Of a stretch of 64,000 nt of DNA, positions 1 through 64,000 are shown piece after piece; the first letter of the stretch is position 1; every line of letters starts with the position of its first letter. Both the position numbers and the translations under genes were made by a program. Origin of the DNA: Planctomycetales bacterium ZRK34 (GTDB lineage Bacteria > Planctomycetota > Phycisphaerae > Phycisphaerales > Zrk34). The stretch spans positions 2,046,001 through 2,110,000 of the forward strand of contig CP050848.1 in assembly GCA_014873095.1 (NCBI GenBank), read 5' to 3'. The notes under the pieces are model-generated. The model had not been told where the DNA came from. It did not search any database and saw only the letters and a program-made list of their open reading frames with translations.

Positions 1-702
1 GACCAGGCCATGGGCGCGGATGCGGTCGGTGAGGCCTTCGAGCGTGGGGTCGATGCCGTAGGCAGCCCGAAGCTGCACCAGCGCCGCGGGGCGGTCGCCG
101 ATGGCATCGTAAAAGTCGGCCAGGGCCAACTCGGCGGTCGGATCATCGGCGGGTGAAACCTTGATGGCCTGGATGTAGCTGTTTTTGGCGGCATCGTGGT
201 CGCCGGACTTGGCCAGATATTCCGCGAGGCGCAGGTAGTCGCTGACCTCGCCGTACTCATCGGTGGTGCTGCGAAGGAAGGCGAAAAGCTGCTGGGGTGT
301 GCCCATGCGATACAGGGCCTCGGCCAGGGCGTCGGTGATGTCGGCCCGGGAGGGATAGGGCACGGTAGTTTCAGGCAGACCCGACTCGAGCACCAGCGGA
401 CGACGCAGGCGGGAGTCGCGAAGCGTCAGGGCCAGTTCAAGGTGGCGACGGGCGTAGGCGGGATCGTTAAGCTGGTTGAGCCCGATCACGCCGAGGTAGT
501 AATGGGACTTGTAGTCGGTGGGATCGCGGCGGACGCAGGCGGCGAACTGATCGCGGGCGGCGGCCGCATCACCGGCGCGGTAGGCGTCGTAGGCGTTCAG
601 CCGCACGGTGTCGACGGGCAGCTCGCTGACACAACCGGTCAGCGCGGCAAGCATCAGAGCGGCGGACAACGCGGCGAATTGACGATGAGCGAGGATGTTC
701 AT
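1..702 (-). CDS. TPR-type lipoprotein (3' part beyond the window)
   Basis: An open minus-strand frame starts at ATG 702 and runs off the left edge, giving 234 residues. The N-terminus has a signal peptide ending in a lipobox (AALTGC, Cys at about residue 24), so an envelope lipoprotein is expected. The rest is helical with TPR-like segments such as NAYDAYRAGDAAAARDQFAA and, later, LAEYLAKSGDHDAAKNSYIQA, each with the small/aromatic spacing of tetratricopeptide repeats. TPR lipoproteins usually act as protein-interaction scaffolds; no partner can be named. A long opposite-strand frame over the same bases lacks such features and was treated as a shadow. Confidence 0.75.
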   Translation of the reverse strand, partial: MNILAHRQFAALSAALMLAALTGCVSELPVDTVRLNAYDAYRAGDAAAARDQFAACVRRDPTDYKSHYYLGVIGLNQLNDPAYARRHLELALTLRDSRLRRPLVLESGLPETTVPYPSRADITDALAEALYRMGTPQQLFAFLRSTTDEYGEVSDYLRLAEYLAKSGDHDAAKNSYIQAIKVSPADDPTAELALADFYDAIGDRPAALVQLRAAYGIDPTLEGLTDRIRAHGLV

Positions 703-750
703 GGTGGGCGACCCTTGAGATTGCGTTGGTCTGCCATCAAGATACGCCCT

Positions 751-1164
751 ATGCCCACCGGACACAAGCAAGCCGAGGCCCGGGAAGTCCGCACCGTGGT
801 GCTGGATCACCAGTGCGGGCCGAGCAGCCACTACGACTGGATGGTCGAAGACCCGCAGGCCCCGGCGGGCGAAGGGCTGTTGTGCACGTGGCGTATGACC
901 GTCGAGCCGAGCCGGTGGGCCGCCGCGGGGCAGGTCGAGTTGACCCGGCTGGGCGATCATCGCCGGGCGTATCTGACCTATGAAGGTGAGATCAGCGGCG
1001 GGCGCGGCACGGTCAAGCGCATCGATGAAGGTGAGGCGACGATCGTGTCATGGTCCGAGCGGGCGGCGGTGATCGAGGTGAGACTGCGGGCTTTCGATGG
1101 GCGGGTCACGTTGCAGCGGATCGATGGCGATCGGTGGGTGATGGTGGTGGGGAGTTCGGGGTGA
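751..1164 (+). CDS. LigD N-terminal (3'-phosphoesterase-like) domain protein, stand-alone
   Basis: This 137-residue protein resembles the PE/LigD_N domain found at the front of bacterial NHEJ ligase LigD. The segment VLDHQCGPSSHYDWMVEDP followed by LLCTWRM matches the family pattern (HDA..LHYDFRLE...LKSWAVP), keeping the His-Tyr-Asp core. The family trims 3' ends of DNA, but here the polymerase and ligase domains are absent, which fits small stand-alone planctomycete homologues. The start at 751 was chosen because the longer frame upstream overlaps the divergent lipoprotein gene. Function as a repair nuclease is inference; a structural homologue without activity is possible. Confidence 0.68.
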   Translation: MPTGHKQAEAREVRTVVLDHQCGPSSHYDWMVEDPQAPAGEGLLCTWRMTVEPSRWAAAGQVELTRLGDHRRAYLTYEGEISGGRGTVKRIDEGEATIVSWSERAAVIEVRLRAFDGRVTLQRIDGDRWVMVVGSSG

Positions 1165-1171
1165 GCCATTT

Positions 1172-1214
1172 AGTACCAGACGCTTCGGCTGCGCCTCAGC
1201 GTCGGCGTGGGGGG
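1172..1214. repeat. Palindromic repeat family A, copy 1
   Basis: A REP-like unit of about 43 bases with GTACCAGACGCTTC at one end and CTCAGCGTCGGCG at the other. The two ends form an imperfect hairpin (GACGCT/AGCGTC). Further copies lie at 15764-15809, 27005-27044 and 31101-31140. This copy starts 8 bases after a stop codon. Confidence 0.8.
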
Positions 1215-1234
1215 CATCGGCGTGAGTGGGAATG

Positions 1235-1266
1235 AAAAAAACCCGCCGCTGGGGGCAGCGGCGGGT
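1235..1266 (-). terminator. Rho-independent terminator of the porin gene
   Basis: Read on the minus strand, a 10-bp GC stem (CCCGCCGCTG / CAGCGGCGGG) with a 4-base loop is followed by a run of seven T. It lies about 40 bases past the porin stop codon. Confidence 0.9.
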
Positions 1267-1305
1267 CTGGGTAGAGTCACATCTGTTGGCACAGCGCCAT
1301 GCGGA

Positions 1306-2946
1306 TCAGAACAGGAACTGCACCTGGCCACGGATCGAGAATTGATCGTCCTCGCCGGTGGCGCGGAGGCCCTGGTTGGAGGCGTTGAACGGCAGGTTGT
1401 CCAGCACCCAGACCAGGTCCAGCGACACCCGCAGGGCGTTGCCCTTGCAGTAGTAGTTGGTGCCGAAGGTCAGCATGTCGATGTTGTCTTCGAGACCGGA
1501 CAGTTGATAGTCGATCACGCCGTGCGATGTGGTCGGCACGTAGGCCAGGTCGTCGAGATTCAGATGCTCCCAGCGAAGCAGCACGTCCATCTTGTCGGGG
1601 ATGACGAAGACAGAGGTCTGCAACAGGAAAGCGTACTGATCGGCGCCGCCGGCGGCGAGGCGTTCACCATTGGTGGTGATGTGCTGACCGACGATCGCGG
1701 CAAAGACGCTGAGACCGTACATATCCGGGGCTTCAAAGCTGGCGTCGACGGTCCACTTCAGGACGTTGGAGTTTTCGATGTAGAATTGGGGATCGACATC
1801 GTCGCTGAATGAGTAGGCGCGGGAATTCTGGCCGCGCTCGCCGAGTTCGTAGTCGATCGCAGCGCCGACGAGAATGCCCATCGGACCACCGGACCATGCC
1901 TGCTGATCATCGAACTGGCTCCACTCGCCAGACAGCAGCATCTCACCGCGCGCCGCCATGGCGAAGTCGGTCATGTCACGGTTGAAGGCGGTGTTGGACT
2001 GGTAGGAACCATCATGAATCATGCCCATGGCGCGGATCGACCTGCCAACGAGTTCACCGCTGTAGCAGACCCCCAGGCCCTGGGTGTAGTCGATGGTGAA
2101 CAGATCATTGACCAGCGATCGCTCCAGGGTCGCGAGGTTGGCTGAGCCCACGGCTTCCTCACGCATGAACGGGCCCTTGAACTGGCCCACCCTGGCCTTC
2201 CAGCCATCGGCGAATTCGTAGGCGATCCAAGCGTCTTCGAGGAAGATCACGCCGCCGCGCTCGTCATAGCTTCGCCCCACGTCCGGCAGCGGGCTCTGGA
2301 ATTCGCGAACAGCGACGACGGCGTCCGGTGCATTCGATTCCATGTAAAAATCATCGCTGGAACCGGGGGCCGCGTTGATCTGCAAGGCGTAGGTGACGCG
2401 CGGATCAAAGACATGACCGTCGAGGCGAATCTTGGCGCGGCGGGCTTCGAAGCCGGACACGTTGCGATCGCCATAGGTGTATCTCGTGTCAATCAGGTTG
2501 ACCGATGTGCCGTTGAAGATCACCTCGGCGTCGTCGCTGAGGAGGGTGATGGGATTGCGAGCCTGGTTGTACACGTAGCGGGCCTGGACCTGGCCGCTGA
2601 TGCGGAGCAGGAAGTTGCCGTCTTCGGAGGCCAGGAAGAAGTGATCCTTCCAGCCTGCGGTCATGCCGCCTTCGGCCAGCGAGGCGCGCGTGTCGGCATC
2701 GGAAAGCACATCGCGAATCAGTGTTTTGACTTCTTCAGCCCGGCGCTCAGTGAGCCAGCTGTCACCCTGTGCCGCGCGCATCTGCTGAAGCTCGGCTTCC
2801 TGTGCCGCGATGCGCGAGTTCTGTTGTTGGAGTTGCGCCTTCAGCGCCTCCAGTTCGCGAGCAAGGTTCTGATCGTCAGCCCGCAACATACCGGCCGATG
2901 ATAGAACCAGACCCCCTGCGAGTAGAACTGCAAACAATCGTTTCAT
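1306..2946 (-). CDS. OprO/OprP-like outer-membrane porin with N-terminal coiled coil
   Basis: This 546-residue protein is predicted to form an outer-membrane beta-barrel for small anionic or general solutes. Residues 1-23 are a signal peptide (cleavage near MLRA/D). Residues about 28-60 are a Glu/Gln-rich coiled coil, probably a periplasmic or peptidoglycan-contacting trimer stalk. The barrel follows, with GNFLLRISGQVQARYVYN and alternating aromatic strands, and the protein ends in a terminal Phe (VQFLF), the usual outer-membrane insertion signal. The start at 2946 (MKRLFAVLL) is preceded by AGGAGG about 10 bases upstream, better than the in-frame ATG 21 bases earlier. The terminator at 1235-1266 ends the unit. 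Substrate specificity cannot be read. Confidence 0.85.
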   Translation of the reverse strand: MKRLFAVLLAGGLVLSSAGMLRADDQNLARELEALKAQLQQQNSRIAAQEAELQQMRAAQGDSWLTERRAEEVKTLIRDVLSDADTRASLAEGGMTAGWKDHFFLASEDGNFLLRISGQVQARYVYNQARNPITLLSDDAEVIFNGTSVNLIDTRYTYGDRNVSGFEARRAKIRLDGHVFDPRVTYALQINAAPGSSDDFYMESNAPDAVVAVREFQSPLPDVGRSYDERGGVIFLEDAWIAYEFADGWKARVGQFKGPFMREEAVGSANLATLERSLVNDLFTIDYTQGLGVCYSGELVGRSIRAMGMIHDGSYQSNTAFNRDMTDFAMAARGEMLLSGEWSQFDDQQAWSGGPMGILVGAAIDYELGERGQNSRAYSFSDDVDPQFYIENSNVLKWTVDASFEAPDMYGLSVFAAIVGQHITTNGERLAAGGADQYAFLLQTSVFVIPDKMDVLLRWEHLNLDDLAYVPTTSHGVIDYQLSGLEDNIDMLTFGTNYYCKGNALRVSLDLVWVLDNLPFNASNQGLRATGEDDQFSIRGQVQFLF

Positions 2947-3392
2947 GATGACATTGCCTCCTGTCATTCATGTGGCGGCCCGGCTCCAGCCGGACCAGAT
3001 GTGTAAATACCCCCGCCGCCCTTTCGGTCGACGCGAGCCATGCACATTCAGATTGTCAACAAATGAACTTCATCGTGACATCTCCCGAACGAACCGACCA
3101 TCATCTAGAATTGGCACCCCTGGCCTCGGATGCGTCTCGGCTCATGGAGACGCGGAACTTCGCAATGGCGAAATTATCCATCGCGGCGATACGGGTTGTC
3201 AAGCAACCGGCCGGCAAGGCATTCAATGACATCCACCCGACCGGCGCGACCACCGCATGGGGCCGCACATCGCCCCGCTGTTTTGAATATCGGACGGTCC
3301 GATTCGCCGGCTGTAATTCTTATTCCCGCCCCACCGGGCCGGACAACGGACAAACCACACTATCGCAAATCGGGCTAGGGTTTTCGCCGATT
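2947..3392. other. Intergenic region between divergent porin and ABC-exporter units
   Basis: About 450 bases without a convincing gene. A TTGACA on the minus strand (TGTCAA at 3055-3060) could be a -35 box for the porin, but the -10 position is GC-rich and weak. An in-frame extension of the downstream plus-strand gene back to 2970 exists, but it crosses the strong promoter at 3393-3421 and is rejected. Confidence 0.5.
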
Positions 3393-3421
3393 TTTACACG
3401 ACGCGGCAAATCCTCTAATAT
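3393..3421 (+). promoter_or_regulatory. Sigma70-type promoter of the ABC exporter operon
   Basis: TTTACA (3393-3398), a 17-base spacer and TAATAT (3416-3421) form a near-consensus promoter about 60 bases before the start codon at 3480. Confidence 0.8.
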
Positions 3422-3479
3422 AGTCCGTCTTGGCAGTTGTTCAGTGAACGTCGTCACCTTTCGCCTTGAGGCGCTGAGT

Positions 3480-6014
3480 ATGCCGCCACATATTTGTCTG
3501 TCGAATCGGCTTCTGCGCCCGCGATCGGGCCGCAGCGTCGGTCTTGTTGTCTGCCTGTTGATCGCCGCCGCGGCGAGCGCGCAACCAACATCCGACCAAC
3601 CCGACCACCCCACGCTCAGCGGCTCGGCGGGCGTCGCCGGCATCGGGTTCTATCAGCCCGACCGCTGGGGGCTGGTCTCGGCCCACATCAACAACCCGAC
3701 CGGCCGCGAGCAGACCACGCGCCTGATCTTCCGCTTCGAAGATCAGCCCCAGCGCCAGTTCATGACCAATACCTGGCTGCCGCCGCACACCCGCCGGCAG
3801 GTCACCGTGCCCGTCCGCTTCGGCAAAGTCGACATCACCGAAGAGCACAAGACCGCCACCACCGAAACGCTGCTGACGCCGACCGACGCTGAACTCGAAT
3901 ACGATCGCGAGACGGGGCTTGTCCGTCTGGTCGAAGATCGCGCGCTGACGGCCGTGATGTCCGACAACACCGACATCGACGACGAGGCGATCACCGTGGT
4001 GGCTGACATTCGCAGCCGCCTCGGTCTGCCGCGCGGCATGGCGTTCATCGCCGCCGAGCGATCGATCCGATTCGACGTCGGATGGGACGGCGTGAAGCTG
4101 TTGATGCTCTCGGCCGATGCGCCGCAGATCGACGCGGCTCAGCGCCGCTCGCTGAAGCGCTGGCTCGTCGCCGGCGGCACGTTGCTGGTCTTCGCCGACC
4201 AGGTTGAAAATCACACAATGCAGTTGCTGCTGGACGACGCATGGCCGGTGCAGGTCGTCGACCAGGTCACGCTCACGTCGATTCAGTATCAGCGCGGTCC
4301 GCAGGCGGCGACGATTCTGCCGGGCCAGCGGCCGTGGGCTGATCCGACCGTTGAAACCGAACAGCCGATCACCATGACGCGCCTGCTGGCGCCGGGTTAC
4401 GACACGCTGCTGCAGGTGCGCGGCTGGCCGGCGCTGCTGACCCGCCCGATCGGGCGCGGCCGCATCGTCGTGTCCACCCTCGGCGGACGCGCCTGGACCG
4501 ACGCCGCCGCAGAACCCGCCGCCGACATGCTCAGCGGACTGATTCTGCCCAACGCGATGGCATTCGCCACGAGCAAACCCAAAGACGCCGCCCAGACCAT
4601 CAGCGGGCAGACCGGCCAGCAGTTCGTCACCTCGCGCATCGGCTACAAGGTGATCTCCCGCAAGCGCATCGCGATGGTGCTCGGCGGATTTCTCGTGGTG
4701 ATGATCGTGCTGAGCCTGCTGTGGCGACTCAGCGGGCGGTTGGAACTGCTGGCGCCCGTCGGGGTGGTCGCCTCGCTGGCGGCGATGGGGCTGCTGATCA
4801 CCATGGGCAACAAGCAGCGCGGCAGCGTCGCGCCGACCGTCGCCACGATTCAACAGATCACCGTCGAGCCGGGCGGCAACACCGCCCAGGTCGTCGGCGC
4901 GATCGGTCTCTACGACAGCGCCGGCGTCGAGGTCTCACTCGCCGGGGCGCAGGGCGGATGGGTATGGCCCATGCCGCTGGGTCAGACCGAGCAGCTCATG
5001 CGCCTGCGCTACGAAGACCTCGACCAGTGGATCTGGCCTCAGTTGACCGTCGCCGCCGGTGCGGTGCGGCCGGTGCAGTTCGGCGCGTCGATCACATTCG
5101 AACATCCCCCGACGATGGACCTCGCCTTCGGGCCCGAGGGTCTTGTCGGCACGATCAACCTGCCCGGCGGCGCGACGCTGGCCAATCCGATCATCGCCAC
5201 GCAGCAGGCCAACCTCGCCGTGCACGCCACGGTCGTTGACGACGTGACGAAGCTGCACGCCTCGGCCGCCGATGTGCTGCCGCGCGGTGTGTACATCGCC
5301 GGCGGGTTGCTTGATTCCGATGAGCAGGCCCGCGCTGCCGTGCTGTCTCACATGCTGGATCATCCCGACTTCGATCGGCCGATGGTCATGGGCTGGGCCG
5401 ACCCGCTGGATTGGAAGCTCGACGTCAAGCCCGACCTGGCGAAGACCGGCTCGGCGTTGTGGTCGATTCCGCTGTCGGTCAAACACGCCCAGCCGGGGCA
5501 GCAGGTCCGTGTGCCCTGGCCCCTGCTGAGCATGCAGCAGGTCGTGCTCCGCGATCAGAACGTCGGCCTGAATCTCCTGCCGATCTACCGCCCGGACACC
5601 AAGACCTGGCTGCCGGAAATCTCCGGGCCCAGCGCCTTCGTCGGCCGATTCGTGATCCCCGAAGCGGTCCGCCCGCTGAAGATCACCGCCGCCAAGGTCC
5701 ACCTGGACATGGACGCCATCGGTCGCCCCGTCCGCATCCTCACGCTGCGCGACATGAAGCCCGTCGAACTGGCGAGCATCATCAATCCGTCCGGCCCCCA
5801 GGCGATCGACATCCCCGTCGATCAGCTCGACATCGATGCCGACGGCGGCGTGATGATCGCCTTTGATGTGCAGAACCCGCCGAACTTCACCCCGGGCTCG
5901 GCCAAGAGCTCGGACATCTGGACCATCCGCCGCTTCGGCCTGGAAGTCACCGGCGCCGTGGCGGAGGGATTTAAATCCCCCCGCCTCCCCGAACCCCAAA
6001 CCCCCGAACGTTGA
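3480..6014 (+). CDS. Large exported membrane protein, first gene of an ABC-2 exporter operon
   Basis: This 844-residue protein has a signal sequence (about 1-34), an extracytoplasmic N-terminal half, two transmembrane helices at about 395-418 and 424-444, and a second large extracytoplasmic half. The segment GVKLLMLSADAPQIDAAQRR followed by a hydrophobic strand (LLVFADQ) resembles the GATase-like fold seen in membrane partners of GldG-type ABC exporters. No catalytic triad is evident. The ATPase follows after 9 bases and the permease after that, so it is probably an accessory subunit of that transporter. The start at 3480 lies 10 bases after a GAGG and downstream of the promoter. The C-terminal 10 codons are a C-rich repeat (PEPQTPER). 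Exact function is unknown. Confidence 0.7.
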   Translation: MPPHICLSNRLLRPRSGRSVGLVVCLLIAAAASAQPTSDQPDHPTLSGSAGVAGIGFYQPDRWGLVSAHINNPTGREQTTRLIFRFEDQPQRQFMTNTWLPPHTRRQVTVPVRFGKVDITEEHKTATTETLLTPTDAELEYDRETGLVRLVEDRALTAVMSDNTDIDDEAITVVADIRSRLGLPRGMAFIAAERSIRFDVGWDGVKLLMLSADAPQIDAAQRRSLKRWLVAGGTLLVFADQVENHTMQLLLDDAWPVQVVDQVTLTSIQYQRGPQAATILPGQRPWADPTVETEQPITMTRLLAPGYDTLLQVRGWPALLTRPIGRGRIVVSTLGGRAWTDAAAEPAADMLSGLILPNAMAFATSKPKDAAQTISGQTGQQFVTSRIGYKVISRKRIAMVLGGFLVVMIVLSLLWRLSGRLELLAPVGVVASLAAMGLLITMGNKQRGSVAPTVATIQQITVEPGGNTAQVVGAIGLYDSAGVEVSLAGAQGGWVWPMPLGQTEQLMRLRYEDLDQWIWPQLTVAAGAVRPVQFGASITFEHPPTMDLAFGPEGLVGTINLPGGATLANPIIATQQANLAVHATVVDDVTKLHASAADVLPRGVYIAGGLLDSDEQARAAVLSHMLDHPDFDRPMVMGWADPLDWKLDVKPDLAKTGSALWSIPLSVKHAQPGQQVRVPWPLLSMQQVVLRDQNVGLNLLPIYRPDTKTWLPEISGPSAFVGRFVIPEAVRPLKITAAKVHLDMDAIGRPVRILTLRDMKPVELASIINPSGPQAIDIPVDQLDIDADGGVMIAFDVQNPPNFTPGSAKSSDIWTIRRFGLEVTGAVAEGFKSPRLPEPQTPER

Positions 6015-6023
6015 ACCGCACCT

Positions 6024-7208
6024 ATGTCTGACCAGCCCGTCGTCAAAACCGTTCAACTGACCAAGCGCTACGGTGAGTTCACCGCGCTCGACAGCCTCGA
6101 CCTCGAGTTGCGCAAAGGTCAGATTCTCGGGTACATCGGCCCCAACGGAGCCGGCAAAACCACCACCATCAAAATCCTCGTCGGACTCGCCCGCCCCACC
6201 AGCGGGCAGGCCTACATCGACGGGCTCGACTGCACCACCGACGTCCGCGCCATCAAGCGCCTCGTCGGCTACATGCCCGATGTGTTCGGCGCCTACGACA
6301 ACATGCGCGTCCGTGAATACCTCGACTTCTTCGGGGCGGCGTTCAAGATTCCGCAGAAGCATCGCGCCACGCGCATCGGCGAGGTCATGGACATCACCGG
6401 CACCGCGTACATGTCCGACCTCTACGTCGAAGCGCTTTCGCACGGCATGAAGCAGCGCGTCGGCATCGCCCGCACCCTGCTGCACGATCCGTCCGTGCTG
6501 ATCTTCGATGAGCCGGCCAACGGCCTGGACCCCGCCGCCCGCATCGACATGCGGCAGGTCTTGCTGCGCCTCGCCGAGATGGGCAAGACGCTGATCGTCA
6601 CCAGTCACATCCTCCCCGAACTGTCGCGCATCTGCGATGTCGTGGCCATCATCACCCACGGCAAGCTCCGCGCCTTCGGCACGCTCGATCAGATCATGCA
6701 CCAGGTCCGCCAGCGCCGCATGGTGCTGGTGACGCTGGCCCAGGGTCACGACGTCGACGCCATGGCGAACCTGCTCCGCGAGCAACTCGGCCCGGACGCC
6801 GAGATCAAACCCAGCCCGCAGGAACAGCAGGTGCGCTTTTCCAGCACCGCCGATGACGAGCAGCTGTCGCGCCTGCTGGCCGCCGCCGTCGGCGCGGGCA
6901 TCGGCGTGGCGCAGTTCAACGAAGTCCCGCTGGACCTCGAAGACGCCTTCCTCGAAGTCACCGGCCTCGGCCACGCCGGCGCCGGCCCCGCCGACGCGCC
7001 GACGGATGCTCCGGCCGAGCAAGCCGACGAAGAAACCGACGCCGCCGAGGAGTCCACCGACGCCGAGGCGGAATCCGTAGCCGAAGGCGAAGCCGGTTCC
7101 GAGGCTGACGACGAACAAATCGACGAGGAAGTCGAAGTCGAACCCGCCGAGGAGGACGACATCGAAGACACCGACGAAAACGGCGAAACAGAAAAACCTA
7201 AAACATGA
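6024..7208 (+). CDS. ABC-2 type transporter ATP-binding protein with acidic tail
   Basis: This 394-residue protein is the cytoplasmic ATPase of an ABC exporter. Walker A GPNGAGKTT (about 40-48), signature LSHGMKQRV (about 137-145) and Walker B VLIFDEP with the D-loop are all intact; the profile is that of CcmA/NatA-type ATPases of ABC-2 systems. After about residue 315 the protein continues into an unusual tail of about 80 residues very rich in Glu and Asp, absent from typical family members (about 300 aa). It lies 9 bases after the accessory membrane protein and before the permease, separated from the latter by a hairpin repeat. The substrate is unknown. Confidence 0.92.
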   Translation: MSDQPVVKTVQLTKRYGEFTALDSLDLELRKGQILGYIGPNGAGKTTTIKILVGLARPTSGQAYIDGLDCTTDVRAIKRLVGYMPDVFGAYDNMRVREYLDFFGAAFKIPQKHRATRIGEVMDITGTAYMSDLYVEALSHGMKQRVGIARTLLHDPSVLIFDEPANGLDPAARIDMRQVLLRLAEMGKTLIVTSHILPELSRICDVVAIITHGKLRAFGTLDQIMHQVRQRRMVLVTLAQGHDVDAMANLLREQLGPDAEIKPSPQEQQVRFSSTADDEQLSRLLAAAVGAGIGVAQFNEVPLDLEDAFLEVTGLGHAGAGPADAPTDAPAEQADEETDAAEESTDAEAESVAEGEAGSEADDEQIDEEVEVEPAEEDDIEDTDENGETEKPKT

Positions 7209-7213
7209 AAAGG

Positions 7214-7294
7214 AGCCTCACGCCAAGGCGCTAAGGCGCAAAAGGAAGAATCAAAAACATTTTCTTTTTGGCGCCTTAGCGCCTTGGCGAGAGG
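7214..7294. repeat. Long inverted repeat (CGCCAAGGCGCTAAGGCG type) between exporter genes
   Basis: The left arm (7214-7248) and right arm (7261-7294) are near-perfect reverse complements over about 30 bases, built from CGCCAAGGCGCTAAGGCG, with an A/T-rich loop. It sits between the ATPase stop and the permease start and could fold as a long RNA hairpin. Confidence 0.88.
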
Positions 7295-7319
7295 CCAAAC
7301 TGATTAACACGGACACCCC

Positions 7320-9017
7320 ATGGCCAATCCAATTATTCAACGCGAATTGATCACGACGCTGCGCCAGCCGCGTGCGGCGTTGATTCAGATCGCTTTCGTG
7401 GCGGCGCTGGCCGCGCTCGTGCTGGCCGTCTGGCCCGACACCGCGACGGTCAACCTCGGCGGGCGACAGGCCCAGCAGTTGCTCAGCGTGTTCGTCTACG
7501 GCCTGCTGGTCGGGCTCATGCTCATGGGCCCGGCGTTTCCCGCCATGGCGATCGTTCGTGAACGTCAGCGCGGCACGCTCACCCTGCTGCTGATCAGTCC
7601 GCTGACGCCGATGTCGATCCTCATCGGCAAAATCACCGGCGCCCTCGGGTTCATCCTGCTGTTGCTGCTGCTGTCGCTGCCGGGGGCGGCGGCGTGTTAC
7701 GCCATGGGCGGCATCTCGCTGCAGCAGCTCGCCGTCGCCTACGGGGTGCTCGCACTGGCAGCGGCGCAGTATGCCATGCTCGCGCTGTGGGTTTCCTCGC
7801 GCGTCAAGTCCACCGACGGGGCGCTGCGCATCACGTACGGGTTGATCCTGTTGCTGTCGGTCATCGTGCTGGGGCCGCGCCTGATGACCCAGGGCAAAGA
7901 CCTGGCCGGCATCACCGCCGTGGTCCTCGTGCCGCAGCAGTACATTCACGCGGCGGCCGACTGGCTGGCGGCGCTGAGTCCGATCCCCGCGGTCATGCAG
8001 ATCGTGGGGCACGAATCCGTCGGCGCCCGCGGGCTCGAATCGCAGATCGATCCGGTGGCGCGCTACGGCATCATGGCGGGTATCACGATCGTGCTCTGCG
8101 CGATCGGCACACTGCTGCGACTTCAGCCGAAGGTCACCGACCGCCCGCGCGACAAGGGCATGGTCACCGATGAGCAGACGGCGAGCGTCCGCACGTATCG
8201 CCGCTTCATGTACCTGTTTTTCTTCGATCCGAAAAAGCGCACCGGGTCGATCGCCAACTACGAAAACCCGGTCATGATGAAGGAGTTCCGCACGCGCACC
8301 TTCGGCCGGGCGCATTGGATGGCGCGCATCATCGGCATCTGCCTGATCGTGTCGCTGATCCTCATGCTGCTGGCGACCGTCGGCACGATGTGGGTCGACA
8401 TCGGCTACATGGGCGGGGTGCTGGTGATCTTCCAGATGGGGCTGATCATTCTGATCGCGCCGGCGATGAGCGCGGCACTGATCAGCGGCGAGCTTGAATC
8501 CGGCGGATGGACGCTGCTGCAGATGACGCCGATCAGCGCGCGAACGATCGTCGTGGGCAAGCTGCTGAGCGTGGCGTGGACCCTGCTGCTGTTGCTGCTG
8601 GCGACGCTGCCGGGCTACGGCGTGCTGCTGGTCATCGACGAGGGCCGCCAGGGCCAGGTCATGGACGTGCTGATCAGCCTGTCGCTGACGGCGGGGTTCT
8701 GCCTGCTGGTCGGGGCGGCCTGCTCGAGCGTGTTCCGGCGCACGACCGCCGCCACCAGTGCCGCGTACATGATCGTCGTGGGCCTGTGCATCGTGACGCT
8801 GCTGCCGTGGCTCGGCGAAGGCTCGCTCTTCGGGCGGCAGGTCGTCGAAGCGATCCTTACGATCAACCCGCTGGCGGCCGGGCTGGCGGCGATGCACATG
8901 CCGGGCATGACCGAGTATCAACTGCTGCCGGCAAACTGGATCTTCCTCGGCGTCGGCAGCGTGCTGGCGGCGCTGGTCCTGTGGCTGCGCACGTGGGAGC
9001 TGACCAAACCGCAATGA
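7320..9017 (+). CDS. ABC-2 type transporter permease, two-domain
   Basis: A 565-residue polytopic membrane protein with about 12 hydrophobic helices in two similar halves: one starting NPIIQRELITTLRQPRAAL, the second at about residue 315 with ENPVMMKEFRTRTFGRAHW. Both halves share the motif order RERQRGTLTLLLISPLTP / ELESGGWTLLQMTPISA typical of ABC-2 permeases, so this is an internally duplicated permease. A region with charged residues (about 265-320) links the halves. It is the membrane partner of the ATPase encoded just upstream and overlaps the next start codon (ATGA), so the operon continues. Confidence 0.88.
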   Translation: MANPIIQRELITTLRQPRAALIQIAFVAALAALVLAVWPDTATVNLGGRQAQQLLSVFVYGLLVGLMLMGPAFPAMAIVRERQRGTLTLLLISPLTPMSILIGKITGALGFILLLLLLSLPGAAACYAMGGISLQQLAVAYGVLALAAAQYAMLALWVSSRVKSTDGALRITYGLILLLSVIVLGPRLMTQGKDLAGITAVVLVPQQYIHAAADWLAALSPIPAVMQIVGHESVGARGLESQIDPVARYGIMAGITIVLCAIGTLLRLQPKVTDRPRDKGMVTDEQTASVRTYRRFMYLFFFDPKKRTGSIANYENPVMMKEFRTRTFGRAHWMARIIGICLIVSLILMLLATVGTMWVDIGYMGGVLVIFQMGLIILIAPAMSAALISGELESGGWTLLQMTPISARTIVVGKLLSVAWTLLLLLLATLPGYGVLLVIDEGRQGQVMDVLISLSLTAGFCLLVGAACSSVFRRTTAATSAAYMIVVGLCIVTLLPWLGEGSLFGRQVVEAILTINPLAAGLAAMHMPGMTEYQLLPANWIFLGVGSVLAALVLWLRTWELTKPQ

Positions 9018-10831
9018 ACCTGTTCAACGTTCCAAGTTTAAAGTTCAAAACGGCGGCGGCGCTGCTGACGCTCGGCGCGACCGTGCTTGCCGGGCCGATG
9101 GACGACGAGCAGCTTTACACCCTGCCGCAGCGCACCCAGACCATCGATCCGCGCCTCGAGCCGCTCATGAGCGAAGCCCTGAAGCAGCCGGATCAACTCA
9201 CGCGCCTGCAGGCGATGACCGAGGTCCGCAAGTATCAGTTCACCGGGCTGACCGATCGCGTGGTCGAACTGCTCGACGCCCCCGAGCCGCTGATCGTCAC
9301 CACCGCTTTGCAGACCCTCGACGTGCTGGACGATCGCAAAGCCGCCGAGCGTCTGATTCCCTTTGTCGCGCCGAAAGAAGGCTACGACCAGGCGGCGATG
9401 GATCAGACGCAGATCGCCGATCGGGTGCTGGCGCGATGGAAGTCGCCGGCCGCGGTCGAGCTGTGGGTCAAACGACTGCCCGAAGCAAGCGCCCCGCTGT
9501 CGCTGCGAATCTCCGCCGCCGAGGCGCTGGGTGTGTGCAAGGCGGATGCGGACAAGGTGCTGACATCGATCATCGCCGATGCGAACATGCCGCTGACGCT
9601 CCGCCTGGCGGCGGCCAAGTCGCTGGGTCAGATCGTCGTGGGTGAGCCCGGTCGCATGCCGACGGACCTGGTCGATCGCCTGGTCGCCGGTCGCGACACG
9701 ATCGGGCCGCTGCTGGCGGTGCGCATCGTGCAGCACGCCCGCAATCCGCTGGCGATCGAATTCCTGCATCGCCTGGCCGGCCACAGTGAACCGGCCGTGC
9801 AGTACACCGCCATGGCCGAGCTGTTCAACATCGACCCGTCCAACCTCTGGCCCGCCGCCGCCCAGACGCTGGGCTCGATCGACCCGAAGGTGCGGCTGGT
9901 TACCGTCCGCTCGCTGAAAACGCGCCTCGACCCCGACAGCGTGAAGCTGCTGGCCCCCCTGCTCAACGACCCCCACCCGCAGGTGCGCACCGCGGCCCAC
10001 GAATCGCTTTTGGCCCTGGCCAAAGACAACGCGCTGAACCCGCTGATCCGCGCCGCGATGGTCGACATCATCAAGCAGGCCGTCGACGAGCAGGCCCAGG
10101 ACCCCGCCCCGCATTGGCGCGCCGCCGAGCAGGCTGCGATCCTCATCGGTGAGCTCGGCGAAAAGTCCGCCGCCGACATGCTGGTCGACCTGTTCGATCA
10201 CACGCGGCTGGAAGTGCGCGTGGCGGCGGTGATCGGTCTGCGTCCGCTGAAAGTTCCGTCGACGCGCCAGCCGATGGTGAAGCTGACCAAAACGCTGATC
10301 GACCGCATGGAATGGCGCATCAAAGACCACGCTGAAAACGGCGACGAAGGCGACTCGGCCGCGTTGATGAAGATCGTCGACGCCAACGCCGCCGATTCGA
10401 AACAGGCCGCCGAAGCGGCGCAGACGCTCGGCGTGTGGCGTGTCAAAGCGGCCGACAAGGTGCTGCGGCGGTTCATCCCGAAAGATTCGCCCGCCTCGCC
10501 GCGCGCCCGCGCCTCGGCGATCTGGGCGCTGGGTTGGATTCACGAAAATTCCAACGACACCAAGCTCGGCGACACGCTGATCAAGCGCGTCTTCGATCTG
10601 AATCCGCTGAACCCTGAAGCCGATGAAGTCCGCAAGGCGTCGATCCTCACGATCGCGCGCATGAAGGTCGTCGAGCAGACCGACGCCCTGAAAAACCGCT
10701 ACCGCCTCGACGGGCTGGACATCCAGTACGCTGCCCGCTGGGCGATCCATCACATGACCGGCGAACTGCTGGACGAAATCACACTCCAACCGGGCATGCG
10801 CCGCGATGCGTTCATCAGTCCGGTGGATTAA
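9014..10831 (+). CDS. Exported HEAT-repeat protein
   Basis: This 605-residue protein begins with a short hydrophobic signal sequence (FKTAAALLTLGATVLAGP) and then consists almost wholly of paired helices with HEAT-repeat spacing, for example LRLAAAKSLGQI, VRLVTVRSLKTRL, VRTAAHESLLAL and VRVAAVIGLRPL. HEAT solenoids bind proteins. The ATG overlaps the permease stop (ATGA), so the protein is probably translated with the exporter and may work with it in the periplasm. The large frame upstream of 9014 is a shadow of the permease. The partner is unknown. Confidence 0.8.
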   Translation: MNLFNVPSLKFKTAAALLTLGATVLAGPMDDEQLYTLPQRTQTIDPRLEPLMSEALKQPDQLTRLQAMTEVRKYQFTGLTDRVVELLDAPEPLIVTTALQTLDVLDDRKAAERLIPFVAPKEGYDQAAMDQTQIADRVLARWKSPAAVELWVKRLPEASAPLSLRISAAEALGVCKADADKVLTSIIADANMPLTLRLAAAKSLGQIVVGEPGRMPTDLVDRLVAGRDTIGPLLAVRIVQHARNPLAIEFLHRLAGHSEPAVQYTAMAELFNIDPSNLWPAAAQTLGSIDPKVRLVTVRSLKTRLDPDSVKLLAPLLNDPHPQVRTAAHESLLALAKDNALNPLIRAAMVDIIKQAVDEQAQDPAPHWRAAEQAAILIGELGEKSAADMLVDLFDHTRLEVRVAAVIGLRPLKVPSTRQPMVKLTKTLIDRMEWRIKDHAENGDEGDSAALMKIVDANAADSKQAAEAAQTLGVWRVKAADKVLRRFIPKDSPASPRARASAIWALGWIHENSNDTKLGDTLIKRVFDLNPLNPEADEVRKASILTIARMKVVEQTDALKNRYRLDGLDIQYAARWAIHHMTGELLDEITLQPGMRRDAFISPVD

Positions 10832-10848
10832 AGGTGGTGATTTTGCGA

Positions 10849-10905
10849 TGTGGCGATTTGGCGATGTGAAGAATTCGCCACTTCACCAAATCGCCACTTC
10901 GCCAC
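10849..10905. repeat. Imperfect inverted repeat of GTGGCGATTTGG units
   Basis: GTGGCGATTTGGCGATGTG and a downstream near-complement containing CACTTCACCAAATCGCCAC form a stem of about 20 bp with mismatches around GAAGAATTC. It fills the gap between the HEAT gene and the thioesterase gene. Confidence 0.75.
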
Positions 10906-10918
10906 TTGTGGTGTTTTT

Positions 10919-11311
10919 ATGAACTGTCACACGATTCCAATCCGCGTGCGTTACGTTGAGTGCGACCCGATGGGCGTCGTGCATCATGCGACGTACCCGA
11001 TCTGGTTTGAGATGGCGCGGACGGAGTCGCTGCGGCTTTCGGGTGTCAGCTACGCGGAGCTTGAAGCCGCCGGCACGCTGATCGTCGTCGTCAAGCTCGA
11101 GGTCAAGTACCGCCGCCCCGCGAAGTACGATGACGAGTTGACCGTCACGGCCACGTGCACCCGGGCCGCCGGCGTCCGCATCGAACACGACTACGAAATC
11201 CGCCGCGGCGATGAATTGCTGGTGACCGGCTCGACCGTGCTCGCCTGCGTCGACCGAACCGGCAAAGTCGTCGGCGTCCCCGAAATGTTGCAGCACGACC
11301 CGGCCGACTGA
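10919..11311 (+). CDS. Hotdog-fold acyl-CoA thioesterase (YbgC/4HBT family)
   Basis: A 130-residue protein of typical size for the 4-hydroxybenzoyl-CoA thioesterase/YbgC family, which hydrolyses acyl-CoA thioesters in the cytoplasm. The signature RVRYVECDPMGVVHHATYP holds the catalytic Asp (D in ECDPMG) and the following His; FEMARTE is the usual helix. The start at 10919 (MNCHTIPIRV) is used because an earlier in-frame start at 10850 lies inside the inverted repeat and would encode repeat-derived residues. The natural acyl-CoA is not evident. Confidence 0.88.
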   Translation: MNCHTIPIRVRYVECDPMGVVHHATYPIWFEMARTESLRLSGVSYAELEAAGTLIVVVKLEVKYRRPAKYDDELTVTATCTRAAGVRIEHDYEIRRGDELLVTGSTVLACVDRTGKVVGVPEMLQHDPAD

Positions 11312-11325
11312 TCCGATTCACTCAC

Positions 11326-13125
11326 TCAATCACACCAGCGGATGTCTTCGACGATCAGTTCAACATTCGTGCGACCGTTCCACGTGTTCAGCGTCGGCTC
11401 GGCAACGACGTCGATCACCGCGCCGGCGGGCAGGCGCTCGGCCAGATCACCCATCGACCATGCGATCGCACGCATCGAGGCGCCGTTCTGATTCAAAATC
11501 ATCGATAAATGCCGTGCTTTCTGACCCATCGTGCGGGCGGGCTGATGCAGCTTCGCCCCGCGAATCAACAAACGCGGCTTGCGGTTGTCACGCCCGAACG
11601 GCTCCATCTTTTTGATCTGACTGACGACGTTCGGCGACAGCGCCGCCAGCTCGACCGCTGCGTCGATGTCGATCATCGGCGTCAGGTCGTCGACGCTCAG
11701 TCGCTCGGCGGCGTAATCGATCATCGCCGTACGGAAAGCGTCGACGGATGCATCCGCCAGCGTGAGTCCGGCGGCCATGGCGTGTCCGCCGAACTTCGTC
11801 AGATGATCGGCGCAGGCGCAGAACGCTTCGTGGATGTTGAACCCGTCGATCGACCGCGCCGAGCCGGACGCTTCACCCTCGTTGATGTTCAGCAACACCG
11901 TGGGTCGCCCAAACCGCTCGACGAGGCGCGAGCACACGATGCCGACCACGCCCTTGTGCCAACCCGCATCGGCCAACACGATCGCGCGCACGTCATCATG
12001 GTCATACCCGTGATCGGTCACGAAGTCGGCGGCCTGCTCGAAGATCTGCCGCTCGGTGGCGCGGCGCTGGTCGTTCGCTTTGTTGAGCGTCTCGGCGATT
12101 TCGTGAGCCTCGTCGGGTGTGGCGTCGGTCAGCAGTTTCACCGCTTCGCGCGCGTGGCCCATTCGGCCACAGGCGTTGAGCCGCGGGCCGAGGACGAACC
12201 CGACGTGGTAGCTGTCGATTTTCTTTTCGTCTTCGAGTCGTGACGCGGCGATCAGGGCATCGAGCCCGGCGAAGGGCGTGTGGCGAACACGACGCAGACC
12301 GCAGTGTGCGATCACGCGGTTTTCACCGACCAGCGGGACGACATCAGCAATCGTGCCGAGGGCTGCCAGCGGCAGCAGGTCGATCAGAAGCTGTTTGAAC
12401 TTGGCGCTGACGCGGTCGGAGTTGCAGAAGACACGCGCGATCTGCCAGGCGAGTTTGTAGGCGACGCCGGCGCCGCAGATTTCCGCGAACGGATACCCCG
12501 ACGACTCGCTTTGCTCGTCATCGGGCTTGAGGCGGGGGTGGACCAGCGCGAAGGCTTCGGGGAGGGTGGCGTCCATCTCGTGATGGTCGGTGATGATCAG
12601 GTCGACGCCGCGCTGTCGGGCGACGGCGGCAGGCTCGCAGGCGGTGATGCCGCAGTCGACGCTGATGATGACCTCGGCGCCGTCGTCGCACAGCGCGGTG
12701 ATGGCATCGGCATTCAGGCCATAGCCTTCGTCGAGGCGATGCGGCACGTAGCAGGTGACTTTCGCGGCGGGGTCGGCGGTTTTGAGCGTGTGGTAGAGGA
12801 TGGCGGTCGCGGTGACACCGTCGACGTCGTAGTCGCCGTAGATCACGATGTGTTGATTTTCGCGGATCGCCTGGACGATGCGTTCGGCGGCGCGGCAGGC
12901 GCCCGGCAGCAGTTTCGGGTCGTGTAAATTCGCCAGGCTCGGCTTGAAATACAACTCCGCCGCATCGACATCGCGCACCTCACGCTGCCAGAGCAGTTGC
13001 CCGATCAGCGTATCAACGCGCAGCGACTTGGCCAGCGCGATCGACTCGTCGCAAGGCGCAGCCAACCGCCAGCGTTTGAACCGGCCGCGCAGCGTGTCGT
13101 CATCCGTGACGGTGGTTTGGGTCAT
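11326..13125 (-). CDS. recJ: Single-stranded-DNA-specific exonuclease RecJ
   Basis: A 599-residue cytoplasmic 5'-3' ssDNA exonuclease of the DHH family acting in recombination and mismatch repair. The metal-binding motifs are intact: HIVIYGDYDVDGVTAT, SVDCGI, and the DHH motif in ITDHHEMD, followed by the DHHA1 region (FGGHAMAAGLTL) and a C-terminal OB-like part. Length is normal. The ATG overlaps the truD stop by 4 bases, so truD and recJ are translated together. An insertion reading PDDEQSESSG before YPFAEICGAGVA comes from a dispersed repeat (12495-12529). Confidence 0.95.
   Translation of the reverse strand: MTQTTVTDDDTLRGRFKRWRLAAPCDESIALAKSLRVDTLIGQLLWQREVRDVDAAELYFKPSLANLHDPKLLPGACRAAERIVQAIRENQHIVIYGDYDVDGVTATAILYHTLKTADPAAKVTCYVPHRLDEGYGLNADAITALCDDGAEVIISVDCGITACEPAAVARQRGVDLIITDHHEMDATLPEAFALVHPRLKPDDEQSESSGYPFAEICGAGVAYKLAWQIARVFCNSDRVSAKFKQLLIDLLPLAALGTIADVVPLVGENRVIAHCGLRRVRHTPFAGLDALIAASRLEDEKKIDSYHVGFVLGPRLNACGRMGHAREAVKLLTDATPDEAHEIAETLNKANDQRRATERQIFEQAADFVTDHGYDHDDVRAIVLADAGWHKGVVGIVCSRLVERFGRPTVLLNINEGEASGSARSIDGFNIHEAFCACADHLTKFGGHAMAAGLTLADASVDAFRTAMIDYAAERLSVDDLTPMIDIDAAVELAALSPNVVSQIKKMEPFGRDNRKPRLLIRGAKLHQPARTMGQKARHLSMILNQNGASMRAIAWSMGDLAERLPAGAVIDVVAEPTLNTWNGRTNVELIVEDIRWCD
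12495..12529. repeat. In-frame repeat (PDDE-SESSG element) inside recJ
   Basis: A 35-base imperfect palindrome (CCCCGACGACTCGCT ... GCTCGTCATCGGGCTTG) is 33/35 identical to 45965-45999 inside rarA. Read in the gene frame it encodes KPDDEQSESSG, with no counterpart in RecJ of other bacteria as I know the family. Confidence 0.88.
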
Positions 13126-14348
13126 GATTCGGCTTTCGTGATCTCACGCAGCACAACGGTCGCAAAACTGCCGCGCGGCAGTTCAAACCCGGCATACACA
13201 TACGGCCCAAGATCATCCGCCCCGCCGGACACCTGCGGCTCGCGCACCGGCATGCGGAATGACCGCCGCGTGCCATATGACGAGTAATCCCCGTCGGCCA
13301 GTTCACGCTCGCTCACCCCCGTGGTCGCCAGCGCCTCGGCTTCGCGCTCACCGATCGCCCCGCCGGCCCGGCGCATCTCCGCGCCCCACATCGGGCCCGT
13401 CGGCGAGATCTCCATCCGATCGGCGCGCGGCTGCTCGACTTCGGCATCGCGCACCTCGAACTGACCGCCGGTGTCGTGCTTGACGGCGATGTCGCCGACT
13501 TCCAGCTTGCCCATGCGACCGGCGACGAGGCGTTCATTCAGCAGCTCGTTGAAAATCGCGCTCTGAAACGCGCTGACCATCAACGTGCGGTGCGGCTTGT
13601 CGATGCCGTTGACCGCATGCGCCAGCGATGCCCCACGACTCAGCGGCCCAAGTGCCTGCCGCTCGAAGCGATGAACCGTCGACCACAACTCCAGCGCCCG
13701 GGCGTAATCACCGGCCTCGTAGGCCCGCCGGGCTTCCTGGTTGTTTTCGGGTTCACTGGCCTGCGGCCGGCCGAGCATCTGATCCAGAAATTCCTGCAGG
13801 TCGCCCTTGAGCAGCGATCGGCCCTGCAGGTGGGTGTCTTTGCGATACCCGAAGCGCTGCTCGCCGATGAAATTCGGCGCGCCTTCAGCCACGACCCGGT
13901 CGAGTATCCGCTTGGCCCGCACGGCCGCCGAAGCGTCGACCTCGCGGATTTTGATGTCGAAGCGGTTGCCGCGCAGGTGGCCGCGTTTGATCTTGTTGGC
14001 GTGGCGATCCATCGCGAGAATGCGGATCGCGTCGTCTTCGAATTCAGACGCCCGCGCTTCTTTGCCGAAGTGGACGCTGAACCACTGCCGCGTGATGGCG
14101 TGTTTATCCTTGAGCCCCGCGTAGCCGATCGCATCCCAAGGCACTTTGAAATGCCGACTCAGATAGCGCACCACGTCCGTGGTCAGCCGCCGGCGCTTTT
14201 CGATGTACAGATACAGATGTTCCCCGGCCCCGCTGAAGTCGTAAGCGGGAACTTCCGTGACAATGAAGTCTTCCGGGCGGGTTTTGATCGTGCCGCCGAT
14301 TCCGGGCACATCGGCGGTCAAATAAGCTAATCCGTCGGCTGTAAGCAT
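13122..14348 (-). CDS. truD: tRNA pseudouridine(13) synthase TruD
   Basis: A 408-residue enzyme that isomerises U13 of certain tRNAs. The family hallmark GYAGLKDKHAITRQWFSV contains the catalytic Asp (GLKD). RPEDFIVTEVP near the N-terminus, RGNRFDIKIRE and PNFIGEQRFGYR follow in the usual order, and the TRUD insertion domain is present. The start at 14348 (MLTADGLAYL) is preferred over upstream in-frame starts because a -10 element (TACACT, 14357-14362) sits 8 bases before it. The stop overlaps recJ (ATGA). Confidence 0.93.
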   Translation of the reverse strand: MLTADGLAYLTADVPGIGGTIKTRPEDFIVTEVPAYDFSGAGEHLYLYIEKRRRLTTDVVRYLSRHFKVPWDAIGYAGLKDKHAITRQWFSVHFGKEARASEFEDDAIRILAMDRHANKIKRGHLRGNRFDIKIREVDASAAVRAKRILDRVVAEGAPNFIGEQRFGYRKDTHLQGRSLLKGDLQEFLDQMLGRPQASEPENNQEARRAYEAGDYARALELWSTVHRFERQALGPLSRGASLAHAVNGIDKPHRTLMVSAFQSAIFNELLNERLVAGRMGKLEVGDIAVKHDTGGQFEVRDAEVEQPRADRMEISPTGPMWGAEMRRAGGAIGEREAEALATTGVSERELADGDYSSYGTRRSFRMPVREPQVSGGADDLGPYVYAGFELPRGSFATVVLREITKAES

Positions 14349-14356
14349 CAGTTTGA

Positions 14357-14362
14357 GTGTAT
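14357..14362 (-). promoter_or_regulatory. -10 element of truD-recJ (leaderless type)
   Basis: TACACT on the minus strand ends 8 bases before the truD ATG; no Shine-Dalgarno is visible between them. No convincing -35 box. Confidence 0.5.
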
Positions 14363-14399
14363 CGCGATTCCGCCGCCACGTCATCAGCCAATTGCGTGG

Positions 14400-14405
14400 T
14401 AGAAT
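14400..14405 (+). promoter_or_regulatory. -10 element of the secretion/pilus operon (leaderless type)
   Basis: TAGAAT ends 7 bases before the ATG at 14413, leaving no room for a ribosome-binding site. The -35 region is weak. Confidence 0.55.
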
Positions 14406-14412
14406 CAGCGTT

Positions 14413-15543
14413 ATGGCGCCGCCCACGCAATCTTTCGACGCACGTGTCGCTGTCGACCGCTGGATCGACACCGCCGCAGCCGACGGCGCGTCCGATGTCC
14501 ACCTCGATCCCACCGCCGACGGCTACACGCTCCGCCGCCGCATCGACGGCCTGCTCGACGCCCCCGCCGCACTGCCCGATGAACACGGCCGGGCCATGGT
14601 CAACCGGCTCATGGTCATGGCCAACCTGCTGACCTACCGCCTGGACATCCCCCAGGAAGGCACGCTCCGCGCCGCCGCCCCGTCCGTCGGTAAAACCCTC
14701 GAACTGCGACTGGCCGTGATGCCGACCACGCATGGCCTGCGGGCCGTCGTCCGCCTGCCCGCTGAGTTGATTCAACCCCGCAGCCTCGATGCGCTGAACC
14801 TCCCCGAGCCCGCGATGCACACGCTGCGTCGCTTCGCCGATGCCGACACCGGCCTGCTGCTGCTGACCGGTCCCGCCGGCTCCGGCAAAACCACCACGAT
14901 CTATGCCCTGCTCGAACTCATCGCCGCGCGCCACCCCGGCCTCAGCCTCGTCGCCTTCGAAGACCCCGTCGAGCGCGACCTGCCCGGCGTCACACAAATT
15001 CAGGTCGCCCCGCACGGTGAACTCACCTACCAGCGCGCCCTGCGCAGCATCGTTCGGCAAGACCCGCAGGTGTTGATGCTCGGTGAAATCCGCGATTCAG
15101 AAACCGCCTCCGCCGCCATCGCCGCCGCGCTGACCGGTCACCGCCTGATCGCCACGCTGCACGCCGGCTCGCCCGCCGCCGCCATCGCGCGCCTCATCGA
15201 AATGCAGCTTCAGCCGTACCAGATCACCAGCGCCCTGTTCGCCGTGATCAATCAGCGACTGCTGCGCCGGCGGCAGAACGATGAATACCGCGGCCGTGTG
15301 CCGATCGCCGAGTCGGTCACGCTGACCGAACCCCTGCGCCGCGCGATTCTCGAAAAGTCCGACGCCGCGACGATGACCCAGATCATTCACAATCACCCTG
15401 ACCATCTGACCCTCCGCGCCGCCGCCAAGCGCCTGATCGAATCGGGCCTCACCGACGATGCGGAACTAACCCGCGTGCTGGGAGCAGAAGATCATCACGA
15501 AGTACACGAAGGCGCGAAGGACACGAAGAAAAACAGTTATTGA
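14413..15543 (+). CDS. GspE/PilB-family secretion ATPase, compact form lacking the tetracysteine domain
   Basis: A 376-residue cytoplasmic hexameric ATPase that powers pseudopilus or pilus assembly. Walker A GPAGSGKTT (about 154-162), Asp box and Walker B VLMLGEIRD (about 218-226) and the His box LIATLHAG are intact. Two parts of the usual protein are missing: the N-terminal GspE_N domain (family members are about 500-570 aa) and the CxxC-x(n)-CxxC zinc insert, because NQRLLRRR passes directly to NDEYRGRVPIAE. The last 15 or so codons are formed by one arm of a hairpin repeat. The two F-type membrane proteins follow directly. Confidence 0.9.
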   Translation: MAPPTQSFDARVAVDRWIDTAAADGASDVHLDPTADGYTLRRRIDGLLDAPAALPDEHGRAMVNRLMVMANLLTYRLDIPQEGTLRAAAPSVGKTLELRLAVMPTTHGLRAVVRLPAELIQPRSLDALNLPEPAMHTLRRFADADTGLLLLTGPAGSGKTTTIYALLELIAARHPGLSLVAFEDPVERDLPGVTQIQVAPHGELTYQRALRSIVRQDPQVLMLGEIRDSETASAAIAAALTGHRLIATLHAGSPAAAIARLIEMQLQPYQITSALFAVINQRLLRRRQNDEYRGRVPIAESVTLTEPLRRAILEKSDAATMTQIIHNHPDHLTLRAAAKRLIESGLTDDAELTRVLGAEDHHEVHEGAKDTKKNSY

Positions 15544-15581
15544 CTTATCTTAGTGTCCTTCGCGCCTTCGTGTACTTCGTG
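15496..15581. repeat. Perfect 29-bp inverted repeat spanning the gspE-like stop codon
   Basis: The arm 15496-15524 is an exact reverse complement of 15553-15581 (core CACGAAGGCGCGAAGG). The stop codon at 15541-15543 lies in the 28-base loop, so the left arm is translated as the C-terminus. Confidence 0.93.
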
Positions 15582-15609
15582 TTTGATTGCTTTATGCTAA
15601 TGGTTTCCC

Positions 15610-16836
15610 ATGCCAGACGACCTGAACATTCCGGTGGTTTTTCAGTATCGGGCGCAAGCGGCCGACGGGGCGGCGATGGACGGTACGATCGAGGCCGACA
15701 GCGCTGAAGCGGCGAACTACCGCCTGCGCGCGATGGGTCTGACCGTGCTTGAATTGAACCCGGCCCCCACGCCGACGCTGAGCCCTCCCGGGGCGAAGCG
15801 TCTGGTCCCGGCCGCCGACTTCGCCGCCTTCAACGAACAACTCGCGCTGCTGGCCGAGGCGAACATGCCGCTGGAGCACGGCCTGCGCCTGATCGCCGAC
15901 GACATGCACCGCGGCCGACTCGCCGACTCGGTCCGCGAAGTCGCCGGTGAACTCGAAGCCGGCCGATCGCTGAGCGATGCATTCGATAAACACCGCCACC
16001 GCTTTCCCACGATGTACAGCCGTATCGTCGAGGTCGGCATGGCCAATGGCAATCTCGCCGGCGTCCTGCTGAACATGTCGCGCCACCTGGCGATGACCCA
16101 GCGCCTGCGGGCCGCGATCTGGCGGGCGGTCAGCTACCCGCTGATGGTGATCGTGGCGATGTCGGTGGTGATGAGCTTTGTGGGTGTGTTCGTCGTGCCG
16201 CAGTTTGTCGACATTTACCATGATTTTGATACGGAGCTGCCCTGGCTGACGGAGGTGGTGACGAAGTTCTGGCTCGCCTCGCCGGTGATCGTGATCGCGA
16301 TGGGGCTGGCGATCGTCGCGTTTCCGACGATCTGGCAGATGATGCGGGCCGCCGGGCAGGAGGGCCGCTTCATCGAGGTCGCCCTGTTGCCGCTGCCGAT
16401 CATCGGACGCATGCTCAAACGCAACTACGCCGCCCGCTGGTGTGACCTGGTCGGCTTGTCGGTCGACGCCGGCGTCGATCTGCCACGCGCCATCAGCATG
16501 GCCGGCGAAGCGATCGGCATCCCCAGCTTGATCGACGATACCAACGCCATGTGCGCCGCCGTCGAACTCGGCGGCCGACTCACACAGGTGCACAGGCTTC
16601 ACGTATTGCCCATCACCACGCCGCGCGCCATGGCCAGCGCCATCGAGCGCGGCACGCTGGGTGTGACTCTGCGCACGCTGCGCGACATGTACGCCAGACA
16701 AGCCGACCACGGCCTCGGCGCTCTGCAGGCCGTGCTGCTGCCGACACTGCTGATCCTGCTGGCGATTATCATCGGTATAACGATTCTCGCCCTGTTCCTG
16801 CCGTTTGTGAACATGTTTTTCTACATCACGGGCTGA
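15610..16836 (+). CDS. GspF/PilC-type inner-membrane platform protein (first copy)
   Basis: A 408-residue inner-membrane protein of the type II secretion F family, the platform that couples the ATPase to pilin assembly. The N-terminal motif QYRAQAADGAAMDGTIEADSAEAA is typical. Two T2SSF domains (about 75-195 and 275-400) carry AAFNEQLALLAEANMPLEHG and helices YPLMVIVAMSVVMSFVGVFVVP and LLPTLLILLAIIIGITILALF. Between the N-terminal domain and the first T2SSF domain, residues about 52-66 (PAPTPTLSPPGAKRLVP) are encoded by palindromic repeat A. Only 3 bases separate it from the second F protein. Confidence 0.92.
   Translation: MPDDLNIPVVFQYRAQAADGAAMDGTIEADSAEAANYRLRAMGLTVLELNPAPTPTLSPPGAKRLVPAADFAAFNEQLALLAEANMPLEHGLRLIADDMHRGRLADSVREVAGELEAGRSLSDAFDKHRHRFPTMYSRIVEVGMANGNLAGVLLNMSRHLAMTQRLRAAIWRAVSYPLMVIVAMSVVMSFVGVFVVPQFVDIYHDFDTELPWLTEVVTKFWLASPVIVIAMGLAIVAFPTIWQMMRAAGQEGRFIEVALLPLPIIGRMLKRNYAARWCDLVGLSVDAGVDLPRAISMAGEAIGIPSLIDDTNAMCAAVELGGRLTQVHRLHVLPITTPRAMASAIERGTLGVTLRTLRDMYARQADHGLGALQAVLLPTLLILLAIIIGITILALFLPFVNMFFYITG
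15764..15809. repeat. Palindromic repeat family A, copy 2, inside a coding region
   Basis: CCCCCACGCCGACGCTGAG at the left and GAAGCGTCTGGTCCC at the right match the intergenic copies. It encodes the linker PTPTLSPPGAKRLVP of the first F-type protein. Confidence 0.8.
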
Positions 16837-16839
16837 CCC

Positions 16840-18072
16840 ATGAGCAGACGCCATGACATCATGACGGCCTTCGTCTTCGTCGTGTGGTTCCTGTTGGCCG
16901 CGTCGACCATCACGCTGCTGATCACGGTAGACATTTCATTCCGTACCGCTTTCTATACACCGTTGGCGCTACTGACCATCCTGCTGATCGTGATCTTCTC
17001 CGCGAGCACGAAGCTGATGACAAGACGGCGCAGAAACCGAGTGGTCGTGAACTACCTCGAGCAGGCGGTGCGATTGAATCTGCCATTGACGGAGATGCTC
17101 GACGCCGCGGCAGAATCAGAAACCGGCGGCGTGCGCCGCACGCTGCACAGACTGCGACACGAACTGGAAGCCGGTCGCCCGCTCGGCGAAGCACTGGCCG
17201 ACGCATCGCCCGACATCGACCAGCGCACCATCGGCCTGATCACCGCATCGCAGAACACCGGCCACCTTGCCCCGACGCTGCGCTGGCTGACCGCCCCCGA
17301 TCATGATTCATCAGAACACGTCACCGCCCAACAGCAATACACATGGCTTTACCCGGTGGTGCTGACGACGATCATTGCGATGGGACTGGTCTGGTTGTCG
17401 ATGCTCGTCTTTCCGAAACATCAGCAGTTGTTCGATGATTACCAGATCGCCATGCCAGCGATCACGCAGGCGATGTTCGATGCCTCGACCAACGGGACGG
17501 CCAAATCGATCATGCTGGTATTGCTCGCAGCGATCTGGATATGGTCGACGATGGTGATGTTTCTGCCCCACCGCGCGAAACTGCGCCGATGGGTCGGCCT
17601 GGATGTGATCGTATGGTTCACACCGATCGTCGGCACAATCACGCGCAACCGCGACTGGCGCGATGTGATGCGCATGCTGGGCTCGGCGACGGCGGCGGGG
17701 CTTTCGCTGGAATCGGCGTTGACCGAATCGATGCAACTCCACGTGAACCCGGTGACACGCCGCAAACTGCTGCGATGGCGCGATGCGATGGAATCCGGCG
17801 CAGAAATCGACGAAGCGGCCCAACAGGCACGACTGCCGGAAATGGTCAGCGGTATGCTGGCGACAGTGAAACACACGAATCAACTGCCGCGGGCGATTGG
17901 GTATCTTTCGCGCTACTACGAAGACAAGTTCACACGGGCGGCGGCGCTGACCCACGGCGCGGTGTTGCCGGTGATCGAAATCGTGATGGGCGCCATCGTG
18001 GCTGGAGTCGCGCTGGCGGTGATCAGTCCGATCTTCACGCTGATCAACGCGCTGACGGGAGGCGGGCCATGA
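16840..18072 (+). CDS. GspF/PilC-type inner-membrane platform protein (second copy)
   Basis: A second F-family protein of 410 residues, divergent from the first. It lacks the usual N-terminal domain and instead starts with two transmembrane segments (TAFVFVVWFLLAASTITLLI and a helix at about 45-60). Two T2SSF-like domains follow (RRTLHRLRHELEAGRPLGEAL; MLGSATAAGLSLESALTES), with a C-terminal helix region ending near AVISPIFTLINALTG. Two adjacent, non-identical F proteins suggest a heteromeric platform. The stop overlaps the next gene by 4 bases. Confidence 0.85.
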   Translation: MSRRHDIMTAFVFVVWFLLAASTITLLITVDISFRTAFYTPLALLTILLIVIFSASTKLMTRRRRNRVVVNYLEQAVRLNLPLTEMLDAAAESETGGVRRTLHRLRHELEAGRPLGEALADASPDIDQRTIGLITASQNTGHLAPTLRWLTAPDHDSSEHVTAQQQYTWLYPVVLTTIIAMGLVWLSMLVFPKHQQLFDDYQIAMPAITQAMFDASTNGTAKSIMLVLLAAIWIWSTMVMFLPHRAKLRRWVGLDVIVWFTPIVGTITRNRDWRDVMRMLGSATAAGLSLESALTESMQLHVNPVTRRKLLRWRDAMESGAEIDEAAQQARLPEMVSGMLATVKHTNQLPRAIGYLSRYYEDKFTRAAALTHGAVLPVIEIVMGAIVAGVALAVISPIFTLINALTGGGP

Positions 18073-18425
18073 GACAAATACGTCGACATGGTTTTGTGCT
18101 GATCGATGCGATCGCGGCGGTGACGATTGTTGCGGCGTTGGGGGTGTCGATGCTGTATGCCCTGCACGGGTACCGGGGGGCGATGGCGACGCTGAACGAT
18201 GCGAAGCAGGCGATCACGCTGGCGGAGGCGGCGTTGGTGAAACTGCAGACCGGGGACGGCTTGCCGCTGAGCGATGCGGACACGACGTACGACATCGAGC
18301 CGATCAACGAGGGCCACCTGTTGCCCGGGCGACGGTGGGTGCGACTGCGCATCACGCATCGCGGACACGAGGCTGAACTCATCGGGGTCGTGCCGATCGT
18401 GTCGACACCGGGAGGTGGGCGATGA
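18069..18425 (+). CDS. Pseudopilin-like protein (GspI/PilV type)
   Basis: A 118-residue protein with a prepilin N-terminus: RRHG then FVLIDAIAAVTIVAALGVSM, a leader ending in Gly followed by the long hydrophobic helix. Position 5 after the cleavage site is Asp rather than the usual Glu. Its small size and place right after the platform genes suit a minor pseudopilin. Start and stop both overlap neighbours (ATGA). A prepilin peptidase gene was not seen in the window. Confidence 0.75.
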   Translation: MRQIRRHGFVLIDAIAAVTIVAALGVSMLYALHGYRGAMATLNDAKQAITLAEAALVKLQTGDGLPLSDADTTYDIEPINEGHLLPGRRWVRLRITHRGHEAELIGVVPIVSTPGGGR

Positions 18426-18889
18426 GACGACGCGGCGGATGGACATTGCTTGAAATGGTGATCGCGCTGATCGTGGTGGGCGTGTTTGTCACGATGTCGA
18501 TGAGGTTGTTTCGGTCGACGATGGATGTGATCACCAGTCGGCCGCGCCATGATGCGTCGGCGCGCCAGCTTGATCGGGCAATCGAGGCGCTGCGCGTTGA
18601 TGCATGGGGGGCGCTGGACATGCGCGTCGTCGATGCGCACACGCTGCTGATTCGGCCGACCGATGATCGCACACTGACGTGGAAGCTCGACCAGGAGAAT
18701 CATCGCATCGAACGTCACGTGTACCTCGATGAGAAACAGACTGATCAGACGGACTGGTCGCCGGAGGGCGCGCTGCGCTTCGAGGCGGACGGCTCGATCG
18801 TCATGCTGTCGTGGACGGACACAACCGGCCGCACGCGCCGCTGGCCGCTGTACAGTCAGCTTCGCATTCTGCTGGGAGGCGGCTCATGA
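18422..18889 (+). CDS. Pseudopilin-like protein (GspJ/PilW type)
   Basis: A 155-residue protein with a classic prepilin motif: RRRGG/WTLLEMVIALIVVGVFV, with Glu at position 5 after the Gly cleavage site. The C-terminal part is beta-rich (TLTWKLDQENHRIERHVYL), as in minor pseudopilins of the GspJ/PilW kind. It overlaps both neighbours by 4 bases, so the four downstream genes of the cluster are tightly coupled in translation. Assignment to a specific minor pilin class is tentative. Confidence 0.75.
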   Translation: MRRRGGWTLLEMVIALIVVGVFVTMSMRLFRSTMDVITSRPRHDASARQLDRAIEALRVDAWGALDMRVVDAHTLLIRPTDDRTLTWKLDQENHRIERHVYLDEKQTDQTDWSPEGALRFEADGSIVMLSWTDTTGRTRRWPLYSQLRILLGGGS

Positions 18890-19314
18890 CCCGGCGGCAG
18901 AAGCATCATGCAGGCGGGCTGGCGACGGTGCTGGCGGTGGCGCTGATCGGGCTGGTGGGGCTGGCCGCGGCGGTGCTCACGGTCCAGCTCGGCGAGGCGC
19001 GATTGCAGATACCGCGCCAGGCGGACCAGGCCCAGCTTCGCGCGATGCTGCTGACCGGCGCGGCCGCGGCGCCGCGGTTGATCCCCGGCCCCGGCAAGGA
19101 CCGCGCCGAGTCCGACCAGATGCTGCTGGCCCTGCCGCGCGAGCTGATCGCGCGCGGCGGACAGATCAAGCTGACCGCCCGCGACGCCCTGGCTGGTTTC
19201 GCCCGCATCGTGATCATCGAGGCGACGCTCGACGGCCGATCGATGCGCCAGTCGCTGCGCTACCTCAAAGGCGACGGCGGGTGGGGCCTGGCCGAGTCGA
19301 CGCTGCAGCGTTAG
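18886..19314 (+). CDS. Small pilus/secretion-associated protein (PilX/GspK-like N-terminus)
   Basis: A 142-residue protein whose N-terminus (RRQKHHAGG then LATVLAVALIGLVGLAAAVL) resembles the hydrophobic helix of PilX/GspK-type components; the basic leader and Gly-Gly suggest prepilin-like processing, but there is no Glu at position 5. The remainder has QADQAQLRAMLLTGA and a beta-rich end. The ATG overlaps the preceding stop. It is the last gene of the cluster; a terminator was not recognised. Confidence 0.65.
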   Translation: MTRRQKHHAGGLATVLAVALIGLVGLAAAVLTVQLGEARLQIPRQADQAQLRAMLLTGAAAAPRLIPGPGKDRAESDQMLLALPRELIARGGQIKLTARDALAGFARIVIIEATLDGRSMRQSLRYLKGDGGWGLAESTLQR

Positions 19315-19368
19315 CCCGCCGCGGCGTGGCCCGATATCGTCAATTCGTCCTCTCGGCGAACCATGGGG

Positions 19369-19374
19369 TATAAT
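19369..19374 (+). promoter_or_regulatory. Consensus -10 box TATAAT
   Basis: TATAAT followed by a probable start near 19381, 41 bases before the ATG at 19416. The -35 position (TTCGTC region) is weak. Confidence 0.5.
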
Positions 19375-19415
19375 GTGCGTACACAATTGACCGATACAAT
19401 CGGTATCGCATCACC

Positions 19416-19796
19416 ATGAAGACGCCACGTCCGAAAAAATCCGCCCCTGCGCTCACGCCCGTGCTGATGGCCGGGCTGGTGCTTGCGCTGCCGATGGCGG
19501 CGACGCTGCCCGGGGCCAATCCCGCGACGGTCATGCCGGCCCGGGCGACGGCCGTGGTGGGTGTGGCGGGCGTGTCGGGATCGCAGGAGCGGGCGGAGTA
19601 CCTGGCCCGTTGCGTCAGCGAGGCGGCGCGGCAGTTCTGCGCAGCTCATGTGACGCCGATGTTCTGCGATGCGGAACTCACCCTCGACGCGCCGGAAGTC
19701 GTCGGCATCGTGCCCGCGGAAGCGGTCGCCACTCCGCGGGTGTGTCTGACGCATGTGACATTGATCGATCTGCCCCCGCCGACGGATGTGATGTGA
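19416..19796 (+). CDS. Small hypothetical exported protein
   Basis: A 126-residue protein that I do not recognise. The N-terminus is basic (MKTPRPKK) followed by a hydrophobic stretch (PVLMAGLVLALPMAATLPGA), suggesting a signal peptide or anchor. Four Cys residues (ARC, QFC, MFC, VCL) occur in the mature part. It stands alone between the pilus cluster and secA with its own TATAAT box. No long counter-strand competitor exists. Confidence 0.5.
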   Translation: MKTPRPKKSAPALTPVLMAGLVLALPMAATLPGANPATVMPARATAVVGVAGVSGSQERAEYLARCVSEAARQFCAAHVTPMFCDAELTLDAPEVVGIVPAEAVATPRVCLTHVTLIDLPPPTDVM

Positions 19797-19923
19797 ATCG
19801 CTGAGCGATTCGCGCTGTCCGTGTTTTCCGCGCGGGGTGAACGTTTCACCTCACCCATCCAAGATCGATCCCGCACCGTGACCTGTCCGTCAGCGTCCGG
19901 TCGTCACCGCAAAAGGTTTCCCC

Positions 19924-23712
<3,789 letters not shown>

Positions 23713-23714
23713 GG

Positions 23715-24203
23715 CTATGGCTCTTTTGGACTGCGCTGTCGCAGATAATCCAGAATCATCCGATTAGGCTCGGCACCTTCCCATGAAGAGTCGATACCGT
23801 GTCGAGCACGAATGACATTGAATGGCTGCTGATCGTCTATTACCTCGACATGGGCTAACTTCTCGGGATCAACGGTCCAGTCAATTACGACGCGCTCGCG
23901 TAGCGTGTCGAAGCTCCATGACTGTCCCGATTGTGTTACTCTTCGATCAAAGTCATCTCGCAAGTCATCCCATCCCGTCGGCCATGCGTCGTTATTGACT
24001 TTCATGTGATCGATGACGAGGGCTGCGACATGCCATTTCGCATAGGCGTTGTTGATCAACTGTGAAATCTGGCGGTAAAGATACACCCCGCTGCCGGCAA
24101 CCAGAACCGCACTCGCAACGATGGTTACGATGATGATTTGTCGACGTGCCATGGACACCCTCATACCTTCATCGCTCAAGGCGGTTTCAGTAGGGCGGGT
24201 CAT
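23715..24203 (-). CDS. Hypothetical single-pass membrane protein
   Basis: This 162-residue protein is not recognised. After a short cytoplasmic start it has one transmembrane helix (IIIVTIVASAVLVAGSGVYLY, about 23-43) and an extracytoplasmic domain with AYAKWHVAALVIDHMKVNNDAWPTGW, reminiscent of pilin-like proteins with a single-helix anchor, though no prepilin leader is present. Base composition is less GC-rich than around it. Its ATG overlaps the stop of the upstream gene, so the two form a pair. Confidence 0.6.
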   Translation of the reverse strand: MTRPTETALSDEGMRVSMARRQIIIVTIVASAVLVAGSGVYLYRQISQLINNAYAKWHVAALVIDHMKVNNDAWPTGWDDLRDDFDRRVTQSGQSWSFDTLRERVVIDWTVDPEKLAHVEVIDDQQPFNVIRARHGIDSSWEGAEPNRMILDYLRQRSPKEP

Positions 24204-24535
24204 CGATCCGCGTTTTGCTTTGTGTGGTTCAGATACACGGGAAAATCACCCGCCCTACGCGCCGCAGGCGGTTTGAACATCAGGAAGATGCACAGGCCTG
24301 TGAGTGTGATGGCCAGCCAGAATGAAACCGGCCGCACAATGGATAGCGGGCCATAGATTTCACCGTATGTCGATTCACCCTGACTGACGGCGGCTTGAAG
24401 CGTATTCGTCCAAAGCTGGTCAAGGTATACGTAGACAAGCCACATGAATATGGTCCCGGTTGCGGCGATAATTCGACACGTCATAACAAATCTCTGCGTC
24501 ATCCTATTCCGATTTGTTGGGCATGGGTAGCCCAT
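24200..24535 (-). CDS. Hypothetical two-helix membrane protein
   Basis: A 111-residue protein with two hydrophobic segments (IIAATGTIFMWLVYVYL and VSFWLAITLTGLCIFLMF) separated by an extracytoplasmic loop of about 35 residues. Not recognised. The stop overlaps the next start (ATGA). The first 11 residues (MGYPCPTNRNR) may be upstream of the true start; MTQRFVMTCR is an alternative. AT content is higher than in neighbours, compatible with transfer or low constraint. Confidence 0.5.
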   Translation of the reverse strand: MGYPCPTNRNRMTQRFVMTCRIIAATGTIFMWLVYVYLDQLWTNTLQAAVSQGESTYGEIYGPLSIVRPVSFWLAITLTGLCIFLMFKPPAARRAGDFPVYLNHTKQNADR

Positions 24536-24674
24536 TGGGCGAGCGGAGCTTCACCCTCGCGTCGCTGCGCGACTGCCGCTAAGGGGACGAAGACACCTGT
24601 GGCCGGGTTTTGACATGGGTGGGGGGCGCTCTAAAATATTGGTTCACCCCCCGGACCGCCGGAAGGAGCTTGCC

Positions 24675-24941
24675 GTGGCCGATGGATTTGAATGCAGTCT
24701 GGTGACGCCCGAGCAGTCGATGTTCGAGGGGACGGTGACGTATGCGAACATTCCGGCCCATGACGGGCAGCTCGGCGTGATGGCCAATCACGCGCCGCTG
24801 CTGGTGCAACTGGGCTCCGGCGAGCTGGACCTGACCCTGCCCGGCGGGGCGCATCGGCAATTCGACCTGACCGGCGGGTTCGCACAGGTCAACGACAACA
24901 AGCTCACGCTGCTCAGCGAAGCGGCGACCGAGCGCGAGTAA
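24675..24941 (+). CDS. atpC: F1F0 ATP synthase epsilon subunit, beta-sandwich domain only
   Basis: An 88-residue protein with the F1 epsilon N-terminal domain: FECSLVTPEQSMFEGTVTYANIPAHDGQLGVMANHAPLLVQL and the following strand GGFAQVNDNKLTLLSEAA. The helical C-terminal hairpin that inhibits ATPase activity in many bacteria is absent (usual length about 130). The GTG start at 24675 has GGAAGGAG 6 bases upstream. No other atp gene lies nearby; the preceding genes are unrelated. It may serve a dispersed ATP synthase or an alternative enzyme. Confidence 0.85.
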   Translation: MADGFECSLVTPEQSMFEGTVTYANIPAHDGQLGVMANHAPLLVQLGSGELDLTLPGGAHRQFDLTGGFAQVNDNKLTLLSEAATERE

Positions 24942-24962
24942 TACCACACACAATGCAACATG

Positions 24963-25047
24963 CGTTCAGCGCCGCCGCTTGCGGCGGGGGTTGTGACATG
25001 GGTAGTTGCGGGGAAGAGCACGCCGCGAGCGGCGTCGCTAAACGGGG
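24963..25047. repeat. GCTAAACGGGG-type palindromic element (family B), double copy
   Basis: CGTTCAGCGCCGCCGCTTGC at the left and GCGAGCGGCGTCGCTAAACG at the right form a divergent pair of the same element, filling the gap between atpC and psd. Confidence 0.65.
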
Positions 25048-25767
25048 TCAATCCGATTTGGATTCGGCCGGCTCGGCGTCGGAATCAGACGGGGCGTCGG
25101 TGGCGATGTCGGCGACGGATGGAACCATCGCCAGCACGGTCGCGCCGGCATAAACATACTGACCCTGCTGAACCTGCACATCGACACGGTCGGGGTGCGG
25201 GAGGTAGAGTTCGGTCGTCGAGCCGAACTTGATCATGCCGAAGCGCTGGCCGCGCTGGAGGATGTCGCCGACGTCGACGCGCGTGACGATACGGCGGGCG
25301 ATGGCGCCGGCGATCTGTCGAATCGCGCAGACGGGCACATCATGCGTCGGGTTGTGAAACACGAGCAGGGTCGACTCGTTGAACTCGGCGGACTCGGCCT
25401 TCAGTGCATTCAGGTGCTTGCCCGGCACGTGGGTAATCGACACGATGCGCCCGTGCAGGGCGGCGCGGTTGATGTGCACATCGAGCACGGACAGAAAGAT
25501 GCGGATGCACACAGCCGGGCCGTCGAAAGGCTCGTAGTGATCGATCGTGTGGATGGAGCTGATGCGACCGTCGGCCGGGGCGACCGCCTGCCCGCGCAGC
25601 GTCGGCACCGTCCGATGCGGATCACGGAAAAACGCCAGCAGCGCGACGATCGCCACCGCGAGCGCGGCCAGCACAATCCACCACCCCATGTACGCCGCGA
25701 CGACCATGGCGATGGTGCCGAGCGTGCCGAGGAGGGTGGTCTGCGGTTTACCGTAGGGACTGAGCAT
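25048..25767 (-). CDS. psd: Phosphatidylserine decarboxylase, short (archaeal-type) form
   Basis: A 239-residue membrane-associated enzyme converting phosphatidylserine to phosphatidylethanolamine. Two N-terminal hydrophobic helices (about 12-50) precede FFRDPHRTVP, VAPADGRI, FLSVLDVHINRAALHGRI and GQRFGMIKFGSTTELYLP. The Gly-Ser in FGST is the autocleavage site that creates the pyruvoyl cofactor. Length fits the short PSD-A group. No phosphatidylserine synthase gene is adjacent. The start codon follows an inverted repeat. Confidence 0.92.
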   Translation of the reverse strand: MLSPYGKPQTTLLGTLGTIAMVVAAYMGWWIVLAALAVAIVALLAFFRDPHRTVPTLRGQAVAPADGRISSIHTIDHYEPFDGPAVCIRIFLSVLDVHINRAALHGRIVSITHVPGKHLNALKAESAEFNESTLLVFHNPTHDVPVCAIRQIAGAIARRIVTRVDVGDILQRGQRFGMIKFGSTTELYLPHPDRVDVQVQQGQYVYAGATVLAMVPSVADIATDAPSDSDAEPAESKSD

Positions 25768-25777
25768 GAACTAGATC

Positions 25778-25880
25778 ATTGCAAATTGCGAATTGTGAAT
25801 TGCAAATTGAAAATTGGCGTCACGTGAATTGCGGGCGCCATTTTCAATTTTCAATGGTCAATTTTCAATGTGCAATTTCC
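25778..25880. repeat. AT-rich inverted repeat of CAATTTTCAATT units
   Basis: Tandem GAATTGTGAATTGCAAATTG-like words on the left and CAATTTTCAATGG-like words on the right form a long imperfect stem; the best arm pairs 25806-25819 with 25836-25848 around GGCG/CGCC. Confidence 0.85.
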
Positions 25881-25891
25881 TTGCGAAACCA

Positions 25892-25921
25892 AAGCCCCCC
25901 GGTGTGCGACGCGGGGGGCTT
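25892..25921 (-). terminator. Strong GC hairpin after the HTH gene
   Basis: AAGCCCCCCG and CGGGGGGCTT form a perfect 10-bp stem with a 10-base loop. The T-tract is short on both strands, so termination may be moderate and bidirectional. It lies 47 bases past the minus-strand stop at 25969. Confidence 0.65.
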
Positions 25922-25968
25922 GGTGGGTTGTCGTTGATGGATCGTTGCCTCGGATCACGTTGGTCGAA

Positions 25969-26892
25969 TCAGGCGCTGCGGGCGCGCATCTTGCCGAGGT
26001 ACCAGCCGATGCCGCCGAGGATCAGGCAGCCGATCGCCATGCCGCCGAAGTACATCAGGCCGGTGCCCATGTCATTGAGGCCATTGGCCAAGCTGGTGGT
26101 CAGATCAACGACCTGTCCCTGCAGCCCGGTGACCGCCACGATCGCCGCGATGACCAGCACACCGAACGTGCCGAACAGCAGCCCGCCACCGAAGCCGTCG
26201 CCCGCGGGGTCAGTCTCTTCGACCGCCCAGGCGGCATGCTCGTAACCGGCCGGCGCCTGTTCCAGATCCGCCAGACCCGAGGGAGCGCTTTCGGCGCCGC
26301 CGGCGCCTTCGAAGATGCCGGTCGACGAGCCGGGCAGATTCGCCAGGCCCGTGCCCATCTTGGCATCGGATTCCATCCCGCCGCCGGGCACGATGTCTTC
26401 GAGCAGCTCGACAGCGCCGAGGCTGGTGTCGTCGGACTCGCGCGTCAGGTCCAGAAGACCGGAGCCGGAGCCGACGGATTCCAGCGAGAGCTCTTCATCG
26501 TCGGTGACGAAGCTGGAGGTGATCTGCGTTTTGGCCAGCGGGTCCGAGTCGTCGACTTCATCAGCATCGAAGACGCTGATGCCGGTCGCGGTCGCACTCT
26601 TCTGCGACTTGACATCGGACGGCTGGGGCGCCGAAGTTTCGCTGATCAGATCGATCGTGTCGGTCTCGGACTTCTTGACGTCTTCCGGCGTCAGCGAAAT
26701 GTCGTCGTCCTTGTCGATCTGCACGGTCTGCGACATGTTGAACAGCTCGTCGACCTGCTCGCGCTTGAACATCAGCTTGTCGCGGTCACGAAACTGTTGC
26801 AGGCGACCTTCATCAGCCATCTGCTTGACCTGATCTTCGCCCATGCCGAGCTTTTCGGCAGCCTCTTCCAGCGTGTAAAACATTTTGGCCAT
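25969..26892 (-). CDS. Excisionase-type HTH protein with two C-terminal membrane helices
   Basis: A 307-residue protein. Residues 1-50 form a MerR/excisionase-like winged HTH (MFYTLEEAAEKLGMGEDQVKQ ... FKREQVDEL). A long acidic low-complexity middle (about 55-225) follows, and the end has two transmembrane helices (FGVLVIAAIVAVTGL; YFGGMAIGCLILGGIGWYL). The HTH_17 module normally binds DNA or acts as a recognition domain; anchoring it in the membrane suggests a tethered regulator or a localisation protein. Similar architectures occur in Planctomycetota as far as I know. A terminator-like hairpin lies downstream. Function unknown. Confidence 0.75.
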   Translation of the reverse strand: MAKMFYTLEEAAEKLGMGEDQVKQMADEGRLQQFRDRDKLMFKREQVDELFNMSQTVQIDKDDDISLTPEDVKKSETDTIDLISETSAPQPSDVKSQKSATATGISVFDADEVDDSDPLAKTQITSSFVTDDEELSLESVGSGSGLLDLTRESDDTSLGAVELLEDIVPGGGMESDAKMGTGLANLPGSSTGIFEGAGGAESAPSGLADLEQAPAGYEHAAWAVEETDPAGDGFGGGLLFGTFGVLVIAAIVAVTGLQGQVVDLTTSLANGLNDMGTGLMYFGGMAIGCLILGGIGWYLGKMRARSA

Positions 26893-26992
26893 AGGTGCTG
26901 TGCCTCCCTCGGCAACAATGCCTGTAGTGACGTAACACTATAGAATACCGCGATATGCCCGTCGACACAAGCCCCCACCACCCCGGGTCATC

Positions 26993-27003
26993 CCCCGTTT
27001 AGC
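26993..27003. repeat. Family B core CCCCGTTTAGC
   Basis: The 11-base core of family B directly abuts repeat A copy 3. Confidence 0.55.
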
Positions 27004-27004
27004 C

Positions 27005-27044
27005 CCCCCCACGCCGACGCTGAGCGCCGCGAGGCGTCTGGTAC
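27005..27044. repeat. Palindromic repeat family A, copy 3
   Basis: CCCCCCACGCCGACGCTGAG and GAGGCGTCTGGTAC, same unit as 1172-1214 in opposite orientation. Confidence 0.8.
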
Positions 27045-27049
27045 TTTCT

Positions 27050-27098
27050 CCCCTAACCCCCAACCCCAAACCCCCAACCCCAAACCCCAAACCCCTGA
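27050..27098. repeat. C-rich heptad repeat (CCCCAAA/CCCCAAC)
   Basis: About seven irregular copies of CCCCAAM just before the metallophosphoesterase start. Related C-rich runs lie inside coding sequence at 5987-6012 and 27565-27606. Confidence 0.75.
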
Positions 27099-27108
27099 TC
27101 CAAAACCC

Positions 27109-27948
27109 ATGCCCGCCCCACTGATCGAATCCTTCAGTCTCTACCTGCCGCAGATGCCGGCCGCCCTCGAGGGCCTGCGCCTCCTGCAGGTCACCGATCT
27201 TCACCTGCGACGCCGCCGGGCACGACATCGCGTCCTCTGCGAAGCCGCCGCCGCCGCCGAGCCCGATCTGCTCCTGCTGACCGGTGATTTCATGCACATC
27301 CCCGGCACCGAGCCGCTCGTCGCCGATCTGCTCGCGCAGCTCCTCGACGCCGCCCGCCCCACCGTCGGCGCCTTCGGCGTCTTCGGCAATCACGACACCC
27401 CCCACCTCCGCAAGCGCCTCACCCACCTGCCCGTGCACTGGCTGAACAACGCCGCCTGGAACCACCCCCGCCTGCCGCTGACTCTCCTCGGCGTCGACTG
27501 CGCCGAACACGAACGCGCCACCCCGCGCGGCGACCTGCTCGGAGCCGTCCTCTCCACACCCGATCGCCCCAAACCCACCACCCCAAGCCCCGAGCCCCAA
27601 CCCCCCTTCCCCATTCTGCTGGCCCACATGCCGACCTGGCTGCCCGTAGCCGCCGCCATGAACATCCGCCTCATGTTCGCCGGCCATACCCACGGCGGAC
27701 AGCTCCGCGCCCCCGGCTCACCCTCCGGCATCCCCTTCTACAACGCCACGCCCGGCTGGCCCCTGCACCTGTCCACCGGCATCCTCCAGGCCCGCGACAC
27801 CTTCGCCGTGGTCAGCCGCGGTCTCGGCGAGTCCGTCTTCGACGGCTTCCGCGCCTTCTGCCGCCCCCACGCCCCCCTGATCACCCTCCACCGCTCAGCC
27901 GCCGACATCCCCCACGCCGAAGTCCCCATCTGCATCCAGCGCTGGTGA
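27109..27948 (+). CDS. Calcineurin-like metallophosphoesterase
   Basis: A 279-residue enzyme with the full two-metal phosphoesterase motif set: VTDLHL, GDFMH, GNHDTP, ILLAHMP and FAGHTHGGQL. The layout matches the YkuE/YaeI family, which often act on lipid or cell-envelope phosphoesters, but no signal peptide is visible. A proline-rich stretch (PKPTTPSPEPQPPFP, about 156-170) before ILLAHMP is encoded by the C-rich repeat and is not typical. The start is the first ATG after the C-rich array. The substrate is unknown. Confidence 0.88.
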   Translation: MPAPLIESFSLYLPQMPAALEGLRLLQVTDLHLRRRRARHRVLCEAAAAAEPDLLLLTGDFMHIPGTEPLVADLLAQLLDAARPTVGAFGVFGNHDTPHLRKRLTHLPVHWLNNAAWNHPRLPLTLLGVDCAEHERATPRGDLLGAVLSTPDRPKPTTPSPEPQPPFPILLAHMPTWLPVAAAMNIRLMFAGHTHGGQLRAPGSPSGIPFYNATPGWPLHLSTGILQARDTFAVVSRGLGESVFDGFRAFCRPHAPLITLHRSAADIPHAEVPICIQRW

Positions 27949-27950
27949 AT

Positions 27951-27982
27951 CCCCGTTTAGCCGCGAGCCGCAGGCGAGCGCG
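27951..27982. repeat. Family B element after the metallophosphoesterase
   Basis: CCCCGTTTAGC followed by CGCGAGCCGCAGGCGAGCGC; begins 3 bases after the stop codon. Confidence 0.65.
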
Positions 27983-28018
27983 CTGCCGCACCCCGCAACC
28001 CGCCACCGCCCTCCCCGG

Positions 28019-28024
28019 TATAGT
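28019..28024 (+). promoter_or_regulatory. -10 element of the esterase gene (leaderless type)
   Basis: TATAGT ends 6 bases before the ATG at 28031, so the transcript should begin at or next to the start codon. Confidence 0.6.
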
Positions 28025-28030
28025 CAGGTA

Positions 28031-28897
28031 ATGCAACCCGCACTCTTCGCCATCCTCCTCAGTGCGTTAAACCCCATCCCCACGCTCGACGTTCATCGTG
28101 ATCTGACCTACGCCACCGTCGACAACACCCCGCTGCAGCTCGACCTCTACCTGCCGAAGAACATCGCCGACGCACCTTCCGGCACCCCGCTGGTGATCTG
28201 GATCCACGGCGGCGGATGGGTCGGCGGCAACCGCGCCAATCCCCCCTTGCTGTTCATGGCCAAAGGCGGGTTCGCACTCGCCTCGATCAGCTACCGCTTT
28301 TCCCAGGTGGCCAAATTCCCCGCACAGATTCACGATGCCAAAGCCGCGGTGCGCTGGCTGCGCGCCCACGCCGCCGAGTATGGCTACGACCCGAACCGCA
28401 TCGGCGTTGCCGGCGGATCGGCCGGCGGCCACCTCGCCGCCCTGCTTGGTACGACCATCCATTCAAAACCCCACGAAGGAACCGTCGGCGACTGCCTGCA
28501 GACTTCCTCCGCCGTGCAGGCCGTGTGCGATACGCTCGGCCCCACGGACCTGCTGGACTATGAAGACTGCCAGATGAAACAGGCCGCCGACGACCTGGTC
28601 GCCAAACTCCTCGGCGGCTCGGTCAAACAACAGCCCACCCTCGCCCGCCTCGCCAGCCCCCTGTACTTCGTCGACCAGTCCGACCCGCCCTTCCTCATCG
28701 TGCACGGCCGCCTCGATCCCCTGGTCCCCGTCTCCCAGGCCGAACGCCTGCACAACGCCCAACGCAAAGCCGGCGCCCCCACCGAACTGCTCATCGACCC
28801 CGACGGCGGCCACGGCAACAACATGTTCGACCCCGCCACCATGCAACACATCGAACAATTCTTCCGCACCACCCTGAACTTCCCCACCCCCAACTAA
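28031..28897 (+). CDS. Secreted alpha/beta hydrolase, BD-FAE/esterase-lipase type
   Basis: A 288-residue serine hydrolase of the hormone-sensitive lipase/BD-FAE group. After a short hydrophobic N-terminus (LFAILLSAL) it carries the oxyanion motif HGGGWVGG, nucleophile elbow GGSAGG, and C-terminal HGRLDPLVP and DGGHGNN supplying Asp and His. Such enzymes often release acetyl or feruloyl groups from plant or algal polysaccharides. It is a single-gene unit with its own -10 box directly upstream. The natural substrate is not evident. Confidence 0.85.
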   Translation: MQPALFAILLSALNPIPTLDVHRDLTYATVDNTPLQLDLYLPKNIADAPSGTPLVIWIHGGGWVGGNRANPPLLFMAKGGFALASISYRFSQVAKFPAQIHDAKAAVRWLRAHAAEYGYDPNRIGVAGGSAGGHLAALLGTTIHSKPHEGTVGDCLQTSSAVQAVCDTLGPTDLLDYEDCQMKQAADDLVAKLLGGSVKQQPTLARLASPLYFVDQSDPPFLIVHGRLDPLVPVSQAERLHNAQRKAGAPTELLIDPDGGHGNNMFDPATMQHIEQFFRTTLNFPTPN

Positions 28898-28929
28898 CCC
28901 CGTTCAGCCGCAAATTGCTGGCGAACGCG
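28898..28929. repeat. Family B element after the esterase gene
   Basis: CCCCGTTCAGC then CGCAAATTGCTGGCGAACGC begins immediately after the stop codon; a degenerate relative of 27951-27982. Confidence 0.55.
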
Positions 28930-28969
28930 TCCATATTCGGCCCATTGTTGTGATCGCCGGGCTGCCAGC

Positions 28970-28997
28970 TTGTTCGCCCACAAATGTGGGGTATCAT
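28970..28997 (+). promoter_or_regulatory. Promoter of the restriction-modification pair with inverted repeat in the spacer
   Basis: TTGTTC (28970-28975), a 16-base spacer and TATCAT (28992-28997). The spacer holds CCCACAAATGTGGG (28977-28990), a 6-bp inverted repeat that could be an operator. The position favours the GTG start at 29031. Confidence 0.55.
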
Positions 28998-29030
28998 TGG
29001 ACCATCGCGCTTTCTGCCTTGGTCATCACT

Positions 29031-29957
29031 GTGAATGAATCTGCAACAGAAACCCGACGTCGTCGCCCGGCGAATGTGATCCCCAGCCCAAAGCCGTATG
29101 ACGGGCCGGCAACAACGCACACAATCAATCTTGGGGATGCTCGCACACTCGACTGGATTGACGACGAATCAGTTCATCTGGTGGTCACCTCACCACCGTA
29201 TTTCAACCTGAAAAAATATAACGACCACCCGGATCAGATGGGCGACATCGACGACTACGAAGCGTTCCACGACGAGTTGGATCGTGTCTGGACTCACTGT
29301 TACCGAGCTCTGGTGCCCGGGGGCCGACTGGTTTGCGTGGTCGGCGATGTTTGCGTGGCGCGTCGGAAAAATCGAGGACGGCACCATGTCATTCCATTGC
29401 ATGCAGACATCTCAGTGCGCGCCCGTGCAATCGGGTTTGACTACCTGACACCGATCCTGTGGAACAAGATTGCCAATGCTCAGTTCGAGGCTTCCGGCAA
29501 TGGTGGGGGCTTTCTTGGAAAACCTTACGAACCCAACGCAATCATCAAGAATGATGTTGAATACATCCTGATGCTGCGTAAACATGGCTCTTACCGAAAG
29601 CCGACCGAAGCACAACGGGCTATGTCGCGCTTGACCAAGGAAGAGCAAAGCCGCTGGTTTCGCCCCATCTGGTCGGATGTCACAGGCGCATCAACCCGAA
29701 ACCACCCGGCCCCATTCCCTGTAGAACTCGCACATCGCCTGATTCGAATGTTCTCCTTCACAGGGGATACCGTTCTGGATCCTTTTGCCGGGACCGGCAC
29801 AACATCCATTGCAGCGATACGTACCAATCGCAACAGCCTGGCCAATGAGGTAGACCCTGACTATTACCAGATGGTCTGTAAACGCCTCAAACAGGAAGCG
29901 CGACAGGGTGTGCTTGGTTGCGAACCGCCGGAGTTGTATTTCCAATCGTCACGATGA
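29031..29957 (+). CDS. Type II site-specific DNA methyltransferase, beta class
   Basis: A 308-residue amino-methyltransferase (N6-adenine or N4-cytosine). The catalytic motif VVTSPPYFNL comes first and the AdoMet motif VLDPFAGTGTTSIAA comes last, the order of beta-class enzymes. It protects host DNA from the nuclease encoded 9 bases downstream. The GTG at 29031 is chosen because the upstream in-frame GTG at 28950 lies before the promoter. The gene is visibly less GC-rich than its surroundings, which suggests transfer. Recognition sequence is inferred from the partner only. Confidence 0.85.
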   Translation: MNESATETRRRRPANVIPSPKPYDGPATTHTINLGDARTLDWIDDESVHLVVTSPPYFNLKKYNDHPDQMGDIDDYEAFHDELDRVWTHCYRALVPGGRLVCVVGDVCVARRKNRGRHHVIPLHADISVRARAIGFDYLTPILWNKIANAQFEASGNGGGFLGKPYEPNAIIKNDVEYILMLRKHGSYRKPTEAQRAMSRLTKEEQSRWFRPIWSDVTGASTRNHPAPFPVELAHRLIRMFSFTGDTVLDPFAGTGTTSIAAIRTNRNSLANEVDPDYYQMVCKRLKQEARQGVLGCEPPELYFQSSR

Positions 29958-29966
29958 GTTCATGCC

Positions 29967-30704
29967 ATGACCGCGAAAATTGACGCGATCTCAGAAATGA
30001 TGCCTGATGCGATTCGTCATTTCTGGCAGGCGCGCCATGTGGCGACAACCGCCCAACACAAACGCGGCAATACAGACCAGGGCAATCGTGCGGGGGTGAC
30101 GGCAGGCAAAAATCTGGATGGGTTCGTTCACATGATCCGTCGCCTGGTCCATGACAACGGCATCCCGGAGGTGGATACATTTGTTCAGAAACGGATGGAT
30201 ATGACCATTCCGGGATTCTTCCGTCCAACCAAGACATGGGACTTGCTGGTGGTATCACGCGAACGGTTGCTGGCGGCCATCGAGTTCAAATCACAGGTTG
30301 GCCCCTCTTTTGGCAACAATTTCAATAACCGTGTGGAAGAAGCTGTAGGTTCAGCCACCGATGTCTTGACGGCATATCGGGAAGGCGCCTTCGGCAGCGC
30401 ATCAAGGCCCTTCCTTGGGTTCTTCTTTGTGCTGGAAGATTGTCCCGCATCAACACGACCAGTCTCGGCCAAATCATCTCATTTTTCGGTGATGCCCGAA
30501 TTTAAAGACGCCAGCTATGCTCAACGATATGAATTGCTCTGTCGAAAGTTAATGTTGGAAAATCTTTACGATGCCGCGGCTTTGATTATGACATCGAAAT
30601 CAGGTGTCGACGACGGCCAACACAAATCGCTGAGTGATATGACCAGCCCTGAACGCTTTGCGGCAATTCTGGCGGGTAAAATTTCGGGGATGGCGGTCGA
30701 ATGA
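29967..30704 (+). CDS. Type II restriction endonuclease, PaeR7I/XhoI family
   Basis: This 245-residue protein matches the PaeR7I/XhoI family. The diagnostic block is TWDLLVVSRERLLAAIEFKS and QVGPSFGNNFNNRVEEAVGSA, with the PD-(D/E)xK-like residues Asp (WDLL) and Glu-x-Lys (EFK). SSHFSVMPEFKDASYAQRYE further on is also family-like. Members cut CTCGAG. It follows the methyltransferase by 9 bases and shares its lower GC content, so the two entered together. Length is normal and no lesions are seen. Confidence 0.88.
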   Translation: MTAKIDAISEMMPDAIRHFWQARHVATTAQHKRGNTDQGNRAGVTAGKNLDGFVHMIRRLVHDNGIPEVDTFVQKRMDMTIPGFFRPTKTWDLLVVSRERLLAAIEFKSQVGPSFGNNFNNRVEEAVGSATDVLTAYREGAFGSASRPFLGFFFVLEDCPASTRPVSAKSSHFSVMPEFKDASYAQRYELLCRKLMLENLYDAAALIMTSKSGVDDGQHKSLSDMTSPERFAAILAGKISGMAVE

Positions 30705-31100
30705 GTCGATTCACATTACCGAGATGCCAGCGGCTGTAGTCTTGATTGTGCGCACCGGTTTGTCGCACAAAATCGCAAAACGCGAAAAACGGGTTTTTTC
30801 GGGCGACGGGTTTGTGCGCGCACCCGGCTTGGCGCGGGTGATAACCGGGGGGCGCGCATGAAGGTGTCGCGGCGCGCCACGCTGGTGCGCGCCGAACGGC
30901 CTGAAGCGGGGTGAAAACGTCTTGTTTGGAGTGTTTTTTTGACGCTGGCGCGCGCATCGGCGCGGAGCGTGGTCAACGCCGTGCGCACGGGCGCGACGGG
31001 CGGCGGGGATGATGGCTCAGAAACGGTGATCTGGGGCGCATGGAATGTACCTTGTCGAAAGTGGGTTTTTGATTGTGGTGTGCGCGCGCGGCGGCGGGGA
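30705..31100. other. Unexplained 400-base intergenic region with T-tract/GCGCGC modules
   Basis: No convincing gene; open frames on both strands are low-complexity. Three times, about 130-140 bases apart, a run of 5-7 T (30794-30799, 30934-30940, 31066-31070) is followed 8-16 bases later by a GCGCGC block. Not recognised as a known RNA. Confidence 0.5.
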
Positions 31101-31140
31101 GTACCAGACGCTTCGCGTGGCTCAGCGTCGGCGTTTGGGG
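31101..31140. repeat. Palindromic repeat family A, copy 4
   Basis: GTACCAGACGCTTCGCG and GGCTCAGCGTCGGCG; ends 2 bases before the stop codon of the minus-strand gene at 31143. Confidence 0.8.
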
Positions 31141-31142
31141 GA

Positions 31143-33920
31143 TCAGGGGACTTCGAGGACGTGGTTGAGGACGGCGGGGCCGTCGGTCTGGCGGAGGCCG
31201 ACGCGGATGGATCGGCCGGTGAGCTGGTCCGCGGGGAAGGTGAAGTGCTTGACGAGGGTCTGGCCGGATTTGAGGGGGCTGACGATGCGCTGCTGGCGGG
31301 GCATGCCCGGGGGCAGGGCGAAGGCGTAGAAGGATTCGTCACGGTCTGAGAGGTTGGTGATCACGAGGGTGATCATCGCCAGGCGCGTTCCATCGGGGGC
31401 GGTCTTGAGGGTGATCGAGGACTTGAGATCGATATCCGGCAGGCCGACCTTGATGGGGGTGGCCAGGTCGAGGGTGTGGCGCTGGTCGGCGTCGAGGTCG
31501 ACGCGGGCGGTGATGAGTTTTTCGCCGGCGGTTTCGTAGAGCGGGAAAGTCAGATCGACAGGCACTTTGTAGGTCTGCCCGGCGGGGATGGAGAAGTCGA
31601 CCGAACGGGGAATGAAGTCCCATCGCTCGGGGCCGGTCAGGCGGAGATGGCCGGTGATGGTGGAGGGCCAGGGGTTTTCCACGTGGACGACGTGCTCGTG
31701 AATGGTGTGCACGGACTCGGTGAGATCAGGCTCGATTCTGAAGCCCGCGCGGAAGCGAGCGAGCCGCATGTCGACGCCTTCGATGAAGACCGGCTGCTGG
31801 GTCAGGCGCAGCCGCTGCTTGTCGCCGTGGCGAGACAGGGGGAAGCGATTGCCGTGGATATCGACGGCCGAAGGGTCGGACCCGAGGTAGAGATCCAGAT
31901 CGGCCGAGGCGTTTGGCGAAGATTGATTCCAGGCGACGATCGCGCCGCCGGCGGCCGAGTCCAAAAGGATGCAGCGGATGCCTTCGCCGAGGTCCATCTC
32001 ACCGACGTAACGCCGACCGGCGAGCTGCTCGGCCACGGTGGTCCAGACACCCAGCAGCGCATCGGGTGCGATCGCCGGATCACGCGGAGCCAGGCGCGAC
32101 CAGGGCTGATCGATCGCCAGGGCGGCCGGCTGCAGTTTCCAGGTGTGGATCATACGCAGGGCCAGGTCCGTGGCGCGGTCGCGTGCGGAAAACTCATCGG
32201 GATCGAGCGTGGCGAAGTGGTAGATCATGCGCGACGGCGGAACGGACCACGCCTTGGCGTAGTCTTCGATGTGGTCCGGGCGGATCGACACGGGCAGGTG
32301 CATCATGATCTGCCCGGCGTCGGATGAGTCCGCGGCAAGTGAAGTCGCATCGTCGGTCATCTCGAAAGTGGCGCGCCACGGCAGGATGAAACTGGCACTG
32401 GGGACAAAGCGTTTGAAATGATCGGCGACGCGCTGATACACGGCGCCGAGATCGGCCCGTGTAAAGCCCTCCGCCCCGCCGGTCGGACCGAACTGCCAGT
32501 CGATGATCTGATGACCGTAGCGCGCCAGCACAGCCTGCACATACGGCTTCCACTCGGCGGCCGGATCGGCGAACATCTTCAGCGGCCGATCGATATCCGT
32601 CTGCGAACTCATCGCCAACTCGCGGGGCAATTCAGCGAAGCTGAGCATCACGTGCTGGTCCTGCTTGAGCAGTTGCGTGACCAGCGGATCGGGTTCATCG
32701 ATGGCGCGCATGAGCTGGGCATGGGTCATGTCAGCCCGCCAGAGGCTCAGCAGCACGCGCTGGGGGCCGATGCGCCGCATCAGGGCGGGCACGAGGGGGC
32801 GCTGATCAAGGGGTAGATGCTCGGCGGCGATGACGAAACGATCCGACTCGCTGTAGGATCGCACGGTGGCCGGGGGCAGCCAGGTGAAGGGGATTTCAGT
32901 GATGGCGACGACGGTCTGTTCGTACATGACGTGCAGCACGGCACGGTAGTGACCGAGGGCGGGCAGGTCGGGCTGCCAGACCCATCGGCCGGGGTGTCGA
33001 TCGTCCAGGGGGCGGACCTGCTGGCCGACCTGCCGACCGTCGGCATCGTAAAGCGACAGCCGGGCGGTGAGCACGGAGCCGGTCACATCGTGGACGTGGG
33101 CATGCAGCGCGGGCCGATCCGGCAGGCGAATGACGTTGAGGTCTTCACCGATCGAATCGGTAGCCGGGGCGTTTTTTGTGGTTGGCCCACTTTCGGAAGC
33201 GGTGTCGACATGCAGGTTGATCAGCGGCAGTTGGAAGATGGTGACATCATCAAACCACGCCACGGCATGAATGTCCTGCTCGAGCACACCCGGCTGAGAA
33301 GATTCGATGTGATCAGCGGCGCGCGGCGAGGCCAGCCCGAATGCGGGCACCTCAAACTGGTCGGCCTGCAGCAACTCCAAACGGAGAATGATCCAGGCGG
33401 CCTGATCGGGAGCATCGGGCAGTTGGATGCTGACCTGCGACCACTGACCATCGGTGCGGATTGGGGCGGTGGCGCGCTGCGTGGCGGCGAGCACCTTCGA
33501 GTGCTGGTTGATGAAGACGGCGGTGATGCGGGCGCGGCTGGTGCGGAGCTTGTCGGTCCGAACCTTGGCGGTGATCAGGTAGTTGGCCTGCGGGATGGCC
33601 GGGAGGGTTCCGGCTTCGAGGACGACCGCGGCCGAGCCGCCGTTGAGTTGAAGCTTGAGACTGGTGTCGGCTGAGGCGGAGACGGTGCGGTCGAACCCGA
33701 TTTCGGTGTACTTCGGATAGCCGGCGCCCTGCACGCGGAACCAGTGCATGGGCATCGGCTCGAAGTTGCCGAGCTTGCGCTCCTCGAAATCGAACTGCCT
33801 GACGACGCGCTGGAGCACGGCATCGTGGACCGCGGCGCCCGCCTGATCGATGTTCAGTACCGCGCAGCAGGCCACGATCACCCCCATCGCAGCAGACAGT
33901 ACTAAGGCCTTATGGCGCAT
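31143..33920 (-). CDS. Large secreted protein with possible carbohydrate-active architecture
   Basis: This 925-residue protein is exported (signal MRHKALVLSAAMGVIVACCAVL, about 1-29). Residues about 40-240 form a beta-rich region with SLKLQLNGGSAAVVLEAG and AWFDDVTIFQL, like a carbohydrate-binding module. The middle (about 370-640) could be a TIM-barrel domain, with YGHQIIDWQFGPTGGAEG resembling a glycosidase active-site strand; the catalytic residues cannot be assigned. The C-terminus has Ig-like beta domains. It is monocistronic. A role in polysaccharide handling is inference from layout only. Confidence 0.7.
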   Translation of the reverse strand: MRHKALVLSAAMGVIVACCAVLNIDQAGAAVHDAVLQRVVRQFDFEERKLGNFEPMPMHWFRVQGAGYPKYTEIGFDRTVSASADTSLKLQLNGGSAAVVLEAGTLPAIPQANYLITAKVRTDKLRTSRARITAVFINQHSKVLAATQRATAPIRTDGQWSQVSIQLPDAPDQAAWIILRLELLQADQFEVPAFGLASPRAADHIESSQPGVLEQDIHAVAWFDDVTIFQLPLINLHVDTASESGPTTKNAPATDSIGEDLNVIRLPDRPALHAHVHDVTGSVLTARLSLYDADGRQVGQQVRPLDDRHPGRWVWQPDLPALGHYRAVLHVMYEQTVVAITEIPFTWLPPATVRSYSESDRFVIAAEHLPLDQRPLVPALMRRIGPQRVLLSLWRADMTHAQLMRAIDEPDPLVTQLLKQDQHVMLSFAELPRELAMSSQTDIDRPLKMFADPAAEWKPYVQAVLARYGHQIIDWQFGPTGGAEGFTRADLGAVYQRVADHFKRFVPSASFILPWRATFEMTDDATSLAADSSDAGQIMMHLPVSIRPDHIEDYAKAWSVPPSRMIYHFATLDPDEFSARDRATDLALRMIHTWKLQPAALAIDQPWSRLAPRDPAIAPDALLGVWTTVAEQLAGRRYVGEMDLGEGIRCILLDSAAGGAIVAWNQSSPNASADLDLYLGSDPSAVDIHGNRFPLSRHGDKQRLRLTQQPVFIEGVDMRLARFRAGFRIEPDLTESVHTIHEHVVHVENPWPSTITGHLRLTGPERWDFIPRSVDFSIPAGQTYKVPVDLTFPLYETAGEKLITARVDLDADQRHTLDLATPIKVGLPDIDLKSSITLKTAPDGTRLAMITLVITNLSDRDESFYAFALPPGMPRQQRIVSPLKSGQTLVKHFTFPADQLTGRSIRVGLRQTDGPAVLNHVLEVP

Positions 33921-34164
33921 ACAGGTGTTATCGGGCGACCGGCCGCCAACGGGTTAATCTGCTCGCAGACGATCTGATCACCCTTCTAGAAGACGTCGCC
34001 AACGGCCCGCCGCCCGCATGATCGCCTGCGGCGATCCACCACACCTAACCGCCTGACACGGAACCTCCCCCATCAGCAAAACCCCCGACAAAAAGCGACA
34101 AACCACCTAAACAGCACACTTTACACAAAAATAAGCGTATTAGTCCACCTTCATTGCCAATGTG
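33921..34164. other. Intergenic region upstream of the LysR gene
   Basis: About 240 bases with no gene. GATCGCC-TGC-GGCGATC (34020-34036) is a perfect short hairpin. The part nearest the LysR promoter is AT-rich. Confidence 0.5.
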
Positions 34165-34192
34165 TTGACATTAGCTAATCTGATTATATACT
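34165..34192 (+). promoter_or_regulatory. Strong promoter of the LysR gene with palindrome in the spacer
   Basis: TTGACA (34165-34170), 16 bases, TATACT (34187-34192). The spacer starts with the perfect palindrome ATTAGCTAAT (34170-34179), a candidate autoregulatory operator. The ATG follows 9 bases after the -10 box. Confidence 0.75.
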
Positions 34193-34201
34193 ATCGGTTC
34201 G

Positions 34202-35128
34202 ATGAATACTGACGCCATCAAACTCTTCTGCGATGTAGCCCAGTACCGCAGCGTCTCGCGCGGGGCGGAGCTGCACGGCGTGACCCAGTCGGCCGCGTCG
34301 CAGCGCATCCGTGCGCTGGAGAAGGAACTCGGCGTCACGCTGATCGATCGCTCGACCCGCCCGCTACAACTGACCGGCCCCGGAGAGACGTACCACCGCG
34401 AGTGTCGCAAAATCATCGAACGCTACGAAAAGCTCACCGCCCAGTTGACTGAATCCACCAACGGCCTGCGCGGCGAGGTGACCATCGCGGCGATCTACTC
34501 CGCCGGCATCGATCTGCTGAACCAGGTCAAGGCCGACTTCGAAGCCGCCCACACCCGCACCAGCGTCAGCGTCAGCTACCTGCAGCCGGACGCGGTGTAT
34601 GACCGCGTTCGCAACGAACAGTGCGACCTGGGCATTCTGTCATACCCGGAGCGCTGGCGCGAGCTGGCCTCGCTGCCGCTGCGTCAGGAGCTCATGGCGG
34701 TGGTGACCCGAGCGGATCATTCGCTGGCCCGGCCCGACAGCGTGCACGTTTCGGAGCTGGCGGCTTACGACATGGTCAGCTTCGATCTGTCGCTGCCGAT
34801 CGGGCGGCGCATCAAAAAACATCTTCGTGATCATGGTGTCGAGGCCAATGTCGTCGGACAATTCGACAACATAGACACCATCAAGAACTTCGTGGCCCAG
34901 ACAGGCGCTGTGGCGATACTGCCCAAGCGCACGGTCCAACGCGACGTGGCGGCGGGGACTTTGGCGGCGATGCCGCTGGAGCCGCGCCTCGTGCGTCCGC
35001 TCGGCATCGTGTACATGCGGCATCGTGAGCAGAGCCCCTTGGTCAAGGCGTTCATTGATTATCTTGTGAAACATCGGCCCACGGCGCAGGATTCGACCAA
35101 GTCGACCCGCGCGACCGTTACGGCCTGA
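34202..35128 (+). CDS. LysR-type transcriptional regulator
   Basis: A 308-residue DNA-binding regulator. The N-terminal winged HTH (about 1-60) contains LFCDVAQYRSVSRGAELHGVTQSAASQRIRALEKELG; the coiled linker and a periplasmic-binding-like effector domain (from about 92) follow, with VSYLQPDAVYDRV and LVVT-like core strands. It lies 62 bases upstream of gltB on the same strand, so it may control glutamate synthase (as GltC-type regulators do) and may be co-transcribed with it. The effector is unknown. Confidence 0.9.
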   Translation: MNTDAIKLFCDVAQYRSVSRGAELHGVTQSAASQRIRALEKELGVTLIDRSTRPLQLTGPGETYHRECRKIIERYEKLTAQLTESTNGLRGEVTIAAIYSAGIDLLNQVKADFEAAHTRTSVSVSYLQPDAVYDRVRNEQCDLGILSYPERWRELASLPLRQELMAVVTRADHSLARPDSVHVSELAAYDMVSFDLSLPIGRRIKKHLRDHGVEANVVGQFDNIDTIKNFVAQTGAVAILPKRTVQRDVAAGTLAAMPLEPRLVRPLGIVYMRHREQSPLVKAFIDYLVKHRPTAQDSTKSTRATVTA

Positions 35129-35190
35129 AGTCGGGTTCGTGACAGGCGAACTTGGCGAGAGCCCAACCACCGGACTGGGAGGTCCAGCGT

Positions 35191-39789
<4,599 letters not shown>

Positions 39790-39791
39790 CG

Positions 39792-39834
39792 CTCAACCCC
39801 CTCTCCCTTTCAGGGAGAGGGCTGGGGTGAGGGT
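39792..39834. repeat. Left terminal inverted repeat of the DUF559 cassette
   Basis: A 43-base element that is itself a hairpin (CCCTCTCCCT / CAGGGAGAGGG) and ends in CTGGGGTGAGGGT. It matches the reverse complement of 40251-40293 at nearly every base. It starts 2 bases after the gltB stop. Confidence 0.93.
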
Positions 39835-39855
39835 CTGACCGCCCGCCCCCAAGGT

Positions 39856-40311
39856 ATGAACCGCATGACCAAAGATCGTCCCAAAATTCATCGCATCGCG
39901 CCGCCCATGACGCAGCGCGCCCGCGACCTGAGAAAGGATTCGCCGACGCCCGAGCGAATCCTCTGGGGCTATCTGCGCAATCGCCAGCTCGGCGGACTCA
40001 AGTTCCGTCGACAGGTTCCGATCGATCGCTATGTGGCTGATTACTACTGCGCCGATGCGAAGTTGATCATCGAACTGGATGGTGAATCGCACGTCGGACG
40101 TGCCGAATACGATGAGCGTCGCACACAGGTTCTCGAATCGCGCGGCTACCGCGTGCTTCGATTCATGAATGACGATCTGCTGAATCATCCCGAAGCGGTG
40201 GCTGATGCGATTCTGCGCGCCGCCGAGGATGCTGAAATTAACACGACTTCACCCTCACCCCAGCCCTCTCCCTGTCAGGGAGAGGGGGTAAGAGGAGCCC
40301 GCGATGGGTAA
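39856..40311 (+). CDS. DUF559 family endonuclease-like protein between gltB and gltD
   Basis: This 151-residue protein belongs to DUF559, a Vsr-like branch of the PD-(D/E)xK nuclease superfamily. [20 protein letters not shown] and [16 protein letters not shown] lead to the active-site pattern Asp (VADYYC) and Glu-x-Asp (IIELDGESH), then [13 protein letters not shown]. The last 20 or so codons are formed by the right inverted repeat ([14 protein letters not shown]), so the domain ends earlier, near residue 125. It splits gltB from gltD, genes that are normally adjacent. Target and role are unknown; a link to the flanking repeats is inference. Confidence 0.88.
40251..40293. repeat. Right terminal inverted repeat of the DUF559 cassette
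   Basis: ACCCTCACCCCAG, then the hairpin CCCTCTCCCT/AGGGAGAGGG. It encodes the tail of the DUF559 protein and ends where the gltD Shine-Dalgarno (AGAGGAG, 40291-40297) begins. Confidence 0.93.
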
Positions 40312-41860
40312 GCCAACCGGTTTTAAGGAATTTCAACGACAAACGGTGCCGTACCGCGAGCCGCTGGTTCGCCTCGGCGATTACGGTGAGATCTACACCG
40401 AGCCCGATGAGAAGCAGCTCAAGACGCAGGGCGCCCGCTGTATGGACTGCGGCGTGCCGTTCTGCCAGTCGGACTCCGGCTGCCCGATCGACAACCTCAT
40501 CCCCGAGTGGAACGACCTGGTCTACCACGGCCGGTGGCGCGAGGCGATCGACCGTCTGCACAAGACCAACAACTTCCCCGAGTTCACCGGTCGCGTCTGC
40601 CCGGCGCCGTGCGAAGGTTCGTGCGTGCTCGGCATCACCGACCCGCCGGTGACGATCAAAAACATCGAAAACGCCATCGTCGACCGCGCCTGGTCCGAGG
40701 GTTGGATCGCGTCGATGAAGCCCGCCGCCAGGACCGGCAAGAAAGTCGCCGTCGTCGGGTCAGGCCCCGCCGGACTCGCCGCCGCGCAGCAGCTTTGCCG
40801 CGCCGGTCATGAGGTGACCGTCTACGAGCGAGCCGACCGCATCGGCGGGCTGCTGACCTACGGCATTCCGAATATGAAGCTCGACAAGGGCGTCGTCGAT
40901 CGCCGCATCCAGCAGATGCGCGACGAAGGCGTCACCTTCGTCACCAACGCCAACGTCGGCCCGGCGTCGACCGAATATGCCTCGCCCTCCACAGCCCACG
41001 CCGAAACCAAAAACATCGACCCCAAGCAGCTCGTCGAAGACTTCGACGCAGTCCTGCTGGCCACCGGCGCCACCAAGCCGCGCGACCTGCCCATCCCCGG
41101 CCGCGAGCTCAAGGGCATTCACTTCGCCATGGAGTTCCTCACCGCCAACACCAAGAGCCTGATGGACTCCGAGCTGGCCGATGGCAACTACATCTCCGCC
41201 AAGGACAAGCACGTGATCGTCATCGGCGGTGGTGACACCGGCACCGACTGCATCGGCACCTCCCTGCGTCACGGTTGCGCCTCGATGACCAACTTCGAGC
41301 TGCTGCCGCACCCGCCGGCCGAGCGCGCTGCCGACAATCCCTGGCCACAGTGGCCGAAGATCTTCCGCGTCGACTACGGCCACGGCGAATCCACCGAGAA
41401 GTTCGGTAAAGACCCCCGCGAATACTCGATCCTCTCCAAGCAGTTCATCGACGATGGCAACGGCAACGTCGCCGGCGTCAAGACCGTCATGGTCGAGTGG
41501 GTCAAGAAAGACGGCAAGTTCACGATGAACGAAGTCCCCGGGTCGGAGAAGACCTGGAAGGCCGACCTCATCCTGCTGTCGATGGGCTTCCTCGGGCCCG
41601 AGGCCTACCTCGCCGAGGCGCTCGGCATCGAGTGCGACGCCCGCAGTAACTACAAAGCCGAGCACGGTTACTTCACAACCAATATTCCGGGGGTGTTCAC
41701 CGCCGGCGACTGCCGCCGCGGGCAGAGCCTGGTCGTCTGGGCGATCAACGAAGGCCGCGGCGCAGCCCGTGCAATCGACCTGCACCTGATGGGCGAAACC
41801 CAGCTCGACGCCCCGGGTCTGAACCTGCCCCAGCAGGCCGCCCACGCCACGCAAGTGTAA
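40304..41860 (+). CDS. gltD: Glutamate synthase small (beta) subunit
   Basis: A 518-residue FAD- and NAD(P)H-binding subunit that feeds electrons to GltB. The N-terminus has the 4Fe-4S Cys clusters ([27 protein letters not shown]). The FAD Rossmann motif [15 protein letters not shown] (about 150) and NADPH motif [15 protein letters not shown] (about 305) follow, and the C-terminal [19 protein letters not shown] closes the FAD domain. It overlaps the DUF559 stop by 8 bases; its ribosome-binding site lies at the edge of the right repeat. A terminator follows at 41897-41927. Confidence 0.97.
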
Positions 41861-41896
41861 TCACCCCGAATCAACTATTCGGATCGCAGCAATACG

Positions 41897-41927
41897 AAAC
41901 CCACGGACCCGTGTCCGTGGGTTTTTT
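41897..41927 (+). terminator. Rho-independent terminator of gltBD
   Basis: ACCCACGGAC / GTCCGTGGGT stem with a 4-base loop and six T. It also touches the 3' end of the convergent gene at 41926. Confidence 0.93.
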
Positions 41928-43341
41928 ATCGCGACGCTTTGGTAATGATCTTTTCGTACTTTTCCCGGAAGAAGGCGGTCCACGCGAGACGGTCTTCGGT
42001 CTTGGCGGCCGGGTCTTTTTTCCATCGTGCCGGGGCGGCGAGCAGCTCTTCCTGCGTGAAGGGCAGCGCGTCGAAATCCTCCAGCAGCTCGGCGCGGAAG
42101 GCGAGATCATCCGTATTCTGGATCGCAGACCAGGCGGCTTTGAGCTGATCGTGAACATCCATCGCCATCGCGTGCAGCACCGTCGGCACGATGGTGAAAT
42201 AACTCGGCGTGCCCTCCGGCCGCGGATGCGCCAGCTCATACGGATTGACCGCATCGACCATGTTGGCCATGCGATCGGGTGTGTACATGTCGCGTCGCAC
42301 CGGCGGGCGGCGCAGCTCAAAACGCTCGGGGCCGGCTTCGACGCCGCGCCGATAGCACCACAGCTTCTGCCCGTTTTCGCTGAGCAGCCACCGGACGAAT
42401 TTCACCGCCAGATCGTGGTGCTTCGCCCCGCGCAGCACGGCCACGGGGTCGGGTGTGACCACGGTGGCGTCGGCGGGCGCGATATAGCCGATGCGATCAT
42501 GGCCTGTCGATGCGGCGATGACCTCGGCCTGGTAGCGACCGTAGAAATCGATGCACATGCCGGCGATGGCGTCGCCCTGTGACACATCCACCGGCACCTG
42601 CGAGGAATAGGCCGAAAAGTAACGGGCATTGGCGCAGACGCGCCGCAGGGTCTGCCAACCGCGCTGCCAACCGTAACGCTGAAGGATCGCATCGTAAGTC
42701 ACGCGGATCGAACCCGAGTGCGAGGGGTCCGCCAGCGCCACGCCCATGAAATAGCGATAGTCGTTGAGGTCGGACCACGTTGTGGGCGTGGGCAGGTCGC
42801 GAAGCTGGAGCAGGTCGTTGTTGTAGGCGATGCCGAAGCTCGACAGCACAACGCCGTACCACATGTGGTCTTTGTCGTAGAGGCGCACATCGGCGATGGT
42901 CGGCTCCGGGTAAACCGAACTCATGAATTCATCGTCGAAGTCGAGGCGTTCGAGGATGGTGTGTTTGCCGCCGACGCCCGCTTTGAGCTTCGATTCGAAA
43001 AAGTAATCCCCGCCGCCGAAGACGATGTCGTAGCCGACGCCGTCGTCCATGCGGCCTTCTTCGAGCAGACCGGCGTACTCGCTGATGAGCTGACGTTCGA
43101 TATCGCTGGTGCCGCCGATGGCTCGCCAGTCGATGACGACGGGGCGGCCGTGATGGGCCTGATGCCACCGGCTGAACGCCTGCTCGGTCTCGTAGCGGAT
43201 CTGCTCGTTGTGCGGTGTGATCACCACCAGCCGCAGCGCATCGGCGGGAACCTCCGCGGCCTCGGGGCGAAACACAAATGGCAACCCGAGTATCAACACG
43301 AAGCAGGCCAGCACGATCAGTCGCGGCGTCCAGTCAGACAT
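41926..43341 (-). CDS. Extracellular solute-binding protein (ABC transporter, group 1 type)
   Basis: A 471-residue exported binding protein. The N-terminal helix (RLIVLACFVLILGLPFVF) is a signal or anchor. The mature part has periplasmic-binding features: LRLVVITPHNEQIRYETEQAFSRWH, YDIVFGGGDYFF, FGIAYNNDLLQ and GQKLWCYRRGVEAGPE. Members of the family carry iron, sugars or phosphonates. No permease or ATPase is adjacent, so its transporter lies elsewhere. The start at 43341 was chosen over 43443 because the -10 hexamer (43348-43353) sits 6 bases upstream. Confidence 0.8.
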   Translation of the reverse strand: MSDWTPRLIVLACFVLILGLPFVFRPEAAEVPADALRLVVITPHNEQIRYETEQAFSRWHQAHHGRPVVIDWRAIGGTSDIERQLISEYAGLLEEGRMDDGVGYDIVFGGGDYFFESKLKAGVGGKHTILERLDFDDEFMSSVYPEPTIADVRLYDKDHMWYGVVLSSFGIAYNNDLLQLRDLPTPTTWSDLNDYRYFMGVALADPSHSGSIRVTYDAILQRYGWQRGWQTLRRVCANARYFSAYSSQVPVDVSQGDAIAGMCIDFYGRYQAEVIAASTGHDRIGYIAPADATVVTPDPVAVLRGAKHHDLAVKFVRWLLSENGQKLWCYRRGVEAGPERFELRRPPVRRDMYTPDRMANMVDAVNPYELAHPRPEGTPSYFTIVPTVLHAMAMDVHDQLKAAWSAIQNTDDLAFRAELLEDFDALPFTQEELLAAPARWKKDPAAKTEDRLAWTAFFREKYEKIITKASR

Positions 43342-43347
43342 GCCATC

Positions 43348-43353
43348 AGTGTA
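43348..43353 (-). promoter_or_regulatory. -10 element of the solute-binding protein gene (leaderless type)
   Basis: TACACT ends 6 bases before the ATG at 43341; TTCATG 17 bases upstream could serve as -35. Confidence 0.6.
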
Positions 43354-43470
43354 CCGCGCCGCACGCGTGCCATGAACCGCCCTATCGATAAAGACCGGAG
43401 CATGTACGAACATGCCCCGATCCGGTACGGGCGACTCAGTCATGGAGCCGCCCGGTGAGGGGTTGTGTTG

Positions 43471-43797
43471 TCAGTCCGCCATGACGGTCAGCGCGATGCC
43501 GGCCTTGTGTGTGACCGCCACTTTGTGACCGGCCTTGAGGGTCTTTTCCCTCGTCGACGCGATGCCGGCCTGCGTGTAGAGCGTGTCGATGTTGACGGTG
43601 AAATTCTGCGCAGAGCCGTCATCTGCCCGGACAGTGAAATCATCGCCCTGCACACCGGTGATGACACCATCGACGGTAACGACCGACGCCAGCAGCCCAT
43701 CGGTTTCTGCCGCCGAGCCGACCGTAGGCGTGCCCACGACAAGAAAGGCCATGCAACCGACGCAAACCGCAACATCGATGACAAAACGGGTCCACAT
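43471..43797 (-). CDS. Small exported protein, beta-rich
   Basis: A 108-residue protein with a signal peptide (FVIDVAVCVGCMAFLVVGTPTVGSA) and a small beta-barrel-like mature part: VDGVITGVQGDDFTVRADDG, NFTVNIDTLYT and GHKVAVTHKAG. This repeat of GxVxxVxGxxFTVxxDDG type resembles DUF5666-like domains. ATG 43797 has GCAGGAG about 8 bases upstream, better than the ATG at 43854. Monocistronic; function unknown. Confidence 0.7.
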   Translation of the reverse strand: MWTRFVIDVAVCVGCMAFLVVGTPTVGSAAETDGLLASVVTVDGVITGVQGDDFTVRADDGSAQNFTVNIDTLYTQAGIASTREKTLKAGHKVAVTHKAGIALTVMAD

Positions 43798-44043
43798 GAG
43801 GCGTCTCCTGCAATGAGGGATCAACGATTCAACCACAACACCACAACGTGTCATGTCGAACCGTTTACATGGGTCGGTGGGATCGATTCAGGCGGGCAGT
43901 CATGTCGCACGCTCCTTTCAGAAGGACCGGTGCTTGACTGGAGAATCATACGATAGAGAACGGCGATCTGTTGACAGGAAACCGGCGGATCAACGGATGG
44001 AAAAAATGCCGAGTCCGTAAGTGTGTGATTTCGTCGATTGGCG

Positions 44044-44904
44044 TTAAGCGAGAATCGCACCGACCTGCTGACACAGATCGACCGCCGCCTGTTGTACGGA
44101 CGACTGCCACTGCGCCGCGTCGCCCCCGGCAAATGCGTAGATCACCGACCGGCTGGCTGTGATGATCGCGCCGCGACCGTCGGTGTTGAAACAGGCACGC
44201 ACATCGTCCGCCCCACCACCCTGCGCGCCGAAGCCCGGCACGAGAAAAATCTGCTTCGGCATGATCTTCCGAAGCGCCGCCGCATCACCCGGCTTGGTCG
44301 CGCCGACGACCGCGCCCAGCAGGCTGTACCCCGAATCACCGACGTACGGCTCGCCGAGTTCCGCCATCAGCGCCCCCACCGCCTGCGCGACCGTGCGACC
44401 ATCAGCCAGTTGCAACGACTGAATCGCATCCCCGCCGGGGTTCGACGTGCGCACCAGGGCGAACAGCCCCTTGCCGGTGGCGTCGGCGTGCTTACAGAAC
44501 GGCTCGATGCCATCGCGGCCGAAGTAGCTGTTGATCGTCAGGGCGTCGACGGGATCGAGCCCGGCCACGGCATAATGCTCAGCCGTCACGCCGATGTCGC
44601 CGCGCTTGGCGTCGCCGATCACCAGCAGGCCCGCCTCGCGCGCCATCGCGGCGACACGGTGATACACCGCCACGCCCACCTCGCCGAATCGCTCGTAGCA
44701 AGCCGACTGAATTTTCACGCACGGCACATGCGGGGCGACCGCCTCAACAACGCCGAGTGAAAACGTCGCGATGGCGTCGAGATCGCTGTCGGCGGCGCGT
44801 CGCACCGGGTCCGGCAGTTTGGCGAGCACCGGGTCCAGCCCGACGCAGACGGGAGCCGCCTTGGCGGCGACGGATTCGAGCAGTTGATCGGCAAAGTGAC
44901 TCAT
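44044..44904 (-). CDS. pyrF: Orotidine 5'-phosphate decarboxylase, type 2
   Basis: A 286-residue enzyme of de novo pyrimidine synthesis that decarboxylates OMP to UMP. VCVGLDPVLAKLP, the catalytic VIGDAKRGDIGVTAEHY (the Asp-Lys-Asp set) and LVRTSNPGG are as in type 2 (about 270-300 aa) enzymes. It is divergent from the DUF971 gene across 29 bases. The promoter -10 hexamer lies 8 bases upstream of the start. Confidence 0.95.
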   Translation of the reverse strand: MSHFADQLLESVAAKAAPVCVGLDPVLAKLPDPVRRAADSDLDAIATFSLGVVEAVAPHVPCVKIQSACYERFGEVGVAVYHRVAAMAREAGLLVIGDAKRGDIGVTAEHYAVAGLDPVDALTINSYFGRDGIEPFCKHADATGKGLFALVRTSNPGGDAIQSLQLADGRTVAQAVGALMAELGEPYVGDSGYSLLGAVVGATKPGDAAALRKIMPKQIFLVPGFGAQGGGADDVRACFNTDGRGAIITASRSVIYAFAGGDAAQWQSSVQQAAVDLCQQVGAILA

Positions 44905-44912
44905 GGCCGCAG

Positions 44913-44918
44913 AGTCTA
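44913..44918 (-). promoter_or_regulatory. -10 element of pyrF (leaderless type)
   Basis: TAGACT on the minus strand ends 8 bases before ATG 44904, without a Shine-Dalgarno. Confidence 0.55.
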
Positions 44919-44919
44919 C

Positions 44920-44925
44920 TATGAT
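44920..44925 (+). promoter_or_regulatory. -10 element of the DUF971 gene (leaderless type)
   Basis: TATGAT ends 8 bases before ATG 44934 and abuts the opposite -10 of pyrF. TGACTC 17 bases upstream is a possible -35. Confidence 0.6.
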
Positions 44926-44933
44926 GTGAGCCC

Positions 44934-45263
44934 ATGAGCGAGCGCCCCAAACACCTCGACCTCGACCGCGAAAAAGGCCTGACCGTCACCTGGCCCGACG
45001 ATACGGTCAGCTTCTATCCGATCGCCCATCTGCGCAAGTTTTCACCCTCCGCCGAGATGCGCGTGTTGCGCGAGCAGATCGAGCAGAACCCGCTGACGGT
45101 GCTGCCGCAGTCAATGGCCGATCACGAAGGCCCCGTCACCGCCCTCAGCGCCGAGCTCGTCGGCAACTACGCGATCCGTATCAGCTTCTCCGACGGTCAT
45201 CACACCGGCATTTATTCGTGGTCATACCTCCGCGAGATCGATCCCAAACGCAAGGGCCGATGA
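44934..45263 (+). CDS. DUF971 domain protein
   Basis: A 109-residue DUF971 protein (gamma-butyrobetaine hydroxylase-like N-terminal domain). LTVTWPDDTVSFYPIAHLR and YAIRISFSDGHHTGIYSWSYLREI are the family hallmarks. In other bacteria such proteins are linked to iron-sulfur cluster assembly or accompany Mrp/ApbC; here no such neighbour is present. The usual zinc-binding Cys/His pattern of the hydroxylase domain is incomplete. Confidence 0.9.
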   Translation: MSERPKHLDLDREKGLTVTWPDDTVSFYPIAHLRKFSPSAEMRVLREQIEQNPLTVLPQSMADHEGPVTALSAELVGNYAIRISFSDGHHTGIYSWSYLREIDPKRKGR

Positions 45264-45264
45264 T

Positions 45265-45303
45265 CGCGGCGTCGCGCTCCCGGTCGGGTCGCGGCTAAAC
45301 GGG
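45265..45303. repeat. Family B element after the DUF971 gene
   Basis: GCGGCGTCGCGCTCCCGGTC... then GGCTAAACGGG; begins 2 bases after the stop codon. Confidence 0.6.
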
Positions 45304-45317
45304 TAATGCATTGGGTG

Positions 45318-46688
45318 TCACGCGCGGTCGTCGCCTGATTCGCTCAGCGATGCCAGCCACTGCATGTATTGGCGGATGTGTTTTTCGTAGCCGCGGTCGA
45401 CCGGTTCGTAGTAGGTTTTGTCGACGCCGAGGTAGTCCTGGTCGACGTAGCCGTGCTCGGAGTTGTGGGCGTACTGGTAGCCTTCGTGACCAAGCTTCTT
45501 GGCGCCGGCGTAGTGCGTGTCGCGCAGGTGTTTGGGCACGGGCACGGTCCGCTGATTCTTCACGTCCGACACCGCCCGGCCGATGGCGAGCGTCGAGGCG
45601 TTCGACTTGGGGGCGGTCGCCATGTAGATCGCCGCCTGGGCGAGCGTGAGCTGAGCTTCGGGCAGACCGATGCGCTCGGTGATCTGATACGCGCTGGCGG
45701 CAACGGTGATCGCGCGCGGGTCGGCGTTGCCGACGTCTTCACTGGCGAGGATGGCGATGCGGCGGGCGATGAACAACGGGTCTTCACCCGCGACGATCAT
45801 GCGAGCCAGCCAGTACACCGCCGCGTCGGGGTCCGACCCGCGCATCGATTTGATGAACGCGCTGATCGTGTCATAGTGAGAATCGCCGGTCGGGTCGTAC
45901 TCGAGGGCTTTGCGCTGGATGGATTCTTCGGCAATGGCGCGGGTGATGACAACCGCCTCCGTAGACCCCGACGACTCGCTGCGCTCGTCATCGGGCTTGG
46001 TCGTCGACAACACCGCGATTTCGAGGCCGGTCAGGGCGCGGCGGGCGTCGCCGTCGCACATCACGGCCCAGTGATCCAGCGCCTCATCGGTGACTTGGAG
46101 CTTGAGCTTGCCGTAGCCTCGATCTTCATCGGCGATCGCGCGGCGGAGCAGTGTTTTGATGTCGTCTTCGCTGAGCGATTGAAACTGAAACACCTGCGAG
46201 CGCGACACCAGCGGACTGTTCACGGCGAAAAAGGGATTCTCCGTGGTCGCGCCGATCAGTGTGATCGTGCCACGCTCCACATCGCGCAGCAGCACATCCT
46301 GCTGGGCGCGGTTGAAGCGGTGAATCTCATCGAGAAACAGGATCGTCTTGCGGCCCTGCCCGGCGGGATCAGTCAGCCGGCGCACGGCGTCCTCGAGCAC
46401 CATGCGAACTTCCTTGACGCCGATTGTGGCGGCGTTGGCGCGTTCGAAGTGGCGCTGGGTGACGGTGGCGATGACCTCGGCGAGTGTGGTTTTTCCGCAA
46501 CCGGGCGGGCCGTAGAAAATCACCGAAGTCAGGCGGTCGGCTTCGAGCATCCGTCGCAGCAGCTTGCCGGGCCCGAGGAAGTGGGTCTGCCCGGCGAATT
46601 CGTCGAGCGTCTGGGGGCGCATGCGGACCGCCAGCGGCTCGGCCGTCTTCAGAAGCTTCTCGCGCTGGTCCGCCCACAGGTCAGCCAT
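45318..46688 (-). CDS. rarA: Replication-associated recombination protein A (MgsA/RarA)
   Basis: A 456-residue AAA+ ATPase that acts at stalled replication forks. Walker [14 protein letters not shown] and Walker [12 protein letters not shown] are intact, followed by [12 protein letters not shown], the arginine-finger region and the MgsA C-terminal domain ([31 protein letters not shown]). ATG 46688 (MADLWADQ) is used. Residues [11 protein letters not shown] after EIAVLSTT derive from a repeat element (45965-45999) shared with recJ. Confidence 0.95.
45965..45999. repeat. In-frame repeat (PDDE-SESSG element) inside rarA
   Basis: 33 of 35 bases match 12495-12529 in recJ. It encodes [11 protein letters not shown] in a linker before the C-terminal domain. 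Confidence 0.88.
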
Positions 46689-46719
46689 GTGTATAGCGTA
46701 TCCCGACTGGTCGATGTGG

Positions 46720-46725
46720 TATAGT
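46720..46725 (+). promoter_or_regulatory. -10 element upstream of the CNNM/CBS gene
   Basis: TATAGT, 34 bases before the ATG at 46760; the -35 region is weak. Confidence 0.5.
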
Positions 46726-46759
46726 TGACCCGCACGATGGATTTCGGCACGGAACACTC

Positions 46760-47788
46760 ATGCTTTTATTGATCTTTTATCTGATGTTGGCGCTGGGGGT
46801 GTCGTTTCTCTGCTCACTGCTGGAGGCGGCGTTTTTATCGATGCCGTACGGGCACATCGGGCTGCTGTCCGAACAATCACCGCGGACCGGCAAGCGCCTG
46901 ATGCAACTCAAAACGCATGTCGATCGCCCGCTGGCGGCCATCCTCACGCTCAACACCATCGCCCACACCGTCGGCGCGACCGGCGTCGGCGCCCAGGCGC
47001 AGATCGTCTTCGGCTCGACCTACGTGGCGATCATCGGCGCGGTGCTGACCCTGCTGATTCTCCTGATCTCGGAGATCATTCCCAAAACGCTCGGGGCGGT
47101 CTACTGCAAAGGCCTGGCCGGTTTCACCACGTGGACCATCGTCGCGATGATCTACGGAATGTATCCACTGGTGATCGTCTGCGACTGGCTGTCGCGCCAC
47201 GTCTCCGGCCAGCGCCACCCGAACGTGCTCAGCCGCGAGGAGCTTCAGGTGCTCGCGGAGATGGGCAGCAGTGAAGGCGTGATCGCGCCCGGTGAGGCGC
47301 GCACGATCCGAAACCTGCTGGCGCTTCACGAGGTGCGCATCAAGGAGATCATGACCCCGCGCCATGTCGTCGAAATGGTCCACGCCGACGCCAGCGTCGA
47401 GCAGGTGCTCGATTCCGAACTGGCGCTGCGCTTTGCGCGCATGCCCGTGTATGACCAGTCGCCCGACGAGTTGGTCGGCATCGTCCTGCGGTACCAGATT
47501 CTCCAGCACATGCGGCACGGTGAAAACAACATCACCATGCGCGAGCTCGCCCGCCCCATCCATGCCATACCCGAAACCGCCGATGTCGCTTCGACGTTCA
47601 CCGAGTTCGTCCGTCGCCGCGAGCACCTGTTCCAGGTCGTCGATGAGTACGGTGGAACCGCCGGCATCGTCACGCTCGAAGACACCGTCGAAACCCTGCT
47701 CGGCGAAGAAATCGTCGACGAAACCGACACGGTGATGGACATGCGCGAGCTGGCCCTGCGACTGGCTCGACATCGGCGGCCGGATTGA
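46760..47788 (+). CDS. CNNM/HlyC-CorC family membrane protein (DUF21 plus CBS pair)
   Basis: A 342-residue membrane protein. The DUF21 domain (about 1-170) has hydrophobic helices including FYLMLALGVSFLCSLLEAAFLSMP and AVLTLLILLISEIIPKTLGA. A CBS pair follows (IKEIMTPRHVVEMVHADASVEQVL ... EYGGTAGIVTLEDTVETLLGEEIVDETD). Family members transport or sense magnesium or related cations. The CorC_HlyC C-terminal domain found in longer homologues (about 430 aa) is missing. It is divergent from rarA. Confidence 0.9.
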   Translation: MLLLIFYLMLALGVSFLCSLLEAAFLSMPYGHIGLLSEQSPRTGKRLMQLKTHVDRPLAAILTLNTIAHTVGATGVGAQAQIVFGSTYVAIIGAVLTLLILLISEIIPKTLGAVYCKGLAGFTTWTIVAMIYGMYPLVIVCDWLSRHVSGQRHPNVLSREELQVLAEMGSSEGVIAPGEARTIRNLLALHEVRIKEIMTPRHVVEMVHADASVEQVLDSELALRFARMPVYDQSPDELVGIVLRYQILQHMRHGENNITMRELARPIHAIPETADVASTFTEFVRRREHLFQVVDEYGGTAGIVTLEDTVETLLGEEIVDETDTVMDMRELALRLARHRRPD

Positions 47789-47813
47789 TTGCCGCGTCAT
47801 CCGGCGCGCGGGG

Positions 47814-48755
47814 CTATTCGACCGACTCAACAAGATGCTGATCAAACCAGGCGATCGAGGCGCGTTTGATCTGTCCGCCGAGGTCGACACCCGCGAGAAT
47901 GTGACCGGTCAGCGGCAGTGATATCAACCGACTGTGATCCGGCGCTGCGTCATGCAGTTCGACGCTCTGTGCGTGCGGCACCACGATATCCCAACACCCC
48001 GAAGCGATCAGCACCGGCGCGTCGGTCCGCTTGATCGCCGCCAGCGCGTCCGCCTCATCGGGGTCAAACCCCGCCATGTCGCCGGCCTCGGTGATCAGTC
48101 GCTGGATGTCGGTCTCGCTGAGCCACCAGCCGCGCAGGGGAATGAACACGCGGATGGCGTGGGCGCCGACGGCGCGCAGGTTCGTGTACGGCGCTACGGC
48201 CACGACGGCCCGCACGCGCGGGTCTCGCCCGGCCAGTTGAATCGCTGTCGCCGCGCCCATCGACATGCCCCACACGCCTAGCCGCCCCTCGATCAGGCCC
48301 TGGGCCTGCAGGTCGTCGATGACTTTGATCAGGTCGCGCGACTCCAGCGCCCCGAAGGTTGTGTACTGTCCGCTGGACCCGCCGTGGCCGCGCATGTCGA
48401 CCATGATCGCCCGGTAGCCGGCCGCGGCCAGGTCGTGCCCCTTGATGAGCATGACGGTTGAATGGTCGAGGTGGCCGTGCAGCACGAGGATGGTGCCGCG
48501 CGGTTTGTGGCCGGGGGTCTTCGCCGGATCGGGTTCGATCGCCCACAACCGCAGCGTCACGCCGGGCGCGACCGTGGCGAACATTTCACGATCCACGTGT
48601 AACAGATTCAGCCACCACGCATCCGAAGGTGAAGCCGGGGCGCGATCGTCGTGGTTGGGCGACTGGACCATCCAGGCCTTGATGAAGCTGTCGCAGCCGA
48701 CTGAAAACATCGCCAGCAGGACGATCACGCCGAGTTGAATACTGAGCCGTTGCAC
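47814..48755 (-). CDS. Alpha/beta-hydrolase lipoprotein
   Basis: A 313-residue serine hydrolase anchored as a lipoprotein: the N-terminus GVIVLLAMFSVGC has a lipobox with Cys at about residue 21. The fold markers are ILVLHGHLDHS, VDMRGHGGSSG and the nucleophile GMSMG. The acid VLIASGCWDIVVP and His LPLTGH follow. The start is a GTG at 48755, 5 bases after a GATAAT (48761-48766). Likely an esterase on envelope or extracellular lipids. Substrate unknown. Confidence 0.85.
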   Translation of the reverse strand: MQRLSIQLGVIVLLAMFSVGCDSFIKAWMVQSPNHDDRAPASPSDAWWLNLLHVDREMFATVAPGVTLRLWAIEPDPAKTPGHKPRGTILVLHGHLDHSTVMLIKGHDLAAAGYRAIMVDMRGHGGSSGQYTTFGALESRDLIKVIDDLQAQGLIEGRLGVWGMSMGAATAIQLAGRDPRVRAVVAVAPYTNLRAVGAHAIRVFIPLRGWWLSETDIQRLITEAGDMAGFDPDEADALAAIKRTDAPVLIASGCWDIVVPHAQSVELHDAAPDHSRLISLPLTGHILAGVDLGGQIKRASIAWFDQHLVESVE

Positions 48756-48760
48756 ATCAC

Positions 48761-48766
48761 ATTATC
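48761..48766 (-). promoter_or_regulatory. -10 element of the hydrolase lipoprotein gene
   Basis: GATAAT on the minus strand, 5 bases before the GTG start at 48755; no Shine-Dalgarno fits. Confidence 0.5.
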
Positions 48767-48800
48767 CGCCGACCGCAGCACCCGGACAAGGAACCACCTC

Positions 48801-49019
48801 ATGACACGCATCGTCAAACACACCGCCACCGGCCCCCTCGAAGTCAAACCCTCCGATCAGAGCACATGGATCTGCATGTGTGGCCTGTCGAAAAACTATC
48901 CCTTCTGCGACGGCGGCCACAAACTCGCCCGCCAGCAGGAAACCGACGGCAAGGTCTACGTCTACGAAAACGACACTGCCCGCGAAATCGAGGATCCCGG
49001 CAACTGCCCCAGCGTTTGA
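48801..49019 (+). CDS. CDGSH-type iron-sulfur protein
   Basis: A 72-residue protein with the 2Fe-2S motif CMCGLSKNYPFCDGGH, i.e. three Cys and one His in CDGSH spacing (CDGGH here), followed by VYVYENDTAREIEDP. Members are small electron-transfer or redox-sensing proteins. ATG 48801 has AAGGAA 9 bases upstream; the longer frame to 48735 overlaps the divergent lipoprotein start. No obvious partner is adjacent. Confidence 0.9.
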   Translation: MTRIVKHTATGPLEVKPSDQSTWICMCGLSKNYPFCDGGHKLARQQETDGKVYVYENDTAREIEDPGNCPSV

Positions 49020-49102
49020 GCCGTCCCGCGACGACAAGTCGGATCGCCGACGGCCCGGGACCGAGCAACAACCGTGAATCAACCCGACGGGTAATCGGTT
49101 AA
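49020..49102. other. Non-coding spacer before the tandem repeat
   Basis: The whole gap 49020-49349 holds no supportable gene. This part shows nothing recognisable; the tandem octamer array (49103-49154) and an AT-rich palindrome (49196-49223) follow. Confidence 0.5.
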
Positions 49103-49154
49103 CTGGTTGACTGGTTGACTGGTTGACTGGTTGACTGGTTGACTGGTTGACTGG
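49103..49154. repeat. Tandem octamer repeat CTGGTTGA
   Basis: Six exact head-to-tail copies of CTGGTTGA plus CTGG. The unit is too short and unspaced for CRISPR. Slipped-strand variation is likely. Confidence 0.95.
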
Positions 49155-49195
49155 GCAAACCGCCGATTGGTCATCGCTTTTGCCTACTGATTCAC

Positions 49196-49223
49196 ATTCT
49201 AATGTTATTAAGAACATTAGAAT
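49196..49223. repeat. Perfect AT-rich palindrome between convergent genes
   Basis: ATTCTAATGTT and AACATTAGAAT are perfect 11-base arms around ATTAAG. The composition differs sharply from the surrounding GC-rich DNA. Confidence 0.85.
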
Positions 49224-49349
49224 TTGTGAGTTTGCTTGTGCATTGTTCATGACGCGATGACGTGCGTGATGGATCACGGGTCGGCGGGGTGGGGTGTTAC
49301 ACCTTGGGGCGGTCGTGGATGGGGGCAAGGCCGCTGGGTGGCGGGCTGG

Positions 49350-49787
49350 TCAGGCTTCGGGGGCGAACTGGGCTTCGGCGTCGGCGATGCGGTCGTCGGC
49401 GTGCCAGAGGTTGGCTGTCAGGCGATAGCCGTAGCCGACGTACTCGGTCAGGCGCGCTTCGACGCGATAGCGGTAATTCAGCAAGGCCGGCTTGCGAAAG
49501 CGTATGTGCAGCACGGCCGTGACGCCGACCATGTCGTGTGCGAACAGGCACTGTGTCATCGCGCTGTCGAGAACCATCGCCACCATCCCGCCGTGCATCC
49601 GCCCGTCGTACCCGCTCATCCAAGCCTGCGGTTCGAAGTCGCCGACGACCAGGCCGCCCGGCTGCACCCGGCAGTGCAGGCGCATGCCCCCGACGTGCTC
49701 GCCGCCGCACGCCAGGCAGCCTTTGTGACGGGCGGCGCGATGGCGATCCAGCGCCGCTTGCGTGGGTGGCCCGATCGGATTCGACAT
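49350..49787 (-). CDS. PaaI-family hotdog thioesterase
   Basis: A 145-residue hotdog protein. The active-site segment RMHGGMVAMVLDSAM (HGG...D) is the PaaI signature and VLHIRFRKPALLNYRYRVEAR is the central strand. It has an N-terminal KGCLACGGEH motif with two Cys, often seen in this subgroup. It follows the NifX-like gene by 5 bases, so they are co-transcribed. The acyl substrate is unknown. Confidence 0.88.
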   Translation of the reverse strand: MSNPIGPPTQAALDRHRAARHKGCLACGGEHVGGMRLHCRVQPGGLVVGDFEPQAWMSGYDGRMHGGMVAMVLDSAMTQCLFAHDMVGVTAVLHIRFRKPALLNYRYRVEARLTEYVGYGYRLTANLWHADDRIADAEAQFAPEA

Positions 49788-49792
49788 CGGCT

Positions 49793-50179
49793 TCAGTGGT
49801 GTTTGCAGTGGTGGTGTTCGTGCCCGGGTTCATCGTGATGATTGCACGAAGCGGGAGCCCGACCGGCGGCATCCGGGTCCGACACGAACTGATCGAGCAC
49901 ATCGATCGCCTCCGCCCCGTCGAACCCGCTGGTTACGGCGATGCCGCGCTCCCCGAGTCCGGCGATAGCCCCGGCTCCGATGCCGCCAGCCAGCACCCGC
50001 TCCACGGCCAGCGACGCCAGCCAACTCGGCATCGTGTCGCAGCCCTGGCTGTTTCGCTCCAGGGTCCGCACCTGGTCGTATGTCCGAGCTTCCAGATCGA
50101 CCTCCGCCAACGCCACCGCGTCAGATCGGCCGAAGTGGGCTGAGAACTGTCCATCGCACAACGGTATCGCAACACGCAT
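49793..50179 (-). CDS. Dinitrogenase iron-molybdenum cofactor biosynthesis (NifX/NafY-like) protein
   Basis: A 128-residue protein: MRVAIPLCDGQFSAHFGRSDAVALAEVD matches the NifX/NifB C-terminal fold that binds Fe-S or FeMo-cofactor fragments. WLASLAVERVLAGGIGAGA is typical. The C-terminus is a His-rich tail (CNHHDEPGHEHHHCKHH) likely to bind metal. There is no nitrogenase gene here, so a general iron-sulfur or metal-handling role is more likely. The AGGAG 8 bases before ATG 50179 marks the start; a TATGAT -10 lies upstream. Confidence 0.85.
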   Translation of the reverse strand: MRVAIPLCDGQFSAHFGRSDAVALAEVDLEARTYDQVRTLERNSQGCDTMPSWLASLAVERVLAGGIGAGAIAGLGERGIAVTSGFDGAEAIDVLDQFVSDPDAAGRAPASCNHHDEPGHEHHHCKHH

Positions 50180-50295
50180 CGTGATCGCTCCTGTAAAAAG
50201 GCATCATATTGTATGCCTGATCATCCACGACCCGCGGCGACTTGTTCGGCCCCGCTGAGACCGAATTGCAACACCCAACGAGCACGGCGAACCGC

Positions 50296-51069
50296 TCATC
50301 GGTTCAGCGGCGTGATCGAAATGTTACGGAAAGCGACCGGCCCCTCGGCGCCCTGCAGCATCAGCGGGCCTTCGGTGTGTTCCTCGCCGGTCAGGTTGCT
50401 GGCGGTCACGTTCGGCACATTCACCTCAGCCTGCACGACCTGATCGTTAATGACGACTTTGCGGATCTGTGCGTCCAGCATCTTGGCCCCCGTCGGGTCG
50501 AAACGCGGCGCCTGGTATTCGATCACGTAATGGTGCCACTGGCCCGGCTCGAGTTTGATCAGTTTCTTCGGCGGACTCACCGTCACGATCGCGCCGCTGT
50601 CCATATCGCTGGGCGAATCTACGTTGGCCTTGGGGTCGTCGAGAATCTGCACCTCGTATTCGCCCATCACAAACACGCCGCTGTTGGACTCCGCGGGAAT
50701 CATCACGTCCAGTTCGATCCGCGCATCGCCGAACTTCTGATCGGTGTGAATGTTCGCGCCGACGATGCCGGCCGAGACCAGGTCGCTGCCGCCGGGCTCG
50801 ACGATGAGTTTCTTCGGGTCGCTGGGATCAACCTTGGCGGTGCCGACCTGCCAGTGGCTGCGCTTGACGTAGCCGCTGAGTGTCCAGCCTTCCAGGTCCT
50901 TGCCATTGAATGGGTGCACCGTCACGGGCTCGGGTTTGGGCGCGGGCGCCGCGGCGGGCGCAGCTTCCGCGTTCTGATCGGGCGTCGACTTCGATTCGGC
51001 GGACTGCTCCGAAGGTGAACACCCGACCATCAATCCCACGATCAGCCCAAACATCGCGCAACGCATCAT
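50296..51069 (-). CDS. DUF1080 (3-keto-disaccharide hydrolase) lipoprotein
   Basis: A 257-residue lipoprotein: FGLIVGLMVGC is the lipobox, followed by an Ala/Pro-rich linker (about 18-48). The DUF1080 lectin-like domain starts with HPFNGKDLEGWTLSGYVKRSHWQVG and continues with ARIELDVMIPAESNSGVFVMG and QWHHYVIEY, the common signature of this family that is abundant in Planctomycetota. Family members hydrolyse 3-keto-disaccharides. A Shine-Dalgarno AAGGAG precedes ATG 51069. Confidence 0.92.
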   Translation of the reverse strand: MMRCAMFGLIVGLMVGCSPSEQSAESKSTPDQNAEAAPAAAPAPKPEPVTVHPFNGKDLEGWTLSGYVKRSHWQVGTAKVDPSDPKKLIVEPGGSDLVSAGIVGANIHTDQKFGDARIELDVMIPAESNSGVFVMGEYEVQILDDPKANVDSPSDMDSGAIVTVSPPKKLIKLEPGQWHHYVIEYQAPRFDPTGAKMLDAQIRKVVINDQVVQAEVNVPNVTASNLTGEEHTEGPLMLQGAEGPVAFRNISITPLNR

Positions 51070-51147
51070 GATCAGCTCCTTGAAATGGGTAACGCCTTAA
51101 AACTGCCACCCATTGTAACGCCCCGTCGGATTCTCGCCTCGGTCCGC

Positions 51148-51153
51148 TATAAT
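51148..51153 (+). promoter_or_regulatory. Consensus -10 box TATAAT of the caspase-like operon
   Basis: TATAAT, 30 bases before ATG 51184; a GAGG (51172-51175) provides a Shine-Dalgarno. Confidence 0.7.
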
Positions 51154-51183
51154 CAGGGCACGTCGAAAATCGAGGAATTGCCT

Positions 51184-52704
51184 ATGTTTTTCAGTCGCCC
51201 CGCGTTGCCGCAGAGGCTCACGCCGGCCGTAGTTCTGTTGATGTGTGCGGTCTGTTTGCCCGCCCACGCCGCCGATCACTTTCTTACGTTCGGTGGCGGG
51301 TATGCCCCATCCGGCAATCAACTCTCGCTGGAGCGGAATGTTCAGTATTTTCAACGCGTGCTTCAGGGGCTCGGCCGCGCTGAGAACGCACAGACGATTC
51401 TCTTCGCCGATGGCAACGACGCGGGGCGCGACCTGGTCGAGTTGGCCCCCGACGAGGTGCTGCCCGAGATCAACCTTGTGCTGTCGGAAATTTTTGATGA
51501 CGCAGCCGGTGTTGATGAGCAGTACCGCTCGCACAAGATCGACCAACCGCACGAAGCGTGCAACCTGAAAAACCTTGATGCGTATTTTGACACTGCCGCC
51601 GATCAACTCGCCCCCGGCGACCGCATGATGATCTACTTCACCGGGCACGGCGGCAAAGCTAAACCCAAAAGCTCGCAGAACACGCTGGTACATCTGTGGA
51701 ATCGACAGGACCTGTCGATGCGCGACTTCGTGAAACGACTGGACAAGCTGCCGGCGACCAGTCCCGTGGTGATGGTGATGGTGCAGTGCTACGCGGGTGG
51801 ATTCGCCAACGTGATTTTCAACGAGGGCGATCCGGACAAGGGGCTGTCCGATGCGCCGCGCTGCGGGTTTTTCGCCACGGTCCATGACCGCCCCGCCGCC
51901 GGCTGCACCGCCGCGATCGACGAGGCGGAATTCGAGGAGTATTCAAGCTGCTTCTGGGCCGCCCTGCTCGGGGTCAACCGCCTCGGCGAAAAGGTCGACA
52001 AGCCCGACTACAACCACGACGGTGTCACCAGCTTCAACGAGGCCCATGCCTACACCCAACTCACCGAAGACTCCATCGACATCGGTGTCAAAACCTCCGA
52101 CGCCCTGCTGCGGAAGTATTCCTCGGTCGCCAGTGACAAGCACAAAAACCTGTTTGATGTTGAGACCTCATACGCGCGCCTGCATGCCGTGGCCGATCCC
52201 GCTGAGCGGGCGGTGCTCGAAGGGCTCAGCGACCAGCTCAAACTGCACGGCGAAGATCGCGGCAAGTCCGCACGCCAGCTTAAAAGCAAGCTCATCGCCG
52301 AAGAAAAAGGCTTGAAAAGTCGTACCAGGCTCATCGAGAAGGAATACGACAAACTTCGTAAAAACATCGCCCGCGCCCTGTGCAACCGCTGGCCTGAGTT
52401 GGATAACCCATGGAACCCGCAGGTCTGCCTGATCATGCACAACGAAACCGATGACATCCTCGACGCGGTGTATGAACATCGCGATTACGACCGCCTCGAA
52501 AAACTGCGCGACGACCTGATCGACCTCGACATCCAACGCGATACCCTCGAGCGGAAGATCGTCAAGTGCATGCGGTTTCTTTACGTCGCTGAGTCGGTGG
52601 CGCTGGCGCACAATCTGCCGATCATCGCGGAGCAGACGATCGTCGACCGCTACCGCCAGCTTCGCCAACTCGAAGCCGGCACGCTGGCCCCTATTGGGAG
52701 ATGA
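51184..52704 (+). CDS. Secreted caspase/legumain-like cysteine protease with EF-hand loop
   Basis: A 506-residue exported protein (signal about 1-28, LPAHA/ADH). The fold and dyad match clan CD proteases: catalytic His in MIYFTGHGGK and Cys in VVMVMVQCYAGGF, each after a hydrophobic strand. A 12-residue calcium loop DYNHDGVTSFNE (about 278-289) matches the EF-hand consensus except for Thr at position 8. A helical, charged C-terminal half (about 300-506) has coiled-coil character. The stop overlaps the methyltransferase gene start. Substrate and specificity unknown; catalytic residues are inferred from pattern. Confidence 0.82.
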   Translation: MFFSRPALPQRLTPAVVLLMCAVCLPAHAADHFLTFGGGYAPSGNQLSLERNVQYFQRVLQGLGRAENAQTILFADGNDAGRDLVELAPDEVLPEINLVLSEIFDDAAGVDEQYRSHKIDQPHEACNLKNLDAYFDTAADQLAPGDRMMIYFTGHGGKAKPKSSQNTLVHLWNRQDLSMRDFVKRLDKLPATSPVVMVMVQCYAGGFANVIFNEGDPDKGLSDAPRCGFFATVHDRPAAGCTAAIDEAEFEEYSSCFWAALLGVNRLGEKVDKPDYNHDGVTSFNEAHAYTQLTEDSIDIGVKTSDALLRKYSSVASDKHKNLFDVETSYARLHAVADPAERAVLEGLSDQLKLHGEDRGKSARQLKSKLIAEEKGLKSRTRLIEKEYDKLRKNIARALCNRWPELDNPWNPQVCLIMHNETDDILDAVYEHRDYDRLEKLRDDLIDLDIQRDTLERKIVKCMRFLYVAESVALAHNLPIIAEQTIVDRYRQLRQLEAGTLAPIGR

Positions 52705-53510
52705 CCATGACTCATCGCTTTTGCCAAACTGTGGCACAGCCGCCCTCGGCTGTGCGAAAGTCATCACCCGCACAGCCGAGGGCGGCTGTGCCACGGACCC
52801 GCTGCCGACAGGGGTTGTCGTACCTGTTGATCGTGCTCGTGTTCGGCGCCGCGGCCGTCGCGCAGGAGACTGAACTGCCGCCGGCGCTGACCGAGTACAT
52901 GGGGCGCACGATCGCCCGGACCATGTCGTTTCACGGCGCCGACTGGCTGACGCGCAAAACCCGGCAGGCGGAGGAAAACACGGCGCTGATGATGAAGGCG
53001 CTGCATGTGAAGCCCGGCGATGTGGTGTGCGACCTCGGCTGCGGCAACGGGTACCACACGCTGCGCCTCGCCGGGGCAGTGATGCCCGGCGGGTGGGTCT
53101 ACGGCTCGGACATTCAGCCCGAAATGCTGCAGATGCTCAACGACCGCGCCGATGCGGCCGGCGTCACGAACCTGACGCCCGTGCTCGGGACCGTGGTCGA
53201 CCCCCGCCTGCCGGCTGCGTCGTGCGATCTGATTCTGCTGGTCGATGTGTATCACGAATTCGATCGGCCCGTGCACATGCTCGCGGCGATCCGGCGGGCG
53301 CTCAAACCTGCCGGGCGGGTTGTGCTCGTGGAGTTTCGAGCCGAAGATGAGAGCGTGCCGATCAAGCCACTTCACAAAATGTCGCGGGCGCAGATGATGA
53401 AGGAGATGACCGCCAACGGATTCAAACTCGTCGAGTCGTTCGACAAGTTGCCGTGGCAGCACATGATGTTTTTTCAGCGAGACGACGCACCCCCCAACGA
53501 GGCGAAGTGA
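52701..53510 (+). CDS. Exported class I SAM-dependent methyltransferase
   Basis: A 269-residue methyltransferase: motif I VCDLGCGNGYHTLRLAG, YGSDIQPEML, and LILLVDVYHEFDRPVHMLAAIRRALKPAGRVVLVEF. The N-terminus carries hydrophobic SYLLIVLVFGAAAVAQ (signal or anchor), unusual for an AdoMet enzyme. Between the ATG and this segment, residues about 10-33 (VAQPPSAVR...QPRAAVPR) come from a perfect inverted repeat. ATG 52707 (GGGAG 6 bases before) or TTG 52815 are alternative starts. Overlaps the protease stop. Substrate unknown. Confidence 0.85.
   Translation: MTMTHRFCQTVAQPPSAVRKSSPAQPRAAVPRTRCRQGLSYLLIVLVFGAAAVAQETELPPALTEYMGRTIARTMSFHGADWLTRKTRQAEENTALMMKALHVKPGDVVCDLGCGNGYHTLRLAGAVMPGGWVYGSDIQPEMLQMLNDRADAAGVTNLTPVLGTVVDPRLPAASCDLILLVDVYHEFDRPVHMLAAIRRALKPAGRVVLVEFRAEDESVPIKPLHKMSRAQMMKEMTANGFKLVESFDKLPWQHMMFFQRDDAPPNEAK
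52732..52794. repeat. Perfect 25-bp inverted repeat inside the methyltransferase 5' end
   Basis: The arms 52732-52756 and 52770-52794 (core CACAGCCGCCCTCGGCTGTG) are exact reverse complements around a 13-base loop. Translated it gives AQPPSAV and QPRAAVP. Confidence 0.95.
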
Positions 53511-53515
53511 AACAC

Positions 53516-54505
53516 ATGCAGACATATCAATCCCCATGGACCAAGCGGCTCGGCGTGATCGTGCTGGTGGCGATGATGGCCGCCTGCTCCAAGGAGCAGC
53601 CCAAACCCGTCGAGCGGCAATCCGCCACGCCAAGCGACGCCACGACTCAGACCCAGCCCGAGGCTCAGCCCAAAGCTCCCGCCGCCGAAGAGCCCCCGGC
53701 CAAGGCCGAGGCGCCCGCCACGGAAGAACCCGTCGCCAAAGAGTCGGCCCACGAGGTCGACCTGTCGCCGAATGCCCTGAACGCCCGCATCCGCACCGCC
53801 AACCCGCAGTACAACGGCTCCGGTCAGTTCCAGGTCAAGGATGGCAAACTCATGGCCGCCCTGCGTGAGACCGGCATTATCCGCCTCGGGCCGCTGCGCG
53901 GGTTGCCGCTGATCTACCTCGACCTGATGAACACGCCCGTGGATGATCTTCGCCCGCTGGCCAAACTGCCGCTGCGCGAGTTGTTCCTCGAGTCCACGCC
54001 CGTGTCCGACATCAGCCCGCTCCGCGACGTGCCGCTGGAAAAACTATGGCTCAACAACACCCAGGTCGTCGACCTGTCGCCGCTGGCAGGCAAACAAATC
54101 ACCGAGTTGAATCTCGTCGGCACGCCGATCAAAGATCTTTCGGCGCTCAAAGGCATGCCGCTGACGATTCTCTGGATCAGCAACACGCAGGTCGAAGATC
54201 TTTCGCCCCTGGCGGGCATGCCGCTGGTGAGCCTGACGATCGAGAACACCCCCGTCAGCAGCATCGAAGTCGTCAAGCAGTTGCCGCAGCTCGAGCGTCT
54301 GCACATCGCCGGCACGAAAGTCACGGACCTGACCCCCGTGGCCGGCCGTAACCTCACCCGCCTGATCTTCACCCCAACAAACATCACCAAGGGGATCATG
54401 GACGCCCGCCGCATTCCGACGATGCAGGAGATCGGCGTGACCCTCGAAACCAAGCAGCCCCCGATCGGCTTCTGGGAAGCCTACGACGCGGGCCGATTCG
54501 ACTGA
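53516..54505 (+). CDS. Leucine-rich-repeat lipoprotein
   Basis: A 329-residue lipoprotein with lipobox VAMMAAC (Cys about 24), a Pro/Ala/Glu-rich linker (about 25-80), then seven or so leucine-rich repeats of 21-23 residues with the consensus P-L-x-x-L-x-L-x-x-T-x-V-x-D-L-S-P-L, for example LREVPL-type segments LWLNNTQVVDLSPLAG and LWISNTQVEDLSPLAG. LRR domains bind proteins. A GTG at 53507 with GAGG 5 bases before is an alternative start. It directly follows the methyltransferase and precedes the reductase. Confidence 0.85.
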   Translation: MQTYQSPWTKRLGVIVLVAMMAACSKEQPKPVERQSATPSDATTQTQPEAQPKAPAAEEPPAKAEAPATEEPVAKESAHEVDLSPNALNARIRTANPQYNGSGQFQVKDGKLMAALRETGIIRLGPLRGLPLIYLDLMNTPVDDLRPLAKLPLRELFLESTPVSDISPLRDVPLEKLWLNNTQVVDLSPLAGKQITELNLVGTPIKDLSALKGMPLTILWISNTQVEDLSPLAGMPLVSLTIENTPVSSIEVVKQLPQLERLHIAGTKVTDLTPVAGRNLTRLIFTPTNITKGIMDARRIPTMQEIGVTLETKQPPIGFWEAYDAGRFD

Positions 54506-54512
54506 TTGACCA

Positions 54513-55865
54513 ATGACGCAATTCGACTACGACCTTTTCGTGATCGGGGCCGGTAGCGGCGGGGTTCGCGCGGCCCGACTGGCGGCGGCGACCGGCGCGA
54601 AAGTCGCCATCGCCGAGTCACAACACTTCGGCGGCACGTGTGTGAACATCGGCTGCGTGCCGAAAAAGCTGATGGTCTACGCGGCCCACGTCCGCGAAGA
54701 GATCGACGACGCGGCGGGCCTGGGGTGGTCGATCGACAAGTCGATCTTCGACTGGCCGACCTTCATCGCCCGTAAAAACAAGCAGATTCAGCGCCTCAAC
54801 GAGATCTACACGAATCTGCTGGAAAACTCCGGCGTGACGATCCTCATTGGTCATGCGACGTTGCGCGATGCGCACACCCTGACCGTCGGCGAGAAGACGA
54901 TCACCGCTCAGAACATTCTCATCGCCACCGGGTCGCGCCCCCGCCTGCCGGAGATTTCCGGCGGCGAACTGGCGATCACCTCCGACCAGGCGTTCTTTCT
55001 CGATGAACTGCCGCGACGCGTGTTGATCGTCGGCGGTGGATACATCGGCGTCGAATTTGCCGGGATCTTTCACGGGCTGGGCTCGCGGGTCACGCAACTG
55101 TACTACGGGCCGATGTTCCTGCGCGGCTTCGACTACGAGGTTCGCAGCCTGCTCGCCGAGCAGATGCGCGCCCGCGGGATCGATCTGCGATTCGAGCGAG
55201 ATGTGGTTCACATCGCCCGCACCATCGAGGGCGCGCTGCGCGTCGAACTCAACGACGAGTCGCATCTTGAAGTCGACCAGGTGCTCTACGCCATCGGTCG
55301 TGTGCCCAACACGCAGGAACTGGGCCTCGAAGCCAGCGGGGTCGACACCGCTCAGAACGGCGCGGTCATGGTCGATCGATATTCGCGCACGTGCGTCGAA
55401 AACATCTATGCCATCGGCGACTGCACCGATCGGATGAACCTGACGCCGGTCGCCATCGCCGAGGCTCACGCGCTGGTGAAGACGATCTTCGACAACACGC
55501 CGACGGCCATGGACTATCACAACATCGCCACGGCCGTGTTCAGCTCACCCCCGATGGCGTCGGTCGGCCTGACCGAATCCGAAGCCCGCGATGACCTCGA
55601 AGCCGTCGACGTGTACCACTCCCGGTTCAGTCCGCTGAAAAATGCGATGAGCGGGCGCGATGAAAAGACGCTGATGAAACTCATCGTCGATGCGACCACC
55701 GACCGCGTCGTCGGAGCGCACATGCTCGGGCCCGACTCAGCGGAAATCATGCAGGGCGTGGCGATCGCCGTGCGCGCCGGGCTGACGAAAAAGGACTTCG
55801 ACGCCACGGTGGCGATTCATCCCACCGCGGCGGAGGAATTCGTGACGATGCGGAATAAGGGTTAG
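54513..55865 (+). CDS. gor: Glutathione-disulfide reductase-like flavoenzyme
   Basis: A 450-residue FAD/NAD(P) oxidoreductase. FVIGAGSGGVRAARLAA (FAD), the redox disulfide GGTCVNIGCVPKKL, NAD(P)H motif LIVGGGYIGVEFAG, and the C-terminal dimer domain with HPTAAEEFVTMR. The closest family layout is glutathione reductase; trypanothione or mycothione reductase-like thiols are possible because planctomycetes often lack glutathione. It starts 8 bases after the LRR gene, so it belongs to the same transcription unit. Confidence 0.88.
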   Translation: MTQFDYDLFVIGAGSGGVRAARLAAATGAKVAIAESQHFGGTCVNIGCVPKKLMVYAAHVREEIDDAAGLGWSIDKSIFDWPTFIARKNKQIQRLNEIYTNLLENSGVTILIGHATLRDAHTLTVGEKTITAQNILIATGSRPRLPEISGGELAITSDQAFFLDELPRRVLIVGGGYIGVEFAGIFHGLGSRVTQLYYGPMFLRGFDYEVRSLLAEQMRARGIDLRFERDVVHIARTIEGALRVELNDESHLEVDQVLYAIGRVPNTQELGLEASGVDTAQNGAVMVDRYSRTCVENIYAIGDCTDRMNLTPVAIAEAHALVKTIFDNTPTAMDYHNIATAVFSSPPMASVGLTESEARDDLEAVDVYHSRFSPLKNAMSGRDEKTLMKLIVDATTDRVVGAHMLGPDSAEIMQGVAIAVRAGLTKKDFDATVAIHPTAAEEFVTMRNKG

Positions 55866-55897
55866 CGCGTCGCACTGAAGTGCGACGCACCGGGGGA

Positions 55898-56461
55898 TCA
55901 GAGTTCAATCTCGACCATGTCGGCGCGATCGGCAATGACGGGCTCTTTGATGGGCTTGTCCGCCAGGGCGCGCGTGACGTTGTCAGCCTGCTCGGAATAC
56001 TTGCCGCGGCGCTGCAGCAGCTTGTAGAACAGACCCGCGTCGGGCTGATTGATCTTCCAGCGGGGATTGCCTTCCTTGTCGTGGTCGATCTCGCCGGTGT
56101 AGACCGTGCGGCCGAGTTCATCCTTGACGACTTCCTTGCGGCCGTTGATCTCCATCATCTGCGGAACATACCGCACGCCGCAGCGGCACAGCGCCTCGTC
56201 CAGGGCGATCTCGCGGGCTTCGTCCGGCAGGTTCGCCCAGGCTTCCATCAGGATCACGATCTTGAAGTCATGACCACTGGAAAGCTTCTCGGTCTTGGTG
56301 CACTTCTTGGTCTGGGTCACGATGATGTGATTGTCGCGGACGGACTTGCCATCGGAGCAGAGCACCCAGACGCTGGCGTGGGCCAGGTGGTGATGGTGCT
56401 CTTCCTGAAGGGCCTGGACCTGCTGACGGATATCTTCGGGGGCCTGCCAGATGCTTGCCAT
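55898..56461 (-). CDS. Putative metallopeptidase-like protein (degenerate)
   Basis: A 187-residue protein with weak resemblance to putative phage metallopeptidases: HLAHASVWVLCSDGKS, LMEAWANLPDEAREIALDEALCRCGV. In active relatives the ALD segment is followed by HELxH; here it reads EALCRC, so the zinc motif is lost. ATG 56461 is preceded by GGAAAGGCG. Function is unknown; the resemblance is from memory of the family and needs a profile search. Confidence 0.5.
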   Translation of the reverse strand: MASIWQAPEDIRQQVQALQEEHHHHLAHASVWVLCSDGKSVRDNHIIVTQTKKCTKTEKLSSGHDFKIVILMEAWANLPDEAREIALDEALCRCGVRYVPQMMEINGRKEVVKDELGRTVYTGEIDHDKEGNPRWKINQPDAGLFYKLLQRRGKYSEQADNVTRALADKPIKEPVIADRADMVEIEL

Positions 56462-56575
56462 GATTCTTCGCCTTTCCGAATCGGGGCTGCGGATTAAGAC
56501 CCGGCAGCATATCACAGACGCGACCGATCACGAAGCGTGTGGAAGGCATGTGCAAAAGCTGTTGGTTGACGCTTG

Positions 56576-56640
56576 GCCGGCGAGTTTGCCTGCTGCGGGA
56601 GGCGCCGCAAGCGGCGAGCAAGCTCGCCGGCTAAACGGGG
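56576..56640. repeat. Family B element with long hairpin before recX
   Basis: GCCGGCGAGTTTGC pairs with GCAAGCTCGCCGGC (13 of 14), and the element ends in GGCTAAACGGGG. It lies just upstream of the recX -10 box. Confidence 0.75.
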
Positions 56641-56646
56641 GTGGTT

Positions 56647-56652
56647 TAGAAT
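56647..56652 (+). promoter_or_regulatory. -10 element of recX (leaderless type)
   Basis: TAGAAT ends 7 bases before ATG 56660 and overlaps the alternative ATG at 56651, which is therefore unlikely to be the start. Confidence 0.6.
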
Positions 56653-56659
56653 GCATTCC

Positions 56660-57328
56660 ATGAGTGATTTGCCGACGATTACCGCCATCAAGGCCCGCCG
56701 GACCGACCCGGACCGTTGCAGCGTCCGCGTGGGGAAGAAGACCGTGGCGACGCTGCGGTGGGAGCAGGTCAATACGCTGGGGCTGCGGGTCGGGGATGTC
56801 TGGGACCAGAACCTGGCCGAGCGGGTGACGCAACTCGCCGCCGCCGAGCAGGTGCGCGTCGACGCCCAGCGGCTGATCAACCGCCGGGACTATTCCTCCG
56901 GCGAGTTGCGTTTCAAGTTGACGCAGAAAGGACACGACGCCCGGACCAGCGAGGCGGTGGTCGCGCGCCTGGTCGAGCTCGGCATCGTCGATGATGAAGC
57001 CTATGGCCGATCCGTCATCGCCACCCAGCGCGCCCGCAAAGGGGCCGGGGCTCGCCTGCTGCAACAGAAGTTGATGCAGAAGCGCCTGCCGCGCGAGTTG
57101 ATCGACGAATTGATCCGTGAAGCGGACGAGGATTACGACCACATCGGCGAGGCTCGCCAGCTCGCCGATCGCAAGCTCGACACCGCCGCCCTGCAGCGGT
57201 GCGATCCGGCCAAGCGGCGCCAGCGGATATGGAGCCTGCTGGCCCGTCGCGGGTTCAGCCCCGACACGATCAACCGCGTCATGTCTGACCTGGCCGACCG
57301 CTTGCGCAATGATGATGATGTGGACTGA
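56660..57328 (+). CDS. recX: RecX family regulatory protein
   Basis: A 222-residue RecX-type protein that modulates RecA. Three tandem three-helix repeats are visible (AQRLINRRDYSSGELRFKLTQ; VARLVELGIVDDEAYGRSVI; RQRIWSLLARRGFSPDTINRVM). No recA gene is adjacent, as is often the case. The start 56660 is chosen from the -10 element; 56573 and 56651 are in-frame but lie in repeat or promoter sequence. The stop abuts that of the convergent isomerase gene. Confidence 0.88.
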   Translation: MSDLPTITAIKARRTDPDRCSVRVGKKTVATLRWEQVNTLGLRVGDVWDQNLAERVTQLAAAEQVRVDAQRLINRRDYSSGELRFKLTQKGHDARTSEAVVARLVELGIVDDEAYGRSVIATQRARKGAGARLLQQKLMQKRLPRELIDELIREADEDYDHIGEARQLADRKLDTAALQRCDPAKRRQRIWSLLARRGFSPDTINRVMSDLADRLRNDDDVD

Positions 57329-58201
57329 TCAGGGCGATGCGTGCAGGGCGCGCCAGCCGTTCATGGTGCGCGTCAGCAGATCGCGCGCCGGCATCTTGAT
57401 GCCGTAACCCTGAAAACCGACCGATCCGGTGTAGCCGATTTCGCGAAGCTTGCGTGTGACGATGCCGACGTCGTAGCTGCCCTCGCCAAGCGGCTGAATC
57501 AACTGGTTCCATTTGCCGCCGGTGATGCCCGTGTCAGCCCCGCAGATGGTAACGGTCATCAGCTTGTCGCGGCCGAGTTCCAGCAGCGAGGGAATCTTCG
57601 CCTCGTCGCCGCCGGCCAGTGTGTGGCAGAGATTGAACGTGACGCCGAAGTTGTCGCGGTCCACGACCCGTGCAACCTTCACCGCATCGGCGAACTGCTG
57701 GGTCCATTCCCAGAAGTGCGGATAGATCGCCACACGCAGGCCCTGCTTGCCGACCTCGTCGGCGATCTTTCGCAGATTCTGAATCACGACGCTGTCGGCA
57801 GTCAGCGAGTCGATCGCCGGCCCCTTGCCGGAAAAGTGAATCCAGATGATCGTGTCGCGCCCTTTGAGGGCCTTGACCATCTCGCTGAACACCCCCGAAG
57901 CCGTGACGCTCCCGTCGGGGGTCAACTTCAGCGGGCAGTAGATGGCGATCATTTTCAGATCATGTTCATCGAGGGCTTTGAGCACGGGCCCAAGCGACTC
58001 GGGCGCCTGCTCGTGCCACGCCACGCCGCTGTACCCGAGTTTGGCCACGAGATCGAACTGCTGATCCAGCGGCAGACCCGAGCGGTTGAATGAGGTGTCC
58101 ATCGCGTAAAACGGCGGGACCTTGTCAGCAGCACGAACCGTCGCGGCAAAGCTGATCGCGATGATCATCAGGCACCCAAACAGTAGACGCATCGATTGCA
58201 T
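57329..58201 (-). CDS. Exported sugar-phosphate isomerase/epimerase-like (TIM-barrel) protein
   Basis: A 290-residue TIM-barrel protein of the xylose isomerase-like/AP endonuclease 2 superfamily. A signal peptide (LLFGCLMIIAISFAATVRAA) precedes FDLVAKLGYSGVAWHE, MIAIYCPL, VAIYPHFWEWT, FGVTFNLCHTLAGG and VTICGADTGITGGKW. Several acidic/His positions of the metal site look conserved. It lies downstream of the oxidoreductase genes on the same strand, after an inverted repeat, and probably works on the same sugar derivative in the periplasm. Confidence 0.82.
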   Translation of the reverse strand: MQSMRLLFGCLMIIAISFAATVRAADKVPPFYAMDTSFNRSGLPLDQQFDLVAKLGYSGVAWHEQAPESLGPVLKALDEHDLKMIAIYCPLKLTPDGSVTASGVFSEMVKALKGRDTIIWIHFSGKGPAIDSLTADSVVIQNLRKIADEVGKQGLRVAIYPHFWEWTQQFADAVKVARVVDRDNFGVTFNLCHTLAGGDEAKIPSLLELGRDKLMTVTICGADTGITGGKWNQLIQPLGEGSYDVGIVTRKLREIGYTGSVGFQGYGIKMPARDLLTRTMNGWRALHASP

Positions 58202-58228
58202 GTCAACCTCGCTTGTAAAGACCAGATT

Positions 58229-58312
58229 CGTGCTCGTGCTCGTCATCGTTCCTCGTAATCGAAATTTCTGGCAACCGTCGATAAACGATTACGAGTTACG
58301 AGCACGAGCACG
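58229..58312. repeat. Inverted repeat of CGTGCTCGTGCTCGT type
   Basis: The left arm 58229-58261 and right arm 58286-58312 pair over CGTGCTCGTGCTCGT and CGTAATCG. It separates the isomerase gene from the oxidoreductase gene. Confidence 0.88.
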
Positions 58313-58326
58313 GAAGGAAAGAATGA

Positions 58327-59598
58327 TCAGGCTTGCCAGTTGCGACTTTCACGCGAGCGCAGCTTGTCGGCAGCCGCGTCATTGACGAACGACTCGGTCT
58401 TCGGATCCCACTTCACCGTGCGGCCGAGTTCGGTGGCGATGTTGCCGATGTGCATGGTGGTGCTCAGCCGCTGCAGATCCTCGGCGGAGTAAGTCGGCGT
58501 CTGTCGGCTCTTGACGCAATCAAGGAAATTGCGGTGTTCGGTCGGGGGCATGAGCCAGAGTTTGGTCTGGCCGGGCTCGTAGCGCGTGTGAAGAATCTTG
58601 TCGTCGCTGGCTTCGAGGCGGCCGCGCCAGCCGTTGTTGCCGACCCAGCCGGCATCACCTTCGAAGCGGAGGCTGATGCCGCCGGACTCGACATGCATCT
58701 CGACGCCGTTGGCGTAGCGGTAATGCAGCTTGTACGTGACGGGGCGCGTCGTCATCGCATTCGACGGAATCTCACCGGAGCCGGTCGCCTCGACGGGGCT
58801 TGATTTCTCGGAGAAGTTGGCGACCTGCGCGGTATCCAGCAGGTGCGAACCCCAGTCGGTGAACTTGCCGCCGGAGTAGTCGTAGATGTTTCGCCACTGC
58901 TGGGGGCCGGTGCGCGTCGGGGTGAACGGGGCAAACGGTGCGGGCCCCAGCCACATGTTCCAGTCGAGCCCCGCGGGCACGGGCACGGGTTCTTCCTTCG
59001 GAAAATTCTCACCGGCCGGCAGCTTGACGCGGATCGTGTGCAGCTTGCCGATCGCGCCGTTGCGGACGAACTCCGCCAGCTTGTGGTAGTAGATCACCGA
59101 GCGATCTTCGAGGCCGACGGCGAACACGCGCCCGGCCTTGGCCACATGATCGACCAGCGTGCGGCCCTCAGCGATGGTCAGCGTGGGCTTTTCGCACATG
59201 ACATCTTTACCGGCCGACAGCGCAGCCATCGACAGCGGGACGTGCCAGTGGTCCGGCGTCGAAATGCAGACCGCGTCGATCGACTTGTCCGCCAGCAGGT
59301 CGCGGAAGTCGGCGTACTGCTTGCAGCCGGTCGTTTTGTAATGATCGTTGATCGTCTTCACCGCCCGGTCACGCCGGCTGGCGTAAACGTCACACACCGC
59401 GACGGCGTGTGCGTCCTTCTGCTGCAGAAACGATTTGAGGTTGTACCCGTGGCCGTGCGTGCCGACGCCGATGAACCCGAGGGCGATGCGATTCGATGGC
59501 GCATCATCACCGAGCAGGCGCGACGGAACGAACATCGGCGCAGCGGCCACCGCGGCGGCGCCGGCAAGCAAACGACGACGTGAAACTGAGCGTGTCAT
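58327..59598 (-). CDS. Tat-exported Gfo/Idh/MocA family oxidoreductase (first)
   Basis: A 423-residue NAD(P)-dependent sugar dehydrogenase-type protein. The N-terminus SRRRLLAGAAAVAAAPMFV is a twin-arginine signal, so it folds in the cytoplasm and acts outside it. The Rossmann motif LGFIGVGTHGHG and the catalytic-lysine motif VMCEKPTLT are intact. Family members oxidise or reduce ring carbons of sugars, inositols or their derivatives with tightly bound NAD(P). The ATG overlaps the stop of the next gene in the operon (ATGA). Confidence 0.92.
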   Translation of the reverse strand: MTRSVSRRRLLAGAAAVAAAPMFVPSRLLGDDAPSNRIALGFIGVGTHGHGYNLKSFLQQKDAHAVAVCDVYASRRDRAVKTINDHYKTTGCKQYADFRDLLADKSIDAVCISTPDHWHVPLSMAALSAGKDVMCEKPTLTIAEGRTLVDHVAKAGRVFAVGLEDRSVIYYHKLAEFVRNGAIGKLHTIRVKLPAGENFPKEEPVPVPAGLDWNMWLGPAPFAPFTPTRTGPQQWRNIYDYSGGKFTDWGSHLLDTAQVANFSEKSSPVEATGSGEIPSNAMTTRPVTYKLHYRYANGVEMHVESGGISLRFEGDAGWVGNNGWRGRLEASDDKILHTRYEPGQTKLWLMPPTEHRNFLDCVKSRQTPTYSAEDLQRLSTTMHIGNIATELGRTVKWDPKTESFVNDAAADKLRSRESRNWQA

Positions 59599-60803
59599 AG
59601 TTTGAGTCCTTCCAGGCGGCCGTCGATCCTGTCGGTGGATTTCACGAATTGGTCCCACGTGATGATCTTGCCGGTGTAAGCGGCAGTGCGGCCCATGATG
59701 GTGATGAGGTTGCTCTGCACGCTGGGGGCGACGGTGGTGTTGGCGAAATCCTTGCGGTGAATTTCGTCGGCGAAGGCGGCGATGTTGGCCGCGGCGCCGT
59801 CTTTGTAGATGCCGGGGCTGGCGCCGCCCTTGTAGAAGTTTTTACCGCGAATGAAGGTGAGCCCGCCGTACATGGTTTCGAGCACGCCGTCGGTGCCGAA
59901 CATGCGGTTGCGGATGCCATCCGGTTTGGAGCCGAAGGCGTCGAACTGCCGTGAGCTGAAGTTGATGTTCACGTTGTCAGCATATTCATACACGAGACTG
60001 AACGTGTCGCTGCAATCACCGGCGTCGAGGCGCACCTTGCGGGCGCAACCGCCGACCGCACGCTGCGGTGGCGCCTTCATGATCCAGCTCATCACGTCCA
60101 GCGTGTGGATGTTCTGCTCGGTGATGATGTCGCCGGACAGGGCCTTGTCGAAAACCCAGTTGCGCAGGCGGCCTTCAGGGGTGTTGTCTTCACCGTGCTT
60201 GCCGAGGCGGCCGGCGTGGTAGGACGCTTCGCCGAAAGCGAAGTCGCCGATCGCGCCGTCGTGTACGCGCTGCAGCGCTTCGAGGTAGTACGGGTCCATG
60301 CGCGTCTGAAAGTCGACGCGGAAGGCGAGGTTGCTCGACGTGGCCGCGGCGCCCGAGGCGGTGATGCTGTGACAACCGGGCACATCGACGGCAACGGGCT
60401 TGGCCAGGTAGACGTGCTTGCCCGCCGACACGGCCGCGGCCGCCTGCTCGGGGTGAAAATACGGAGGCGAGATGATGGCCACCGCGTCGACATCCGAGGC
60501 CAGCAGTTTCTTGTAACCACCGAGGCCGGTGTACTGACGATCGGCAGGCACATCGTGATCTTTCGCCGCGGCGGCGGCACGGTCGGCGAAATAATCACAG
60601 ACGGCGACGACCTGATACGCCCCGTGAGCCGCAAAGAGCTTGGCGATCCATTTGCCGCGCCCGCCGCAGCCGATGAGACCGAGGCGGATCTTTTTGGTTT
60701 CGTCGGCAGCGTACGCGGCGCGCGGGCGCGTCAGCGTCACGGCGGCGGTGGTTGTGGCGGCGGTGGCGATGAACTTTCGACGGTCGATCGATGCCTCGGT
60801 CAT
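59595..60803 (-). CDS. Tat-exported Gfo/Idh/MocA family oxidoreductase (second)
   Basis: A 402-residue paralogue type with twin-arginine signal DRRKFIATAATTTAAV. RLGLIGCGGRGKW is the NAD-binding motif and VYLAKPVAVD the EKP-like catalytic segment (here AKP, so Glu is replaced by Ala). The rest of the domain is normal. Two such enzymes in a row suggest sequential redox steps on one sugar. ATG 60803 has GGGAG 6 bases upstream, and only 2 bases separate it from the upstream stop. Confidence 0.9.
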   Translation of the reverse strand: MTEASIDRRKFIATAATTTAAVTLTRPRAAYAADETKKIRLGLIGCGGRGKWIAKLFAAHGAYQVVAVCDYFADRAAAAAKDHDVPADRQYTGLGGYKKLLASDVDAVAIISPPYFHPEQAAAAVSAGKHVYLAKPVAVDVPGCHSITASGAAATSSNLAFRVDFQTRMDPYYLEALQRVHDGAIGDFAFGEASYHAGRLGKHGEDNTPEGRLRNWVFDKALSGDIITEQNIHTLDVMSWIMKAPPQRAVGGCARKVRLDAGDCSDTFSLVYEYADNVNINFSSRQFDAFGSKPDGIRNRMFGTDGVLETMYGGLTFIRGKNFYKGGASPGIYKDGAAANIAAFADEIHRKDFANTTVAPSVQSNLITIMGRTAAYTGKIITWDQFVKSTDRIDGRLEGLKL

Positions 60804-60805
60804 GG

Positions 60806-61681
60806 TCAACTCCCTGTGGGAAAGACGCTGCGCAGGTAGCGCTGATTGTGCTGGTAACATTCGGGCATGGGCTTGGCTTTGACGGTCGCGCCTTCGATGA
60901 CGAGCCAGCCGGTCCAGCCGATCTCGCCGAGGGCGGTTTTGATTTTTTGGTAGTCGACGCGGCCTTCGCCGAGCAGGTGGCCGTACTCTTTGGTGTGAAT
61001 CTGGCAGATGCGATCACGACCGAGCCGGCGCAGCTCGTGGTAGACGTCGTAGCCGCGCTTGTTCATATTGCCCAGGTCGTAGTAAATTTTCACGGCAGGC
61101 GAGCCGATGGCGTCGAGCATTCGCAGGTGCGCATCAGCGTCAAGCCACGACTCGATGCTGAGCGTGACGCCGGCCTGCTCCGCTTTGGGCGCGACTTTTT
61201 TGAGTCGCTCGACGACTTTCGCCTGCAGGTCGGGCCGATCGAGAATGTCGCCCTTGCCGAAGAACGCCAGCAACACGATCTTCTGCCCCATCGCCGCCAT
61301 CACATCGACGCACTGACTGACCCACTGCTCGGCTTCGTCGTCCGTCGCATACGGTCGATTGTTCAACACGCCCATCGCCAGCGAGCAGATGTCGACACCC
61401 GTGCGCTTTGACGCGGCGGCGTATTCATCACGCACCTCCGGCTTTCGCAGGTCGTAGCGCGCCCCAGCCTCGTCGAAGCTGACCTGCACGCCGTCGAGTC
61501 CGATCTGCCGGGCGACGTCGAAAGCCTCGATGTGCTGACGCTTGCCGATGGACCAGTCACACGCGCCGATGTGAAATCGGCGGGTCTGGTCCGCGAGCAA
61601 CTGTCGCAACCCGGGCGACAAACTCACCGCAGCGGCTGCGGCAGCCAGCGCGGCGCGACGGGTCAGGGGCCTTTGAGACAT
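60806..61681 (-). CDS. Exported sugar-phosphate isomerase/epimerase-like protein
   Basis: A 291-residue TIM-barrel protein with a Tat-like signal TRRAALAAAAAAVSLSP. Metal-site segments VQVSFDEAGARYD, VTLSIESWLDADAHL, IYYDLGNMNKRG and ICQIHTKEY match isomerase/epimerase or 3-keto-glucoside lyase-like relatives. First gene of the minus-strand operon; GGAAGGAG lies 6 bases before ATG 61681. An AraC/PAS regulator is divergent. Confidence 0.87.
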   Translation of the reverse strand: MSQRPLTRRAALAAAAAAVSLSPGLRQLLADQTRRFHIGACDWSIGKRQHIEAFDVARQIGLDGVQVSFDEAGARYDLRKPEVRDEYAAASKRTGVDICSLAMGVLNNRPYATDDEAEQWVSQCVDVMAAMGQKIVLLAFFGKGDILDRPDLQAKVVERLKKVAPKAEQAGVTLSIESWLDADAHLRMLDAIGSPAVKIYYDLGNMNKRGYDVYHELRRLGRDRICQIHTKEYGHLLGEGRVDYQKIKTALGEIGWTGWLVIEGATVKAKPMPECYQHNQRYLRSVFPTGS

Positions 61682-61733
61682 ACGCACTCCTTCCAGGCGA
61701 ACGCTCATTGTCACCGCCCGTATGCGGGGCGTC

Positions 61734-61763
61734 TTGTCACGAATGAGAATATTCTTGTAACAT
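61734..61763 (+). promoter_or_regulatory. Promoter of the AraC gene with palindrome in the spacer
   Basis: TTGTCA (61734-61739), 18 bases, TAACAT (61758-61763). The spacer contains AGAATATTCT (61746-61755), a perfect 10-base palindrome. ATG 61770 follows 6 bases after the -10 box. Confidence 0.65.
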
Positions 61764-61769
61764 TTCCGC

Positions 61770-62537
61770 ATGGTCACCCTCTCCGAACGCCAGCGTTTTT
61801 TCCACCAGATCGAGGATGTGTCGCAGATGTTCGGCATTCTCGACCACCTGCCGGACGTGTTGTTTTTTGTGAAAAACACGCGCGGGCAGATCATGGCCGG
61901 CAACCCCGCCTTCGTCCGGCAGATGGGTGGACGCACCGAGCGCGACGTACTGGGCAAGGATGCTTACGACCTTTGCCCGCAACTGCTGGCCGCCCAATAC
62001 GCCGAGGACGATCAGCAGGTGATCACGACCGGCAAGCCGCTGTTGCATCGGCTCGAGCTCAACCAGGCGGCGGACGGTTCGCTCGGCTGGTTCATCACGC
62101 ACAAGATGCCGCTGCGTGGGCATGGCCCGGGACGCGGCAAGCGACTAAAAGTGATCGGGCTCATCGGTGTGGCGCGCAACATCATCGAAGCGCAGACCGC
62201 CCTGGAGCCTTACAACGAATTCAACGATGTGCTCGACCACGTGCGTCACCACTACGCCGAGCCGCTGACCGTGCCGGACCTCGCCCACCGCGCGGGCCTG
62301 TCGCTGAGCCAGTTTGAAAGGCGGTTCAAACAGACGCTGGGCTTAACGCCATCGCGTTACATCCTGCGCGTGCGCCTGGCCAATGCGTGTCGACTGCTGC
62401 AGCAGACGCGCCAGCGCATCGCGGCCGTCGCCCAGGCGGTGGGTTTCTACGACCACAGCGCCCTGACCCGAGCCTTCACCAGCCACATGGGCATCACCCC
62501 AACCCAATACCGCCGCCAATTCCGCGGCGACGGGTAG
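61770..62537 (+). CDS. AraC family regulator with N-terminal PAS domain
   Basis: A 255-residue regulator. The PAS domain (about 20-140) contains LPDVLFFVKNTRGQIMAGNPAF and GLIGVARNI; the AraC DNA-binding domain follows (about 150-250), with LSLSQFERRFKQTLGLTPSRYILRVRLANACRLL and IAAVAQAVGFYDHSALTRAFTSHMGITPTQYRR. It is divergent from the sugar-oxidation operon and probably controls it. The ligand of the PAS domain is unknown. Confidence 0.93.
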   Translation: MVTLSERQRFFHQIEDVSQMFGILDHLPDVLFFVKNTRGQIMAGNPAFVRQMGGRTERDVLGKDAYDLCPQLLAAQYAEDDQQVITTGKPLLHRLELNQAADGSLGWFITHKMPLRGHGPGRGKRLKVIGLIGVARNIIEAQTALEPYNEFNDVLDHVRHHYAEPLTVPDLAHRAGLSLSQFERRFKQTLGLTPSRYILRVRLANACRLLQQTRQRIAAVAQAVGFYDHSALTRAFTSHMGITPTQYRRQFRGDG

Positions 62538-62581
62538 GCTTTTGCGATGTGATGATTCAACAACGGCCCGAAGCCAATCCC

Positions 62582-62600
62582 AATTAATACCATATTAATT
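62582..62600. repeat. Perfect AT-rich palindrome AATTAATA-CCA-TATTAATT
   Basis: Perfect 8-base arms around CCA, 45 bases past the AraC stop in an AT-rich gap. Could be an operator or a weak terminator. Confidence 0.75.
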
Positions 62601-62670
62601 ATATTATGATGGCTGTCTTGAAGGCGGACGACTTGCCTTTCAGCCGCCCGGCCATATGATTCGCCAGTGA

Positions 62671-62698
62671 TTGACAGGGGCTTGTCGGATGCTAAAAT
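62671..62698 (+). promoter_or_regulatory. Sigma70-like promoter with no gene downstream on its strand
   Basis: TTGACA (62671-62676), 16 bases, TAAAAT (62693-62698). Downstream, up to the convergent DUF3800 gene end, there is only a short region ending in a hairpin (AACCTCGGTA/TACCGGGGTT, 62779-62800). Confidence 0.5.
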
Positions 62699-62802
62699 CA
62701 CTGTTTAAACAGTAAACATTTCGACGAATTCAGTCGATATACAAAACAAGGATTGGGATATCCCGATCGGCTTTCAACCTCGGTATTTACCGGGGTTGCT
62801 TG

Positions 62803-63588
62803 CTATTTGGAGGGGCCGAAGAGGGTCATCTCGCCGTCGCCATCGCGTCGGGGGTAAATCCACAACCCCCAGCCGTCGGCGCCATCCGGCGCCTCGGTCA
62901 CAAATTTCTTTTCCAGAATTTCATACGCCCGGTTGGTCTGCCCCGGATTCAACACGTGCCGCCCGATGGGACGAGCCACAAGGTCCGCGAGTTGCAGCCC
63001 ACACGAGTTGGTCATCTTGCTTGCAAATCGCAAACGGAATGGAAGCGGCTTATCGTGAACCAGCGGTTCGTCGCAAATTCTACGAAACTCCAACTCAAGC
63101 TCATTGTCTTCGCGTTTACCTCGCTGCTCGACGATCACATACGTCTGAATATCATCCTGGCCGCTGGCGATCAGGTATTCATTCACCCGATTGAGTCCGA
63201 ACTCCAGCGCGATGTGGTACGGGTGCTCGAGTTCACCGTGATGTTTGCGAAGGTCATCCTTGCGAATGGCCACGGCAATCAGATGAAGCGGAACCTGCTG
63301 CATCAAACGGCGAAGGTCGGCGAAGAATGATTTGCGGCTGGCAGCGTCAAAAAGAAACTTGAAATCGTTTTCCTGCTTACGGATGTCGCGTTCGTGCAGC
63401 ACAACCATATCGTGGCCGAACTGATCGAATTTGAACTCTTGCAGGGCGGGGGCGACTTGATGGACGTAATCCGAGATACGAAAGATGCAAAACGCAAGAA
63501 CAAACATGGGGTACTCAGGGCTCGGCGACAACATTTCATGGTCGCCGCTCTCATCAACATAAATGATGTATTGACTTCGTTTGCCCAT
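62803..63588 (-). CDS. DUF3800 domain protein
   Basis: A 261-residue protein with the DUF3800 signature YIIYVDESGDHE at the N-terminus and LQLADLVARPIGRHVL near the C-terminus; the Asp and Glu of DESGD are compatible with an RNase H-like/nuclease metal site. DUF3800 genes are commonly found near mobile elements and defence genes. GC content is visibly lower than in neighbours. ATG 63588 (MGKRSQY) is used; the earlier start at 63633 runs into the hppA terminator region. Function unknown. Confidence 0.82.
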   Translation of the reverse strand: MGKRSQYIIYVDESGDHEMLSPSPEYPMFVLAFCIFRISDYVHQVAPALQEFKFDQFGHDMVVLHERDIRKQENDFKFLFDAASRKSFFADLRRLMQQVPLHLIAVAIRKDDLRKHHGELEHPYHIALEFGLNRVNEYLIASGQDDIQTYVIVEQRGKREDNELELEFRRICDEPLVHDKPLPFRLRFASKMTNSCGLQLADLVARPIGRHVLNPGQTNRAYEILEKKFVTEAPDGADGWGLWIYPRRDGDGEMTLFGPSK

Positions 63589-63636
63589 GATTGAGGATAT
63601 GTTAATGCCAACATGACAGGAAGGCCAAACCACGCA

Positions 63637-63671
63637 AAAAGGCCCGCCAGGTGGTGCCTGACGGGCCTTCG
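63637..63671 (-). terminator. Rho-independent terminator of hppA
   Basis: On the minus strand AAGGCCCG ... CGGGCCTT with extra pairs (CAGG/CCTG) is followed by a run of T. It lies about 25 bases past the hppA stop. Confidence 0.9.
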
Positions 63672-63693
63672 GCGGGATGCGTTATCTCGGTCT

Positions 63694-64000
<307 letters not shown>

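Follow-up and report, generated by a model that had tools for sequence, protein, structure and literature searches.

How do two unrelated genes, recJ and rarA, come to share a nearly identical stretch of 35 nucleotides that is read in the same coding frame in both? The genes lie in the window, i.e., the whole 64,000-nucleotide stretch of DNA that was analyzed, which is part of the genome of a Phycisphaerae-type planctomycete, consisting of a single contig of 5.71 Mb. The host genes and the element copies that they carry, scored with a covariance model of the repeat family, are the following:

11326..13125, minus strand: recJ, host gene, 599 aa (TIGR00644, 506 bits versus a cut-off of 397)
12494..12529, minus strand: REP-like element copy inside recJ (55.2 bits, E 4.7e-11)
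45318..46757, minus strand: rarA (mgsA), host gene, 479 aa (Pfam AAA, AAA_assoc_2 and MgsA_C)
45964..45999, minus strand: REP-like element copy inside rarA (58.1 bits, E 9.4e-12)

As the initial annotation stated, positions 12495-12529 and 45965-45999 agree at 33 of 35 positions, and both differences fall in the loop (TT versus GC). The common frame holds as well: the minus-strand reading shared by both copies is AAG CCC GAT GAC GAG NNN AGC GAG TCG TCG GGG, which translates to KPDDE(Q/R)SESSG (KPDDEQSESSG in recJ). The rarA copy had been placed in a linker before the C-terminal domain; it is actually located within the AAA_assoc_2 (lid) domain, in the stretch from the helix that ends at residue 252 to the strand at residue 269, and not between AAA_assoc_2 and MgsA_C. 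That both sites are tolerant of extra sequence agrees with the AlphaFold models, in which residues 255-265 of RarA (the sole internal segment with a pLDDT below 50) and block 201-210 of RecJ (the lowest internal block, with a mean pLDDT of 61) hold the element copies. Searching the genome for the 35-mer with up to three mismatches yields 14 copies versus 0 for a reversed-pattern control, while a looser core yields 80 matches versus 8 in the control; the likeness between recJ and rarA therefore goes beyond chance.

The copies belong to a family with several sub-families of the same layout. Those in recJ and rarA follow CAAG-CCCGATGAC-GAGC-NNN-GCGA-GTCGTCGGG-GT, next to a second sub-family (CAAG-CCCGATGCT-GAGC-NNN-GCGA-AGCGTCGGG-GT), a CACG sister sub-family (CACG-CCGACGCT-GAGC-NNN-GCGA-AGCGTCTGGTAC) and a fourth one (CAAG-CCGAACGCT-...-GGAT). 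The general plan is a 5' C[AC]A[GC], a stem, a GAGC-NNN-GCGA tip, the returning stem and a few bases, together about 36 nt, with sharp ends near -10 and +24 relative to the core. A tandem G.A step (GA/GA) is conserved in the stem and the loop of 3 nt is variable. Next to the GA/GA step, the 49 distinct copies show compensatory stem changes (C-G to A-T, T-A to C-G): double changes occupy 23 cells compared to a shuffled mean of 7.4, and the covariation score is 0.182 compared to 0.104, with 0 of 500 shuffles as high. The hairpins fold as DNA with z-values from -1.8 to -4.2. The covariance model detects at least 133 copies in the genome at E<=1e-3, a lower bound as the count was taken from 150 scored candidates. 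The same model finds 37 copies in the closest relative (G005), three in another (G001) and no match in the remaining six family-member genomes searched; in an order-wide survey, 12 of 121 genomes have matches at E<=1e-5. A known RNA family was considered and rejected, as no Rfam match was obtained for the window. An imperfect palindrome of 36 nt, dispersed in at least 133 copies and with a covarying hairpin, corresponds to what is called a REP (20-40 nt, imperfectly palindromic, dispersed, high copy number). The unpaired GTAG or CGTC tag is absent, the 5' flank being CAAG, or CACG/CAAC in the sister sub-family. Given the lack of these tags, the family is best described as REP-like and RAYT-associated, belonging to neither tagged super-family.

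Most copies lie outside genes, mainly just after the sense gene end, and this extragenic position near gene 3' ends is likewise typical of REPs. The CAAG side faces the gene 3' end in 66 cases and the other side does so in 18; the stop codon is usually no more than 60 bp away. Replication strand was rejected as the cause of this orientation, because the copies show no bias between replichores, 319 of 1000 permutations being as high. An intragenic test, based on a codon-usage score trained on the long ORFs of the window and hence a small model with arbitrary thresholds, was passed by 38 copies and failed by 95 of the 133. The covariance model places six well-scoring copies within the window; besides those in recJ and rarA, these are:

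1173..1210, minus strand: family copy, 38-nt hairpin with a GAGGCGCAGCCGAA core (37.8 bits)
15767..15808, plus strand: family copy with a longer apical hairpin, failed the intragenic test (40.0 bits)
27009..27044, plus strand: CACG...GTCTGGTAC sub-family copy, failed the intragenic test (46.3 bits)
31101..31136, minus strand: CACG-type sub-family copy about 6 bp past the sense gene end, failed the intragenic test (47.7 bits)

The window also contains inverted repeats outside the family (39796-39834 with 40251-40289, 15496-15581, 7215-7295 and 25778-25876), among which are CCCTCTCCCT-type and CACGAAG-type palindromes. A tandem 8-mer array of GGTTGACT at 49089-49162 is related to the GGTTAACTGGTT-type repeats that adjoin several extragenic REP copies.

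We consider it highly probable that the element is a REP-like unit which a RAYT (REP-associated Y1/HUH transposase) spreads through insertions of about 36 bp, and that intragenic copies were kept where the frame and a protein loop tolerate them. A RAYT of the same genome would recognize the hairpin as single-stranded DNA and copy it to new places, which would mostly be just after gene ends and sometimes inside genes. As the inserted unit would measure about 36 bp (12 codons), the frame need not shift, and selection would keep those copies that add to a surface loop a flexible and hydrophilic peptide resembling KPDAERSEASG. The copies in recJ and rarA are most likely two such survivors with little effect on the enzymes, the peptide itself being presumably neutral. 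Another possibility, which is compatible with this explanation, is that the hairpins mainly serve as transcript 3' ends or mRNA stabilizers and that the intragenic copies are accidental. The orientation towards gene 3' ends, the proximity to stop codons and the lack of replichore bias would fit such a role, yet the intragenic copies and their frame are left unexplained by it, and we regard it as unlikely.

Spread by a RAYT finds a candidate enzyme in the genome, which comprises eight Y1_Tnp (PF01797) genes above the family cut-off. One of them (L244, genome positions 2035553-2036092) lies between inverted dimers of the CACG sub-family, which is a REPtron arrangement. Its product scores above the PF01797 cut-off and matches NF047646 (REP_Tyr_transpos) weakly, with 27.8 bits against a cut-off of 80. 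This is the only one of the eight loci with strong model matches, and these stem from the CACG...GTCTGGTAC sister sub-family; none of the eight Y1_Tnp loci is flanked by the exact recJ/rarA sub-family. Around a second RAYT (L245), CAAGCCGCGGGCTGAGGCGCAGCCGAAGCCCCGGAT hairpins (CAAG...GGAT) that were not scored by the covariance model show a layout that is similar by eye. We infer that a RAYT of the same genome moves the recJ/rarA sub-family. A transposase-free spread through recombination, gene conversion or template switching at hairpins would accommodate the lack of a RAYT with exactly matching flanks as well as the element site common to paralogous FecR-like genes. However, a RAYT gene is enclosed by inverted dimers of this very family, and flanking homology is absent among the unrelated target genes. 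We judge such spread improbable. Elsewhere in the genome (around 3.83 Mb), another RAYT-like gene (L240) has a different palindrome on both sides (AACCGACCCCGGAGGGGTCGGCTATATAGCCGACCC...); the two probably represent another REP family and the transposase belonging to it.

Two of the copies that passed the intragenic test were antisense (L038 and L221) and were judged false, as their flanking scores favor other frames. The 36 copies left are all in sense frames and, with the covarying hairpin, they bear out the initial proposal that a palindromic element resides in frame inside coding genes. Sense frame 1, reading K-P-x-x-E-x-S-E-x-S, accounts for 20 of them. Their hosts are dnaE (two copies), polA, dnaX, recJ, rarA, leuS, gcvP (two copies), hisD, murC, thiC, a pabB-like gene, a DUF481 gene and some less certain ones. 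With five of six frames open for these 20 copies (four of six in one case), the naive probability that all occur in frame 1 is about 10^-13.9, or 10^-6 given the sense orientation, both values being overstated because copies in the same gene or in paralogues are non-independent and the frame-2 group (16 copies) was set aside post hoc. Five replication or repair genes (dnaE, polA, dnaX, recJ and rarA) are found among the approximately 16 non-FecR host genes, a proportion uncorrected for gene length and conservation. The suggestion that the element is peculiar to DNA-repair genes is not supported, given hosts such as leuS, gcvP, hisD, murC, thiC, pabB and the FecR-like genes and the extragenic majority. 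Neither recJ nor rarA is essential as a rule, but the other hosts dnaE, polA, leuS and murC usually are. A further host gene (L036, about 1390-2439) contains the element three times, along with its 3' half (GEASDGEASDGEASD) in a tandem run, which suggests local amplification.

The second sense frame comprises the other 16 copies, 15 of which occur in FecR/anti-sigma-like paralogues, the sole exception being an AraC/XylR-type regulator. The name FecR/anti-sigma-like is our reading of the protein layout; the two such proteins that were scanned have no Pfam match. In the FecR-like copies (the 15 in frame 2 and one frame-1 host, L314) the element is located directly before the transmembrane helix, and frame 2 gives a basic stretch, e.g., RRSRSVWY or PTLRRSRSVWY. 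The genome has 77 FecR-like matches, and model matches of different sub-families occur in 24 of 30 loci (L365-L394, the best-matching paralogues). In most of these paralogues the hairpin directly precedes the transmembrane helix. The juxtamembrane element is also present in FecR-like loci of G005 (L280, L283).

The comparison with homologues shows that relatives lack the peptide: KPDDE(Q/R)SESSG is present in none of the 29 RecJ and approximately 60 RarA homologues listed, the best named RarA relatives being mostly Phycisphaeraceae/Phycisphaerales planctomycetes. Distant homologues with this peptide would have refuted the initial annotation, and none turned up. In the solved RecJ, RarA, GcvP, LeuRS, HisD and MurC structures and the relatives compared, the peptide is missing or the site is a gap. 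The expectation that other bacteria have shorter linkers is right for the solved RecJ and RarA chains, which are shorter at the element site, but does not extend to all RarA proteins, as their linker is highly variable and some relatives carry longer, unrelated inserts there. Such repeat-like inserts are seen in the RarA linker of L091, L099, L109, L111, L115, L117 and L126, and also at the RecJ site of L075, the second GcvP site of L355 and the LeuRS site of L396, with VAQPPSAV, PNSKLETRNSKL and QPGAQATG as examples. The variety of inserts that relatives carry there makes these positions look like general hotspots of tolerance or insertion. At its first site gcvP is exactly 12 codons longer than in G005, and so is hisD; a 36-bp insertion would hence keep the frame by itself. 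The net change differs from 12 codons in recJ (+6 to +7) and leuS (+7 or less), which implies either the loss of an old linker or events of another kind. In general, the inserted unit would be 36 bp long.

An alternative to mere tolerance is that the peptide or hairpin is useful, either as an actively selected linker module or by modulating repair enzymes, the latter being a speculation of Di Nocera et al. (PMC3733652). The single sense frame of 20 copies, the five replication or repair hosts and the use of a different, basic frame before the membrane helix of FecR-like proteins are all in line with it. Against it, the same genes in relatives lack the element and contain other short or repetitive inserts, the hosts are functionally unrelated, and purifying selection against bad frames alone can explain the frame bias. 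We therefore deem a useful peptide rather improbable and retain spread by a RAYT followed by survival at tolerant sites. Finally, an ancestral RecJ/RarA motif whose DNA match is due to coincidence or codon bias is hardly conceivable: the genome counts and homologue alignments refute chance similarity and an ancestral peptide alike, and this DNA is found outside genes as well, with covariation in its hairpin.

Palindromic repeats that lie in frame in unrelated protein genes are known as RPEs in Rickettsia. The present family behaves similarly, being in frame in unrelated genes and absent from homologues, which is a likeness of behavior, and it occurs in a different phylum. Intragenic REPs, too, are a known kind: Di Nocera et al. 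(2013; PMC3733652) described REPs inside ORFs of many species, remarked on flexible linkers and listed uvrABC, recBCD, polA (DNA polymerase I), dnaE and tRNA synthetase genes as hosts, a leaning to replication and repair genes that the share of such hosts found here recalls. They classed some Rickettsia RPEs (RPE-4/6) as CGTC REPs and did not find CGTC repeats flanking any transposase gene; the present family does flank one, a RAYT. Like GTAG/CGTC REPs (PMC3733652), the planctomycete elements are imperfect hairpins of 20-40 nt that number tens to hundreds and lie chiefly downstream of genes, with some copies inside ORFs and with replication/repair and tRNA synthetase hosts. Unlike them, they have a CAAG or CACG 5' flank without a tag, a tandem G.A step conserved in the stem and a 3-nt loop that varies, and outside the FecR-like group their intragenic copies use one sense frame (with one exception). 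The Y1 transposase gene between inverted hairpin dimers recalls REP-RAYT systems (REPtrons, REPINs/BIMEs), from which the present case differs in the weak REP_Tyr_transpos match and in flanking dimers of a sister sub-family. The family itself, its CAAG/CACG flank, the single-frame use and the juxtamembrane hotspot appear undescribed.

More tentatively, and with far less confidence than in spread by a RAYT, the family may be regarded as a translated mobile element, i.e., a REP family with a whole-codon unit (36 nt, 12 codons) and a built-in tolerated linker, in which case the FecR-like frame would represent its recurrent adoption as juxtamembrane protein sequence. Mobile hairpins turned into protein sequence are a simple route to new linkers in conserved enzymes. 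The family supplies some 36 examples within the genes of a single genome, clearly biased in frame and orientation, together with a candidate transposase next to related copies. In hosts such as DnaE, PolA and LeuRS the effect of a 12-residue insert is measurable.
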